NCBI GenBank assembly: GCA_021205695.1
Contig: JAJPXB010000027.1
Location: 46,444 to 96,506 of the forward strand
Reading direction: 5' to 3'
DNA: 50,063 bases
From: Clostridiales bacterium
GTDB lineage: Bacteria; Bacillota; Clostridia; Oscillospirales; Oscillospiraceae
The stretch's first letter is position 1. Every line of letters starts with the position of its first letter. The notes beneath the pieces are model-generated. The model saw nothing but the letters and a program-made list of their open reading frames with translations, was not told where the DNA came from and ran no database searches. The translations under genes and the position numbers were made by a program. Below are positions 1 to 50,063 of this stretch, one piece after another.

Positions 1-604
1 TGTCCCCGGTTTCAAAGTCGGGGTTGGTCAGGCTGGCGGTCAGGTCGGTCAGCTCCACCTCTACCTCGGCTTCAGCCACGGTGATGGTAATCACCACAGT
101 ATCAGCTACGTCCGCATAACCGCTGTCCTGTAGCTCCGCCACGATGTAATAGGTGCCCTCGCTGGGCAGGGTCACATCCGCTGTCAGAGAGCGGCCGGAA
201 TTGTTGTCGTAATTGGAGTAGATGGCATCGCCGTTGCCATCCGTGTGGTCGTTCCAGGTGTCCGTCCACCACCACAGATAGAGGCCCTGATCTTCCAGGT
301 CGGTGACCTCTGTCCCGTCCACGGTGACGGTGGCGGACAGGGAGACGGTGTCCCCGGCAGTGGCCTCTGTGACGTCAGCGGAGGCGGTCAAGGCATACAC
401 GGGGCTGGAGTCGTCAGCGGCATCCTCCGTCGTCTCCTCGGGGGATTCCGTTTCCTCTGCGTCCCTGGCAGCGGCTTCCGTCTCCTCAGCGGCGACCGCA
501 GCGGACTCCTCCTCCGGGACTTCCTCTGCGGATGTGCTGAGAGGCTGCATGATGGAAAATACCATCATAAAAGCCAACACAGCGGACAATATCCTTCGTT
601 TCAT
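1..604 (-). CDS. Secreted acidic protein, N-terminal part (runs off left edge)
   Basis: The reading frame starts at the ATG complementary to 602-604 and stays open to base 1, so the C-terminus is missing. AAGGAG sits 8-9 bases upstream. The first ~25 residues form a signal peptide (MKRR, a hydrophobic stretch, then STSA before an acidic region), followed by a Glu/Ala/Thr-rich linker of about 45 residues. After that comes a beta-rich segment with alternating Thr/Val/Asp, reading like Ig-like or cell-surface repeat modules. It is probably exported and possibly cell-wall associated. I do not recognise a specific family. It has its own promoter and lies downstream of the his operon terminator, so it is transcribed separately. 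Confidence 0.75.
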   Translation of the reverse strand, partial: MKRRILSAVLAFMMVFSIMQPLSTSAEEVPEEESAAVAAEETEAAARDAEETESPEETTEDAADDSSPVYALTASADVTEATAGDTVSLSATVTVDGTEVTDLEDQGLYLWWWTDTWNDHTDGNGDAIYSNYDNNSGRSLTADVTLPSEGTYYIVAELQDSGYADVADTVVITITVAEAEVEVELTDLTASLTNPDFETGD

Positions 605-678
605 GTAAGCATCTCCTTCCGGATGATAAAATGTGGCCGCAGTGAGAAACGGTAGCGCACTGCAGACCCTTCTCCTGT

Positions 679-707
679 ATCTTAACACTTATTTTAACAA
701 ATAGCAA
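679..707 (-). promoter_or_regulatory. Sigma-A-type promoter of the secreted protein gene
   Basis: Read on the minus strand: TTGCTA at 707-702, a 17-base spacer, then TAAGAT at 684-679, about 75 bases upstream of the ATG at 604. The surrounding DNA is AT-rich compared with the genes on both sides. Confidence 0.6.
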
Positions 708-756
708 GAAAAAAGTCCCTGTTTATTTGCGAAACTTGATTGCGCAGGCAGACAGA

Positions 757-795
757 CAAAAAAAGTCTCCGGAGCCGTCTGTTCGGCTCCGGAGA
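757..795 (-). terminator. Rho-independent terminator of the his operon
   Basis: A perfect 12-base stem (766-777 pairing with 784-795) with a 6-base loop, followed on the minus strand by C and seven T. It starts 8 bases after the hisE stop codon, so it closes the his operon. Confidence 0.85.
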
Positions 796-803
796 GGCGT
801 GGT

Positions 804-1439
804 TCAGGTATTCACATCTGTCTGGTGGAAGGTTTTCAGGTTGCCGGTTGTTCCGTTTCGCTGTTCCAGCACCTCCCCAAGCGCCTCGGCGGGGACGTCT
901 TCGCTCACCAGAAGCACCAGCATGTGGTACAGCAGCCCGGCGCACTGTGCAGCCGCCTCTCCCCTGTCCCCGTCCTTTGCGGCCAGGAGCAGCAGGGTAC
1001 AGGACTCTCCCAGCTTTTTCAGTATCTTGTCCGTTCCCTGCCGGAACAGATAGGCGGTGTAGGAGCTGCCCTCCCCCGCCCCTTCCAGGACAGGCAGGTC
1101 TTTTCGGGCGGCTACCACATCCAGAAGGGCGTCCACCGGCTGTCCCGCAGCGCCGCAACGGCGGTTTAGCGCGGCGAGTACGTCTCCAAAGGAAATATCC
1201 AGCGCGCACAGCAGGACGGTGACATGGTAAAGCACGTCTCCCAGCTCTCCCAGCAGCTCGTCCCGGTCGTCCCCTTTGGCGGCAATCACAGCCTCGAAGG
1301 TCTCCTCGCCGCACTTTTTCAGGATCTTGTTCAGACCCTGGCTATAGAGATAGCTGGTATAGGATTTCTCCCCGCCGGGGTTCTGTTTTCGGTCCAGCAC
1401 CACCCGATACTGCTCCCACAGGGCGCTGTCGATACTCAT
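804..1439 (-). CDS. hisE: Phosphoribosyl-ATP pyrophosphatase with two HisE domains (second degenerate)
   Basis: HisE hydrolyses phosphoribosyl-ATP to phosphoribosyl-AMP and pyrophosphate, the second step of histidine synthesis. The usual protein is about 100 residues; this one is 211 and contains the domain twice. Domain 1 (about residues 24-85) has SYTSYL, ILKKCGEETFEA and ELGDVLYH, which keeps the acidic metal-binding residues. Domain 2 (about 126-185) repeats the frame with SYTAYL and ILKKLGES but changes EETFE to SCTLL and ELGDVLYH to QCAGLLYH, so the catalytic acids are lost. The second copy is probably structural or regulatory (inference). The start ATG has AAAGGAG 8 bases upstream. It is the last gene of the operon, 13 bases after the lipoprotein gene. 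Confidence 0.85.
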   Translation of the reverse strand: MSIDSALWEQYRVVLDRKQNPGGEKSYTSYLYSQGLNKILKKCGEETFEAVIAAKGDDRDELLGELGDVLYHVTVLLCALDISFGDVLAALNRRCGAAGQPVDALLDVVAARKDLPVLEGAGEGSSYTAYLFRQGTDKILKKLGESCTLLLLAAKDGDRGEAAAQCAGLLYHMLVLLVSEDVPAEALGEVLEQRNGTTGNLKTFHQTDVNT

Positions 1440-1452
1440 GGTATTGTCTCCT

Positions 1453-1959
1453 TTACGTTTCGCCCTCCCCCTGGGTCACGGACACCGTCATTGCGGAGAT
1501 GGTGATCGGGTCAGAGCTGCCGTTATAGATATAGAATTCATAGGCTACGACGTCTGATATGTGGAACGTTTCCTGTATCACAGCCCCGCCAGATGCACAC
1601 AGTACCTCCACAGGTTCCGTGTTAGAAGCGGACAAATCAAGGTAGCCCAGCTCCACCGTAGCGGGAGCCGCCCGGTCAAAGGTAACGCTGATTGAGACGG
1701 TCACAGATTGGCTTCCACGCCCAATTTGAAAACAGTCATTTTTCTCTGCCGTCAAAACCGCCCGTTCCCCCTGGCCTATGGTGATGTCATTCCAGATTGC
1801 CTGATAGGAACCGATAGCCGCATCCGTGCCTTCTGTGACCGTGTCCGCCGGGTATTCGGTTTCCAAAACAGATTCTGTGACGATCCCTCTGCCACAGGAG
1901 GCCAGCATACACATCAGGATAAAAAGCAAAGAGCAGAGAAACCGCTTCGATTTCTTCAT
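1453..1959 (-). CDS. Small lipoprotein of unknown function inside the his operon
   Basis: The 168-residue product starts with MKKSKR, a hydrophobic helix and a lipobox ending in LASC (Cys about residue 22), so it should be lipidated and anchored outside the membrane. The mature part is Thr/Ser/Val-rich and looks beta-stranded, with no Cys pairs or motif I can name. The SD is AAGGAGGAG a few bases before the ATG. It sits between hisI and hisE with no evident link to histidine synthesis. A triple CTTAAG repeat lies 77-104 bases upstream, suggesting its own regulated promoter in addition to read-through. Function unknown. Confidence 0.75.
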   Translation of the reverse strand: MKKSKRFLCSLLFILMCMLASCGRGIVTESVLETEYPADTVTEGTDAAIGSYQAIWNDITIGQGERAVLTAEKNDCFQIGRGSQSVTVSISVTFDRAAPATVELGYLDLSASNTEPVEVLCASGGAVIQETFHISDVVAYEFYIYNGSSDPITISAMTVSVTQGEGET

Positions 1960-2035
1960 GACCAGTCTCCTCCTTCGGATTTTACTTCCCTTAAAGAGAC
2001 TATCACAGCTTTACCGGCCAAACAAGGCACAGATC

Positions 2036-2063
2036 CTTAAGAGTTTCTTAAGAACCGCTTAAA
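2036..2063. promoter_or_regulatory. Three CTTAAG-type half-sites at 11-base spacing (OmpR-family operator candidate)
   Basis: CTTAAG occurs at 2036-2041 and 2047-2052, then CTTAAA at 2058-2063, each separated by 5 bases. Hexamers on one helical turn are the usual layout of OmpR/PhoB-family response-regulator sites, and CTTAAG-N5-CTTAAG resembles the PmrA/BasR box of enterobacteria (family knowledge). The array overlaps the end of hisI and lies upstream of the lipoprotein gene at 1959. A weak -10 (GATAGT, minus strand, 2004-1999) follows. Confidence 0.45.
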
Positions 2064-2413
2064 ATGCAAACGCTTTCGTCTTGGTACGCTTCATCCTCCC
2101 AGATGTCGTTAAAAAAACAGCTTCTCCGCCCGGTGTGGCAAGTGGGGCCGTCCGGGTCGCAAAGGTACAGCAGGGTGTCTGTATCACAGTCGGTGACGAT
2201 TTTTCTGACGTGGAGGAAGTTCCCTGAGGTCTCCCCCTTATTCCACAGCTTCTTCCGGCTCCGGGACCAGAACCAGGCGGTTCCCGTCTCCAGCGTCCGC
2301 TCCACCGCTTCCCGGTTGGTGAAGCCCAGCATGAGGATATCCCTCGTGGCCCTGTCCTGGATAATGACCGGGATAAGGTCGGCTTTCTGAAACAGCAGGT
2401 CTAAGTCAAACAT
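2048..2413 (-). CDS. hisI: Phosphoribosyl-AMP cyclohydrolase
   Basis: It opens the adenine ring of phosphoribosyl-AMP, the third step of histidine synthesis, as a zinc enzyme in the cytoplasm. The 121-residue length is normal for a stand-alone HisI. Diagnostic motifs are MLGFTNREA, FWSRSR, LWNKGETSGN, the DCDTDT metal site, and GPTCHTG followed by SCF. HisI and HisE are separate proteins here rather than the common HisIE fusion. The ATG has GAGGAG upstream, and hisF ends 10 bases before it. Confidence 0.95.
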   Translation of the reverse strand: MFDLDLLFQKADLIPVIIQDRATRDILMLGFTNREAVERTLETGTAWFWSRSRKKLWNKGETSGNFLHVRKIVTDCDTDTLLYLCDPDGPTCHTGRRSCFFNDIWEDEAYQDESVCILSGS

Positions 2414-2423
2414 GGCAGTCTCC

Positions 2424-3182
2424 TCACTGGCGCACCGGGATATTTTGTGTTTTGAGATATTCCTTCACCTGGGGGACGGTCAGCTCTCCGAAGTGGAACA
2501 GAGAGGCCGCCAGCGCGGCGTCACAGTCCGTCTCCTGAAAGACCTCTGCAAAATGGGCCAGACTGCCGCATCCCCCGGAGGCGATGACCGGGATGCGGAC
2601 GGCTTGGGTCACATTCCGGGTCAGTTCCAGGTCAAAGCCCGCCTTCGTGCCGTCGGCGTCCATGGAGGTCAGGAGGATCTCTCCGGCCCCCAGCCGCTCC
2701 CCCTCTTTGGCCCACGCAATGGCGTCCAGACCGGTGGGAATACGCCCACCGGCCACCACCACCTCGAAGCCGCCCGACTGCCGACGTCGGGCGTCGATAG
2801 CCAGCACCACGCACTGACTGCCGAACCGCTCCGCCGCCTGGGAGATGAGGGCGGGATTTTTGACAGCGGCGGAGTTGACGGATATCTTGTCCGCTCCCGC
2901 CCGGAGGAGGAGCTGAAAGTCCTCCAGCGTCCGGATACCGCCCCCAACGGTCAGTGGAACGAATACCTGGGCCGCCGTCCGCTCCACCACATCGGCGACT
3001 GTCTTTCGGGCCTCGTGGGTGGCGGTGATGTCCAGGAAAACGATTTCGTCCGCCCCCTGGTCGGAGTAGTATTTCGCCAGCTCCACCGGGTCTCCTGCGT
3101 CCCGGATATGGACAAAGTTGACTCCCTTGACCACCCGTCCGTCCCGGACGTCCAGACAGGGGATAATGCGCTTGGCTAGCAT
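2424..3182 (-). CDS. hisF: Imidazole glycerol phosphate synthase, cyclase subunit
   Basis: HisF uses ammonia passed from HisH to close the imidazole ring, giving imidazole glycerol phosphate and AICAR. The 252 residues form a (beta/alpha)8 barrel that begins [12 protein letters not shown] with the catalytic Asp near residue 11. GGGIRTLED and the second phosphate-binding half ASGGCGSL are clear, as is the second catalytic Asp in the region around residue 130 (LAIDARR). GGAGGTGG precedes the ATG. It overlaps the end of hisA by 7 bases, which implies translational coupling. Confidence 0.96.
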
Positions 3183-3898
3183 ATGCCTTCCACCTCCCGT
3201 ACCGCCCGGGCCAGGTCGACCGTCCCGGCGTAATAGGCCTTGCCGATGATGGCCCCATAGAGTCCCATCTCGTTCAGGCGCGTCAAATCCTCATTGCAGG
3301 ATACGCCTCCGGAGGCGATGATGTCGCACTTCACTGCCCGCTGGAGGGCCGCCAGCCGATCATAGGAGGGGCCGGTCAGCGCCCCGTCGGTGGCGATATC
3401 GGTGAAGATAATAATCTCCACCCCCAGCGCCTCCATGGAATGGGCGAAATCCAGATAATCCAGACCGGAGTCCTCCACCCATCCGGCGGTGCGTACCCGG
3501 CCGTCCCGGACGTCGATGCCCACGGCGATACGGCGGCCGTAGCGTTTTACCGCGGTTCGGACCAACTCCGGGTCGCTGACGGCGGCGGAGCCGATGACCA
3601 TGCGCTCCACACCCAATTTGTCTACCGCTTCCAGATCGGCCATGGAGCGGATGCCGCCTCCCAGTTCCACCTTGAGGCCGCTCTCCCGGGCGATGCGGGA
3701 GACGATGTCGGAGTTTACACGCCGTCCGCTTCTGGCCCCGTCCAGATCGACCATGTGGATAAATCTGGCTCCGGCCTGATAAAAGGCGGCGGCAGTCTGA
3801 AAGGGGTCCTCCGCCACCTGATGCACCGTGTCAAAGCTCCCCTGATAGAGACGGACCACCTTCTGATCCTTTAAGTCAATGGCAGGCAGCAGTATCAT
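3176..3898 (-). CDS. hisA: ProFAR isomerase (phosphoribosylformimino-AICAR-phosphate isomerase)
   Basis: It catalyses the Amadori rearrangement of ProFAR to PRFAR, the fourth step of the pathway. The 240-residue barrel starts [17 protein letters not shown] with the catalytic Asp near residue 8. It has the phosphate-binding motifs GGGIRSM and ASGGVS, and the second catalytic Asp in TDIATDGAL. HisA and HisF are ancient homologues and sit next to each other here as usual. The start overlaps the hisH stop by 4 bases. Confidence 0.96.
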
Positions 3899-4503
3899 CG
3901 GTTCAGACCTCCAAAATTTCGCAGCATGGCAAGGCCGATCTCCCCGGACTTCTCCGGGTGGAACTGTGTTCCGTATACATTGCCGCTCTGGACGGCGGCC
4001 ACCACCTCTGTGCCGTAGTCGGTGGTGGCGATGACCTGGGAGGGCTCCTCCGCCCTGCCGCAGAAGGTGTGCACAAAGTAGACATAGGCCCCCTGGGGGA
4101 TCCCCCGGAACAGGGGGGAATCATTGTGAAAGCACAGGCTGTTCCAGCCGATATGGGGCAGCTTGAGGTCCGTCTGTATCCGCTGCACCGGCCCCCGGAC
4201 GAAGCCCAGCCCCTTGCAGGGGCGAACCTCCTCTCCCCTCTGGAAGAGGAGCTGCATTCCCAGGCAGATGCCCAAAATGGGCTTGCGCTCCGCCTCGCGG
4301 CGGAGGATCTTATCCAGGCCCGGGCCGGAGAGCTTTTCCCACGCGTCCGGGAAAGCCCCTACGCCGGGTAAAATGATGGCGTCCGCCATCTCCAGTCCGG
4401 CAGCGTCACCGGTGATCTTTGTCTCCAGGCCCAGATAGCCCATGGCATTTTTCACGCTCATAAGGTTGCCCACGCCGTAGTCTACGATTGCGGTGTATCC
4501 CAT
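3895..4503 (-). CDS. hisH: Imidazole glycerol phosphate synthase, glutaminase subunit
   Basis: HisH is a class I glutamine amidotransferase that supplies ammonia to HisF. The 202-residue protein shows VDYGVGNL at the start, PGVGAF, the nucleophile in GICLGMQLLF (Cys about residue 80), and the His/Glu pair in FHPEKS near residue 182, completing the triad. The ATG is one base downstream of the hisB stop codon. Its end overlaps the hisA start by 4 bases, consistent with equal production of the synthase subunits. Confidence 0.96.
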   Translation of the reverse strand: MGYTAIVDYGVGNLMSVKNAMGYLGLETKITGDAAGLEMADAIILPGVGAFPDAWEKLSGPGLDKILRREAERKPILGICLGMQLLFQRGEEVRPCKGLGFVRGPVQRIQTDLKLPHIGWNSLCFHNDSPLFRGIPQGAYVYFVHTFCGRAEEPSQVIATTDYGTEVVAAVQSGNVYGTQFHPEKSGEIGLAMLRNFGGLNR

Positions 4504-4504
4504 C

Positions 4505-5083
4505 TCACAGCACGCCCTTCGTGGAGGTGACGCCGTCCCCCTGAATCTGGACGGCGTCCCGGATAGCCATACCCAGGCTCTTGAACAGGCCCTCGGTGAT
4601 ATGGTGGGCGTTTGCGCCGTAGAAGCATTTCTGGTGGAGGGTCAGCCCGGCGTTGACTGCCAATGCCCGCATAAACTCCACTGTCAGGCAGCTGTCATAT
4701 GCCCCGATACGCTCCTGAGGCATAGGGGCGTCGAACACCAGATAAGGCCGGTTGGAGAAGTCCAGGGCGGTAAAGGTCAGCGCCTCGTCCATGGGGACAT
4801 AACAGGAGCCGAACCGGCGGATGCCCGCCCGGTCGCCCAGGGCCTGCTTCAGCGCCTGCCCCAGGACAATGCCGGTATCCTCCACCGTATGGTGGCCGTC
4901 CACCTCCAGGTCTCCGTGAACCTCCACGGAGAGCCCGATCCTGGCATAAAAGCCGAAGGCAGTGAGCATATGGTCAAAAAAGCCGATGCCTGTGGAGACG
5001 CTGACCGGGCCGCCGTCTAAATCGAGAGAAACTGAGATCTGCGTCTCCCTGGTATTGCGTTCAATTACTGCGGTTCTGGACAC
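4505..5083 (-). CDS. hisB: Imidazoleglycerol-phosphate dehydratase
   Basis: It removes water from imidazole glycerol phosphate to give imidazole acetol phosphate. It is the monofunctional 192-residue form without the histidinol-phosphatase domain of E. coli HisB. The two Mn-binding repeats are visible as HHTVEDTGI (about residue 64) and HHITEGLFK (about residue 160), along with FFDHML near residue 35. The start is a GTG with GAGGTG 8 bases upstream. It follows hisD directly; hisC, often found between hisD and hisB, is missing. Confidence 0.95.
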   Translation of the reverse strand: MSRTAVIERNTRETQISVSLDLDGGPVSVSTGIGFFDHMLTAFGFYARIGLSVEVHGDLEVDGHHTVEDTGIVLGQALKQALGDRAGIRRFGSCYVPMDEALTFTALDFSNRPYLVFDAPMPQERIGAYDSCLTVEFMRALAVNAGLTLHQKCFYGANAHHITEGLFKSLGMAIRDAVQIQGDGVTSTKGVL

Positions 5084-5094
5084 GGAAATTCACC

Positions 5095-6372
5095 TCACTG
5101 TTCAAATCGTACCTGGATGGAGTTGGCGTGGGCGGTCAGGTGCTCGGCCTGGGCCAGCGTGATGATCTCGTCCTTTAGTCCGGCAAGGGACGGACGGTCG
5201 AACCGGATCACCGACATACTTTTCAGAAAGGCCTCCACGCTCAGGGGCGAGAAGAACCGGGCAGTGCCGCTGGTGGGGAGCACATGATCCGGCCCCGCCA
5301 GATAGTCTCCCAGCGGCTCCGGCGACCAGGCGCCCAGGAATACCGCTCCGGCATTTTTGATCTCCGGGAGCAGGGCCTCCGGGTCCTCTGTGACGATCTC
5401 CAGATGCTCCGGCGCCACCAGATTGGCCAGCTCCGCACAGCGGTGGAGATCGGGACAGACGATGGCCGCTCCGAATCGGGCCACCGACTCCTCCATGATC
5501 TCGCTCCGGGAGAGGTACCCCGTCTGTCGGGCCATCTCCCCGTCCACCGCCTGGGCCAGCTCCGGCGAGTCGGTCAACAGCCAGGCGGAGGCCAGCCGGT
5601 CATGCTCTGCCTGGCTGAGCAGGTCGGCAGCTACGAACCTGGGGTCGGCAGAGCGGTCGGCAATGACCAGCACCTCAGACGGCCCGGCCACCATGTCGAT
5701 GTCCAGCGTGCCATAGGCCAGTCGCTTGGCTGCGGCAACATAGGCGTTTCCCGGCCCCACCAGCTTGTCCACCTGGGGGATCCAGTCCGCGCCATAGGTC
5801 AGGGCGGCCACCGCCTGTGCCCCGCCCAGGGCGATGACCCGATGGACGCCGGCGATTTTTGCCGCAGCCAGCACGGCATCATTCAGATTTTCCGTGGGCG
5901 GCGTCACCATGACGATCTCCTCCACCCCTGCCACCTGGGCGGGGACGGCGTTCATCAGCACGCTGCTGGGATAGGCGGCAGTGCCGCCGGGCACATAAAT
6001 GCCCACCCTGGTCAGGCCCCGGACGATGCGTCCCACCTGGCCCCCGTCCGGAGAAGTCCACCGCCCGGAACGGGTCAGCAGCTTTTCATTGTAGTCCCGG
6101 ATGTTTCGGGCGGCGTGCTCCATGGCGGCGATCAGCGACGGGTCACAGGCGGCATAGGCCGTCTCCAGCCGGGAGGCGGGAATCTCATACGGCTCCGACC
6201 GGTCGAAGCGGACGGAGTACTCCCGCACCGCCTCATAGCCCCGGACACGGACATCCTCCAGAATATCCGCCACCCGTCGGGTGATCTCGCCGTTGGCCTG
6301 GGCGGCGCGGGCCTTTAGTGCGGCGATCTGCCGCTGCTCCGCCTGGCCGTCTGCAATGACGATCTGAATCAT
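5095..6372 (-). CDS. hisD: Histidinol dehydrogenase
   Basis: This zinc- and NAD-dependent enzyme makes the last two oxidations, histidinol to histidinal to histidine. At 425 residues it has the normal length. Motifs include YVPGGTAAYPSSVLMNAVPA, GPGNAYVAAAKR, DMVAGPSEVLVIAD, the catalytic Glu/His in APEHLEI, and AGPDHVLPTSGTARF. The ATG overlaps the hisG stop as ATGA. Its ammonia-free chemistry does not need a partner; it is followed by hisB with an 11-base gap. Confidence 0.96.
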   Translation of the reverse strand: MIQIVIADGQAEQRQIAALKARAAQANGEITRRVADILEDVRVRGYEAVREYSVRFDRSEPYEIPASRLETAYAACDPSLIAAMEHAARNIRDYNEKLLTRSGRWTSPDGGQVGRIVRGLTRVGIYVPGGTAAYPSSVLMNAVPAQVAGVEEIVMVTPPTENLNDAVLAAAKIAGVHRVIALGGAQAVAALTYGADWIPQVDKLVGPGNAYVAAAKRLAYGTLDIDMVAGPSEVLVIADRSADPRFVAADLLSQAEHDRLASAWLLTDSPELAQAVDGEMARQTGYLSRSEIMEESVARFGAAIVCPDLHRCAELANLVAPEHLEIVTEDPEALLPEIKNAGAVFLGAWSPEPLGDYLAGPDHVLPTSGTARFFSPLSVEAFLKSMSVIRFDRPSLAGLKDEIITLAQAEHLTAHANSIQVRFEQ

Positions 6373-7013
6373 GGCGTTCCCTCCCCCATCGCCTGCCGGC
6401 AGCGGCGAATCAAGTCCTGAATGGCGTTCTTATGGAGCTTCATACTGGCCGTATTGACGATGAGCCGGGCGGACACCTGAGCCACTGTCTCGATGGGAAC
6501 CAGGCCGTTGGCTTTCAGGGTTGCCCCGGTCTCCACAATGTCCACAATGCCGTCCGCCAGCCCCAGAATGGGGGCCAGCTCCACTGAGCCTTCGATTTTG
6601 ATGATGTCTACATTCATGCCCTTGCCCTGGAAAAAGGTGCGGGTCACGTTGGGGTACTTGGAGGCAATGGTCCTGGCCTTGTAGCTAGCATAGAAGTCCG
6701 TCCCCTCCGGCACTGCCAGAGCAAACCTGCAGGCCCCAAAGCCCAGATCCAACACCTCGTAAAAGGAGCCGCCCTTTTCCAGAATGGTATCCTTGCCCAC
6801 AATACCCAGGTCACAGACCCCGTGCTCCACATAGGTGATGACGTCCGGAGCCTTTGCGAGGACGCAGTCCAAAGGGTAATTGGGCAGGGCATGGATGAGC
6901 CGCCGTCCGGGGTCTCGGACGGGAGCGCAGTCCAGCCCGGCCCGCTCGAACAGGGCTACGCTCTTGTCCTGCAATCTGCCCTTGGTCAGGGCGATACGAA
7001 GCCGCTCGCTCAC
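6369..7013 (-). CDS. hisG: ATP phosphoribosyltransferase, short form catalytic subunit
   Basis: It joins ATP and PRPP, the committed and feedback-regulated first step of histidine synthesis. At 214 residues it is the short HisG that lacks the C-terminal regulatory domain and needs HisZ, whose gene lies directly upstream. Visible motifs are RIALTKGRLQ at the start, DLGIVGKDTI, and the PRPP-binding loop DGIVDIVETGATLKANGL. The start is GTG (7013-7011), overlapping the hisZ stop as GTGA, so translation is probably coupled. Confidence 0.95.
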   Translation of the reverse strand: MSERLRIALTKGRLQDKSVALFERAGLDCAPVRDPGRRLIHALPNYPLDCVLAKAPDVITYVEHGVCDLGIVGKDTILEKGGSFYEVLDLGFGACRFALAVPEGTDFYASYKARTIASKYPNVTRTFFQGKGMNVDIIKIEGSVELAPILGLADGIVDIVETGATLKANGLVPIETVAQVSARLIVNTASMKLHKNAIQDLIRRCRQAMGEGTP

Positions 7014-8182
7014 AGGACAGACACCTCCTCCATGCCGTCCTCTGAGAGGACGATGACGGTGGGGATTCCCTTCTCCCGGGCCAGCTGCACCGTGCTCTCC
7101 AGCCGTCCGCAGGGGGACAGCTCACAGGTACCCTCCGGTCGGCTGTCAACCAGAGCCAGGGCCTTCCCAATCAGACGGTTCGGGTAGTGGACGACCGCCT
7201 CCACCTGGGGCAGCTCCGCCCGGGGCAGGCAGCGGGCCACCTGGTCTACATCGATGGCAAAGCCGGTGGCTTGGGCGGGACGGCCAAAGCTGGCGCAGAG
7301 CTGGTCATATCGTCCGCCGCTGAGGACGGCGTTCCCCGCTCCCTCCACATAACCCCGGAAGATGGGGCCGGTATAATAGCCGATGTGGTTCACCAGCCCC
7401 AGGTCAAACCGGATATAATCTCCATACCCGGACTGGGAGAGCTGGGTGTAGATATCCCGGAGGTAGCCGATGGCGGGCATCTCTCCCGCCAGGGCCTCCG
7501 CCTCGTCCAGAACCTCCGACCCCCCGAAGAGATAGACCAGCCGCTGGACGGCCCGGACGCCCGCCCGGTCGCCATAGGGGGCGAGGAAATCGTTCAACGC
7601 GGCAAAATTTTTGCTCTCAATCAGGGCGCGCATAGTCTCCTGGGCCTCGTCGTCCATATCCAATCGACGGGCAAAGGCGGGATAGATGTCCGCATGGCCC
7701 AGCTCAATGTGAAACCGTTCCAGGCCGCAGGCCCGTAGGGCGTCTACCGCCGTGGCGATGACCTCCAGGTCTGCTTTTTTTCCTTTGGCCCCGATCATCT
7801 CAATGCCGCACTGAGGGATTTCACTGTTCTGGCCCTGGTGTCCAAATCTGGAGCGGTAGACCGTCTGATTGTAATAGAACCGCTGGGGCAACACCATGTC
7901 CTTCAGCCGGGTGGCGGCCACCCGGGCAATAGGGGTGGTGCAGTCCGGGCGCAGGACGCAGATTTTTCCTGACCGGTCGATGATCTTGACGATCTCCTCC
8001 TGGGGCATGGCGGCTCCGGTCATGGCAAAGAGGTCGTAAAACTCCTCTTCCGGGGTGATGATCTCGCTGTAGCCCCGTTGCGAGAACAGGCGGGTCAGGG
8101 CCGTCTGGACAGTGCGCCGCTCCCGGCACTCGCCAAACAGCCGATCCCGGGTGCCCTCGGGGGTGTTGGGAATGTATCGCAT
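7010..8182 (-). CDS. hisZ: ATP phosphoribosyltransferase regulatory subunit
   Basis: HisZ is a catalytically dead paralogue of histidyl-tRNA synthetase that forms a complex with short HisG and carries histidine feedback. The class II synthetase core is seen in PNTPEGTRDRLF, VLRPDCTTPIARVAATRL, RFYYNQTVYR and, later, GLVNHIGYYTGPIFRGY with GGRYDQL. A short C-terminal alpha/beta segment resembling an anticodon-binding fold follows. I chose the ATG at 8182 (390 residues) rather than one further upstream because MRYIPNTPEG is the usual N-terminus and AGAGG precedes it. It is the first gene of the his operon, with a promoter at 8246-8274. Confidence 0.93.
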   Translation of the reverse strand: MRYIPNTPEGTRDRLFGECRERRTVQTALTRLFSQRGYSEIITPEEEFYDLFAMTGAAMPQEEIVKIIDRSGKICVLRPDCTTPIARVAATRLKDMVLPQRFYYNQTVYRSRFGHQGQNSEIPQCGIEMIGAKGKKADLEVIATAVDALRACGLERFHIELGHADIYPAFARRLDMDDEAQETMRALIESKNFAALNDFLAPYGDRAGVRAVQRLVYLFGGSEVLDEAEALAGEMPAIGYLRDIYTQLSQSGYGDYIRFDLGLVNHIGYYTGPIFRGYVEGAGNAVLSGGRYDQLCASFGRPAQATGFAIDVDQVARCLPRAELPQVEAVVHYPNRLIGKALALVDSRPEGTCELSPCGRLESTVQLAREKGIPTVIVLSEDGMEEVSVL

Positions 8183-8245
8183 AGATGAAACCTCTGTACG
8201 CAGATTGCACCGGGAATCGCTCCTCCGGTACTTTAGCACGCTAAC

Positions 8246-8274
8246 ACACTACCACGAAAGAGCGTCCGTGTCAA
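8246..8274 (-). promoter_or_regulatory. Sigma-A-type promoter of the his operon
   Basis: Minus strand: consensus TTGACA (8274-8269), a 17-base spacer, then TAGTGT (8251-8246), about 65 bases before the hisZ start. No T-box or His-codon leader peptide was visible in the short leader, so attenuation of those types is not supported. Confidence 0.6.
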
Positions 8275-8336
8275 CCGCCGAAATAGACAAAGGCAGTTCT
8301 CTTTCCTCTACGGCGGCCTGTCTAAGCTGCTGTTGG

Positions 8337-11300
8337 TCAGAAAAAGGTCACCTGACTGGTATCCGGCATCCCGTCCAGTGCTCCCATGTGGCGCAGGGTG
8401 TCGATGTGGGCCTTGGAGAGCTTGGGGCAGGAGTCGTTCAGCTCCTCCACTGAGATGAACCTCCGACCCTGCCGGGCGTCAACAATGGACTGGGCCGCCG
8501 CCTCTCCCAGACCGGGGATGGCGGTGAAGGGGGGGATCAGCGCCTTGTTCTCCCTGTCCAGGATGAAACGGGTGGCGCCTGACGCATAGAGATCCATTTT
8601 GGCAAAGTGGAAGCCCCGGATGTAGAACTCATAGCAGACCTCCAGGGTGGTCAGCATTTTGTCCTCCACATCGGTCGTCTTTTCCTTGTTTTTGATCTCG
8701 TTGAGCTTTTCCAGGCAGGTGTCCAGCCCCAGGCACATACAGGTGGCGTCTACCGCCTTGGCCCGGATGGAGAAATAGGCCGCATAGAAGGCCAGAGGGT
8801 CGTGCACCTTGAACCAGGCAATGCGGAAGGCCATCATGACGTAGGCCACGGCGTGGGCTTTGGGGAACAGGTATTTGATCTTCCGGCAGGACTCGATATA
8901 CCATTCCGGAATATCATGGGCACGCATCTCCTCCTCAATGCCCTCCGGCCAGCTCTTGCCCTTGTGGATGACGCCTTTCCGCACGGCCTCCATAAATTTG
9001 AACGCCTTCAACGGCTCAATGCCCTTCTGGATGAGGTAGAGCATAATGTCGTCCCGGCAGCCCACCGCCTCAGAGACGGACGCGGTGCCAGAGAGGATCA
9101 GGTCCTTGGCGTTGCCCAGCCACACGTCGGTGCCGTGAGAGAAGCCGGAGAGCCGGAGCAGGGTGTTGAAGTCCTTGGGCTGAGTGTCGATGAGCATCTG
9201 TCGGGTGAACCCCGTGCCAAACTCCGGGATGGCCACCGCTCCGGTGGGGCCGAGGATGGGGTCATCCTCGTAGCCCAGCACCCTGGAGGAACAGAATATG
9301 GACATGGTATCCCTGTCGTCCAGCGGGATGTCGATGGGATTCACGCCGGAGACATCCTGGAGCATCCGAATCATGGTGGGATCATCGTGGCCCAGCATAT
9401 CCAGCTTGAGCAGGTTTTCCTCCATGGAGTGGTACTCAAAGTGTGTGGTGACGATGTCTGAGCTGGTGTCGTCCGCCGGGTGTTGCACCGGGCAGAAGTC
9501 GTAGATCTCCTCGTCCGCCGGGATGACCACCATGCCGCCGGGGTGCTGACCGGTGGTCCGCTTGATGCCCACACAGCCGGCGGCCAGCCGGGCCAGCTCC
9601 GCCTTGTTTACCTTTCGGCCCCGCTCCTCCATGTATTTCAGCACATAGCCATAGGCGGTCTTTTCCGCCACAGTGCCCACGGTGCCCGCTTTAAAGACAT
9701 GGCCCTCGCCGAACAGTTCGAAGGTATACCGGTGGGCGGATGCCTGGTACTCCCCGGAGAAGTTCAGGTCGATGTCCGGCACCTTGGTGCCGCCGTAGCC
9801 CAGGAAGGTCTCAAAGGGGATGTTGAAGCCGTCCTTCTTCATTTTTGTGCCGCACACCGGGCAGTCTTTGTCCGGCAGGTCAGCTCCGCAGCCGTATCTC
9901 ACGCTGTCCACATCAAAATCGGAATGCTTGCACCTGGGACAGCGATAGTGGGGCGGCAGGCTGTTGACCTCGGTGATACCGGAGAGGAAAGCCACCAGAG
10001 AGGAGCCCACTGAACCCCGGGAGCCCACCAGATAACCGTGGGCCAGGGAGTCCGCCACCAGTTTTTGGGCGGACATATAGATCACATCGTACTTTCGCTG
10101 GATAATGCCCGGCAGCTCCAGGTCGATTCGGTCCTGGACGATCTGGGGCAGTTCTTCTCCGTAAAGCTCGTGCGCCCGGTTGTAGACCAGGTATTCCAGC
10201 TCCTGAGCAGAATTCTCCAGTTTGGGGGCGAACAGGCCCCGGGGCAGGGGCGGGATGTTGTCGCACCACCTGGCAATCCGGTTGGGGTCCTCGATGACCA
10301 CCTTGTGGCAGTCCTCCTCCCCCAAATAGGCGAATTCCTCCAGCATTTCATCGGTGGTCTTGAAGTAGATGGGCAGGCTCTTGTCCGCGTCGTCGAACCC
10401 CTGGGCCGCCTGGAGCACATGGCGGTATGCCTCATCCTCCGGATCGAGGAAGTGGACGTCACCGGTGGCACAGCAGGGCTTGCCCAGGTCTTTGGCCAGA
10501 CGGAGGACGGTGCGGTTAAATTCCCGCAGCGCCTCCTCATCCTGCGCCTTTCCCATTCCGATGAGGAATTTGTTGTTGCAGATGGGCTGTATCTCCAGAA
10601 AGTCGTACCAGGAGGCGATCCGCTTCAGCTCGTCATAGCTCTTGCGCTCCACAATCGCCTGGAACAGCTCCCCTGCCTCGCAGGCGGAGCCGATAATCAG
10701 CCCTTCCCTGTTCTCGTTGATGAGGCTCTTGGGCATGATGGGGTACCGCTTGAAGTGCTCCAGATGGGACAGGGAGATCAGCTTGTACAGATTGCGCAGG
10801 CCGCTCTGGTTTTTCGCCAGGACAATCAGGTGCTGGGCCTTCTGGCGGCGCTTTCCCTTTTTCCGCAGAGACTGCATGGCGGGGTTGATCTGGTCGATAC
10901 AGGTGACGCCCAGGTCGGCGAGCATCTGCTTAAAGGGCACCAGCATATAGCCCACCATCGCCCCATCGTCCGAGGCCCGGTGATGGTGAAACTCCGGCAG
11001 ATTCAGACGATTGGCCACGACATCCAGCTTGTATTTGCCCAGGTCAGGGAGCAGGTTCTGTGCCAGGACGAGCGTATCAATGGAGGTGTTGGGGAAGGGG
11101 CGGCCCATCCGCTGACAGCCGACCGCCAGAAATCCCATGTCGAAGTCGGCGTTGTGAGCTGCCAGGGGCCGGTCCCCCACCCAGTCCAGGAAGGCGTTCA
11201 ATGCCTCGCTCTGGCTGGGGGCGTCCTTTACCATATCGTCGGTGATGCTGGTCAGCTCCACCACCTCCCGTGGGATGGGCCGTCCGGGGTTGACAAATGT

Positions 11301-12539
11301 GTTGTATCGCTCCTCCACCTGGCCGTTGCGCAGCACCACGGCGCCGATCTCGGTGATCCTGTCCCGCTCCTGGCTCAAACCGGTGGTTTCGATGTCGAAG
11401 CAGACGATCTCATCGTCCAGGCTGGCGGAGCTGTCCCCGTGAACCACCACCCGGTCGTCCACGTCGTTGATATAGTATGCCTCCACGCCGTAAAGGATTT
11501 TGATTTTGTCCCCAGCCGCATGCCAGGCATCTGGGAATGCCTGCGCTACGCCATGGTCAGTGACCGCAATAGCGGAATGTCCCCAGGAGATAGCCCGCTT
11601 TACGGCGTCCTTAATTTCGGTGAGACCGTCCATCGTGGAAAACCGGGTATGGAGGTGGAGCTCCACCCGTTTCTCTTTTGCGTTGTCCATCCGGCCCCTA
11701 GGCGCCTTGGCGGGAGCGATGGCATAGGGGCTCAGCTCCATCTCGCCGGAATAGCTGTTGATGCCCAGCTTGCCCTCCACAATGACGTACATGCCCACCT
11801 TGATCTGATCCAGGATAGGCTTGGCCTGGCGGTTTTCCAGGAACCGGGCCACCACCAGGGAGTTGGTGTAGTCGGTGATATAGAAATTCACTACCCAGGC
11901 CTTCCGCTTGGACAGCTCCCGGTGCTCCACAAAGAACACCTTCCCGCAGACGGCCACCATACCCATATCCAGCGTCACCTGGGACATGGGGATGGGCTTT
12001 CGGTGGATGCTCTTGCCAAAAATCATGTTGCCCACCGGGGCCTGAGACGACTCTCTCCGCTGCTTTCCGGTGGAGTTGGGCGCAGACTGATGATTCGCCG
12101 CCTCCCGAAGCGCCGCCTCCCGAAGCGCTGCAGTCTGGCGAAACACATCTCCGTCCGGCACAATCTGCTCCTCCTCCGGCTGTGAGGGGTACGTCTCCCG
12201 CTCCGGGGGGGCCTCCTCCGGCAGCGGAGGCCGTTCGTCCTCCGCAGGCTCTGTGGAGGGCAGCGGCTGATATTCCTCCTCAACGGGCGGCTGCGCCTGC
12301 TCTGACAGCAGGGTTACACCGTTCATCCCATAGCAGCCGGAGAGCACTGTTCCCATGGCCCGAAGACTGGCCGGGTCAGGGTCGGCGGATGCAAACGTGA
12401 CCTCCAGCTCGGCGGTGCGTTTCTTTTGGTGGAGCCGGAAATCATGGACAGTGCAGTCCCGGGCCAGCTCCCCCAGATAACCGGTGGGCTGCCAGTGTTC
12501 AAATAGCCGCAGTAGCGGGATAGGTTCCTTGAGTGCCAT
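8337..12539 (-). CDS. polC: DNA polymerase III alpha subunit, PolC type
   Basis: This is the main replicative polymerase of low-GC Gram-positive bacteria, with built-in proofreading, about 1400 residues. In order there are an N-terminal domain with an acidic Pro/Glu linker (about 110-155), an OB fold (about 200-290), the PHP domain with ELHLHTRFSTMDG, the DnaQ-like exonuclease inserted in it (CFDIETTGL, later HNADFDMGF and HHRASDDG), then the palm with GSRGSVGSS, a four-Cys zinc site (CPRC, CPVC), and the catalytic PDIDLNF. The tail has a helix-hairpin-helix (IPGLGEAAAQSI). I chose the ATG at 12539 (CAGGAGACACT before it). An extended -10 promoter lies at 12604-12612. Confidence 0.97.
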   Translation of the reverse strand: MALKEPIPLLRLFEHWQPTGYLGELARDCTVHDFRLHQKKRTAELEVTFASADPDPASLRAMGTVLSGCYGMNGVTLLSEQAQPPVEEEYQPLPSTEPAEDERPPLPEEAPPERETYPSQPEEEQIVPDGDVFRQTAALREAALREAANHQSAPNSTGKQRRESSQAPVGNMIFGKSIHRKPIPMSQVTLDMGMVAVCGKVFFVEHRELSKRKAWVVNFYITDYTNSLVVARFLENRQAKPILDQIKVGMYVIVEGKLGINSYSGEMELSPYAIAPAKAPRGRMDNAKEKRVELHLHTRFSTMDGLTEIKDAVKRAISWGHSAIAVTDHGVAQAFPDAWHAAGDKIKILYGVEAYYINDVDDRVVVHGDSSASLDDEIVCFDIETTGLSQERDRITEIGAVVLRNGQVEERYNTFVNPGRPIPREVVELTSITDDMVKDAPSQSEALNAFLDWVGDRPLAAHNADFDMGFLAVGCQRMGRPFPNTSIDTLVLAQNLLPDLGKYKLDVVANRLNLPEFHHHRASDDGAMVGYMLVPFKQMLADLGVTCIDQINPAMQSLRKKGKRRQKAQHLIVLAKNQSGLRNLYKLISLSHLEHFKRYPIMPKSLINENREGLIIGSACEAGELFQAIVERKSYDELKRIASWYDFLEIQPICNNKFLIGMGKAQDEEALREFNRTVLRLAKDLGKPCCATGDVHFLDPEDEAYRHVLQAAQGFDDADKSLPIYFKTTDEMLEEFAYLGEEDCHKVVIEDPNRIARWCDNIPPLPRGLFAPKLENSAQELEYLVYNRAHELYGEELPQIVQDRIDLELPGIIQRKYDVIYMSAQKLVADSLAHGYLVGSRGSVGSSLVAFLSGITEVNSLPPHYRCPRCKHSDFDVDSVRYGCGADLPDKDCPVCGTKMKKDGFNIPFETFLGYGGTKVPDIDLNFSGEYQASAHRYTFELFGEGHVFKAGTVGTVAEKTAYGYVLKYMEERGRKVNKAELARLAAGCVGIKRTTGQHPGGMVVIPADEEIYDFCPVQHPADDTSSDIVTTHFEYHSMEENLLKLDMLGHDDPTMIRMLQDVSGVNPIDIPLDDRDTMSIFCSSRVLGYEDDPILGPTGAVAIPEFGTGFTRQMLIDTQPKDFNTLLRLSGFSHGTDVWLGNAKDLILSGTASVSEAVGCRDDIMLYLIQKGIEPLKAFKFMEAVRKGVIHKGKSWPEGIEEEMRAHDIPEWYIESCRKIKYLFPKAHAVAYVMMAFRIAWFKVHDPLAFYAAYFSIRAKAVDATCMCLGLDTCLEKLNEIKNKEKTTDVEDKMLTTLEVCYEFYIRGFHFAKMDLYASGATRFILDRENKALIPPFTAIPGLGEAAAQSIVDARQGRRFISVEELNDSCPKLSKAHIDTLRHMGALDGMPDTSQVTFF

Positions 12540-12603
12540 AGTGTCTCCTGTTCTCGGTGCGATCTCCTGCGTCATGAAACGCATCGCTCATTTCATTCTG
12601 CTT

Positions 12604-12612
12604 ATTATATCA
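12604..12612 (-). promoter_or_regulatory. Extended -10 promoter of polC
   Basis: Minus strand TGATATAAT (12612-12604): a consensus TATAAT with the TG extension, about 65 bases before the polC start. The -35 region is poor, as is usual for extended -10 promoters. Confidence 0.55.
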
Positions 12613-12670
12613 TGTTCCCGCCCAGAGGGACAGTGGCAATTTCGACAGAACAGGTGCTTTGCCGCACGAA

Positions 12671-12701
12671 GCCCCGGCGCAGCCAGATTCTGCACCGGGG
12701 C
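12671..12701 (-). terminator. GC-rich hairpin after gpsA (possible terminator)
   Basis: Arms 12671-12682 and about 12690-12701 pair (GCCCCGG with CCGGGGC, plus an inner GCAG/CTGC). It begins 31 bases after the gpsA stop. The following minus-strand sequence (TTCGTGCGG) lacks a proper T-run, so termination would be weak. Confidence 0.4.
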
Positions 12702-12732
12702 CTTGCCTGATTATGAGAGGGCGGCCTTTGGC

Positions 12733-13737
12733 TCAAAGCCAGGTATCCTCAGTCTCGTCCTTTTTCTGCCGGGTCATCAGGCTGCGGAACACGTCCTGAA
12801 TTTCCCGGCCCTCGTACATGACCTCATAGGCGGCCTCTGTGATGGGCATTTCCACCCCCGCCTTCCGGGCCAGCTCATGCGCGGAAGCGGCGGCATAATA
12901 GCCCTCTACCACGGCGCCGCCCATTTCGTCCATGGCCTCCTGGATGGTCTTGCCCTGTCCCAGGAGCAGTCCCGCCCGGTAGTTCCGGGAGTTCATGGAG
13001 GTACAGGTGACGATCAGGTCGCCAACTCCAGTGAGCCCGGCAAAGGTGGACTGTCTGGCCCCCAGCGCCACACCCAGTCGGGCGATCTCTGTAAGTCCCC
13101 GGGTCATGAGCATGGCCTTGGTGTTGACCCCGAAGCCCATGCCGTCGATGGCTCCGGCGCAGATGGCGATGACGTTTTTCAGCGCCGCCCCGATCTCCGC
13201 CCCTACCACGTCACAGGAGGCATAGACCCGGAACCGCTCATTCATGAACAGCTCCTGAACTGTGTGAGCGGCCGCACGGCTCTCGCTGGCGGCGACGATG
13301 GCGCTGGGAATCCTCCGACCCACCTCCTCGGCGTGGGTGGGGCCGCAGAGTACCACGATGGGGCACTTATCCCCCACCTCCTGGGCGATGATTTGGCTGA
13401 GACGGAGGGAGGTGTCCTTTTCGATCCCCTTGCCTACGCTGACCAGGATGGTCCCCGGCTTCACCAGAGGAGCGAGCTTTTGTGCGGTGGAGCGGACGGC
13501 AAAGGAGGGCGTGGCCAGCAGCACCACGTCGCTGTCTGCGGCGCAGGAGATATCGGCGGTGAGCTTCATCTCCTCCGGAATAGCGACCCCCTTCAGCATG
13601 GGGTTCTCCCGATTCTCCCGAAGCTGGTCGGATTCCTTCTGGAAAAAGGACCAGAGGGTGACGTCATTTCCGTTCTCCAACAGCACCATGGCCAGTGCAG
13701 TGCCCCAGGCCCCGCTGCCCAAAACCGTTACCTTCAT
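12733..13737 (-). CDS. gpsA: Glycerol-3-phosphate dehydrogenase [NAD(P)+]
   Basis: It reduces dihydroxyacetone phosphate to sn-glycerol-3-phosphate, the backbone for phospholipids. The 334 residues begin MKVTVLGSGAWGTALA (Rossmann GxGxxG). LCGPTHAEEV and the catalytic-lysine region ALKNVIAICAGAIDGMGFG with NTKAMLMTRGL are clear. The frame is open upstream inside plsY, but the ATG at 13737 is the family start and has AAGGAGG before it. It overlaps plsY by 4 bases: PlsY uses the product of GpsA, so this is a functional pair. Confidence 0.96.
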   Translation of the reverse strand: MKVTVLGSGAWGTALAMVLLENGNDVTLWSFFQKESDQLRENRENPMLKGVAIPEEMKLTADISCAADSDVVLLATPSFAVRSTAQKLAPLVKPGTILVSVGKGIEKDTSLRLSQIIAQEVGDKCPIVVLCGPTHAEEVGRRIPSAIVAASESRAAAHTVQELFMNERFRVYASCDVVGAEIGAALKNVIAICAGAIDGMGFGVNTKAMLMTRGLTEIARLGVALGARQSTFAGLTGVGDLIVTCTSMNSRNYRAGLLLGQGKTIQEAMDEMGGAVVEGYYAAASAHELARKAGVEMPITEAAYEVMYEGREIQDVFRSLMTRQKKDETEDTWL

Positions 13738-14390
13738 TGTTGGTCCTCCTTCTCTCCATCCTTGTGAAACTCCAGCTTGCTCTCCTCTCCCCGGATCATC
13801 CGCTGGACATTGCCCAGATGCCGCCAGCAGACCAGGAGGCCGATGCCCACAGCCAAAACCAGCAGCAGCCAATCCTGGTACACGAACCAGGTGGAGACGG
13901 GGAACATAATGGCGGCCCCCACAGAGCCCAGGGAAACCATCCGGGATATCACCACCAAAATGAGGAACACGCCCCATACCGCCAGCGCGATACGCCAGTC
14001 GATCATAATGGCCACCGTCCCGCCGGACAGGATGCCCTTGCCCCCCTTGAAGCCGAACATACAGGGGAACATATGCCCCAGCAGGCAGAAGATACCGGCG
14101 ATATACTTGCCCAGGACATCCCATCCGCAGAGATATCCCAGCACGCCTCCGCCGATAAGGCAGGATAGCACCGCCTTCAGCATATCCAGCAGGATGACCC
14201 AGGCCACGTTTTTCACGCCATAGACCCGGTAGAAGTTGGTCAGGCCGGCATTTCCGCTGCCATGCTCCCGGACGTCGTCCTTCAAAACATATTTGGAAAT
14301 GATAATGGCGCTGTTGCAGCAGCCCAGCAGATAGGATACCGCCGCCACGCCCAGGACGGCCAGCACCGTCGTCACCGTCAGTTCAGGCAT
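13734..14390 (-). CDS. plsY: Acyl-phosphate:glycerol-3-phosphate acyltransferase
   Basis: This integral membrane enzyme puts the first acyl chain, from acyl-phosphate, onto glycerol-3-phosphate. The 218-residue protein has several hydrophobic helices. The family motifs are SAIIISKYVLKDDVREHGSGNAGLTNFYR near residue 30 (the HGSGNAGLTN core), the cytoplasmic GFKGGKGI loop near residue 105, and a conserved helix after it. The ATG lies one base after the der stop, and the end overlaps gpsA. The substrate supplier plsX is not in the window. Confidence 0.95.
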   Translation of the reverse strand: MPELTVTTVLAVLGVAAVSYLLGCCNSAIIISKYVLKDDVREHGSGNAGLTNFYRVYGVKNVAWVILLDMLKAVLSCLIGGGVLGYLCGWDVLGKYIAGIFCLLGHMFPCMFGFKGGKGILSGGTVAIMIDWRIALAVWGVFLILVVISRMVSLGSVGAAIMFPVSTWFVYQDWLLLVLAVGIGLLVCWRHLGNVQRMIRGEESKLEFHKDGEKEDQQ

Positions 14391-14391
14391 T

Positions 14392-15720
14392 TTACGAGTC
14401 CTCCTTGTCTCCCTTTTGCCGGATGGTCAGCCGGATGGGCGTCCCCTCCAGTCCAAAGGTGGCGCGGATCTGGTTCTCCAGATAGCGTTGATAGGAAAAA
14501 TGAAACAGTCTGGCATCGTTACAGAAGATAACAAAATGGGGAGGCTGAATGCCCACCTGGGTCATATAGTAGAGCTTCAGCCGCCGCCCCTTGTCAGTGG
14601 GCGGCTGGACCCGATTGGTGGCGTCCGCCAGAACGCTGTTTAATGTGCCGGTACGGATGCGGAGCATGGACATCTCGCGGACAGCGTTGATGCGCTCGTA
14701 CAGCTTGTTCACCCGTTGTCCGGTCAGCGCAGAGAGAAACACGACGGGCGCATAGGGCATAAAGGCGAAGCCCGCCTTTACCTGGCTGCGCATTTTGTCC
14801 ATGGTCCTGTCGTCCTTCTCCACGGCGTCCCACTTGTTGACCACGATAATGGAGGCCTTCCCCGCCTCGTGGGCCAGGCCGGCCACCTTGGTGTCCTGCT
14901 CCGTGACGCCCTCCTGGGCGTCGATGAGGATGAGACAGACGTCCGCCCGGTCGATAGCCATGGTGGCCCGGAGGACGGAGAACTGCTCCACACGGTCGTT
15001 CACCTTGGACTTTTTCCGCATCCCCGCGGTGTCGATAAAGCAGTAACGGCCGTATTCATTTTCAAAGTAGGAGTCCACCGCGTCCCTGGTGGTGCCGGCC
15101 ATGTCGCTGACGATGACCCGCTCCTCTCCCAGAATACGGTTTACCAGAGAGGATTTGCCCACGTTCGGCTTGCCGATCACCGCCACGCGGGTCAGGTCGT
15201 CCTCCATCTCGTCCTCGCCTGACTCCGGGAAATGGGCGGCACAGGCGTCCAGCAGGTCGTCCACCCCCAGGCCGTGAATGGCGGAGATGGGAATGGGATC
15301 GCCCAGGCCCAGGTTGTAAAACTCATAGACATCCGGGTCGGTGTCCCCCGGCTTGTCCGCCTTGTTGACCGCCAGGACGACCGGCTTGCCGGAGCGCTGG
15401 AGCATGCCGGCTACATCCATATCTGCGGCGGTGACGCCGGTCTGCAGATCGCAGACCAGGACGATCACATTGGCGTGGGCGATGGCGATCTCCGCCTGCG
15501 CACGCATGAATTTCAATATCTCGCTGTCGGTGTTCGGCTCAATGCCGCCGGTGTCAATAATGGTAAAGCTCCGTCCCAGCCACTCGCTCTCAGCATAGAG
15601 CCGATCCCGGGTTACGCCGGGGGTGTCCTCCACGATGGACAGCCGCTTGCCGGCCAGACGGTTGAACAGCATGGATTTGCCCACGTTGGGCCGACCGACA
15701 ATAGCGACGATGGGCTTCAT
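14392..15720 (-). CDS. der: Ribosome assembly GTPase Der (EngA)
   Basis: Der has two tandem GTPase domains and a KH-like domain and helps mature the 50S subunit. In this 442-residue protein the first G1 is GRPNVGKSMLFN, with DTPGVTRDR, DTGG and NKAD. The second is GKPNVGKSSLVN, with MAGTTRDAVD, DTAGMRKKSK and NKWD. The C-terminal ~85 residues (RVQPPTDKGRRLKLYY onward) are the KH-like part. It is the first gene of der-plsY-gpsA and has its own promoter just upstream. Confidence 0.97.
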   Translation of the reverse strand: MKPIVAIVGRPNVGKSMLFNRLAGKRLSIVEDTPGVTRDRLYAESEWLGRSFTIIDTGGIEPNTDSEILKFMRAQAEIAIAHANVIVLVCDLQTGVTAADMDVAGMLQRSGKPVVLAVNKADKPGDTDPDVYEFYNLGLGDPIPISAIHGLGVDDLLDACAAHFPESGEDEMEDDLTRVAVIGKPNVGKSSLVNRILGEERVIVSDMAGTTRDAVDSYFENEYGRYCFIDTAGMRKKSKVNDRVEQFSVLRATMAIDRADVCLILIDAQEGVTEQDTKVAGLAHEAGKASIIVVNKWDAVEKDDRTMDKMRSQVKAGFAFMPYAPVVFLSALTGQRVNKLYERINAVREMSMLRIRTGTLNSVLADATNRVQPPTDKGRRLKLYYMTQVGIQPPHFVIFCNDARLFHFSYQRYLENQIRATFGLEGTPIRLTIRQKGDKEDS

Positions 15721-15766
15721 TGGTATTCACATCCTCTCTGAGTCTGTATGCACCATAACCAGATTT

Positions 15767-15795
15767 ATTATATCCGTCAAAAGGCCAAAAGTAAA
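15767..15795 (-). promoter_or_regulatory. Sigma-A-type promoter of der-plsY-gpsA
   Basis: Minus strand TTTACT (15795-15790), 17 bases, TATAAT (15772-15767). The -35 box lies in the T-rich tail of the rpmF terminator, so the two signals are packed against each other. Confidence 0.6.
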
Positions 15796-15816
15796 GAGCC
15801 TGTCTATGGCAGGCTC
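15787..15816 (-). terminator. Terminator of the yceD-rpmF operon
   Basis: Minus strand stem GAGCCTG (15816-15810) pairing with CAGGCTC (15802-15796), a 7-base loop, then TTTACTTTT. It begins 26 bases after the rpmF stop. Confidence 0.8.
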
Positions 15817-15842
15817 TCCCTTTTCTCGACCATTGGCCCTTT

Positions 15843-16028
15843 TTACTTGGCCTCGGCTGCGTCCTTGGCATAGCTGCGGCCATTATACTTGCCGCAGGAA
15901 GGGCAGACGCGGTGCGGCAGGCGGTATGCACCACACTCACACTTGATCAGGCCAGGAACCTCCAGCTTCCAGTTGGCGCGGCGCTTGTCGCGTCTTGCCT
16001 TGGAGACTTTACTCTTAGGGACTGCCAT
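15843..16028 (-). CDS. rpmF: 50S ribosomal protein L32
   Basis: A 61-residue basic protein of the large subunit that starts [20 protein letters not shown], the standard L32 N-terminus. It keeps the four-Cys zinc ribbon (CECG near residue 34 and CPSCGKYNG near 47), so it is the zinc-dependent form. AGGAGGTG precedes the ATG. It follows the DUF177 gene by about 50 bases, an arrangement widespread in bacteria. Confidence 0.97.
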
Positions 16029-16080
16029 CTATGACACCTCCTCATTACCTTTCGGAAATTGACGCATTTGGAACTCTCTC

Positions 16081-16572
16081 TCACTCCAGCAGTGCCGCAA
16101 GAGCGGAGAGACGTGGGTCGGGCTCGAGCTTGCATCTGCATACGCCCACATTCAGGTCGACGCCGCAGCCAGGGCAAAGTCCCTTGCAGTCCTCCCGACA
16201 CAGATTCTTGGTGTCCATCTCCAGAATGAACTCGGTGGTCATGACCTCTCCGACATCTAAGATGGAGCCGTCCAGAAGGATGATATCGTCATCCTCCTCG
16301 TCCTCAAGCTCAGTGGCCAGCATCCGCTCTACCTCTACGGTCTTGACCCGTTCAAAGGGCGTCCCGCAGCTGTCACAGCGCAGATGCAGGTTGCTGCTGG
16401 CGGTGGCCTCCAGCAGAAGCATTCCCGCCCGGTTGACCACCTGGCCCTGCACCCGAACCGGCTCGCAGATGGGCTTTTCCCCATAGAAATCCAGGTCGGA
16501 CAGATCCAGTGAGAAGTCAAAGTTTTTTACACCACCCGGCACATGGATGATGTCACCCAGCTCAAGACGCAT
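16081..16572 (-). CDS. yceD: DUF177/YceD family protein
   Basis: Proteins of this family are linked to 23S rRNA/L32 metabolism and are nearly always encoded next to rpmF, as here. The 163-residue product starts MRLELGDIIHVPGG and has a Cys pair (CDSCGTPFER) near residue 80 and a Cys cluster toward the end (CREDCKGLCPGCGVDLN, later CRC), which looks metal-binding. The middle is acidic (a Glu/Asp run around residue 100). I chose the ATG at 16572 because GAGGTG lies 7 bases upstream. A consensus promoter lies at 16602-16630. Confidence 0.9.
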   Translation of the reverse strand: MRLELGDIIHVPGGVKNFDFSLDLSDLDFYGEKPICEPVRVQGQVVNRAGMLLLEATASSNLHLRCDSCGTPFERVKTVEVERMLATELEDEEDDDIILLDGSILDVGEVMTTEFILEMDTKNLCREDCKGLCPGCGVDLNVGVCRCKLEPDPRLSALAALLE

Positions 16573-16601
16573 AGCACACCTCGCATAACGACACAAGTGA
16601 C

Positions 16602-16630
16602 ATTATAACCGAGAGCCTCCCCCCTGTCAA
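16602..16630 (-). promoter_or_regulatory. Perfect-consensus sigma-A promoter of yceD-rpmF
   Basis: Minus strand TTGACA (16630-16625), a 17-base spacer, TATAAT (16607-16602). Both hexamers match the consensus exactly, which fits a highly expressed ribosomal protein operon. Confidence 0.85.
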
Positions 16631-16664
16631 GCACTTTTTCCTGTCACCGCGCCATATTTCCCCG

Positions 16665-16704
16665 TCAGACCGCCCACCCCGAAAAACCGGGGCAGGCGGT
16701 CTGA
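16665..16704. other. Strong GC-rich hairpin between two divergent promoters
   Basis: Arms 16665-16674 and 16695-16704 (TCAGACCGCC with GGCGGTCTGA) pair perfectly, and an inner CCCC/GGGG extends the stem around a GAAAAACC loop. It lies upstream of both the yceD promoter and the rluA promoter, so neither transcript would contain it. On the plus strand it is followed by ACTTTTG, a weak terminator tail. Confidence 0.6.
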
Positions 16705-16723
16705 ACTTTTGTGCAAAAATAGA

Positions 16724-16753
16724 TTGGCGCAGAGGGATATGATTTGCTATAAT
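16724..16753 (+). promoter_or_regulatory. Sigma-A-type promoter of the pseudouridine synthase gene
   Basis: TTGGCG (16724-16729), 18 bases, TATAAT (16748-16753), about 50 bases before the ATG at 16802. Confidence 0.65.
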
Positions 16754-16801
16754 GTGGACAGAGCGTGGGGCACAGGGCCATGCAGAACAGGAGGAGCGGC
16801 T

Positions 16802-17782
16802 ATGCGGGAGTTTACCGTAGGCAAAAATGATGCCGGGCAGCGGCTGGACCGCTGGCTGACGAAAACCGTCCCGCTTCTCCCCGCGTCCCTGATGCAGAAA
16901 TATATCCGCCTGAAACGCATCAAATGCAACGGCAAGGGAGCCAGACGGGACACCCGGCTCCAGGCCGGAGATCTGCTCCAGCTCTATATCAACGACGAGT
17001 TTTTCGAGACGCCCACAGAGGAGAACGCCTACCTCACCATTGCCACGCCGAAGCTGGACATCCTCTACGAGGACGAGCATCTCCTGCTGGTGAACAAGCC
17101 CGCCGGGATGGTGGTTCACGCCGACGAGACAGGGACGGCCAACACCCTCATCAACCACATCCTCGCCTATCTCTACCAGAAGCGGGAGTGGCGGCCCCGG
17201 GAGGAGAACGCCTTTGTCCCCGCCCTCTGCAACCGGATCGACCGGAATACCTGCGGCATCGTCATCGCCGCCAAGACCGCCGAAGCCCTCCGGATCATGA
17301 ATCAGAAAATCAGAGATCGGGAGCTGGAAAAACGGTATCTCTGCGTCGCCGTGGGGACACTCTCCCCCCGGAACGGGCAGCTGGAGAGCGTCCTGCTCCG
17401 GGATGAGCGCAAAAAGCAGGTATCGGTCTACCATCGCCCGGTCCCCGGAGGGCGAACTGCGGTCACAGAATACCGCACCCTGGCAGTCAGGAACGGGCTC
17501 TCTCTCGTGGAGTGCGAGCTGCTCACCGGACGTACCCATCAGATTCGGGCACAGCTGGCGGACGCAGGCTGTCCCCTGCTGGGAGACGGCAAGTACGGCA
17601 TCGAGCGGGTGAACCGACAGTATGGCCGCCGGACGCAAGCGCTTTGCTCCTGGTCGCTGACCTTCCGCTTTACGACCGACGCAGGGGCGCTGGAATATCT
17701 CAACGGCCGGACCTGGCGGGTGCGGTCGGTGGATTTTCTCTCTGCGTATTTCCCTGATATTTCCCTGTCAGAGCTTTCCTGA
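16802..17782 (+). CDS. RluA-family RNA pseudouridine synthase
   Basis: The 326-residue protein should isomerise uridine to pseudouridine in rRNA or tRNA. An S4-like RNA-binding region occupies the N-terminus (AGQRLDRWL, then LKRIKCNGKGAR). The catalytic core starts near residue 90 with ILYEDEHLLLVNKPAGMVVH. The active-site loop reads NRIDRNTCGIVIAAK near residue 142, with the catalytic Asp kept although the usual HRLD is NRID. RTHQIRAQLA and GDGKYG follow. The exact RNA target cannot be told. I chose the ATG at 16802 (GGAGGAGCGGCT before it) over an upstream in-frame ATG that lies before the promoter. Confidence 0.9.
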   Translation: MREFTVGKNDAGQRLDRWLTKTVPLLPASLMQKYIRLKRIKCNGKGARRDTRLQAGDLLQLYINDEFFETPTEENAYLTIATPKLDILYEDEHLLLVNKPAGMVVHADETGTANTLINHILAYLYQKREWRPREENAFVPALCNRIDRNTCGIVIAAKTAEALRIMNQKIRDRELEKRYLCVAVGTLSPRNGQLESVLLRDERKKQVSVYHRPVPGGRTAVTEYRTLAVRNGLSLVECELLTGRTHQIRAQLADAGCPLLGDGKYGIERVNRQYGRRTQALCSWSLTFRFTTDAGALEYLNGRTWRVRSVDFLSAYFPDISLSELS

Positions 17783-17816
17783 CAGCTTCCGTCCCTTCAA
17801 ATTGGAGGATTTTTTG

Positions 17817-18884
17817 TTGAAAAGACTGCTGTCTCTGTTTTTGGCGGCGGGCCTGCTGGTCTCCGCCTGCGCCCTGACGGATGAGGATATGCGCTTCAGC
17901 CGCACGGTAATCCTCTATAGCCAGGGAGACTATATCGACACGGATATATTGTCGGAGTTCACCCTGGAGACGGGGATCGAGGTAAAATATGTCGTTGCCG
18001 GAGACGGGAACGACATTGCTCCAGATGAGTGCGACCTGCTGCTGGGAGATTTGGACTGCGTCTCTCTGCTGGCAGATGCCGGATGCATCCAGGCGCTGGA
18101 CGCCGAACAGTTCTCCCCATGGGGGACCATCGACGCGCAGTGGCTGGAGCTGGGCGGGCTGGAGGCGTACGCCGTCCCCTGTCTCTGGACGACGATGGGT
18201 CTGGTCTATGACCCCACCCGGACGGAGCTTCGGGTGACCCAGTGGGCCGACCTGGCGGACGCCGCCTTTGCCGGTCAGGTGCTCATGCCCGCAGATGCCG
18301 GACAACTGACGGCGGTAGGGCTGGCCGCGCTGGAGCTGGATGTCAATTCTCAGTCTGCCGGGGAGCTGGCCGCCGCCGGGTTATGGCTGGAGGGGCAGTC
18401 TTCCCTGGTGCTGGACTACTGCGACGAGGGAGATATGGCCGACTGGTTCCGCTCCGGAGATGCAGTGCTGGCCGTCTGTCCTGCCAGCGCCGCCATTGAG
18501 CTGATGGCAGAGCTGCCTGAGCTAAGCTTTGTCATTCCCTCCGGCGGGAGCTGGCAGTCTGTCCTGTGCTATGCTGTCGCCGCTGACACGGAGAAGGTGG
18601 ATGCGACCTATGCGCTGTTAAACTATCTCTGTGAGGCGGAAAATCTGGCGAAAAACGCCGCCTACAGCGGCTGGTCTGTCACCTCATCCCGGGCCTACAG
18701 CCTTCTCTCCCCCTCCTGGCGCTCCAATCCCCTGGCCTATCCCGAGCTGGACGGCATAGCCGAGACGCCCCTGCTCACCGCCCGGGACAGCCGGACGCAG
18801 TCCTTTGCCCTGTTGGACACGTTGGTCAATTTTCGGCGGACCGTGCTGAATGCCTCGACAGCAGGGATGGAAAACGCCTGGTAA
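17817..18884 (+). CDS. Extracellular solute-binding lipoprotein, spermidine/putrescine (PotD) type
   Basis: The 355-residue product is exported and probably lipidated: MKRLLSLFLAAGLLVSAC ends in a lipobox (VSAC). After it come the periplasmic-binding-protein features ILYSQGDYIDTDILSEFTLETGI near residue 30, AVPCLWTTMGLVYDP near residue 120, and W-rich hinge segments, the general layout of PotD-like polyamine-binding proteins. I chose the TTG at 17817 because GGAGG lies 8 bases before it; the upstream TTG at 17802 lies on the SD itself. No permease or ATPase gene is next to it, which is odd for an ABC importer component. The ligand is inferred. Confidence 0.75.
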   Translation: MKRLLSLFLAAGLLVSACALTDEDMRFSRTVILYSQGDYIDTDILSEFTLETGIEVKYVVAGDGNDIAPDECDLLLGDLDCVSLLADAGCIQALDAEQFSPWGTIDAQWLELGGLEAYAVPCLWTTMGLVYDPTRTELRVTQWADLADAAFAGQVLMPADAGQLTAVGLAALELDVNSQSAGELAAAGLWLEGQSSLVLDYCDEGDMADWFRSGDAVLAVCPASAAIELMAELPELSFVIPSGGSWQSVLCYAVAADTEKVDATYALLNYLCEAENLAKNAAYSGWSVTSSRAYSLLSPSWRSNPLAYPELDGIAETPLLTARDSRTQSFALLDTLVNFRRTVLNASTAGMENAW

Positions 18885-18903
18885 AAGCCATAAGAATCAT
18901 ATG

Positions 18904-18958
18904 ACAGGCCAAAGAATCGGCGGTTCCCTTTTCGGGAGCTGCCGATTCTTTGGCCTGT
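18904..18958. terminator. Bidirectional terminator between the binding protein gene and folD
   Basis: A long stem (about 18904-18928 with 18934-18958, one or two mismatches) around a TTTTC loop. It ends in GTTTT on the plus strand. The convergent genes at both sides could share it. Confidence 0.8.
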
Positions 18959-18965
18959 TTTCCTG

Positions 18966-19817
18966 TCACGCCTTACCGTGAGTCTTTGCCGCCGCCAGGG
19001 TGTTTTGCAGCAGCATGACCCGGGTCATGGGCCCGCAGCCGCCGGGAACCGGGGTGATATACCCCGCCTTCTCCGCCACCGGGCCGAAGTCCACATCACC
19101 GCAGAGCTTTCCGTTCTCGTCCCGGTTCATGGCCACATCAATGACAGCAGCGCCCTCCTTCACCATGTCGGCGGTGATCAGGCCCCGCTTCCCCACGGCG
19201 GAGACCAGGATGTCCGCCTCCCGGGTAATGCTTCCCAAATCGTGCGTCCGGGAGTGGCAGATGGTCACGGTGCCGTGGCGGTGGAGCAGGAGCATGGCCT
19301 GAGGCTTGCCCACGATGTTGGAGCGGCCCACCACCACACATCGCTTTCCCGCCGGGTCGATGCCGTACTCGTCCAGCAGCGCCATGACCCCCGCCGGAGT
19401 GCAGGGCAGGAAGGTATAATCCCCGATCATAATGCGCCCCACATTGTAGGGGTGAAAGGCGTCCACGTCTTTCCGTGGGTCGATGGCCTGGAGCACCTCC
19501 TCCTCGTCGTAATCATAGCCCTTGGGCAGCGGGAGCTGACAGAGGATACCGTCGATCTCCGATCTCCGGTTCAGCTCGTCGATCAGCTCCAGTAGCGCCT
19601 GCTGGCCGATCTCCGCCGGGAGGGCGAACTCCTCGCTGTAAATGCCACACTGGGAGCAGTCCTTCTCCTTGTTGGTGACATATACCCGGGAGGCCGGGTC
19701 GTTCCCCACCAGAATGACCGCCAGGCCAGGCCGCCGGCTGAGCGCCGCCACCTGAGTTCTGATATTATCCTTCCACCTGGCCGCCAGGGCCTTTCCGTCC
19801 ATGACAATCGCTGCCAT
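18966..19817 (-). CDS. folD: Methylenetetrahydrofolate dehydrogenase/cyclohydrolase
   Basis: FolD interconverts 5,10-methylene-, methenyl- and 10-formyl-tetrahydrofolate, feeding purine and thymidylate synthesis. The 283 residues include YVTNKEKDCSQCGI (substrate Tyr/Lys), QLPLPKGYDYDEEE, the family signature around DVDAFHPYNVGR, CTPAGVMALLDEYGID, the NADP-binding VVGRSNIVGKP, and the C-terminal PVPGGCGPMTRVMLLQNT. The start ATG is 6 bases after the lgt stop, so they are one transcription unit. Confidence 0.96.
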   Translation of the reverse strand: MAAIVMDGKALAARWKDNIRTQVAALSRRPGLAVILVGNDPASRVYVTNKEKDCSQCGIYSEEFALPAEIGQQALLELIDELNRRSEIDGILCQLPLPKGYDYDEEEVLQAIDPRKDVDAFHPYNVGRIMIGDYTFLPCTPAGVMALLDEYGIDPAGKRCVVVGRSNIVGKPQAMLLLHRHGTVTICHSRTHDLGSITREADILVSAVGKRGLITADMVKEGAAVIDVAMNRDENGKLCGDVDFGPVAEKAGYITPVPGGCGPMTRVMLLQNTLAAAKTHGKA

Positions 19818-19823
19818 TTTCTT

Positions 19824-20741
19824 TCACTTCTCCTTATCTTCATCTTCGGTCTGGTTCGCCCCATCCGCAGTCCCCTCTGTCGTCTCCGGCGACTCAGTTT
19901 TCCTTTCCCGGTTCACATAGAGAGGCTTGGGATGGGTCTTCAGCCTGTGCAGGCTGATGAGGATCACCGCCAGCGCCGCAATGGCGGAGACCAGAGCCAG
20001 CGCCTGGGAGACACGGATGCCGGTGCCAAAGAGGTACAGGCTGTCCGTCCGCATCCCCTCGATCCACGTCCGGCCCAGGCCGTACCAGAGGATATAACTC
20101 CAAAAAAGCTGCCCGTCAAATTTTCTCCGGGGACGGATAAGAAAATAGAGGATGCACAGGCCCACCAGGTTCCACAGGGACTCATACAGAAAAGTGGGGT
20201 GTACCTCAGTATAGACTCCATTCACGGTCAGGCCCATCCGCCAGATGGCAGTACAGGGGCCGCCGTAAGCCTCCTGGTTGACAAAGTTTCCCCACCGGCC
20301 GATGAGCTGACCGATGAGCAGGCCATAGGCGGCGGCGTCCGCCATGGGGAAGAAGGGGATTTTTTTCACGCGACAGAATACCGCAGCGGTGAGCACCGCC
20401 GCAATGATGCCCCCGTAAATAGCCAGCCCTCCGTCCCAGATGGCTACCGCCTTCCCCCAGTTGAACGAGCCGTCGTCGTTCAGATAGAGATCCATGTAGA
20501 AGATGACATAGTATGCTCTCGCCCCAATGATGCCGATGGGGAGAGCATAGAGAATCATGTCGGTCAGGCTGTCCCCCGAAATGCCCAGATGGGGCGCCTG
20601 TCGATAGCAGAACAGCAGAGCCAGCAGGAAACCTACGGCGATAATAATGCCATACCAGTAGATGTTTTTGCCAAACAGCGTAAAGGCGACCGGATCAATG
20701 GTCACCTCGAACCCCAGGCCGGGGAATACGATCGGTGTCAC
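19824..20741 (-). CDS. lgt: Prolipoprotein diacylglyceryl transferase
   Basis: Lgt transfers diacylglycerol from phosphatidylglycerol to the lipobox Cys of exported prelipoproteins, so it would process the lipoproteins encoded at 1453-1959 and 17817-18884. The 305-residue protein has about seven membrane helices. The Lgt signature GRWGNFVNQEAYGGP lies near residue 145, with HPTFLYESLWNL after it and a conserved RTWIEGMRTDSL near 235. The last ~40 residues are a charged Glu/Thr-rich cytoplasmic tail longer than the minimal family length. The start is GTG with AAAGGAG 9 bases upstream. Confidence 0.95.
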   Translation of the reverse strand: MTPIVFPGLGFEVTIDPVAFTLFGKNIYWYGIIIAVGFLLALLFCYRQAPHLGISGDSLTDMILYALPIGIIGARAYYVIFYMDLYLNDDGSFNWGKAVAIWDGGLAIYGGIIAAVLTAAVFCRVKKIPFFPMADAAAYGLLIGQLIGRWGNFVNQEAYGGPCTAIWRMGLTVNGVYTEVHPTFLYESLWNLVGLCILYFLIRPRRKFDGQLFWSYILWYGLGRTWIEGMRTDSLYLFGTGIRVSQALALVSAIAALAVILISLHRLKTHPKPLYVNRERKTESPETTEGTADGANQTEDEDKEK

Positions 20742-20769
20742 GGCAGTTTACTCCTTTGTTTTTGTTTTT

Positions 20770-22050
20770 CTAATTTGCGTCGGCCATCTTCATTTTTCCC
20801 TTCCCAGTCGTGACTGAGAGAGTGCTGCGCTCCGGTCGGAAAGCTCTGCCCAGGAAATCCCGCACGTCTCCGCCGGTCAGGGACGGGTACTGATCTCCGA
20901 AGTCCAGATAGTGATATCCGGAAAACCAGCCCTGAGCCAAGTTGAAGCAGAGGTCGTCAAAACGATCCAGTCCCTGCACGCTGGCGCCGTACTCCGCCCG
21001 AAGGGCCTGCTGGAACCGCTCGTGCCCCAGGCCCAGGGAGAGCTGCCCCGCCTCTTCTAAAATGGCGTCCCGCACCCGGAACGGGTCGGGGCTCTCTCCT
21101 CCAAAGACAAGCCAGGCCGCTCCCGGGACGCTCCGGCAGCCCAGGGAGAACCGCCGGTTCAGCAGTCCCTCCCGGTACAGGCGATTGTACAGGGGGCTGC
21201 TCCGTCCGCAGACCAGCTCCGCCGCCAACTCCCCCAGCAGGGAGCAACGGAGGTTCGCCTTGCCCTGGGGAAACGGCTCCAGCTTCAGCCCCAAGGAAAA
21301 CTCCGGGGCAGATACCTCCAGCTCAGTGACCGTCTCCTGCCGTGCTACGGAGCGCTGCTCATCCTCCAGCGTCCGGGTAATCGGCTCCCGCCGCTCCCGG
21401 GGGAGGATCATCCGGGCGGTGGAGACGACCTGATGAGGGTCTACGTCCCCCGCCACACAGAGGGCCATATTCCCGGGGTAATAGTAGGTACTGTAAAAGT
21501 CGTACAGCACCTCGGCAGTGATCTTTTGGATGGAGCTGCGATCTCCGATGGCCGGGGTGCGGATGGGATGGTGGATGTAAAGCCCCTGGAGCATATTCTG
21601 ATGCCGCTGCCAGCCGGGGCGGTCGGACACCATGGCCAGTTCCTGGAGGATGATACCCGTCTCCTTTTTCACGCTCTCCGGCGTGAAAACAGGGGTAGAG
21701 ACACAGCGGAGCAGCGTCCGCAGGTGCTCCGGAAAACGGTCGGTGCAGCTAAAGTAATAGGCGGTGATATCTGTGGAAGTAAAGGCGTTGACGGACGCCC
21801 CGGCAGCGGTCATGGTCTGATGGATGTTACCGTCCTTCATGTCGAACAGCTTATGCTCCAGGTAGTGGGCAGTCCCAGCAGGGGCGTTCTGTCCTCCGTC
21901 CATGTGGCAGTCCATGCCGCCGCAGCGGACGGCAACACAGGCAAAGGTCTTGCCATAGCCGGGCCTGGGCACCACAAAGACAGGCATTCCATTTTCCAGC
22001 TGTTCAAAATAGCAGCTCTCCCCCAGCCGGGGGAAGTTTTTCAGTTCCAT
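20770..22050 (-). CDS. M16 family metallopeptidase, YfmH-like (active-type subunit)
   Basis: The 426-residue protein contains the inverted zinc motif HYLEH near residue 80 followed by KLFDMKDG, typical of pitrilysin/insulinase (M16) peptidases, with a C-terminal half that resembles the inactive homologous domain. In Bacillus and relatives such genes occur as a pair (ymfF/ymfH) and have been linked to elongation factor P modification (family knowledge). The partner lies at 23312-24589 but is separated here by a low-GC gene. I chose the ATG at 22050 because AAGGAGGG lies before it. Confidence 0.85.
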   Translation of the reverse strand: MELKNFPRLGESCYFEQLENGMPVFVVPRPGYGKTFACVAVRCGGMDCHMDGGQNAPAGTAHYLEHKLFDMKDGNIHQTMTAAGASVNAFTSTDITAYYFSCTDRFPEHLRTLLRCVSTPVFTPESVKKETGIILQELAMVSDRPGWQRHQNMLQGLYIHHPIRTPAIGDRSSIQKITAEVLYDFYSTYYYPGNMALCVAGDVDPHQVVSTARMILPRERREPITRTLEDEQRSVARQETVTELEVSAPEFSLGLKLEPFPQGKANLRCSLLGELAAELVCGRSSPLYNRLYREGLLNRRFSLGCRSVPGAAWLVFGGESPDPFRVRDAILEEAGQLSLGLGHERFQQALRAEYGASVQGLDRFDDLCFNLAQGWFSGYHYLDFGDQYPSLTGGDVRDFLGRAFRPERSTLSVTTGKGKMKMADAN

Positions 22051-22078
22051 TTCATCCCTCCTTGTCGCAGAAGCGGAG

Positions 22079-23242
22079 TCAGTTGTCCGGTTCTGCGCTG
22101 ATATAAAGTGCTTCACTGTTAAATACAACGGAAAAAGAGTTGTTATACAGGCGGTTGATTGTGGCAATATTATCTCGGAACGGGAGGATACAATTACTCT
22201 GTCTCACAATAAGCTGCGACATCGTAAGTCCTCTTCTCTGTCCTGTGTATTGTCCCAGCCGGGTTCCTGAGTCGATTAGCATCTCATCTACCGGAGAATC
22301 ACTGACAACAGGAATTTTTGCAATCAGTTCCCCTGCAGAACGGCTAATCTCAGAGAGCCCATGCAATAGCCGTGATTCAAGTGAAGCCCTGGTGCGGTTA
22401 TCAATCATATTGAAAGTTTTGGTATACAGCTCACGATATCGGAACGCATAGTCTTCCATCTTCTGTTCGATGCTGTCAAGATAGTCTGAATTGTAATTTT
22501 CTTGCAATAGCACCTCCACAAAACAGCTGAATCCATACAGATACAGCGCCATTTGGTACTCTTTAAACTGTGCTGCCACGGCATCTATTTGCTTTTTCAC
22601 GTCTCCGTCTCGGTACATCAGAGGGTGTTTCCCAACTTGTTTTTTAATCTGCTCCCTGCAAAAATCAATGCTCCATTCAGCCTCCTGCCGAATATCGAGC
22701 GCTTTGATATGATTGGCCGCCTTATATTTTTCATTATTCCAATTATACTTATAGTTGTTATACACTTCCATCAAGAAGTTCAAGTCACCCTTGCGCCGGG
22801 ATTTATCCTGCTGGACTAAAAAGTCCATCATATCTTGTTGATTCTCCTGAATAACAGACAGCTTTTGGTCGAAACTTACCAATGTTGCTGCCATAAACAG
22901 CATGGTAGGGTCAACAGCCATTGTGAGGTGCGCCTGACCGTAGATTTGGTTGCTTACATCTGACAGAGATGTACCAAGATAGTCTGCACTGTTTTTGAAA
23001 TGTGCCAAGTGGGCTCCTGGTGGTACTTTAACATAGTAAAATCCGCTATCACCACCTGCACCAACGAGTTTCTGAAAGGCACTCAGAACCGGCTGAAATG
23101 CAGTACCCAGTGCAGCCAATGTAGATAACGGGCATTTGATGCTGTCATGAACATCAATTGCCTCATCAATCTCCGCAGATGTTAGCTCTATGGCAGTCAT
23201 GGATCTTGCAATTTCATTTTTCCTATCTGTTAATTCATCCAT
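22079..23242 (-). CDS. Low-GC orphan gene of unknown function, inserted between two M16 genes
   Basis: The 387-residue product has no signal peptide or clear membrane helix. Residues ~60-110 are Gly/Phe-rich (GGDSGFYYVKVPPGAHLAHFKNS, then LGTSLSDVSNQIYGQAHL), followed by a long helical, charged region with many Gln, Lys and Glu that could be coiled coil (about 130-330). The base composition is clearly lower in GC than both neighbours and codon choice is different, so it was probably acquired. It vaguely resembles a family of helical proteins scattered among Firmicutes, but I cannot name a function. It has its own SD (GGAGAG). The gap to the upstream M16 gene is 69 bases. Confidence 0.8.
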   Translation of the reverse strand: MDELTDRKNEIARSMTAIELTSAEIDEAIDVHDSIKCPLSTLAALGTAFQPVLSAFQKLVGAGGDSGFYYVKVPPGAHLAHFKNSADYLGTSLSDVSNQIYGQAHLTMAVDPTMLFMAATLVSFDQKLSVIQENQQDMMDFLVQQDKSRRKGDLNFLMEVYNNYKYNWNNEKYKAANHIKALDIRQEAEWSIDFCREQIKKQVGKHPLMYRDGDVKKQIDAVAAQFKEYQMALYLYGFSCFVEVLLQENYNSDYLDSIEQKMEDYAFRYRELYTKTFNMIDNRTRASLESRLLHGLSEISRSAGELIAKIPVVSDSPVDEMLIDSGTRLGQYTGQRRGLTMSQLIVRQSNCILPFRDNIATINRLYNNSFSVVFNSEALYISAEPDN

Positions 23243-23311
23243 CGTAATCTCTCCTGCCCGTCTTTCTAATTTCCGGCGGTAATCAAATTTCCCTACCTAT
23301 TTGCAAACGGT

Positions 23312-24589
23312 TTAGACCGCCTCCCCGGTCAGCCTGTAGATCGTATCCAACGCGATATGTCCGGCACACTCTACCACCTGCTCCGCCGTCACCCCGTCTG
23401 TCAGCCGGGCCAGCTCCTCTGGGGTATAGGGAGTCTCTGAAATGGCCTGATCCAGCCAAAAGCGGGCCATGGCGGGCTGACTGTCTGAAATGGCACGGAG
23501 ACGATGGCCAAGGCCCCGGCGGGCGGCTTCCAGCTCTGCGGCGGTAAACTGCCCCGCCTTCAGGTCGTCCAACTGGCGGAGGATCTCCTCCACGGCGGCG
23601 TCCGCCTGCTTTGCGGACACGCCGCATTGAACCATCATCAGTCCCTTGTGTGTCTCCAGGGCAGAGGAGACGGAGTAGCACAGAGACTGCCGTTCCCGCA
23701 AACGGGTAAACAGTCGGGAGGCGGGGCCGACCCCCAGCAGGCCGTTGGTCACCAGCAGGGCGGGATAGCGGAGGCTGTCGATACCGCAGCCGGTGCGGAA
23801 GCCCAGCGCCAGGCGGGTCTGTCGGACGGCGGCGGTCTCCGTGACCTCCCGAACGGTTTCCGGAACGACATTCACCAGCGTCTCCGGCAGGGCCGGTCTG
23901 CCCCGCCGGGGCAGACCCATCAGCGCCTCTGTCCAGGCCTGGCGCACCTCCTCCGGCGATGCAGAACCGCAGTAGTACAGCTCCAGTCGGCTCTCCGCCA
24001 GCAGGCTCCTATAGTGTCGGTCCAGGTGTTTGACCTTAATTTTTGCCGCCGTTTCGGGACTGCCCAGACAGCCTGCGCCGAACGGCTCTTCCCGACACAT
24101 CTCCTGCTCCAGCCGGAGAGCGGCATACCTTCTCCGGTCGTTTTGGACACTGCGCATCTCCCCCAGAAGGTTGTTTCGCTCTCCGTCCACATACTCCACC
24201 CGTAGACGCCCGTTCCGGGTGGCGGGCCGAAGGAGCAGGTCGCCCATGAGCTCCGTTGCCCGGGGAAAGACGGGTGCGCCGTCCGGGGTCAGGGCATCGT
24301 CCAGGAACGCTCCCTGGAGGCCGACGCAATGGGTCTCTCCCCTTCTGGTGACTGTCGGGCCAATCACGCCGCCATAGAGTCGGTCCAGTGCCGCCCCCAG
24401 CAGCTCCTGATCGGGGCAGTGGGCAGTCCCCTGGCAGAGCACCCGTGGGAGCAGCGCATCCAGGGCAGCAGTCTCTCGGCGGAGGGGAGTCAGCAGCTGG
24501 AGCGACCAGCAGCTGCTCTTAAATTTGCGGGTCTGCACGGCGGTCAGCCAGACGCCGGGCATCAGTTCGGTGCGGACGGGGGTATTCAT
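23312..24589 (-). CDS. M16 family peptidase homologue, YfmF-like (lacks the zinc motif)
   Basis: The 425-residue protein has the M16 fold signature: an early strand region with the LLTPLRRETAALDALLPRVL segment where HxxEH would be, then LYGG, and a late R/Y-type segment (LCYSVSS) typical of the family. The HxxEH zinc site is absent, so it is probably the non-catalytic half of a heterodimer with the YfmH-like protein, as in other Firmicutes (inference). The ATG has GGGAGGAG upstream. It is the first gene of the unit that continues through the orphan gene, yfmH-like, lgt and folD. Confidence 0.8.
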   Translation of the reverse strand: MNTPVRTELMPGVWLTAVQTRKFKSSCWSLQLLTPLRRETAALDALLPRVLCQGTAHCPDQELLGAALDRLYGGVIGPTVTRRGETHCVGLQGAFLDDALTPDGAPVFPRATELMGDLLLRPATRNGRLRVEYVDGERNNLLGEMRSVQNDRRRYAALRLEQEMCREEPFGAGCLGSPETAAKIKVKHLDRHYRSLLAESRLELYYCGSASPEEVRQAWTEALMGLPRRGRPALPETLVNVVPETVREVTETAAVRQTRLALGFRTGCGIDSLRYPALLVTNGLLGVGPASRLFTRLRERQSLCYSVSSALETHKGLMMVQCGVSAKQADAAVEEILRQLDDLKAGQFTAAELEAARRGLGHRLRAISDSQPAMARFWLDQAISETPYTPEELARLTDGVTAEQVVECAGHIALDTIYRLTGEAV

Positions 24590-24643
24590 GTGTGGACGCT
24601 CCTCCCTGGGCAGACCGGATCCTGCCCTCGTTCAATGAAACCA

Positions 24644-27600
24644 TTATACATCCGTTTCCCGGTTTTCACCACTGTTTTTTGACGGCGAATCCAGTGCCAG
24701 ATAGATTTCATGACGGCCCTGCAGCGCTTTCAGGGATATCCCGCCCTCCAGGGGCGTCCCGTCCAGGGTCAGCCCGACGGGGACGCCGCCTTGGACCACC
24801 CGGATGTCCAGCGTAAAATTCCCCCCCCGCCAGGTCGCCTCATATCCCGGCCAGTGTTCCGGCAGGTTGGGCTCCAAATACAGCATCCCCTCCCGGAACC
24901 GCAGGCCCAACAGGTCGCCCACAGCTCCCTGGCAGTACCATCCGGCGGCTCCGGTGTACCAGCTCCAGCCGCAGCGGCCCTCCTGTCCGGGGGCGGCGTA
25001 CACATCCCCCGCCAGGACGTAGGGCTCGCCCAGATAGACCTCGTGGGGATGTCTCTCGGGGAGCAGATCCAAGAGCAGCTCCGTCCCCCGCTCCCGCGCT
25101 CCGATGCGCAGGAGCGCAATCGCCAGCCAACAGGCGGCGTGGGTATATTGCCCGCCGTTTTCCCGCAGGCCGGGCGGGTAGGCACGGATATAGCCCGGGT
25201 CGCTCTCTCCCCGGAAGGGCGGCTCCAGCAGCCTGACCAGGCGGCGCTCCCGGTCGTGGAGACGGTCGTCCGCCGCCAGTACGGCCCGGCGGGAGCGGGC
25301 CGGGTCAGGGCCTCCCGCCAGAACCGAGAAGGACTGGGAGATGGAATCGATGGCGCACTCCCGGTTCCTGCGGCTTCCCACCGGCCTGCCCTCGTCGTCA
25401 TAGCCTCTGAGATACCAGTCCCCATCCCAGGCGGCATCCGCCGATCGGGCCAGGGCGACGGCAAGGCGTTCGTACCGCTCCGCCCTCTGGGCATCGCTGT
25501 GCATACGGCACAGGGGCGCAAAGGTTCGGAGGGTCAGGGCCAGGAACCATGTGAGCCATACGCTCTCTCCCCGGTTTCCGGCCCCCATCCGGTCCATGCC
25601 GTCATTCCAGTCTCCCGTCCCCATCAGGCACAGACCATGGCTGCCCAGGCCCCGGTTCAACACACACTCAATGGCCTGGACGCCATGTCCGTACAGGCTG
25701 TCTGTGCTGTCCGAGGGCCGGTACAGGTCATACCGCTCCCGCTCGTCGGCATTCAGGGGGCGTCCGTCCAGGTAGGGCGTCCGGGCCTCCGGCAGCGTCC
25801 GATCTCCTGTCTCTGCCGTGAACCGCCCCAGCGTATAGGGCAGCCACAGGAGGTCGTCGGAGATGCGTGTGCGCACGCCCCGGACGCCGCCTTCTGTGGA
25901 GCCGTGCCACCAGTGGAGCACGTCTCCCTCCCGGAACTGACAGCCCGCCGCCCGGAGAAGCTGCTCACCGGCCAGCTCCGGGGCAAAGGGGAGCAGGGCC
26001 AGGATATCCTGGAGCTGGTCTCGGAAGCCGAAAGCCCCGCCGCACTGGTAGAGCCCATTTCTGCCGTAGAGCCGCCCTGCCAGCACCTGATAGGGGCCCC
26101 AGAAGGACAGGTAATGGTCCAGGGCCGGTTCCGGGGTTCGCACCGTAAGGGCGGCGGTTTTCCGCAGCCACCAGTCCCTGGTCTGTCCCAGCGCCTGCCG
26201 GACGACATCCAGGGACAGGGAGGACAGCCGCCCGTCTCCCTCCATTCCCGCTGACAGCACCAGCGGCCGGTCTGCCGGGAGGTACATCTCCAGCACTCCC
26301 GCCGACCAGCGCCAGCCGCTGAAACCGGGCCGGGCAGAGAGCCGAAGCGTCTGCCCCGGCATGGTGCCCGCCGGGTTGGTCAGCCGGAGGAAACCCTCCC
26401 TCTCCGTAACCTGCACCCAGGGCATCTGGCTGTCCCGGTGGGACAGCTTGGGAGTGAATCTCCAGATCAGCCGGTCTTTCGGAGCAGCACCTTCCAGCTC
26501 GACCAAAAAGATCCGCTGCGCCGTCTCCGGAGGCACGAAGGCGGTGACCGCCGCGGTGCGGTCTCCCAGCTTCTTTTGCCAGACGGCAAAACCGGGTCCG
26601 TAGGTGACAACGGTATCCCGCCCGTCCCGCCGGGCAAAGAGAGAGGCCCACTCTCCCTCCCAGGAGAGGAGAATATCCTCCGGGCCGGAGGCAGCGATGG
26701 GCTCATTCTGCCAGGGTGTGAGCTGGCCCATCTGGGCGTTTTGGTACCAGAGGTGGCCCGTCCCCGCCTCATCGCTGCGCCAGCCGAACCGGTCGCTGAC
26801 CAGGGGATGGCTCCACCGTAGAGGCGGCAGTCCGCCGCAGGTCTCCAGCACAAAGGCATGCTCCTCCCAATGCCAGCGGGGCGTCTGCGACGGGGCCGCG
26901 GGCTGCTCCCAGTGGGCGGGGCGGCCCGCGAAATGCTCCGGCTGGGTCAGGCGGTCGCCCGGGCGGAGATTGAGATGGGCCATGCCCAGAATTGGCTCCC
27001 ACCGCTCCAGCGGGCCGGAAATCAGGTGTATCCCGCCGTTTTGTCCCAGGCGGCCTCCTGTCTCCTCCAGGCGGCGGCTGACCGCCCTTTTCAGCGGCTC
27101 CTGGTAGTCTCCCGACTCCGCCAGCAGCAGCACCAGGTCAAAGGCATAACCCAGCCGGGACAGCAGCCGGTGCTGAGCGATCAGGGTCATTCCCGGCTCC
27201 AGCGCGTTTTCCTGCACCATGCAGGTGACGATGGGGAGATCGCCCGAAATGCCGAAGGGCCAGAGGGACTGCTGTCCCTCCACCCGTCCCTCCTGCCCCA
27301 GTGGGCCGGGAGACCGGAGCCGGGAGAGGAGGACAAAGGCGGCGATGACCGCCTCCCGCTCCATCCCCTGGGCCATCCGGTCCAGCAGAGGTGACGGCGT
27401 GGGCCGCCGGAGGGCGAGGATGCCCTGGGCGGTGAGCAGACTGCTCTCCCGGTCTCCTGCTGCGATAGCCAACCGGAGGGTCAGCTTCTCCCCCGCCCGG
27501 AGGTCAAAGGGCAGCTCCAGGGCAAGACAGGGGTCCAGCACCGTCCCCTCCCGGCCGGTGTGGGCCAGGGTCCCACAGGTGAGATAGCGCTCCCGGTTGG

Positions 27601-30600
27601 TCGTCCAGCCCGCCTCCGGCCTGTCCCACAGGACGGTGAGTATCGGCTGATGTGTTCCCCGCCCCTCCCGGCGGGTAAAGCGGACACCGGTTCCGATATA
27701 CGCGCTCTCTACACACATCCGGGAAAAGGCCGGATGGGCGGCGTAGCTGTCCCAGCGATCCAGCACCGGACGGAGCAGGAGCTTCAGCGTCCCCGACATG
27801 TTCTGCCGGGCGGTCAGGGTGACGGTGCGGCCCTCCCCGTTGCGGAGACGGTCTACCACCACCGTCTGGGCAACGGTAAACCCGCCGGTCTGCAATTGCA
27901 GCTCTGCCTTCCCTGACCGGAAGGTCCAGGTCAGGTTCTCGCCACCGGAGGTGCGGGGGAAGGCGGTCAGAAGGCCGTTTTCCGTCTCCACCTGCACCCA
28001 GACTCCCTCCGGGTGCAGAAGGGTGCTTCCGCCGGAGCGGCTGGCTCCCTTTCCCCCTGCCGACAGAAGGACGGTATATCCTCCGTTGGACAGCAGGCCC
28101 CACACCGGGTCGCCCTGTTCCAGGCCGGTTCCCCTGCGGCTCCAGGGGCGGGGCGTCCTCTGAATTCGGGTGGGGCGTTCCTCCCAGGCGGGGCGGCGCA
28201 CCGGCTCTGCCCCAACCGGGATGCGCTCCTGAAGCAGCTCCCGGGCGGCGGACATACGGGCGTCCCGGAAGAACCGCCGCACCATGGGCTGTCCCTCCAT
28301 GACGTTGTCCAGGGCCAGCAGGCTCATCCCCAGGTGGTGAGCCATCCAGCTCTGCACCATCAGAGGGCTTTTTCTCGTTCCCCCTCTGGAGATCGTGCAA
28401 TCCAGGGCCTCATAGAGGCCGTATCGTCCCTCCGCTCCCAGCGCCCGAAAACGGCGGAGATCGGCTGTGGCCTGCCGCGGCTCCACCATCAGAGCCAGAA
28501 AAGCGGCGTAGGGGGCCACTACCAGCTCCCCCGGCCGGCTGCGGCACAGGCCCAGCACCGGGACGCCATGGGCCTTGTACTGGTAGACCTGCGCCCCATC
28601 CAGAGCGTAGAAGGCGGACTCGGAGACGCCCCAGGGGATGCCGTGCCGTCGGGCAAAGCGGCGCTGCTGGTCAACGCAAAAGGTCAGCGTCTCCGACAAA
28701 AGGGAGTCCTGGCAGCAGGGCAGCAGGAGCTGGGGCATGAGATATTCGAACATGGTACCCGACCAGGAGACCATGCCGGTATAACCGTCGGCACGGGCCA
28801 CCGCCCGGGACAGCCGCCGCCAGTGCCGGGGCGACACATCTCCCCGGGCCACCGCCAGGTAGCTGGTGAGACGGGCTTCGCTGGCCATCAAATCATAGTG
28901 GCCCCGGTCATAGGCTCCGTTCTCCTCACTGTAGCCGATAAAAAACAGGTTGCACCGGGCGTCGAACAGGAGGGAAAAGTCCATCCCCTGCGCCAGCGCC
29001 GCCGCCCGCTCCGCCAAATCCGGCCGATTCAGCTCCTGCAATCCCGCCTCCAGGGCGATGAGGTCGGCGCAGAGGTTGCCGCTGTCTACCGTGGAGACGT
29101 ACCGGGGCGAGAGCGGCGCTGCGTGCGCGATGTCGTACCAGTTGTAGAAATGGCCGTGCCACCGTTCCAGGCGCTCCAGGGTAGTCAGCTGGCGCTCGAT
29201 CAGCTCCAGCGCCCGCTGAGGAGCGGTCAGTCCCAGATCGACGGCGGCCAGGCAGGAGAGCAGCGCAAGCCCCAGATTGGTGGGAGAGGTGCGCAGCGCC
29301 GCCCCGGTATCCGGCAGGGCCTGGACGTTGTCCGGGATGAGCCAGTGATACTCCGGCCGGAGCCAGCGATCAAAATACCGCCAGATGAGCGCCCCCTCGT
29401 GGAGCAGAAAGGCCCTGTCCTCCTGGGTGAGCGGGCTGTTCTCTCCGGGCGTCCTGCTCCACCGGGCAAACAGGAGGGGCGACACCAGCCAGGCCAGGCC
29501 CAGAACGACGCCGGATGCGGCGCCGGAGAGCAGCGACGCAAGTCCCGCTATCCCGGCGGGCCAGAACCGGAGGAGCCGACGGAGGGGGCCGCTCCTTCGG
29601 CTGTCGCTCTGGTCGCTGGTCACCCAGTCCAGCAGGTGACGGTGGCTGACATAGGATCGCCAGAGGGCCAGGGCTACGGCAGAGAGGGCCGTCCAGCTCT
29701 GCACCGGCAGGAGCAGGAGCTGTGCCGCCGTGCGGAGCAGCTCCCCGGTGACGCCGGAGTAGATGCCGGAATGGTAACGGCGAAAGCCGCCCTTCCCCCG
29801 CCGCCAAAGCAGATCGGCGGCAGCGGTCAGAGGGCGTGTAGCCAGGGAGAGCAGGGCGACCGCCGTCGCCCAGAGGAACAGCCGTCCCCCTGAAAACAGT
29901 CCCAGCAGCAGAGACAGCAGCGTAGCGGGGGGGCACAAGAGAGCGGCGGAGGTTGTCCGCCAGCTTCCATTTTGCCACGGGGGAGATGGGATTTGGCTCC
30001 CGCTCCCCCGTCTCATTCCTGACACGGCGGCCCAGCCAGCCCAAAAGCTGCCAGTCGCCCCGCATCCAGCGGTGGCTCCGTTCCAGCCAGGGCCGGACGC
30101 TCTCCGGGAAGGAGTCCAGCAGCTCCGTGCGGCTGACCCATCCGGTGCGGAGATAGCTCCCCTCCAGCAGATCGTGGGAGAGCACCTGTCCCCGGGGGAA
30201 CCGCCCTTCCATGCAGATTCCAAACGCCTCCACATGGAGCAGGCCCTTTCCCAGAAAGCTGGCCTGGTCGAACAGATCGTGATAAAGGTCGCTGACGGCC
30301 CCGCCGTAGGGGTCGAGCCCGGCCAGACCGCCGAACAGCCGGGCAAAGACGCTGGCGGGTCGAGAGGAGAGCTCCGTCTCCACCCGGGGCTGCAGGATAC
30401 CGTAGCCCGCCGTCACCACCCGCCGTTCCCGGTCAATGCGGGGGGCATTCAGAGGGTGCAGCGCAGTCCCCACCAGCTCATTCACCGCCTCCATGGTCAG
30501 CACCGTGTCCCCGTCCAGCACCAGAAGATAACGGACGCCTGTAAGCCGTTCCCGTTCCCCGGCCAGCAGCTCCAGCTCACATCGCTGTCCCCGGAGGAAC

Positions 30601-31943
30601 CGGACGGCATCCAACACCGCGCCCCGCTTGCGCTCCCGCCCCCGGTAACGGTTTTCCCGCTTCTCCAGCACCGGCTCCCGGAACAGGAGGCAGAACTGCC
30701 CCTGGTACCGCCGGTTCAGCGTCTCGATCCCCGCCGCCGCTTGGGCGGTCAGCGTCCTGTCCCCCTCATCCATGGGGCGTTCCCCATCCGGCAGGTCTGC
30801 CAGCAGGCCGTAGGTCACCTGTTCACCGGCGGCGCGGTTGGCCAGTGCGTAGCGCTCCAGCTTCCGGAGCAGCTCGTCCACCGCATCTGCTCCAGTGAGC
30901 AGGGCGGCGATGACGCAGAGGGTGCGTTCCTCCCTGGGGACGCCGTGGCGCAGCTCCATCCGGAACACCGGTCTGGGGGGAATTAGGCGCAGGAGCAGGA
31001 AGTCCGCCCCGTTTTTTACCAGCTCGGAGATGGGCAGCCAGAGCAGCAGGACAGACCACCACACCCCCAGGAGGGCGCCCATCCACAGGGCAAGGGCGGT
31101 AGTGAAGCCCAGCACCCCGCCGATATACCAGCCCGCTCTGATCTGTTCCTGCCGCCGCTCCTCCTCCCGGGGGAACAGGTAGGCGCCGATGTGGTCTCCC
31201 CGCTCCGTCCCCTGTCGCGCCAGGTCCAGCAGCTGCTGTGCGCAGGCTGTCTCGCTCATCCCCCGCTTCCAGGCCAGGCGGCAGAGGGCGGAGCGGTAAG
31301 CGTGGCGGCTGTCCGCCGTCATTTGAGGGTAGATGCCGGAGGGGTCTCTGCGGAAGATGCCGTCCACCACGCTCAACGGCTCCAGCTCCGGCATCAGCTC
31401 CCCCTGGTGCAGCGCCCGGAGAGAGACGATCAGCCCCTGGAGCGGATGCTCCAGGGCGTCTGTGGGCTCTCCCCGGCGCAGCAGCTCCTCCAGCTGCTCT
31501 GCACAGGCGCGCAGGCTGTGCAGCAGTCCCGCTCCCAACGCCTGGGGCAGCAGGGCGAGCTCGCTCTCAGTCAGCGGCTCCACCTCCTGAACGCCGGAGA
31601 GAAAGGCGTTCAGGCTCTCCGGGCGCAAAGGGGTCAGCGCTGACAGTGCCTCCCCCACCCGGAGCAGCCGTAGCTGCCGTTCCTCGGATTGGAGGGCAGG
31701 CAGCCTTTTGTGGCCCACCGTCCTCCGAAGCGCGGCGGTCTGCCGCGCCAGATAGCGGTTGTCCAGCAGCCAGGCCCGGGCAGGCTCTCCCCGCCTCTCT
31801 GTCTCCAGGCGACGGCAGACTGCCTCCAGCGCTGCCAGGTCGTCCCTGACCTGCCGGGCCAGGAGGCGCTCGGAGAGAGTTCCCTGGATTAGCCAGGAGG
31901 ACGCCTCCTCCCTTCCGGCCCGGCGCAGTTCGTCTTCGTTCAT
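24644..31943 (-). pseudogene. Cyclic beta-1,2-glucan synthase-type protein, frameshifted at a C7 tract
   Basis: Removing one base gives a single 2432-residue frame from the ATG at 31943 (AGGAGGG before it) to 24644. The first part has two membrane helices near 290-340, then a glycosyltransferase region (GT84-type) with LVLDGDT, SHDLLEG and RWMRGDW. After the shift come more membrane helices, a glucoamylase-like middle (HFYNWYDI, VSWSGTMFEYLMP, GVSESAF), and a GH94 phosphorylase-like C-terminus (WWHGSTEGGVRGVRTRISDD, and the catalytic Asp in GDWNDGMDRMG). Such proteins make and resize beta-1,2-glucans. As written, translation from 31943 leaves frame at 29927-29933 and stops at 29370. The downstream frame is open from 30346. 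The rest is intact, so the break is recent, switchable, or a sequencing error. Confidence 0.85.
29927..29933 (-). repeat. Run of seven C (coding strand) at the frameshift point
   Basis: On the coding strand GTG is followed by CCCCCCC and GCTACG. With six C the frame reads V-P-P-A-T-L-L and continues into the membrane-helix region; with seven it reads V-P-P-R-Y and is lost. A homopolymer like this can slip during replication. Confidence 0.85.
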
Positions 31944-32049
31944 GGTATCCCTCCTGTGAAATGCCGTGCAGTGATGGCATTTTTCCATTCCTGCTCTCAG
32001 TTTTCCCGAAAGGCGAATGGAAATACCTCCAAAATTTTGATGCCGCCTC

Positions 32050-32078
32050 TTGACAGGGTGGCTGAAATGGTGTATAGT
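32050..32078 (+). promoter_or_regulatory. Sigma-A-type promoter of the ylxM-ffh operon
   Basis: TTGACA (32050-32055), 17 bases, TATAGT (32073-32078), about 50 bases before the ylxM ATG. Confidence 0.75.
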
Positions 32079-32082
32079 ATCC

Positions 32083-32110
32083 GCTTGTAAAGCGTTGTCC
32101 CTTTACAAGC
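32083..32110 (+). promoter_or_regulatory. Perfect 10-base inverted repeat at the start of the ylxM-ffh transcript
   Basis: GCTTGTAAAG (32083-32092) and CTTTACAAGC (32101-32110) are exact reverse complements with an 8-base centre. It begins 4 bases after the -10 box, so it is either an operator over the start site or a 5' stem-loop of the RNA. Confidence 0.6.
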
Positions 32111-32127
32111 GGATCTGGGAGGCGACC

Positions 32128-32493
32128 ATGAAAGATCAGGCATTTCACATGACGATGCTGTACGATTTCTACGGCGATCTCCTGACAGAGCGGCAGAGGG
32201 AATTTTACGACCTCTACTACAACGAGGATCTCTCTCTGGCGGAGATTGCGGAAAATTACGGCATCACCCGTCAGGGCGTCCGGGATGTGATCGTCCGGGC
32301 AGAGGCAACGATGAACGAATTTGAGGAAAAGACCGGTATCGTGGCCCGTTTTCTGGAGGTGCGTTCTGTTCTGGGCGAGATCGGCCGGCTGACCGACCAG
32401 CTGGATCAGTGGAACCAGGTCCGGTACAGAGATCCAAAGGTGTCCCAGCTGACGAAGGCAATCAAAGAACAGTTGTCCGGTTTGGAGGAGTAA
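32128..32493 (+). CDS. ylxM: YlxM family DNA-binding protein
   Basis: YlxM proteins are small sigma-factor-like helix-turn-helix proteins always found beside ffh and linked to the signal recognition particle pathway. The 121-residue product has LYDFYGDLLTERQREFYDLYY, then SLAEIAENYGITRQGVRDVI, a sigma-region-4-like HTH (about residues 35-60), and a helical tail with a heptad-like pattern. The frame extends further upstream, but the ATG at 32128 has GGGAGG before it and the upstream part covers the promoter. ffh follows by one base. Confidence 0.9.
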   Translation: MKDQAFHMTMLYDFYGDLLTERQREFYDLYYNEDLSLAEIAENYGITRQGVRDVIVRAEATMNEFEEKTGIVARFLEVRSVLGEIGRLTDQLDQWNQVRYRDPKVSQLTKAIKEQLSGLEE

Positions 32494-32494
32494 T

Positions 32495-33937
32495 ATGGCA
32501 TTTGAAGGCTTGACAGAAAAGCTGAACAGTGTATTTAACCGCCTCCGGGGCAAGGGCAGCCTGACCGAGGCCGATGTCCGGGAGGCCATGCGGGAAATCC
32601 GCCTGGCTCTGCTGGAGGCCGACGTCAGCTACAAGGTGGTCAAGGACTTCGTCAAGACCTGCACGGAGCGGGCTATCGGCGCCGACGTGATGGAGTCCCT
32701 CACGCCCGGCCAGATGGTGGTCAAGATCGTCAACGAAGAGCTGATCTCCCTGATGGGGGGCGAGGCGGTCGGTCTGAACTTCTCCAAGGACGGCCCCACT
32801 GTGGTGATGATGGTCGGTCTGCAGGGCGCAGGCAAGACCACCAACGCCGCCAAGCTGGCGGGGATGTTCAAGCGGAAGGGCCATCGGCCCCTCCTGGTGG
32901 CCTGCGACGTGTACCGGCCTGCCGCGATCAAGCAGCTGGAGGTGGTCGGCGAGCAGGTGGGCGTCCCCGTATTCCAGATGGGTCAGATCGACCCGGTGGA
33001 CATCGCCAGGGCCGCCATCGAGCACGCCAGACAGCACTCCAATGATATCGTCTTTCTGGACACCGCAGGACGGCTCCACATAGACGAAAAGCTGATGGCA
33101 GAGCTGCAAAACATCAAGGCCGCAGTGAATCCGGATGAGATCATGCTCGTTGTGGACGCCATGATCGGCCAGGACGCGGTAAATGCCGCCGTATCCTTTG
33201 ACCAGGCGCTGGACCTCACCGGCGTGATGCTGACCAAGCTGGACGGCGACGCCCGGGGCGGCGCAGCCCTCTCCATCAAGGCCACTACCGGCAAGCCCAT
33301 CAAGTTCGTCGGCGTGGGCGAGAAGCTGGACGCCATAGAGGTGTTCTATCCCGACCGGATGGCCAGCCGCATCCTGGGCATGGGCGACGTGCTCTCCCTG
33401 ATCGAGAAGGCGCAAAACAACCTGGACGAGAAAAAAGCCCAGGAGATGGAGGAGCGCATCCGGAAAAACCGCTTCACCCTGCAGGACTACTACGATCAGC
33501 TGCTGGAAGTTCGGAAAATGGGCTCCATGAAGGACATTCTGAGCATGATGCCAGGAGTCAGCGCCGCCCAGATCGACGAGTCCAAGCTGGACGAGCGGGA
33601 GCTGGACCGGCTTCAGGCCATTATCCTCTCCATGACTCCAAAGGAGCGGGAGACCCCCTCCATTCTCAACGCCAGCCGCCGGAAGCGGATCGCCGCAGGC
33701 GCAGGCGTGCAGGTCTCCGATGTGAACAAGCTCATCCAGCAGTATGAGACGATGCAGAAGCTCACAAAGCAGATGTCCGGCGGCAAGCTGCCCAAGGGGA
33801 TGCGCAGGATGCTCCAACAGATGAAGGGGATGCCCGGCATGGACGACCCGGAAACCATGCAGGCCATCGGCCAGATGCGGACCGCAGGCCCCAAGCGGCA
33901 GCGGAAAAGCAATAAGCGGAAAAAGAAAAAGCGCTGA
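32495..33937 (+). CDS. ffh: Signal recognition particle protein
   Basis: Ffh binds 4.5S/6S RNA and the signal sequences of nascent membrane and secreted proteins. The 480 residues show the N domain (LTEADVREAMREIRLALLEADV), the G domain with GLQGAGKTTNAAKLA, DTAGRLHID, TKLDGDARGG and the region before GMGDVLSL, then a methionine-rich M domain (about 325-450) that holds the RNA- and signal-binding groove, and a Lys/Arg-rich tail. GGAGGAG lies over the ylxM stop just before the ATG, so the two are coupled. Confidence 0.97.
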   Translation: MAFEGLTEKLNSVFNRLRGKGSLTEADVREAMREIRLALLEADVSYKVVKDFVKTCTERAIGADVMESLTPGQMVVKIVNEELISLMGGEAVGLNFSKDGPTVVMMVGLQGAGKTTNAAKLAGMFKRKGHRPLLVACDVYRPAAIKQLEVVGEQVGVPVFQMGQIDPVDIARAAIEHARQHSNDIVFLDTAGRLHIDEKLMAELQNIKAAVNPDEIMLVVDAMIGQDAVNAAVSFDQALDLTGVMLTKLDGDARGGAALSIKATTGKPIKFVGVGEKLDAIEVFYPDRMASRILGMGDVLSLIEKAQNNLDEKKAQEMEERIRKNRFTLQDYYDQLLEVRKMGSMKDILSMMPGVSAAQIDESKLDERELDRLQAIILSMTPKERETPSILNASRRKRIAAGAGVQVSDVNKLIQQYETMQKLTKQMSGGKLPKGMRRMLQQMKGMPGMDDPETMQAIGQMRTAGPKRQRKSNKRKKKKR

Positions 33938-33996
33938 ATCACGCCGTCCGGCGTTATTCATAAATCATGATGAATTCATTTGGAGGTGAATGATAA

Positions 33997-34236
33997 ATGG
34001 TTAAAATCAGACTGCGCCGCATGGGCGCAAAGAAGGCTCCCTTCTATCGTATCGTGGTGGCGGACTCCCGCTATCCCCGCGACGGCCGCTTCATTGAGCA
34101 GCTGGGCACCTATGACCCCCTGAAGGAGCCCGCTGAGGTCAAGGTGGACGTAGAGCGCGCTCAGGCCTGGATCAAAACCGGTGCTCAGCCCACCGACACC
34201 GTCAAGCGTCTGTTCAAGGACGCCGGCGTGCTGTGA
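33997..34236 (+). CDS. rpsP: 30S ribosomal protein S16
   Basis: A 79-residue small-subunit protein starting [25 protein letters not shown], the S16 signature, with [10 protein letters not shown] near residue 32 and the C-terminal helix. TGGAGGTG precedes the ATG. It is between ffh and khpA in the order common to Firmicutes. Confidence 0.97.
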
Positions 34237-34258
34237 TCCCCTGAGAGGAGCAACATTC

Positions 34259-34492
34259 ATGAAAGAACTCTTGGCTTACGTCGCCAAAAACCTTGTAGAC
34301 AACCCGGACGCTGTCCAGGTCAACGAGGTAAACTGCGACGGCGAAGTGGTCCTGGAACTGCGGGTCGCTCCGGAGGACATGGGCAAGGTCATCGGCCGCC
34401 AGGGCCGGATCGCCAAGGAGCTGCGCACCATCGTGCGCTCTCTGGCCCAGCGGAGGGGCACCAGAGTCTCTGTAGAGATCATGGACGACTGA
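34259..34492 (+). CDS. khpA: KH-domain RNA-binding protein KhpA
   Basis: KhpA is a single-KH-domain protein that works with KhpB and affects cell size and RNA in Gram-positive bacteria. The 77-residue product has the KH core GKVIGRQGRIAKELRTIVRS (GxxG loop GRQG about residue 47). I chose the ATG at 34259 with GAGAGGAG upstream; the frame upstream overlaps rpsP. A terminator-like hairpin follows at 34521, before rimM. Confidence 0.93.
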   Translation: MKELLAYVAKNLVDNPDAVQVNEVNCDGEVVLELRVAPEDMGKVIGRQGRIAKELRTIVRSLAQRRGTRVSVEIMDD

Positions 34493-34520
34493 GTGAGGCA
34501 GACAGCCTCGGTTGGCAAGG

Positions 34521-34550
34521 ACGCAGGGTGTTTCAGGCACTCTGCGTTTT
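34521..34550 (+). terminator. Terminator-like hairpin between khpA and rimM
   Basis: ACGCAGGGTG (34521-34530) pairs with CACTCTGCGT (34538-34547, one G-U) around a 7-base loop and is followed by TTTTGTCATTG. It could reduce transcription into rimM-trmD. The 93-base gap containing it is the largest inside this cluster. Confidence 0.65.
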
Positions 34551-34585
34551 GTCATTGTGTCGTTATTGAGGGAGGGAATGCGCAT

Positions 34586-35080
34586 ATGAAGGACTCATAT
34601 CTGGAGGTCGGGAAGGTCGTCAACACCCACGGCGTCCGGGGCGAGGTGAAGGTGGAATCCTGGTGCGACGAGCCGGAGGACCTGTGCCAGCTGGAACGGC
34701 TCCTGGTGGGAGGCAGGCCCTTCCGTGTTATCCACAGCCGTCTCCACGGCCCCTTTGTACTGCTGACCCTGGAGGGGGTGGACTCCATCGACACCGCTCT
34801 GCCCCTGAAGGGCAAGGTCGTCCAGGCGGAGCGATCCCAGTTCGAGCTGGATGAGGGCGTCCACTTTGTAGTCGATCTGATCGGGCTGGAAGCCCGGCAT
34901 GCGGAGACCGGCGAAACGCTGGGCAGGGTCGTGGACATTCTGGAGTACCCCGCTCAGGATATCTATGTGGTGCAGGGAGATCGTCAGTACCTCATCCCGG
35001 ACGTGCCCGACTTCGTCCGGGGCATCTTTGAGGAGGAGGGCTATATCCTTTTTGCCCCTCTGGAAGGGATGGAGCTGTGA
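34586..35080 (+). CDS. rimM: 16S rRNA processing protein RimM
   Basis: RimM binds S19 and helps 30S maturation. The 164-residue product starts MKDSYLEVGKVVNTHGVRGEVKVE, the standard N-terminal RimM motif. It continues to the PRC-barrel-like C-terminal domain with GRVVDILEYPAQDIYVV and the usual IPDVPDFV near residue 140. I chose the ATG at 34586 with GAGGGAGGG about 9 bases upstream; an out-of-frame ATG at 34578 is ignored. The stop codon overlaps the trmD start (TGATG). Confidence 0.95.
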   Translation: MKDSYLEVGKVVNTHGVRGEVKVESWCDEPEDLCQLERLLVGGRPFRVIHSRLHGPFVLLTLEGVDSIDTALPLKGKVVQAERSQFELDEGVHFVVDLIGLEARHAETGETLGRVVDILEYPAQDIYVVQGDRQYLIPDVPDFVRGIFEEEGYILFAPLEGMEL

Positions 35081-35844
35081 TGTTTCAAATCGACATTATG
35101 ACCCTCTTCCCGGAGAGCGTGGGGGATATGCTGTGCGAATCGGTACTGGGACGCGCCCAGGAGCGGAACTATATCCGCATCAACTGCTGGCAGATACGGG
35201 ACTACACGGTGAACAAGCAGAACCAGGTGGACGATTACCCCTACGGCGGCGGCCGGGGAGCTGTCATGCAAGCGGACCCCCTTTACCGCTGCTGGGAGCA
35301 CATCTGCCAGGAGGCGGGCAGGCAGCTGCACACCATCTTCCTCTCCCCCTGCGGCAAGACCTTCTGCCAGGCGGACGCCCGGCGGCTGAGCACGGAATAT
35401 GACCGGTTCATCCTGGTCTGCGGCCACTATGAGGGCATCGACGAGCGCTTTATCGAGGAGTGCGTGGACGAGGAGCTGTCCATGGGGGACTTCGTCCTTA
35501 CTGGCGGCGAAATCCCCGCCATGGCGGTGGCCGACGCCGTCTGCCGACTGGTGCCCGGCGTGCTCCCCGACCCGGAGTGCTACGAAAACGAAAGCCACTG
35601 GGCGGGGATGCTGGAGTACCCCCAGTACTCCCGGCCGGAGGTGTGGCACGGGAGGGCTGTCCCCCCCATCCTGCTCAGCGGCCACCACGCCAATATCGCC
35701 AAGTGGCGGCGCAAGCAGTCCATCCTCCGCACACGGGAGCGGAGACCCGACCTCTATGAGAAGCTGGACCTCTCCTCCAAGCAGGACAAAAAGCTCCTGG
35801 CGGAGCTGGAGCAGGAGGAGCCTGGGGCAGATGAGACAAAATAA
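35080..35844 (+). CDS. trmD: tRNA (guanine-N1)-methyltransferase
   Basis: TrmD methylates G37 next to the anticodon and prevents +1 frameshifts. The 254-residue SPOUT enzyme has MFQIDIMTLFPE, DDYPYGGGRGAVMQADP near residue 50, the trefoil-knot region VCGHYEGIDERFIEECVDEELSMGDFVLTGGE (AdoMet site), and RPEVWHGR later. The ATG at 35080 is chosen because it overlaps the rimM stop; a GTG one codon earlier would work as well. It closes the operon. Confidence 0.96.
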   Translation: MFQIDIMTLFPESVGDMLCESVLGRAQERNYIRINCWQIRDYTVNKQNQVDDYPYGGGRGAVMQADPLYRCWEHICQEAGRQLHTIFLSPCGKTFCQADARRLSTEYDRFILVCGHYEGIDERFIEECVDEELSMGDFVLTGGEIPAMAVADAVCRLVPGVLPDPECYENESHWAGMLEYPQYSRPEVWHGRAVPPILLSGHHANIAKWRRKQSILRTRERRPDLYEKLDLSSKQDKKLLAELEQEEPGADETK

Positions 35845-35847
35845 CAA

Positions 35848-35894
35848 AGCCACAGCCGTACGGCCCAGATTGGGCGGTACGGCTGTGGCTTTTT
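35848..35894 (+). terminator. Strong terminator after trmD
   Basis: A perfect 14-base stem (35848-35861 with 35877-35890), with an extra GCCCA/TGGGC inside the loop and then TTTTT. It starts 3 bases after the trmD stop and may also work on the opposite strand. Confidence 0.9.
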
Positions 35895-35944
35895 CCGTGC
35901 TTCCGGCGGCGGATTGATTAAGAATCTAGCTGGTATTTAAGCTA

Positions 35945-36382
35945 TTAACTCTGATTTTGCATTGTAACATAAATGTGTCCCGCTCCAAAAAGGATGGAAG
36001 CAGCCACAAGCAACCAATGCCTTAGCAATGTGCCACTCACAAGAAACATAAATGTTGGTAACAATGCTAATGCTATTGCCTTGAAAGCCGACTGTACTTT
36101 GAAATATGATATCCACGTGGTCAAATAAGCTATCAGCAAAATCGCCGTTACAATAAAATACAGAAGCATTTCGAAAACACTCTTAAAGCCAAATTTCCAT
36201 ACCCCAATCGGCAAAATCATCAAGATCATGCTCGCGTATCGGCCAATCTGTTCTATTGTATTCATCGGTACATTTTTGCATTTATTTCCCGAATGCGGAT
36301 TGCGAATTGCAAAAATAACATTCGGAATCAGCATAACGATTACAAGCATTGTGCTCCAAGCACTTATCCAACCAAATTCCAT
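35945..36382 (-). CDS. Small integral membrane protein, low GC, function unknown
   Basis: The 145-residue product has about four hydrophobic helices (roughly residues 8-28, 48-66, 72-92 and 105-140) with short loops and one Lys/Cys-containing loop (NKCKNVP near 33). I recognise no family. The coding DNA is much richer in A/T than both neighbours, as is the flank up to about 36540, so this is probably a recent arrival. The SD is weak (AGAGG about 13 bases before the ATG). It lies between the trmD terminator and the mrp terminator, so it is transcribed alone. Confidence 0.65.
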   Translation of the reverse strand: MEFGWISAWSTMLVIVMLIPNVIFAIRNPHSGNKCKNVPMNTIEQIGRYASMILMILPIGVWKFGFKSVFEMLLYFIVTAILLIAYLTTWISYFKVQSAFKAIALALLPTFMFLVSGTLLRHWLLVAASILFGAGHIYVTMQNQS

Positions 36383-36411
36383 CCTATGATATACCTCTCG
36401 TAACTTCCGAT

Positions 36412-36522
36412 TTATCGCTCTGTCCGTCGGCTCTGCGTCTTGCTCTCTAAGCGTGCTACGCTTTTCGGCCTGTACTTCGACATATAAAATTCTTTGTATT
36501 TCTTTTTGAAATCGAACGCCAT
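36412..36522 (-). pseudogene. N-terminal remnant of a GyrI-like domain gene
   Basis: A 36-codon frame begins MAFDFKKKYKEFYM. From memory, GyrI-like small-molecule-binding proteins of Clostridia begin almost identically (MAFDFKKEYKEFY), but are about 200 residues long. After ~18 residues similarity is lost and a stop follows. It is in the low-GC stretch just upstream of the membrane protein gene. It may be a leftover of the gene once carried here, or a short unrelated ORF. A small palindrome (AAGCGT/ACGCTT, 36449-36463) lies inside it. Confidence 0.4.
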
Positions 36523-36548
36523 CGTATCATCTTCTCTACGCTCGATTG

Positions 36549-36603
36549 AAAAGCTGCCGCCCCTGTCGCAGGTGACTTTCTATGTCAGACGGGCAGGGGT
36601 GGC
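36549..36603 (-). terminator. Terminator of the hemZ-kinase-mrp unit
   Basis: Minus strand GCCACCCCTG (36603-36594) pairs with CAGGGGCGGC (36565-36556, one mismatch) around a partly paired loop, followed by AGCTTTT. It starts about 20 bases after the mrp stop and marks the edge of the low-GC island. Confidence 0.6.
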
Positions 36604-36625
36604 ATGGGTTTTGGGTTCTTCCGTT

Positions 36626-37468
36626 TTAAAATTTCCCGTTCAGCTGTCCGTCCAAAAACTCGGCGGTGCGCTCCAGGTAGTTTTTCTCCAGGGACTCCAC
36701 CGCCCCCGTGTCGCAGGCGGCGGCCAGGGCGGGGTCGATGGGCAGGCGGGCCAGGACGATGACCCGGTTCTCCGCCGCCACCTGGGCGATCTTGCTCTCT
36801 CCGAAGATGGCGTGGCGCTTGCCGCAGTCGGGGCACTGGAAGTAGCTGAAATTCTCGATAATGCCCAGGACGGGGATGTTCATCATCTGGGCCATCTTCA
36901 CCGCCTTGGTGACGATCATGGAGACCAGATCCTGGGGAGATGTGACCACAATGATGCCGTCCACCGGGAGAGACTGGAACACGGTCAGGGGCACGTCGCC
37001 GGTTCCGGGAGGCATATCCACGAACAGGTAGCCCAGCTCGCCCCAGTTGGTATCCGTCCAGAACTGCTTGACACAGCCGGCGATGACCGGGCCGCGCCAG
37101 ATCACCGGGTCAGTCTCCGTCTTGGTCAGCAGGTTCAGGGACATGACCTTGACGCCGCCCTCAGACACCGGGGGAATCATCCCGACCTCGTCCGCCAGCA
37201 CCGGGCCGGTGAGGCCGAAGGCCTTGGGAACGGAGGGGCCGGTGATATCGGCGTCCAGGATGCCCACCTTTTTGCCCAAGCGGGCCATGGAGACGGCCAG
37301 AGCGTCGGTCACCAGGCTCTTGCCCACGCCGCCCTTTCCGCTGACCACTGCCACCACATGGCGGATGTTGGAGGCCGCGTTGGGCGGCTCCCGGAGATTT
37401 TGGGGCTGGGTGCGCTCTCCGCAGCTCTCCCCGCAGGAGGAGCAGTCGTGTGTACAATTCTCTGCCAT
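36626..37468 (-). CDS. mrp: Mrp/NBP35 family P-loop ATPase (iron-sulfur carrier)
   Basis: Proteins of this family (ApbC/Mrp) carry or help insert Fe-S clusters. The 280-residue product has the deviant Walker A VVSGKGGVGKSLVT near residue 43, DADITGPSVPK, DMPPGTGDVPLTVFQSLP, and the C-terminal CxxC in FQCPDCGKRHAIFG near residue 222. The N-terminus adds four Cys in MAENCTHDCSSCGESC, possibly a second metal site as in Nbp35-type proteins. I chose the ATG at 37468 with AAGGAGAG upstream. It follows the nucleoside kinase in the same direction. Confidence 0.93.
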   Translation of the reverse strand: MAENCTHDCSSCGESCGERTQPQNLREPPNAASNIRHVVAVVSGKGGVGKSLVTDALAVSMARLGKKVGILDADITGPSVPKAFGLTGPVLADEVGMIPPVSEGGVKVMSLNLLTKTETDPVIWRGPVIAGCVKQFWTDTNWGELGYLFVDMPPGTGDVPLTVFQSLPVDGIIVVTSPQDLVSMIVTKAVKMAQMMNIPVLGIIENFSYFQCPDCGKRHAIFGESKIAQVAAENRVIVLARLPIDPALAAACDTGAVESLEKNYLERTAEFLDGQLNGKF

Positions 37469-37528
37469 AAGAAATCTCTCCTTTGTTCTGTCGTCCGGCG
37501 CTGACACCGGGCGGGATGGGTTATTGTA

Positions 37529-38467
37529 TCAATGCCTGTCATAGCTCCCGCCGCCGATGAACTCCCGGAGAAGGGAGTCCTTCGCCACCAGGTCGGCGGA
37601 GATGGGGACGAAGCGGTCAAAGGCCCAAATCATCTCCAAAATCTCCCGACGGCGGATATTCTCCTCCGGGACGGAGCGGAACAGCCGCTCGGCGTAGCGG
37701 CCCATGACGTTCACCTCGTAGGGCAGGGACGAGTCGAAAATCAGATCCGCCCGACCTTTATAGGGGGAGATATACTGTTTCTCTCCCCGGCGGACGTTGT
37801 CCCACATATCCAGAGTCTCCCCTACGGCGGTGCCCCGAAAATTCAGGTCGCGAATCGTCCGGCGGGTCAGCCGCATCCAGGTCCCCTTGAACACCACGCG
37901 GCCCAGCCGCATCACGTTGGAGCGGGCGGAAATGTATACCTTGAAGGCGTTTTCATGGCGGCCTGCCAGGTCGTCGTTCAGGGCGTGGATACCCTCGAAG
38001 ACGGCGATCTCGTCACGGCCCAGCCGCAGAGGGGTCTCCTCTCCCTCCGCCCGCCTCTGGCGGGTAAAGTCAAAGCTGGGGATGGCGATCTCCTCTCCCT
38101 GCTCCAGGGCGGTGAAGTGCCGATCCAGCAGCTCCATGTCCAGGCACTGAGGGGACTCATAATCATAGTCCCCTTCCGGCGTCTTGGGGCCGTTGACCCG
38201 GTCCGGCGTCTGGAAATAGTTGTCCAGGGCCACGGCGTGGGTGCGTACCCCCCGGCGCTCCAGCTCCTCCTCGATCTTCAGAGCGGTGGTGGTCTTTCCG
38301 GAGCCGGAGGGGCCGGAGAGGAGGACCACCGGGCTGTTTTTTCGGTTGTTCAGGATGCGCTCCGCCGCCTGGCAGATGTGTTGCTGGTAGTCCCGGTCGC
38401 TTTCGGCCAGGAAGGCCGCCGGGTCACTGGAGGCTCTCCGGTTGATGTCGGTGAGCAGATATGCCAT
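37529..38467 (-). CDS. Uridine kinase-like nucleoside kinase
   Basis: The 312-residue protein has Walker A GPSGSGKTTTAL near residue 52, a DNYF segment (VALDNYF) typical of uridine kinase/phosphoribulokinase, IPSFDFTRQRR, VFEGIHALND near residue 152, and R-rich lid segments. It resembles the clostridial nucleoside kinases that phosphorylate uridine/cytidine, though the substrate cannot be told. The usual N-terminal TGS-like domain is absent or reduced. Its start is 2 bases after the hemZ stop. Confidence 0.85.
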   Translation of the reverse strand: MAYLLTDINRRASSDPAAFLAESDRDYQQHICQAAERILNNRKNSPVVLLSGPSGSGKTTTALKIEEELERRGVRTHAVALDNYFQTPDRVNGPKTPEGDYDYESPQCLDMELLDRHFTALEQGEEIAIPSFDFTRQRRAEGEETPLRLGRDEIAVFEGIHALNDDLAGRHENAFKVYISARSNVMRLGRVVFKGTWMRLTRRTIRDLNFRGTAVGETLDMWDNVRRGEKQYISPYKGRADLIFDSSLPYEVNVMGRYAERLFRSVPEENIRRREILEMIWAFDRFVPISADLVAKDSLLREFIGGGSYDRH

Positions 38468-38469
38468 AG

Positions 38470-39966
38470 CTATCCCTCCCTCTTGAGCAGCGCCTGATAA
38501 AAGGGGATGATCTGCTCCTTCTCCCCGCAGAGCTGCCCGATGCGCTGAATATATTCATATGGATATTTGGGATTGGTCATTCGCACGATCTTCCCCGTGG
38601 ACGGGTCGGTGAGCTTGGTGGAGCCCCCCGCGCCCAGGGCCAGAATGGTGTGAAGCTCCTCCATAATACAGACGTTATACAGCCCCTCATATCCCGGTTT
38701 GCACCAGCCGACGTTTTCCAGCGCCCCGGACATATATTTCTGCCGATAGAGGTAGTAGGGCCGATAGCCCGCCGCCGCCAGCCGGGGCCAGGCGTAGTCC
38801 AGCATTTGGGCCGTCTCCTCCCCGGTAGGGAGACCCTGACGCTCCAGGATGAGCCGGGAGCCCTTTTTCAGTGCAAGGGTGTGGACGGTGATATTTTCCG
38901 GCGCCAGGTCCATGACGGTGTCCAGGGAGTACCGGAAGCCCTTCACCGTGTCCCGGGGCAGTCCGGCGATCAGGTCCATATTCACCGCCGGTATACCGGA
39001 ATCCCGGGCCAGGCGATAGGCCCGGAGGATGTCCGCCGCCGTATGCTCCCGCCCCATGGCCTGGAGCACCTCGTCCTCCATGGTCTGGGGATTGACGGAC
39101 ACCCGATCGACCCCGTGCTGCCGGAGGACGGCCAGCTTTTCGGCGGTGATGGTGTCCGGCCGCCCCGCCTCCACCGTCCACTCAGAGAGACGGGAGAGAT
39201 CAAAGGCGCTGCGGATGTGGCTCAACATCCTGTCCAGCTGGGCCGGGGAGAGGGTGGTGGGGGTACCGCCGCCGATATAGACCGAGCGAACCGCCGCCCC
39301 TGCCCGTGGAAGCACCGCAGCGGCAGCGTCGATTTCCCAGTCCAGCGCTTCCAGGTATGGCTCCACCAGCTTCAGCGCCTTCTGCACGTCGGCGGAGGCA
39401 AAGGAACAATAGGTGCAGCGGGTGGGACAGAACGGGATGCCCACATAGAGAGACAGCTCCTCCGGGCGGAGGGACTGCCGGATCTCCCGTCCGGCCCGGG
39501 CCGCCTCCAACGCCAGTCTGGTGCGCTCTGGGGAGACAAAATATTCCTGCAAAAACCGCTGCTCCGTCTCCTCCTCGCTCAGTCCCTCCTCCAGCGCCCT
39601 GGAGGCCAGCTTGGCGGGCCGGATACCGGTGAGCGCGCCCCAGTCCGGCCTTTTGTCCAGGAGCTGTACCGCCGCCAGGTAGAAGGACTGCTTGATGAGC
39701 CGCTGGAGCAGCCGGTCACGCACCAGCGGCTCCCCGGTCAGAGACGCCTCCGGAAGCCGGGCTGTGCCAAAAACCGTCCGGTGGGTGAGACAGATCGTGG
39801 TGTCGCAACGGGCTGTGCCGTCCGACAGCGTCAGCTCTGAGACCGCCCAAGGCCCCTCCCCCGTCGGCTCTGCCTCCGGGTATTCCGGCCGCTGATCTGG
39901 AAAAAGCACCAGCATGATCTGCTCCACAGCATAGCGGTAGCTGTGGCCCTTGAGAGATAGCTTCAT
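38470..39966 (-). CDS. hemZ: Oxygen-independent coproporphyrinogen III dehydrogenase HemZ-type
   Basis: This radical-SAM enzyme decarboxylates coproporphyrinogen to protoporphyrinogen without oxygen. The 498-residue product has an N-terminal domain of about 155 residues typical of HemZ, then LYVGIPFCPTRCTYCSFAS (the CxxxCxxC that holds the 4Fe-4S cluster, about residue 172), YIGGGTPTTL, VEAGRPDTI, RVSVNPQTM and MDLIAGLPRDT. A C-terminal HemN-like domain follows. The start ATG is preceded only by a weak SD. HemZ is an anaerobic enzyme, which fits a strict anaerobe. Confidence 0.93.
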   Translation of the reverse strand: MKLSLKGHSYRYAVEQIMLVLFPDQRPEYPEAEPTGEGPWAVSELTLSDGTARCDTTICLTHRTVFGTARLPEASLTGEPLVRDRLLQRLIKQSFYLAAVQLLDKRPDWGALTGIRPAKLASRALEEGLSEEETEQRFLQEYFVSPERTRLALEAARAGREIRQSLRPEELSLYVGIPFCPTRCTYCSFASADVQKALKLVEPYLEALDWEIDAAAAVLPRAGAAVRSVYIGGGTPTTLSPAQLDRMLSHIRSAFDLSRLSEWTVEAGRPDTITAEKLAVLRQHGVDRVSVNPQTMEDEVLQAMGREHTAADILRAYRLARDSGIPAVNMDLIAGLPRDTVKGFRYSLDTVMDLAPENITVHTLALKKGSRLILERQGLPTGEETAQMLDYAWPRLAAAGYRPYYLYRQKYMSGALENVGWCKPGYEGLYNVCIMEELHTILALGAGGSTKLTDPSTGKIVRMTNPKYPYEYIQRIGQLCGEKEQIIPFYQALLKREG

Positions 39967-40078
39967 ATGCCGTTCCGTCCTTGCTCATGGGAAATGTAGA
40001 TAACGAAATCAGCATACCACAGAACCGGAAAAAATGCTAGAGCTTCGCCGCACACATTTCCCGGGATTCCGCGAAATT

Positions 40079-40097
40079 CCCCCGACGGGCGCGGGGG
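40079..40097 (-). terminator. Short GC hairpin after sigG
   Basis: CCCCC/GGGGG arms around an 8-9-base loop, 4 bases after the sigG stop. The tail on the minus strand (AATTTCGC) is poor, so it may only weakly terminate. Confidence 0.35.
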
Positions 40098-40100
40098 GTG

Positions 40101-40877
40101 CTACGAGATGTTCTTCCGTATCTGACCGATGGCGCTTTTTTCCAGACGGGAGACCTGGGCCTGGGAGATGCCCACCTCGGCGGAGACCTCCATCTGGGTT
40201 TTCCCCTGGTAGAACCGCAGCTCCAGGATATGCCGCTCCCGCTCCGGGAGACGTTCCATGGCGTCCCGGAGGGCGAGATGCTCCAGCCAGCGCTCGTCGT
40301 TGTTCTTCTCGTCCTTCACCTGATCCATAACGCACACTGTGTCTCCGCCGTCGGAGTAGATGGGCTCATACAGGCTCACCGGGTCAGAGATGGCGTCCAT
40401 GGCAAAGACCACGTCCTCCCGTTTCAGCTCCAGGAGCCTGGCAATCTCATCCAGAGACGGTTCCCGCTGGTGCTCCCGGGTAAACTCCTCCCGGGTCTGG
40501 AGCACCCGATAGGCCATATCCCGCATGGAGCGGCTGACCCGAAGGGCGGAGGAGTCCCGGAGGAACCGCCGCACCTCTCCCAGGATCAGCGGGACGCCAT
40601 AGGTGGAAAACTTCACCTCGAACTGGTCGCAGTCGAACCGGTCTACCGCCTTCACCAGGCCGATGCAGCCCACCTGAAAGAGGTCGTCCATATTCTCCCC
40701 CCGCCCGGCGAACCGCTGGATGACGGAGAGGACCAGCCGGAGATTGCCCTCGATCATCTCCTGCCGTGCCTGCTGGTCCCCCCGCTTGACCCGGCGGAGC
40801 AGCTCGGTCATCTCCTCGCTCTTTAGCACCTTCAGCTTGGACGTATTCACGCCGCAGATCTCTACCTTGCCGTTCAT
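40101..40877 (-). CDS. sigG: Sporulation sigma factor G
   Basis: Sigma-G directs late forespore transcription. The 258-residue product starts MNGKVEICGVNTSKLKVL, the distinctive SigG N-terminus. It has sigma region 2 (NLRLVLSVIQRF, DLFQVGCIGLVKAVDRFD, FSTYGVPLILGEVRRFLRD), region 3, and region 4 with LPERERHILELRFYQGKTQMEVSAEVGISQAQVSRLEKSA. ATG start with GGGAGG 8 bases upstream; this SD lies in a hairpin and a sigma-F-type promoter overlaps its other arm. It is downstream of spoIIGA-sigE in the same direction, as in Bacillus. Confidence 0.96.
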   Translation of the reverse strand: MNGKVEICGVNTSKLKVLKSEEMTELLRRVKRGDQQARQEMIEGNLRLVLSVIQRFAGRGENMDDLFQVGCIGLVKAVDRFDCDQFEVKFSTYGVPLILGEVRRFLRDSSALRVSRSMRDMAYRVLQTREEFTREHQREPSLDEIARLLELKREDVVFAMDAISDPVSLYEPIYSDGGDTVCVMDQVKDEKNNDERWLEHLALRDAMERLPERERHILELRFYQGKTQMEVSAEVGISQAQVSRLEKSAIGQIRKNIS

Positions 40878-40880
40878 ACG

Positions 40881-40926
40881 AAAAACCTCCCGTGATACTG
40901 TGTTCAGTATCTCCAGAGGAGGTTTT
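40881..40926 (-). promoter_or_regulatory. SD-sequestering hairpin in the sigG leader
   Basis: On the minus strand AAAAACCTCC (40926-40917) pairs exactly with GGAGGTTTTT (40890-40881), and inside it GATACTG (40911-40905) pairs with CAGTATC (40900-40894) around a 4-base loop. The 3' arm is the sigG SD. The 5' arm lies inside the sigma-F-type promoter spacer, so RNA started there would not contain it. Confidence 0.75.
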
Positions 40927-40934
40927 TCCTATGC
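40905..40934 (-). promoter_or_regulatory. Sigma-F-type promoter of sigG
   Basis: Minus strand GCATA (40934-40930), a 15-base spacer, GGAGATACTG (40914-40905). This matches the sigma-F consensus GYATA-N15-GGNNANAHTR at every fixed position. The expected start site is near 40898, about 20 bases before the ATG. Confidence 0.8.
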
Positions 40935-40989
40935 GGGAGAGAATGGGCGGGAAACGTCCCTTCCGGTCAGATGCGGGGAGTTTGGGCGA

Positions 40990-41709
40990 CTATCCCTCCA
41001 TCTGCACGATATCCTTGCGCAGCCGGGCGATGATGCGTTTTTCCAGGCGGGAGATGTAGGACTGGGAGATGCCCATCTGATCCGCTACCTCCTTTTGGGT
41101 GCAGGTACGACGGCCGCCCAGGCCAAAGCGCATATTGATGATGGTTCGCTCCCGCTCCCCAAGCCTGTTCAGGGCCTGCCGCAGCAGCTGGCGGTCCACG
41201 TCGTCCTCCATGGGGCGGATGACCAGGTCGCCATCCGTCCCCAGCACATCGGAGAGGAGCAGCTCGTTGCCGTCCCAGTCGGTGTTCAGCGGCTCGTCAA
41301 AGGAGATCTCCCCCTTCTGGTTGGCAGTCTTTCGCAGATACATGAGGATTTCATTCTCGATGCACCGGGATGCGTAGGTAGCCAGCTTGATGTTCTTTTC
41401 CGTGTTGAAGGTACTCACCGCCTTCACCAAGCCGATGGTCCCGATGGAGATCAGGTCCTCCAAATTGATGCCTGTGTTCTCAAATCGGCGGGCCAGATAG
41501 ACCACCAGCCGCAGATTGTGCTCGATAAGGGTGGCCCTTGCCTGCTGGTCTCCGTCCCGGACTTTCAGGAGCAGCGTCCGCTCCTGCTCCCGATCCAGCG
41601 GCGGGGGCAGCACATCGCTCCCACCGATATAGTGCAGCCCTTCGCACGGGCAAATCACCCATACGAACCGCTGCCATCCCAGCTCCAGCCATTTTCCAAG
41701 TTCCGTCAT
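40990..41709 (-). CDS. sigE: Sporulation sigma factor E (pro-sigma-E)
   Basis: Sigma-E runs early mother-cell gene expression. The 239-residue product carries an N-terminal pro-segment of about 30 residues with a hydrophobic patch ([10 protein letters not shown]) that SpoIIGA should remove. Then come region 2 ([64 protein letters not shown]) and region 4 ([43 protein letters not shown]). I chose the ATG at 41709 (GGAGGAGAG before it); the longer frame upstream is not SigE-like. The gap after spoIIGA is 100 bases. Confidence 0.96.
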
Positions 41710-41809
41710 ACGTCTCTCCTCCACATTCAGGGCTTCACCGCACAGGTCAGCAGGCGCGGCTGGCGCAGGAGAACCGCCAGACAGCGCAACGCGCTTGCGC
41801 AGTGATGCC

Positions 41810-42658
41810 CTAGATTCCAATGATCCCCTGATAGCTTCCATCGGCAAACGGCTCCGGGGTCAGAGCCACCAGTTGACGCTCCACCCTCCTTCCGTCCAGG
41901 GTGGCGCTGTCCACCCGGACGGCCAGAAGCAGCCCGGAGCGCACCCCCACTCCCCGATAGGGCAGCAGGTGGAGCCGGCCGGCGCCCCAGGCCGAGCCAA
42001 TGCGTTGAAGGCCGTCCACCGGGTCGGCCACGTCCTCCCGCCTCAGCTCCGGCTCTCCGGGCAGCAGAGGCCGCACCGTCTCCCAGGAGGTCACCAGCAC
42101 CGATCCGGACCCTGCGGGATCGGTGAGCAGGTTTCCCGTATCCCCCAGCGCGGTCAGCCAGATGTACCGCTCGCCCCAGGACAGCCGCACCGGCAGGAGC
42201 CGTCTCCCCCGCTCCGGGGCCAGCCGTCGGAGCACGGTGCAGCACAGCCAGTAGCACACCGCTCCCGCCAGCAGCAGGGCCTTCCAGTCCGGGCCGCTGA
42301 CCGGGATGCCGTTGGGATAGGCCAGCCCTGCGGGCCAGAGAAAGGCCACCAGCAGCAGCACCCCCGCCAACGCACAAGACAGCGCCAGCAGCAGGAGGAA
42401 CAGCCGCAGCCATCCTCTCCGCCGCCCAAAGGCCGCCACCGTCATCACCGCCCCCCACAACACCCGGCAAATCGGCAGGGCAAGCCATTCCAGTCCGGGG
42501 AGGAACACCAGCACCGCATATGCCCCGCCCAGCGCGCCTCCGGCCAGCAGCCGCAGGCGCCGAAAGGGGGCGGCGGCCAATCCGGCCACAGAGCGCAGGA
42601 GCAAGTAGTCCAATACTCCGTTGAGCAGAAAAACGGTGTCCACATAGATGACGGTCAT
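41810..42658 (-). CDS. spoIIGA: Sigma-E processing peptidase SpoIIGA
   Basis: SpoIIGA is a septal membrane aspartic peptidase that cuts pro-sigma-E in the mother cell after a signal from the forespore. The 282-residue product starts [21 protein letters not shown] and has about five membrane helices (residues 1-145). A soluble C-terminal domain holds the catalytic motif DTGNLLTDP near residue 185. The start has GGAGGGG upstream. The gene order spoIIGA-sigE-sigG is conserved. A promoter with an unusually long spacer lies at 42704-42736. Confidence 0.93.
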
Positions 42659-42703
42659 GGCATCCCCTCCGGCGGTCGGACAAGGCGGTTTGTCCCGCTG
42701 ACA

Positions 42704-42736
42704 AGTATATCCCTGTCGGGCAGAAAAACCGGTCAA
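42704..42736 (-). promoter_or_regulatory. spoIIG-type promoter with 21-base spacer
   Basis: Minus strand TTGACC (42736-42731), 21 bases, TATACT (42709-42704). The B. subtilis spoIIG promoter is a sigma-A promoter with an abnormally long spacer (22) activated by Spo0A (family knowledge). TGTCGGG at 42714-42720 on the plus strand resembles a Spo0A box (TGTCGAA) at 5 of 7 positions. Confidence 0.6.
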
Positions 42737-42778
42737 AGCCGGGATGGGGGAACGGGGCGTTTTGGCCGGGGAGAGCGC

Positions 42779-42822
42779 AAAACGCCCCCGTCCTCCCATT
42801 TTCCGGGAGAACGGGGGCGCGA
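42779..42822 (-). terminator. Terminator of the glycosyltransferase gene
   Basis: Minus strand GCGCCCCCGT with TCTCCCG pairs with GGGAG and ACGGGGGCG, then TTTTGC. It starts about 12 bases after the stop at 42834. Confidence 0.75.
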
Positions 42823-42833
42823 TTTGCTCCGGT

Positions 42834-43856
42834 TCAGTTAAATTTGTAAATCTTCTGGGCGGCGCGGTACAGGCCCACGCTGATCTTCCGTCCCTGATAG
42901 CCGGGAATGTTGGAGAACATGGAGAGGGAACGGTAGCGCATCTTGCGGTAGAGCTTTTCGTCCTTCTCTTTCAGATAGGCCCACAGCTCCTGCTTTTTCC
43001 GGTAGTTTTCCTCTGTGCCGGAGATCAGCAGGAACATGGATGAGATGGTCATCATCATGGAGAAATAGCGGCACATATACTGATACAGCTTGTGGTTGGT
43101 CTGGCGCAGGCTCATCACGTCGTAGCAGTCCAGCATGATCTTGGTGATCTTCACCTGCTGGTCTACCCGGCGGACCATGACCGATTCGTTGACGCTCTGA
43201 TCCTGCCGACCGATGAAGTAGCGGTAAAAATCCAGGTTCATATAGTACATCGTCCTGACCCACGGCAGGGGCTGGTAGACGAAGATGTTATCTACATAGA
43301 AGGTGTGCTTGGGCAGCTCCATCCCGCAGTCCCGGAGCACCTGCGTCCGATAGAATACCGAGTGCATCAGCAGATACTCCGACGGGCTCCACCGGCCCAC
43401 GTCCTCCCAGCCAAAGACGGTGTTCTTGGGGAACACATGGGTATATCGCACGACATGACGGGTATTGTCCAGCACATGCTCATAGACATAGTTACAGATC
43501 AGCAGATCCACTACGGTTCCGTCGTTGACCCAGGTGCGGAGCGTGCTCATCACCTGCTTCAGCGCGTCGGTATCCACCCAGTCGTCCGAGTCCACCACTT
43601 TATAGTAGACGCCTGCGGCGTGACGGATGCCCTGGTTGACGCCCTCCCCATGGCCGCCGTTGGGCTGATGGATGACGCGGACGATATCCGGGTACTGCTG
43701 CGCATAGCGGTCTGCAATGGCCGGGGTGTCGTCGGTGGAGCCATCGTCGATCAGAATAATCTCCGCCTCGTCTCCGGCAGTGAGCAGGGTTTCGATACAG
43801 TGGTCCATGTACTCCGCTGAGTTATAGCAGGGCACGGCAAAGGTGATCAGCTTCAA
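42834..43856 (-). CDS. Family 2 glycosyltransferase
   Basis: The 340-residue protein has the GT-A fold: TFAVPCYNSAEYMDHCIETLL at the N-terminus, EIILIDDGSTDDTPAIADRYA, and the DxD-type motif VVDSDDWVDTDAL near residue 90. It should add a sugar to a lipid, glycan or protein; the acceptor is unknown. No membrane helices are evident. The ATG further upstream at 43943 overlaps the promoter. I prefer the TTG at 43856, which has AAGGAG 9 bases upstream and gives the family N-terminus MKLITFAVPCYN. It lies alone between spoIIGA and dpaB. Confidence 0.85.
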   Translation of the reverse strand: MKLITFAVPCYNSAEYMDHCIETLLTAGDEAEIILIDDGSTDDTPAIADRYAQQYPDIVRVIHQPNGGHGEGVNQGIRHAAGVYYKVVDSDDWVDTDALKQVMSTLRTWVNDGTVVDLLICNYVYEHVLDNTRHVVRYTHVFPKNTVFGWEDVGRWSPSEYLLMHSVFYRTQVLRDCGMELPKHTFYVDNIFVYQPLPWVRTMYYMNLDFYRYFIGRQDQSVNESVMVRRVDQQVKITKIMLDCYDVMSLRQTNHKLYQYMCRYFSMMMTISSMFLLISGTEENYRKKQELWAYLKEKDEKLYRKMRYRSLSMFSNIPGYQGRKISVGLYRAAQKIYKFN

Positions 43857-43931
43857 GGGGAGTCCGCTCCTTTTCTTGCGTTCTTTGGTCGAATTCCGTC
43901 TCCTCTGTTTTTCGAGGGTCACAGCATGGTT

Positions 43932-43960
43932 AGTATAACACAAATCTTTCCCCGTGTTAA
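43932..43960 (-). promoter_or_regulatory. Sigma-A-type promoter of the glycosyltransferase gene
   Basis: Minus strand TTAACA (43960-43955), 17 bases, TATACT (43937-43932) with TG just before the -10, about 75 bases upstream of the TTG start. Confidence 0.65.
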
Positions 43961-43988
43961 GAGAAAAAAGAGTTAAATTTTTCGAAAG

Positions 43989-44579
43989 CTATCCCACGGA
44001 AGGCAGCAGCACCGGCTGGAGCTGTTCTCCCTTCAGGGCCTGCCGGGCGGCATCCGGGATCAGCTCCATCCGGGAGACAAGGGAGTTGGGCTTTTTCTCC
44101 GGGTCATCCTGCCGGAAGGGAACGCAGTAATACCCCTTCCGGCTGAGCAGCTCTCCCAGGTTCCGAAGGGAGACGGACAGGCCGTCGTTGGTGGAGGGGC
44201 CCAGCAGCACCGGGCCGCCGTTGCGCAGATGCGCCTTGGCCGCCATGGTGATGGCGGTGTCGGTGATGCCTACCGCCAGCTTGCCCAGGGTGTTTCCGGT
44301 GCAGGGGGCAATGATGAGCAGATCCAGCAGATGCTTCGGGCCGATGGGCTCCACCTGGACGATGGTGTCCAGCACCGGATGTCCACACAGGTTCTCCAGC
44401 TGCGCCCGAAGCGCCCGGTTCTCCCCAAAACGGGTATCCCGGTGTCCGCTCCCCTCTGACAGGATGGGAATCACTGCGCCGCACTGAGGGGCCAGGCGCT
44501 CCAGGGCGGCAATCGTCTGTGCATGGGTGCAGTAGGAGCCGCACATGGCGAATCCCACCCTTGCCTCTTCCAGTCTCAT
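43989..44579 (-). CDS. dpaB: Dipicolinate synthase subunit B
   Basis: DpaAB (SpoVF) makes dipicolinic acid, the calcium-chelating compound of the spore core, from dihydrodipicolinate. The B subunit is a flavoprotein. The 196-residue product has VGFAMCGSYCTHAQTIAALE, a flavodoxin/flavoprotein-type N-terminus, and IIAPCTGNTLGKLAVGITDTAITMAAKAHLR near residue 90, typical of the phosphopantothenoylcysteine decarboxylase-like fold, then PVLLGPSTNDGLS. The start overlaps the dpaA stop as ATGA. Confidence 0.94.
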   Translation of the reverse strand: MRLEEARVGFAMCGSYCTHAQTIAALERLAPQCGAVIPILSEGSGHRDTRFGENRALRAQLENLCGHPVLDTIVQVEPIGPKHLLDLLIIAPCTGNTLGKLAVGITDTAITMAAKAHLRNGGPVLLGPSTNDGLSVSLRNLGELLSRKGYYCVPFRQDDPEKKPNSLVSRMELIPDAARQALKGEQLQPVLLPSVG

Positions 44580-45448
44580 ACTTCCAGCTCCTGCAAAATA
44601 TGATAGATCGTGTCCCGGATGATCTTCCCCGAGGTGGCCGGGGCGGTCTTTCCAGGGAGGGAAAGCGCCCAGATAACCTTGACCCCCAGCTGGGCCGCCG
44701 CCTTCCGGTCTACCCCTCCCGGGCTGGAGGCCAGGTCGATCACCAGGCAGTCCTCCTTCAAGTCCAGCAGCTGGGGGACATCCAGCACCCGGGCCGGGAC
44801 CGTGTTGATGACCAGGTCATAGCTCCCCAGCCAGCCGGTGAGCTGGCCGGTATGCTCCGAAGTATAGCCATAAGCCTCGATCCAGGCCAGGTCTCCGTAT
44901 TTTCGGGCGGAGACAGTGACCCTGGCCCCCAGCCCCCGGAGCCGGTGGGCCAGTACCTTCCCGAGGCGGCCAAAGCCGATGACCAGCACCCGGAGTCCGT
45001 ACAGCGTTGTGGGCAGTTCCTCCATGGCGATCTGAATGGCGCCCTCCGCCGTGGGAACGGCGTTGGCCACCGCCAGCTCCTCCCGTTCGAAATAGTCCCG
45101 GAGGATCAGCTGCCGTTGCTCTGCCTGGACGCGCATCTGGGGCGTCACCCGTCCGGCGCAGACCAGCTGCCCCGGACTCAGCTCCCCCAGCAGCTCCTCC
45201 ACGGGGATGCGCAGGTCGGAGAGGGCCGCATTCAGGATGCCCCGCTCCGCCGTCACCGGCAGGGGGAGAATCACGCAGTCCGCCTGCTCAATGCCCTTGA
45301 CAGTGTCGGAGCCGGACAGCAGTCCCGGCTCCGGCCGATGCTCCATCGCATAGGTCTGGACGGCGTGGCCGTCCTCCTGAAGCAGCTGTGCCAGCTTCAC
45401 CTGGCGCAGATCGCCCCCTACGACCCAGAATTGCAGTGTACGACGCAT
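44576..45448 (-). CDS. dpaA: Dipicolinate synthase subunit A
   Basis: The A subunit is the NAD(P)-binding partner. In this 290-residue product an N-terminal domain (VVGGDLRQVKLAQLL) is followed by a Rossmann domain with GLRVLVIGFGRLGKVLAHRLRGLGA near residue 150, VNTVPARVLD, LIDLASSPGGVD and ALSLPGKTAPATSG near the end. The usual start ATG lies after a weak GGTGG SD. The operon has a sigma-K/E-like promoter at 45488-45513, fitting mother-cell expression. Confidence 0.94.
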   Translation of the reverse strand: MRRTLQFWVVGGDLRQVKLAQLLQEDGHAVQTYAMEHRPEPGLLSGSDTVKGIEQADCVILPLPVTAERGILNAALSDLRIPVEELLGELSPGQLVCAGRVTPQMRVQAEQRQLILRDYFEREELAVANAVPTAEGAIQIAMEELPTTLYGLRVLVIGFGRLGKVLAHRLRGLGARVTVSARKYGDLAWIEAYGYTSEHTGQLTGWLGSYDLVINTVPARVLDVPQLLDLKEDCLVIDLASSPGGVDRKAAAQLGVKVIWALSLPGKTAPATSGKIIRDTIYHILQELEV

Positions 45449-45487
45449 TTTGATCTTCCACCATCCTTTCTCATGCTGGGATGGCCC

Positions 45488-45513
45488 ATTCTATGCACAT
45501 TCTGCCGGAGTGT
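45488..45513 (-). promoter_or_regulatory. Sigma-K/sigma-E-like promoter of dpaAB
   Basis: Minus strand AC (45513-45512), 16 bases, CATAGAAT (45495-45488). This agrees with the sigma-K pattern AC-N16/17-CATANNNTA except for its last base. In B. subtilis dpaAB (spoVF) is sigma-K dependent (family knowledge). Confidence 0.45.
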
Positions 45514-45607
45514 GTGCAATAACTTCAGCCCCGATTCAGAAAAAAACTCCTGTCTTTGGCAGACTCGTTTTTTGCCCGTATTTTTGGCCCAGTCTGCATT
45601 ATTTTTC

Positions 45608-45636
45608 TTGCATCTTCCCGCCGCATCGTATATAAT
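45608..45636 (+). promoter_or_regulatory. Sigma-A-type promoter of the foldase gene
   Basis: TTGCAT (45608-45613), 17 bases, TATAAT (45631-45636). The RNA should start near 45643, leaving a leader of about 110 bases. Confidence 0.65.
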
Positions 45637-45646
45637 GTTCTTTATT

Positions 45647-45727
45647 AAACAGCCCCTTGGGCTGTTTCCTGCGGTAAAGACCGCAAGAGCCAAGGAGGTA
45701 TGTTTTGTCGGAAGCAGTCTGCTTCCG
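45647..45727 (+). other. Leader with three hairpins before the foldase gene
   Basis: Three inverted repeats follow one another: AAACAGCCC/GGGCTGTTT (45647-45667), GCGGT/ACCGC (45671-45684) and CGGAAGC/GCTTCCG (45709-45727). An SD (AAGGAGG, 45692-45698) stands between the second and third. The 307-base divergent gap from dpaA also holds the two promoters listed and nothing else I recognise. Confidence 0.55.
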
Positions 45728-45755
45728 GTGGAATACACAGGAGGGCAAGATCACC

Positions 45756-47324
45756 ATGAATTTATTCAAGAAAAAACAGCCAAAAGCCGCAGTCCAGGAT
45801 GACCTGGGTTCCATGTCCATCCGTCGCCGTCAGGAGGCCCAGGAGGCAGCCGAGCGGAAGAAAAAGGGGCGCATCTATCTCGCAATCGGCATCGTCGTGG
45901 CGGTGCTGGTGGCCGCATTGCTGATCTGGGATTCCGGTATGTTCCAGCGGTATGCTCCCGCCTATACCGTGGGAAGCGAGAGCTTCAGCGTCACCGATAT
46001 CGACTACTATTTTTACAATGAATACAGCAGCATCTACACCTATGCCTCCTATTACGGTCTGGACACGGACACTGGCCTGAAGGATCAGGAGATCAGCGAC
46101 GGGCAGACCTGGTACGATTACATTCTCTCCGATGTAGAGGCCACGCTGGACGAGGTGGGCGTGCTGCTGGCCGATGCCAAGGCCAACAACTATTCCATCT
46201 CTGACGAGGCGCAGGAGAATATTGACGCCGTTCTGGATGACATCAAGACCAGCGCCGCCGAGTACGGCGTGGATCAGGGAACCTACCTGACCTACTGCTA
46301 TGGCCGGTATATGACGGTTTCCGCCTTCAAGCGGGCAGTGACAGAGTATTACACCGCCTATGACTACGCCTCTTACCTCGAGGAGAACTATGAGGTCACT
46401 GAGGACGACATGGACGAGTACTATCAGGAGAATGCCGCCACCTTCGACGATTTTGAGTATGAGGGCTACTATATCTCCCTCGGCCTGACCACCGAGTATG
46501 ACGACGATGGAAACGCTCTGGACTTTGACGCGGACGAGCTGGCCGAGGCTCAGGAGACTCTGGAGGCCAATGCCGACGCTCTGGCCGAGGCGCTGGAATC
46601 CGGCGATGAGGAGACCATTGCCGCTCTGGTGGAAGAGCTGGGCGCCAGCGACATCAGCGGCCTGTCCTCCTCTACCCTCTCCTATTATGACTTCGGCACC
46701 TGGCTGGCAGATGAGGAGCGCACCGAGGGCGAGGTGGGCAAGGTGGAGTCCACCTCCACCGACTCCAATGACGAGGAATATCTCAGCGGTTACTATGTTG
46801 TCCGCTTTGACAGCCGTTCCCTGGACGAGTATTACGCCCCCAGCTTCTACAATATACTCATCCAGGCGGAGACGATCGAGAGCGACGACGAGGAGGATGA
46901 CGACTCCTCCAGCACCACCGAGTACGATTACGACACCGCTCTGGCCGAGGCCGAGGCGCTGGTGGACGAGTGGCAGGAGAACGGCGGCAGCGCCGAGGAC
47001 TTCCTGACCATGGCGGAGGAGAACACCGACGGCTCCACCACCGAGTATACCGACGTATACAAGGGCGACCAAAACGACGAGGTGGACGCATGGCTGTTCG
47101 ACAGTGAGCATGAGGTGGGCGATTACGACATCGTCCAGGACACCACCCTCCACGGCTACCGGATAGTCTACTTCACCGGCTATAGCGATCTGTATTCCTG
47201 GCAGATCGACGCTGACAGCGCCATTCGCAGTGACCGCTACAGCACCTGGCTGGAGGAGTCCATCGAGGCAGCCGAGAGCAGCGCGACCTCCTTTATTGAC
47301 GATGTGGCCACCGCTCTTGCCTGA
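45756..47324 (+). CDS. Membrane-anchored acidic foldase with degenerate parvulin domain (SurA/PrsA-like)
   Basis: The 522-residue product has a cytoplasmic basic N-terminus, one helix (LAIGIVVAVLVAALLIW, about residues 42-58), and a large very acidic outer part. Residues ~75-215 form a helical, Tyr-rich SurA-N-like region; ~370-470 resemble a PpiC parvulin domain (FYNILIQ, DFLTMAEENT, GYRIVYFTGYSD), with an Asp/Glu/Ser-rich insertion near 380. It may help fold exported proteins; isomerase activity is doubtful. I chose the ATG at 45756 (AGGAGGG 10 bases before). A TTG at 45705, in frame and 6 bases after AAGGAGG, would add 17 residues and is equally possible. A terminator follows. Confidence 0.75.
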   Translation: MNLFKKKQPKAAVQDDLGSMSIRRRQEAQEAAERKKKGRIYLAIGIVVAVLVAALLIWDSGMFQRYAPAYTVGSESFSVTDIDYYFYNEYSSIYTYASYYGLDTDTGLKDQEISDGQTWYDYILSDVEATLDEVGVLLADAKANNYSISDEAQENIDAVLDDIKTSAAEYGVDQGTYLTYCYGRYMTVSAFKRAVTEYYTAYDYASYLEENYEVTEDDMDEYYQENAATFDDFEYEGYYISLGLTTEYDDDGNALDFDADELAEAQETLEANADALAEALESGDEETIAALVEELGASDISGLSSSTLSYYDFGTWLADEERTEGEVGKVESTSTDSNDEEYLSGYYVVRFDSRSLDEYYAPSFYNILIQAETIESDDEEDDDSSSTTEYDYDTALAEAEALVDEWQENGGSAEDFLTMAEENTDGSTTEYTDVYKGDQNDEVDAWLFDSEHEVGDYDIVQDTTLHGYRIVYFTGYSDLYSWQIDADSAIRSDRYSTWLEESIEAAESSATSFIDDVATALA

Positions 47325-47345
47325 GCCACACCTGCGCATAATTTT

Positions 47346-47386
47346 ATCCCTCCCCTGCCAGACTGAGGCGGGGGAGGGATTTTTTT
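47346..47386 (+). terminator. Terminator of the foldase gene, overlapping the next gene's SD
   Basis: ATCCCTCCCCTGCC (47346-47359) pairs with GGCGGGGGAGGGAT (47367-47380), with a 7-base loop and then seven T. The 3' arm holds GGGGAGGG, which stands 6 bases before the TTG start of the next gene. Confidence 0.85.
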
Positions 47387-47762
47387 GGATTTGACAGGAC
47401 AACACAGCGCAGGTCGCCGGAAATGGGCCGTCTCCGGGGCGTTGGCGGGACTGGCCAACGGGCTGTTTGGCGGCGGCGGTGGGATGATATTGGTGCCGTT
47501 GCTGCTCCGGTGGGTCCGGCTGGAGGAAAAGCGGGCCTTTGCCTCCTCTGTGGCGATCATCCTTCCCCTCTGTCTGGTCTCAGCGGCGGTCTATTGGTGG
47601 CGGGGGGAGCTGGATTGGCTCCAGGCTCTCCCCTACCTGCTGGGCGGCTGGCTGGGCGGAACGCTGGGAGGAAAGCTGTTCCGGAAAGCATCTCCCCGGC
47701 TGCTGCGAACGCTGTTCGCCCTGTTTTTGCTGTATGGAGGGATACGATGTCTGCTCTTTTAA
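47385..47762 (+). CDS. TauE/SafE family half-size membrane protein (N-terminal half)
   Basis: Full TauE/SafE (DUF81) permeases have about 250 residues and two homologous halves; this protein has 125 and looks like the first half. It has the family's glycine-rich start GALAGLANGLFGGGGGMILVPLLLR, then a SSVAIILPLCLVSAAVYW helix, and GGWLGGTLGGKLF before a last helix. I chose the TTG at 47385 (a second TTG is at 47391); the SD is part of the upstream terminator stem. The stop overlaps the next gene by 16 bases, so the two halves are probably made together and pair in the membrane. The substrate is unknown; sulfite or sulfonates are family guesses. Confidence 0.8.
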   Translation: MDLTGQHSAGRRKWAVSGALAGLANGLFGGGGGMILVPLLLRWVRLEEKRAFASSVAIILPLCLVSAAVYWWRGELDWLQALPYLLGGWLGGTLGGKLFRKASPRLLRTLFALFLLYGGIRCLLF

Positions 47763-48142
47763 CCTGGCTCCCAGGTCTGATCGCCGGGTGTGTCACCGGA
47801 CTGCTCTCCGCCTTTGGGCTGGGAGGCGGGACGCTGCTGCTTTTGTGGCTGACCCTGTTTGCCGGCGTTCCCCAGCAGGCGGCTCAGGCCATCAATCTGG
47901 TCTACTTTCTCCCAGTCTCCGCAGGGGCCATCCCCGCTCACGCCCGAAACGGATATCTGGACGGAGGGGGCATCCTATGGGCGGCTGCGGCCGGGGCAGT
48001 GGCCGCTGCCGCTGCCGCATGGCTGGCCACATGGCTGGAGACAGAGCTGCTTCGGACGCTGTTCGGGGTCTATCTGTTGGCCATGGGTGTGCTGGAGCTG
48101 GTCGGCAGCCAAAAAAGGACGGACAGCTCAGACAGAGGATAA
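47747..48142 (+). CDS. TauE/SafE family half-size membrane protein (C-terminal half)
   Basis: This 131-residue protein is the second half-size partner. It repeats the first-half layout: GLIAGCVTGLLSAFGLGGGTLLLLWLTLF, then AINLVYFLPVSAGAIPAHARNGYLD, a helix of mostly alanine (near 75-95), and LLRTLFGVYLLAMGVLELVG. The ATG at 47747 lies within the end of the first half, with GGAGGGA a few bases upstream. The two halves are in different frames. I could not tell whether they came from splitting a full gene or represent the ancestral half-size form. Confidence 0.8.
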   Translation: MSALLTWLPGLIAGCVTGLLSAFGLGGGTLLLLWLTLFAGVPQQAAQAINLVYFLPVSAGAIPAHARNGYLDGGGILWAAAAGAVAAAAAAWLATWLETELLRTLFGVYLLAMGVLELVGSQKRTDSSDRG

Positions 48143-48215
48143 ATTCCACTGGTCAAATGAGCGAAAGGCTTTCCCCCGCCCATGGGTATCCCGACACGGC
48201 AGACCCCTGCCTGTC

Positions 48216-48241
48216 ACATCCCGTCGAACGGCGCATAGGAT
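48216..48241 (+). promoter_or_regulatory. Sigma-E-like promoter of the cotJ operon
   Basis: ACA (48216-48218), 15 bases, CATAGGAT (48234-48241). It resembles the sigma-E/sigma-K -10 CATANNNT. The B. subtilis cotJ operon is sigma-E dependent (family knowledge). Confidence 0.4.
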
Positions 48242-48246
48242 GGTCT

Positions 48247-48270
48247 GAGCGGCGGGTCTATTCGCCGCTC
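48247..48270 (+). other. Stem-loop at the 5' end of the cotJ transcript
   Basis: GAGCGGCG (48247-48254) pairs with CGCCGCTC (48263-48270) around an 8-base loop, beginning where transcription from the putative sigma-E promoter would start. It may protect the RNA. Confidence 0.5.
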
Positions 48271-48297
48271 ACAGCAACGCCAAAGGAGGAATTCCAC

Positions 48298-48750
48298 TTG
48301 AATCAAGAGAGCACACAGCAGACGCGGTGCTCCGCCAATCAGGGCACGCTGCCCTCCTGCGCACCGTTAGCCGTTCCCTATGTTCCCTTCCAGCAGACCG
48401 GCTCCGCCAAGTACAGCGCCCAGGAGGCGCTGTCCCAGGGGACGCTGTTTCCCGGTCTGGATCTCCCCTTTCACCTGATGACAGACGGCGCAGAGGTTCC
48501 CAAGACGCCCCTGACCGAATTGCAGGCGCTCTGCTTTGTCGTCACCGAGCTGGGGCTCTATCTGGACACACACAAAAACGACCAGGAGGCGTTTCGGCTG
48601 TTTCAGAAATATGCCGCCATGGAGCAGACCGCCCGGGCGAGCTATGAGGAACAGTACGGGCCGCTCCAGCAGACCAGCGCGGCAGCCAATGAGTGCTACA
48701 CCTGGCTGTGCGAGCCCTGGCCCTGGAACGGGCAGCAGGAGGCGGAATAA
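48298..48750 (+). CDS. cotJA-cotJB: CotJA-CotJB fusion, spore coat protein
   Basis: The cotJ operon makes inner coat proteins. Here the first two are joined in 150 residues: residues 19-58 are CotJA-like (CAPLAVPYVPFQ, EALSQGTLFPGLDLPF) and residues ~72-145 are CotJB-like (LTELQALCFVVTELGLYLDTHKNDQEAF, YGPLQQT, PWPWNG). There is no stop or second SD at the junction; the Met at residue 61 lacks an SD. The start is TTG with AAAGGAGG 8 bases before. The stop overlaps the cotJC ATG (TAATG). Confidence 0.82.
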   Translation: MNQESTQQTRCSANQGTLPSCAPLAVPYVPFQQTGSAKYSAQEALSQGTLFPGLDLPFHLMTDGAEVPKTPLTELQALCFVVTELGLYLDTHKNDQEAFRLFQKYAAMEQTARASYEEQYGPLQQTSAAANECYTWLCEPWPWNGQQEAE

Positions 48751-49172
48751 TGTTTATCTATGACAAAAAGCTGGAGTACCCGGTCAAAATCCGCAACAGC
48801 AACCCTCGCCTGGCCTCCGTTATCATCAGCCAGTACGGTGGCCCGGACGGCGAGATGAGCGCGTCTCTGCGCTACCTCAGCCAGCGGTATGCCATGCCCT
48901 ATCCGGAGCTGGAGGGGCTGCTCACCGACATCGGCACCGAGGAGCTGGCGCATCTGGAGATCGTCGCCTCCATCGTCCACCAGCTGACCCGGGACCTCAC
49001 CGACGAGCAGGTGGAAAAGAGTCCCTTCGCCACCTATTTCGTTGACCACACCGCCGGTATCTACCCCACCACCGCCTCCGGTTTCCCCTGGTCTGCGGCG
49101 TTCATCGGGGTCAAGGGCGATGTGATCTGTGATCTGACAGAGGATATGGCAGCAGATGCTGCATCTTTATAA
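48750..49172 (+). CDS. cotJC: CotJC, truncated (spore coat manganese catalase-like)
   Basis: CotJC belongs to the manganese catalase family and is usually about 190 residues. This product has 140: MFIYDKKLEYPVKIRN, SQYGGPDGEMSASLRYLSQRY, GLLTDIGTEELAHLE, FVDHTAGIYPTTASGFPW and LTEDMAAD match the family. After residue ~136 the sequence departs to a short AASL and a stop. The lost C-terminal helix normally carries the last Glu and His ligands, so metal binding should be incomplete. AGGAGG precedes the ATG. The sequence past the stop looks rearranged. Confidence 0.8.
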   Translation: MFIYDKKLEYPVKIRNSNPRLASVIISQYGGPDGEMSASLRYLSQRYAMPYPELEGLLTDIGTEELAHLEIVASIVHQLTRDLTDEQVEKSPFATYFVDHTAGIYPTTASGFPWSAAFIGVKGDVICDLTEDMAADAASL

Positions 49173-49205
49173 GCGCAACATATGGAAAATTGGCGGGACA
49201 AGCCG

Positions 49206-49280
49206 CTCCCAGAGCAGCCGCCTGACGGTCTCCACGTCGTTCAGTCCCGGAAGCGCAATGTCCATAAACACCTGGTCATA
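49206..49280 (-). pseudogene. Response-regulator receiver fragment
   Basis: An in-frame stretch of 25 codons reads YDQVFMDIALPGLNDVETVRRLL, which matches the phospho-Asp segment of receiver domains (FMDI, then LPG). An in-frame stop sits just before it and unrelated codons follow. It lies on the opposite strand directly beyond the cotJC truncation, as if a piece of a regulator gene was joined there. Confidence 0.4.
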
Positions 49281-49451
49281 TTAAAAAGGGGCGGGCGTCT
49301 GCAAAACGGGTGAGAACAGGATGTTCTGTCTTGGACGCCTGATCGTACTGCGTGTTGTCGCGCTGTTCGGACATAGCCATTGCCGCCAACAAGGTCTGCG
49401 GATCAGGCGCTCTGTTTTGATCATCTTGTTCATTATAGATAGCTTCTTGTC
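49281..49451. other. Gene-less stretch between the fragment and the repeat protein
   Basis: About 170 bases with no clear promoter, terminator or gene. An out-of-frame minus-strand ORF (49276-49650) runs through it; its last ~55 residues lie outside the repeat gene and match nothing I recognise. Confidence 0.4.
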
Positions 49452-50063
49452 TTAAAAAGTGACAAGCTTGGGTAAATACGGTCCCAGGCTGCTCCCGTTG
49501 TAGCCGCAGACGTAGTAGAAATAGGAGCACCCTGCCTCCACATCCGTATCCGTCCACGTCAGAGTGTCCGCGCTGGTGATGGTCTTGATACGGGTGTAGC
49601 TGCCGTCCTCGTTCATCCGATAGATGTAGTATCCCGTACAGCCGCCGCACTTCGTCCAGGATAATACCACGCCGGAACTGTCCCTTGTCAGAGTCAGGAC
49701 GGGGTAACCCATCCGCCGGTAGAACTGAGATGTCCAGGAGCTGGTATAGCTCCCGTTGTACGCCTGCACCCGGTAGTAGTAGACGACGCCTACCTCTGCC
49801 GTCCTGTCAGTGTAGGTCAGCGTGCCAGCGCCCAACGTGGCGATGAGCGCATAGCTCTCCGTCTCGGTGCGGCGGTACAGCTTATAACCCTTGGCCCCGT
49901 CCACGGCGTCCCAGCTGGCAGTCAGGCCTCCCGCCAGGTTCTCCAGAGTGATGGTAGGCTCGGAGAGCCGCATGATGGTCTTGCCCGTGGTGTTGTAGGC
50001 GCTGACGCTGGAGTTGTAGACCGCCTTTACCGTAAAGACGTAGGTGTTGCCGGAGGTCACGCC
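49452..50063 (-). CDS. Fibronectin type III-like repeat protein, C-terminal part (runs off right edge)
   Basis: The frame is open from the right edge to the stop at 49452, giving about 203 residues of the C-terminus. Two complete repeats of about 85-90 residues are visible, each with a W/Y ladder: LTASWDAVDGAKGYKLYRR, TYTDRTAEVGVVYYYRVQAYNG, then VVLSWTKCGGCTGYYIYRMNEDGSY, TWTDTDVEAGCSYFYYVCGYNGS. These are FN3-like modules common in large secreted or surface proteins of gut Clostridia. No anchor motif (LPxTG) is present at the end. The real start lies outside the window. Confidence 0.8.
   Translation of the reverse strand, partial: GVTSGNTYVFTVKAVYNSSVSAYNTTGKTIMRLSEPTITLENLAGGLTASWDAVDGAKGYKLYRRTETESYALIATLGAGTLTYTDRTAEVGVVYYYRVQAYNGSYTSSWTSQFYRRMGYPVLTLTRDSSGVVLSWTKCGGCTGYYIYRMNEDGSYTRIKTITSADTLTWTDTDVEAGCSYFYYVCGYNGSSLGPYLPKLVTF

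Follow-up and report, generated by a model that had tools for sequence, protein, structure and literature searches.

The window, by which we mean the whole stretch of 50,063 nucleotides that was analysed, carries spoIIGA, sigE and sigG in this order on its minus strand, and a promoter of the sigma-F/G type, GCATA-N15-GGAGATACT (40934-40906), is sited between sigE and sigG on the same strand. SigG scored 419.8 bits against the NCBIfam model NF006071, above the cut-off of 372, and 407.1 against TIGR02850, which is under the cut-off of 457. The start of sigE at 41709 was picked from its SD, while the open frame extends to 41847, and the true start of spoIIGA may be internal to the interval given for it. 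In the direction of transcription, the features are:

41810..42799, minus strand: spoIIGA, the upstream gene of the presumed read-through unit (TIGR02854, 2.1e-30, under its cut-off)
40990..41709, minus strand: sigE (NF006158, 5e-112, and TIGR02835, both above their cut-offs)
40930..40934, minus strand: -35 element GCATA of the sigma-F/G-type promoter, read from the sequence
40915..40929, minus strand: promoter spacer of 15 nt that houses the anti-SD arm, from the sequence
40918..40927, minus strand: 5′ arm AAAAACCTCC, complement of the SD region, from sequence and fold (spacer-shuffle p about 0.005)
40906..40914, minus strand: -10 element GGAGATACT, from the sequence, followed by a G at 40905
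40894..40911, minus strand: inner stem GATACTG-AACA-CAGTATC, from the fold (GATACTG 40911-40905, CAGTATC 40900-40894)
about 40897, minus strand: putative transcription start, to within a few nt, by analogy with Bacillus subtilis, whose RBS is placed at +19 to +23 in PMC5942855
40881..40890, minus strand: 3′ arm GGAGGTTTTT including the SD (GGAGG 40886-40890), from sequence and fold
40101..40877, minus strand: sigG, sporulation sigma factor G (ATG 40877-40875; NF006071, 4.3e-126)

The original prediction placed an anti-SD arm inside the sigG promoter, and this geometry of promoter, arm and SD was confirmed from the minus-strand sequence. AAAAACCTCC (40927-40918) is the exact complement of GGAGGTTTTT (40890-40881), giving a perfect 10 bp, and by sequence and fold the 5′ strand of the inner stem, GATACTG, overlaps the -10 element. 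The start site must be downstream of the -10 and therefore downstream of the 5′ arm too. No Rfam match was obtained for positions 40700-41100 up to an E-value of 0.1, which ruled out a known RNA family or riboswitch as the identity of the element. Among the titled records, the closest SigG loci come mostly from metagenome-assembled Clostridiales and Oscillospiraceae. SigG is also encoded, with up to 70% identity, in unannotated “Bacteriophage sp.” records from human faeces (MT83xxxx), which probably represent host DNA or phage-carried sporulation genes. Of 150 genomes from the window's family, 37 gave no SigG match at an E-value of 1e-80; some of these 37 are close to complete, including one from the window's genus, which suggests repeated loss of sporulation. 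Four SigG frames (G184, G350, G459 and G565) are each flagged with one in-frame stop, which may reflect a frame edge, an error or a broken gene.

The 10 perfect pairs plus an inner 7-pair stem that had been described for RNA read through from spoIIGA-sigE were recovered by folding: the 81-nt read-through RNA reaches -33.5 kcal/mol, its shuffles averaged -16.5 (z -5.84), and none of the 200 was as stable. Truncation at 40906 leaves an RNA of -3.1 kcal/mol, a value matched by 173 of 200 shuffles, and RNA begun at about 40897, a B. subtilis-like start, likewise gives -3.1 kcal/mol. Folding both RNAs was the check proposed with the original prediction, and the contrast is strong (-33.5 versus -3.1 kcal/mol). 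The accompanying claim that promoter-started RNA leaves the SD free stands in so far as this RNA has no stable fold and is more open than the read-through RNA (mean unpaired 0.45 versus 0.11 over the initiation region), but at 0.45 the SD is about half open and the RNA is not fully unfolded. The arm-SD duplex itself is far stronger than its shuffled counterparts, at -23.0 versus -10.9 when only the spacer was shuffled (p about 0.005) and at -23.4 versus -9.1 when spacer and -10 were shuffled together (p 0.001).

For the comparison with relatives, SigG loci were drawn from the window's family, order, class and phylum, together with four named records of a plasmid collection. The 304 SigG loci yielded 302 leaders, since L099 and L131 had no usable start; 17 of the 302 were dropped for a promoter score below 18 or for the lack of an SD 8 nt or more downstream, and removal of 57 near-duplicates from the remaining 285 left 228 sigG leaders. 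The permutation set was built from the first 258 leaders, of which 244 were usable and 192 remained without near-duplicates. Groups correspond to the labels of the search tool, with the 46 genome-contig leaders treated as one further group and the named records as a separate one, although some of these belong to the window's family or elsewhere. A sigma-F/G-type promoter with a score of at least 18 was present in 246/258 sigG leaders compared with 1.9% of shuffles, and among the 254 leaders scoring at least 16 the promoter spacer measured 15 nt in 168, 14 nt in 82 and 16 nt in 4.

The arm sequences vary between species, and their complementarity is often retained. When the spacer and -10 of each of the 192 leaders were paired with their own SD region, the mean duplex energy was -13.42, versus -9.80 (sd 0.19) with permuted partners and -10.40 for the best of 2000 permutations; the own-partner advantage is thus 3.6 kcal/mol, or about 19 permutation sd. 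The spacer of a leader beat its own shuffles at p<=0.05 in 87/228 sigG leaders and at p<=0.01 in 56/228. Counted as one leader per family group, 35.8/109 beat their shuffles where 5.5 were expected, and the mean own-minus-shuffled energy was negative in 84/109 family groups. Shuffle-beating leaders make up 33/76 of the window's family together with the genome-contig relatives, 18/42 of the rest of the order and 36/107 beyond the order, including 14/54 in other classes. The arrangement in which the SD is closed in the read-through RNA and open in the promoter RNA was predicted for 86/228 leaders and its reverse for 1, and the mean SD pairing probability was 0.59 with real spacers, 0.46 with swapped spacers and 0.40 with shuffled ones. 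This pairing excess in the sigG leaders is coordinated variation of the two arms. It is not universal, as 141/228 sigG leaders fail to beat shuffled spacers at p<=0.05. Nine sequences, 8 of them distinct, represent the nearest relatives, and among them pairing holds in 92.5% of cells versus 40-58% with the partners slid; across the 8 distinct rows only one pair has changed on both sides, and one pair is seen as T-G, T-A and C-G. A classical covariation count on these nearest relatives was set aside because the divergence among 8 distinct rows is too low. The co-variation of arms that the original prediction had looked to in relatives is therefore borne out by permutation and by shuffling across the leaders, but within the nearest relatives it comes down to that single two-sided change.

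The original prediction also named read-through from spoIIGA-sigE as the cause. These genes do sit upstream of sigG in the window, but the claim proved too narrow: among the 199 leaders with at least 500 nt of upstream sequence, a SigE C-terminus lies within 700 nt upstream in 79 and is absent in 120. Because of these 120 leaders, spoIIGA-sigE read-through is not the general reason for the pairing, and three loci with 83-86% SigG identity (L034, L035 and L038) keep the arrangement without sigE. The orientation of upstream genes was called with a positional-frequency gene caller, which replaced a weak caller based on amino-acid composition; it called the upstream gene co-directional in 77/79 sigE-adjacent loci and miscalled L003. 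The mean own-minus-shuffled energy was -4.65 for the 85 leaders behind sigE and -5.53 for the 28 whose upstream gene is co-directional, is not sigE and ends within 250 nt; it was -3.17 where the co-directional gene is further off (n=10) and -2.78 beside a divergent neighbour (n=47, of which 17 rank at <=0.05). The excess of co-directional over divergent loci is a modest contrast, with p 0.010 on energy and 0.24 on SD pairing; for other co-directional genes versus divergent ones, the values are 0.007 and 0.08, respectively.

Directly behind sigE, 33/85 sigG leaders have a duplex weaker than -10. Conversely, strong duplexes occur in 15 leaders called divergent, and the divergent gene is backed by a Pfam match in 13 of these 15; within this set the match of L023 lies only at 659 nt, L003 is the miscalled locus and L077 has no match. 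Such arrangements beside divergent neighbours, where no guard should be needed, count against the reading of the hairpin as a lock on read-through RNA. A pure sigE read-through explanation was dropped, as the pairing persists away from sigE, and guarding against any transcript begun elsewhere than at this promoter fits better than sigE read-through alone. In several Oscillibacter-like loci (within L002-L140), a divergent PRC-barrel gene of the YlmC/YmxH type adjoins sigG. In other loci (among them L149, L154, L163, L164, L166-L168, L223, L256 and L297), sigE is directly upstream and the spacer-SD duplex is weak, which makes these lineages candidates for making sigma-G independently of sigma-F.

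The nested arm is not confined to sigG. In the window's own genome (2.24 Mb), the pattern GNATR-N15-GGNRATACT has three sites versus one for the backward pattern, and the three sites lie at sigG, at a CBS-domain gene and at an M23-peptidase gene resembling spoIIQ. At 3/3 of them the spacer contains a complement of the SD region, with shuffle p values of 0.001 (sigG), 0.0005 (CBS) and 0.0065 (M23). A second promoter pattern gave 5 sites in the own genome, equal to its backward control, and none of the 3/5 that were examined had such an arrangement. The CBS-domain gene (L306, on C31 of the own genome) is found behind an HtrA-like gene, the M23/spoIIQ-like gene (L307, on C62) has a HAD phosphatase gene upstream, and the own copy of spoIIR (L328, on C23) stands behind ispE with a borderline lock. 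The energies of the read-through and promoter RNAs in the own genome are -37.1 and -3.1 for sigG, -42.3 and -5.2 for CBS, -34.3 and -5.8 for M23, and -32.4 and -12.1 for spoIIR.

The device was also scored at spoIIR, the gene for the protein that brings the forespore signal for sigma-E activation. The scoring for spoIIR was devised after the pattern had been spotted by eye and allowed a GTTTA -35; the same settings were applied to gpr, M23 and spoIVA. For these other genes a promoter score of at least 15.5 was demanded and strands were taken from the search tables, which kept 29/30 rows for spoIIR in the family, 22/30 for gpr, 28/30 for M23, and 23/30 plus 37/40 for spoIIR in the class. In the window's family 22-23/29 spoIIR leaders beat their shuffles at 0.05 in two runs (mean -19.6 versus about -9), with the own copy of the window genome borderline (p 0.053-0.065). 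In the wider class, 6-7 of the 22-23 best-scoring loci did so, and 13-14/37 when taken one per family. The M23 relatives gave 10-11/28. The comparison genes are low but not zero: gpr, with the same promoter type, gave 2/22, and the sigma-E control gene spoIVA gave 6/27 when 27 of 30 rows were scored at the best promoter-like site without a minimum score, and 1/7 with the minimum.

Neighbours of spoIIR were also called. There are 22 locked loci, and in the 20 where a neighbour could be called it is co-directional in 20/20. Of the 7 unlocked loci, 5 are co-directional and 2 divergent, the neighbour being an amino-acid transporter in L340 and a gene without family match in L336. The co-directional unlocked loci include the window genome's borderline copy (L328); in L320 and L331 the palindrome is visible by eye but the scoring settled on a different promoter site, and neither explanation applies to L324 or L334. 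The upstream co-directional gene was ispE in 3/5 spoIIR loci checked (the own genome included), with no family match for the other two. In 17/29 spoIIR leaders TTTT occurs within the 14 nt that precede the start, and therefore termination may act there beside, or in place of, SD hiding. spoIIR is called sigma-F-dependent in PMC3738446.

We regard a lock on expression that depends on the start site, of the kind known from phage T4 gene e, as the best reading of these data and as quite likely, and for sigG the lock mechanism is probably right. The promoter spacer would encode an RNA arm complementary to the sigG SD region; a polymerase arriving from upstream, here from spoIIGA-sigE, would transcribe both arms, and we infer that the hairpin then shuts over the SD of the read-through RNA, so that no sigma-G would be made from it. 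RNA from the promoter itself would lack the 5′ arm and keep a more open SD. The claim that only sigma-F-started RNA is translatable is apt where it means promoter-started RNA, but this promoter may be used by sigma-F or, later, by sigma-G. Copies that have a T-run may use the hairpin as a terminator as well, and the same device may guard other forespore-type genes behind unrelated genes, namely spoIIR, M23/spoIIQ-like and CBS-domain genes.

Termination could also be the main business of the hairpin, with upstream transcripts ended by an intrinsic terminator, the cover of the SD incidental and promoter RNA escaping for want of the 5′ arm. The 3′ arm does end in a T-run in the window (TTTTT), as do many of the spoIIR leaders already counted, but TTTT within 8 nt after the SD core is found in only 24/119 sigG leaders whose SD is predicted to be paired (5/73 of the others), and a simple scan that admitted loops of 3-8 only called no terminator on the minus strand there. 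A main function as terminator was set aside for sigG, since the T-run is mostly absent from sigG leaders, and we hold this explanation to be unlikely overall. It is much less probable still that the element is a DNA inverted repeat bound by a regulator, such as a repressor of sigG, with RNA pairing as a by-product. In its favour, the inner repeat forms a perfect dyad of 7 bp that spans the -10 and the start region, and PMC3738446 describes SpoVT as an inhibitor of sigG transcription in B. subtilis; a protein site would, however, keep its sequence, whereas here the arm sequences diverge widely across species with complementarity kept, and a spoIIR relative (L337) has a long palindrome of unrelated sequence.

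Chance and composition deserve the same weighing, as a C/T-rich spacer would pair with whatever G-rich SD it meets, and an excess could arise from motifs that are common to promoters and SDs. Shuffled and swapped spacers indeed reach much of the SD pairing of real ones (0.40 and 0.46 versus 0.59), and spoIVA is not free of hits; but own partners beat permuted ones by about 19 permutation sd, the count over family groups is several times the expected 5.5, and gpr promoters of the same type stay at 2/22, so that we consider this account very improbable.

With the expression lock as the preferred reading, the co-variation of the arms across about a hundred family groups points to selection on pairing, and unwanted transcripts into sigG thus probably matter. 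We give an even chance to a wider rule of insulation shared by endospore formers, in which a forespore gene lying behind a unit that belongs to a different cell type or time would have, within its sigma-F/G promoter, one arm of a hairpin that covers the SD or terminates the RNA. If this rule is true, cell-type specificity would be enforced twice, by the promoter and by the 5′ end of the RNA, and loss of the lock should accompany sigma-F-independent synthesis, which may be compared with the sigF mutant of Clostridioides difficile (PMC3738446). The lock would offer a simple explanation of how genes expressed in different cell types can be direct neighbours, its recurrence at spoIIR suggests a general way to make genes respond to the position of the RNA start, and a promoter that silences read-through could serve as a compact engineering part. 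What deserves following up is the wider pattern at forespore-type genes.

The lock idea for sigG has already been proposed in B. subtilis, and the original prediction was right to recall such a proposal: PMC5942855 credits Masuda (1988) with a hairpin of 20 or more pairs that was predicted to block translation of spoIIG read-through RNA and that cannot form in PsigG RNA. What is new here is the comparison, i.e. the kept pairing and the recurrence at other genes; a limited, largely open-access full-text search found no account of widely conserved pairing, nor of locks at spoIIR, M23 or CBS genes. The window shares with the Masuda hairpin of spoIIIG, as described there, the same gene behind spoIIGA-sigE (with SpoIIGA below cut-off here) and an SD paired with an arm upstream of the start, so that the arm is missing from promoter RNA; it differs in having a perfect 10-bp arm and a separate inner stem. 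Read-through sigG RNA is reported not to be translated in B. subtilis (Jones et al., 2008, PMC2530871), and the spoIIG read-through RNA is reported not to be required for sigG expression (Mearls et al., 2018, PMC5942855). The same study relates misexpressed sigG to sigma-G activity in growing cells, with spurious transcription as one possible cause.

In Bacillus velezensis (L261), the C-rich arm is also found inside the promoter spacer, with a spacer of 14 nt and GTG as start codon where the window has 15 nt and ATG. The L261 record (NZ_CP083716.1, 807 kb) is labelled a plasmid and carries spoIIGA-sigE-sigG, and is therefore probably a piece of chromosome. The RBS hairpin that Mearls et al. 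(2018) describe in B. subtilis also covers the sigG SD, with a 2-4 fold effect on a reporter, and its strengthening led to very low expression of the sigG reporter (PMC5942855). It consists of five pairs inside promoter-started RNA and is presented as damping early and late expression, whereas the window element is absent from promoter-started RNA; no hairpin of the Mearls type was found in the promoter RNA of the window, whose -3.1 kcal/mol is no better than shuffles. Among clostridia, a spoIIGA-sigE-sigG transcript is reported for Clostridium acetobutylicum (Jones et al., 2008, PMC2530871), and both promoters are reported in C. difficile (PMC7438776, PMC3789822). A PsigG fusion in C. difficile is described as silent in a sigF mutant (PMC3789829), and sigma-G protein as detected in such a mutant, unlike in C. 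perfringens and C. acetobutylicum (PMC3738446).

Start-dependent SD hiding is an established principle in phage T4, at gene e and at I-TevI (PMC3014915). According to this source, the long early RNAs of T4 gene e, soc, 49 and I-TevI hide the SD or the start codon in a helix, with a 100-fold drop in translation of the long RNA for gene e, whose late promoters lie inside the stretch encoding the 5′ strand, so that late RNA is translated. Unlike the window, T4 uses a phage late sigma factor and not a cell-type-specific sporulation sigma, and no descent is claimed. As in gene e, the window promoter is nested in the 5′ part of the inhibitory structure, with the arm in its spacer and the inner stem over its -10.
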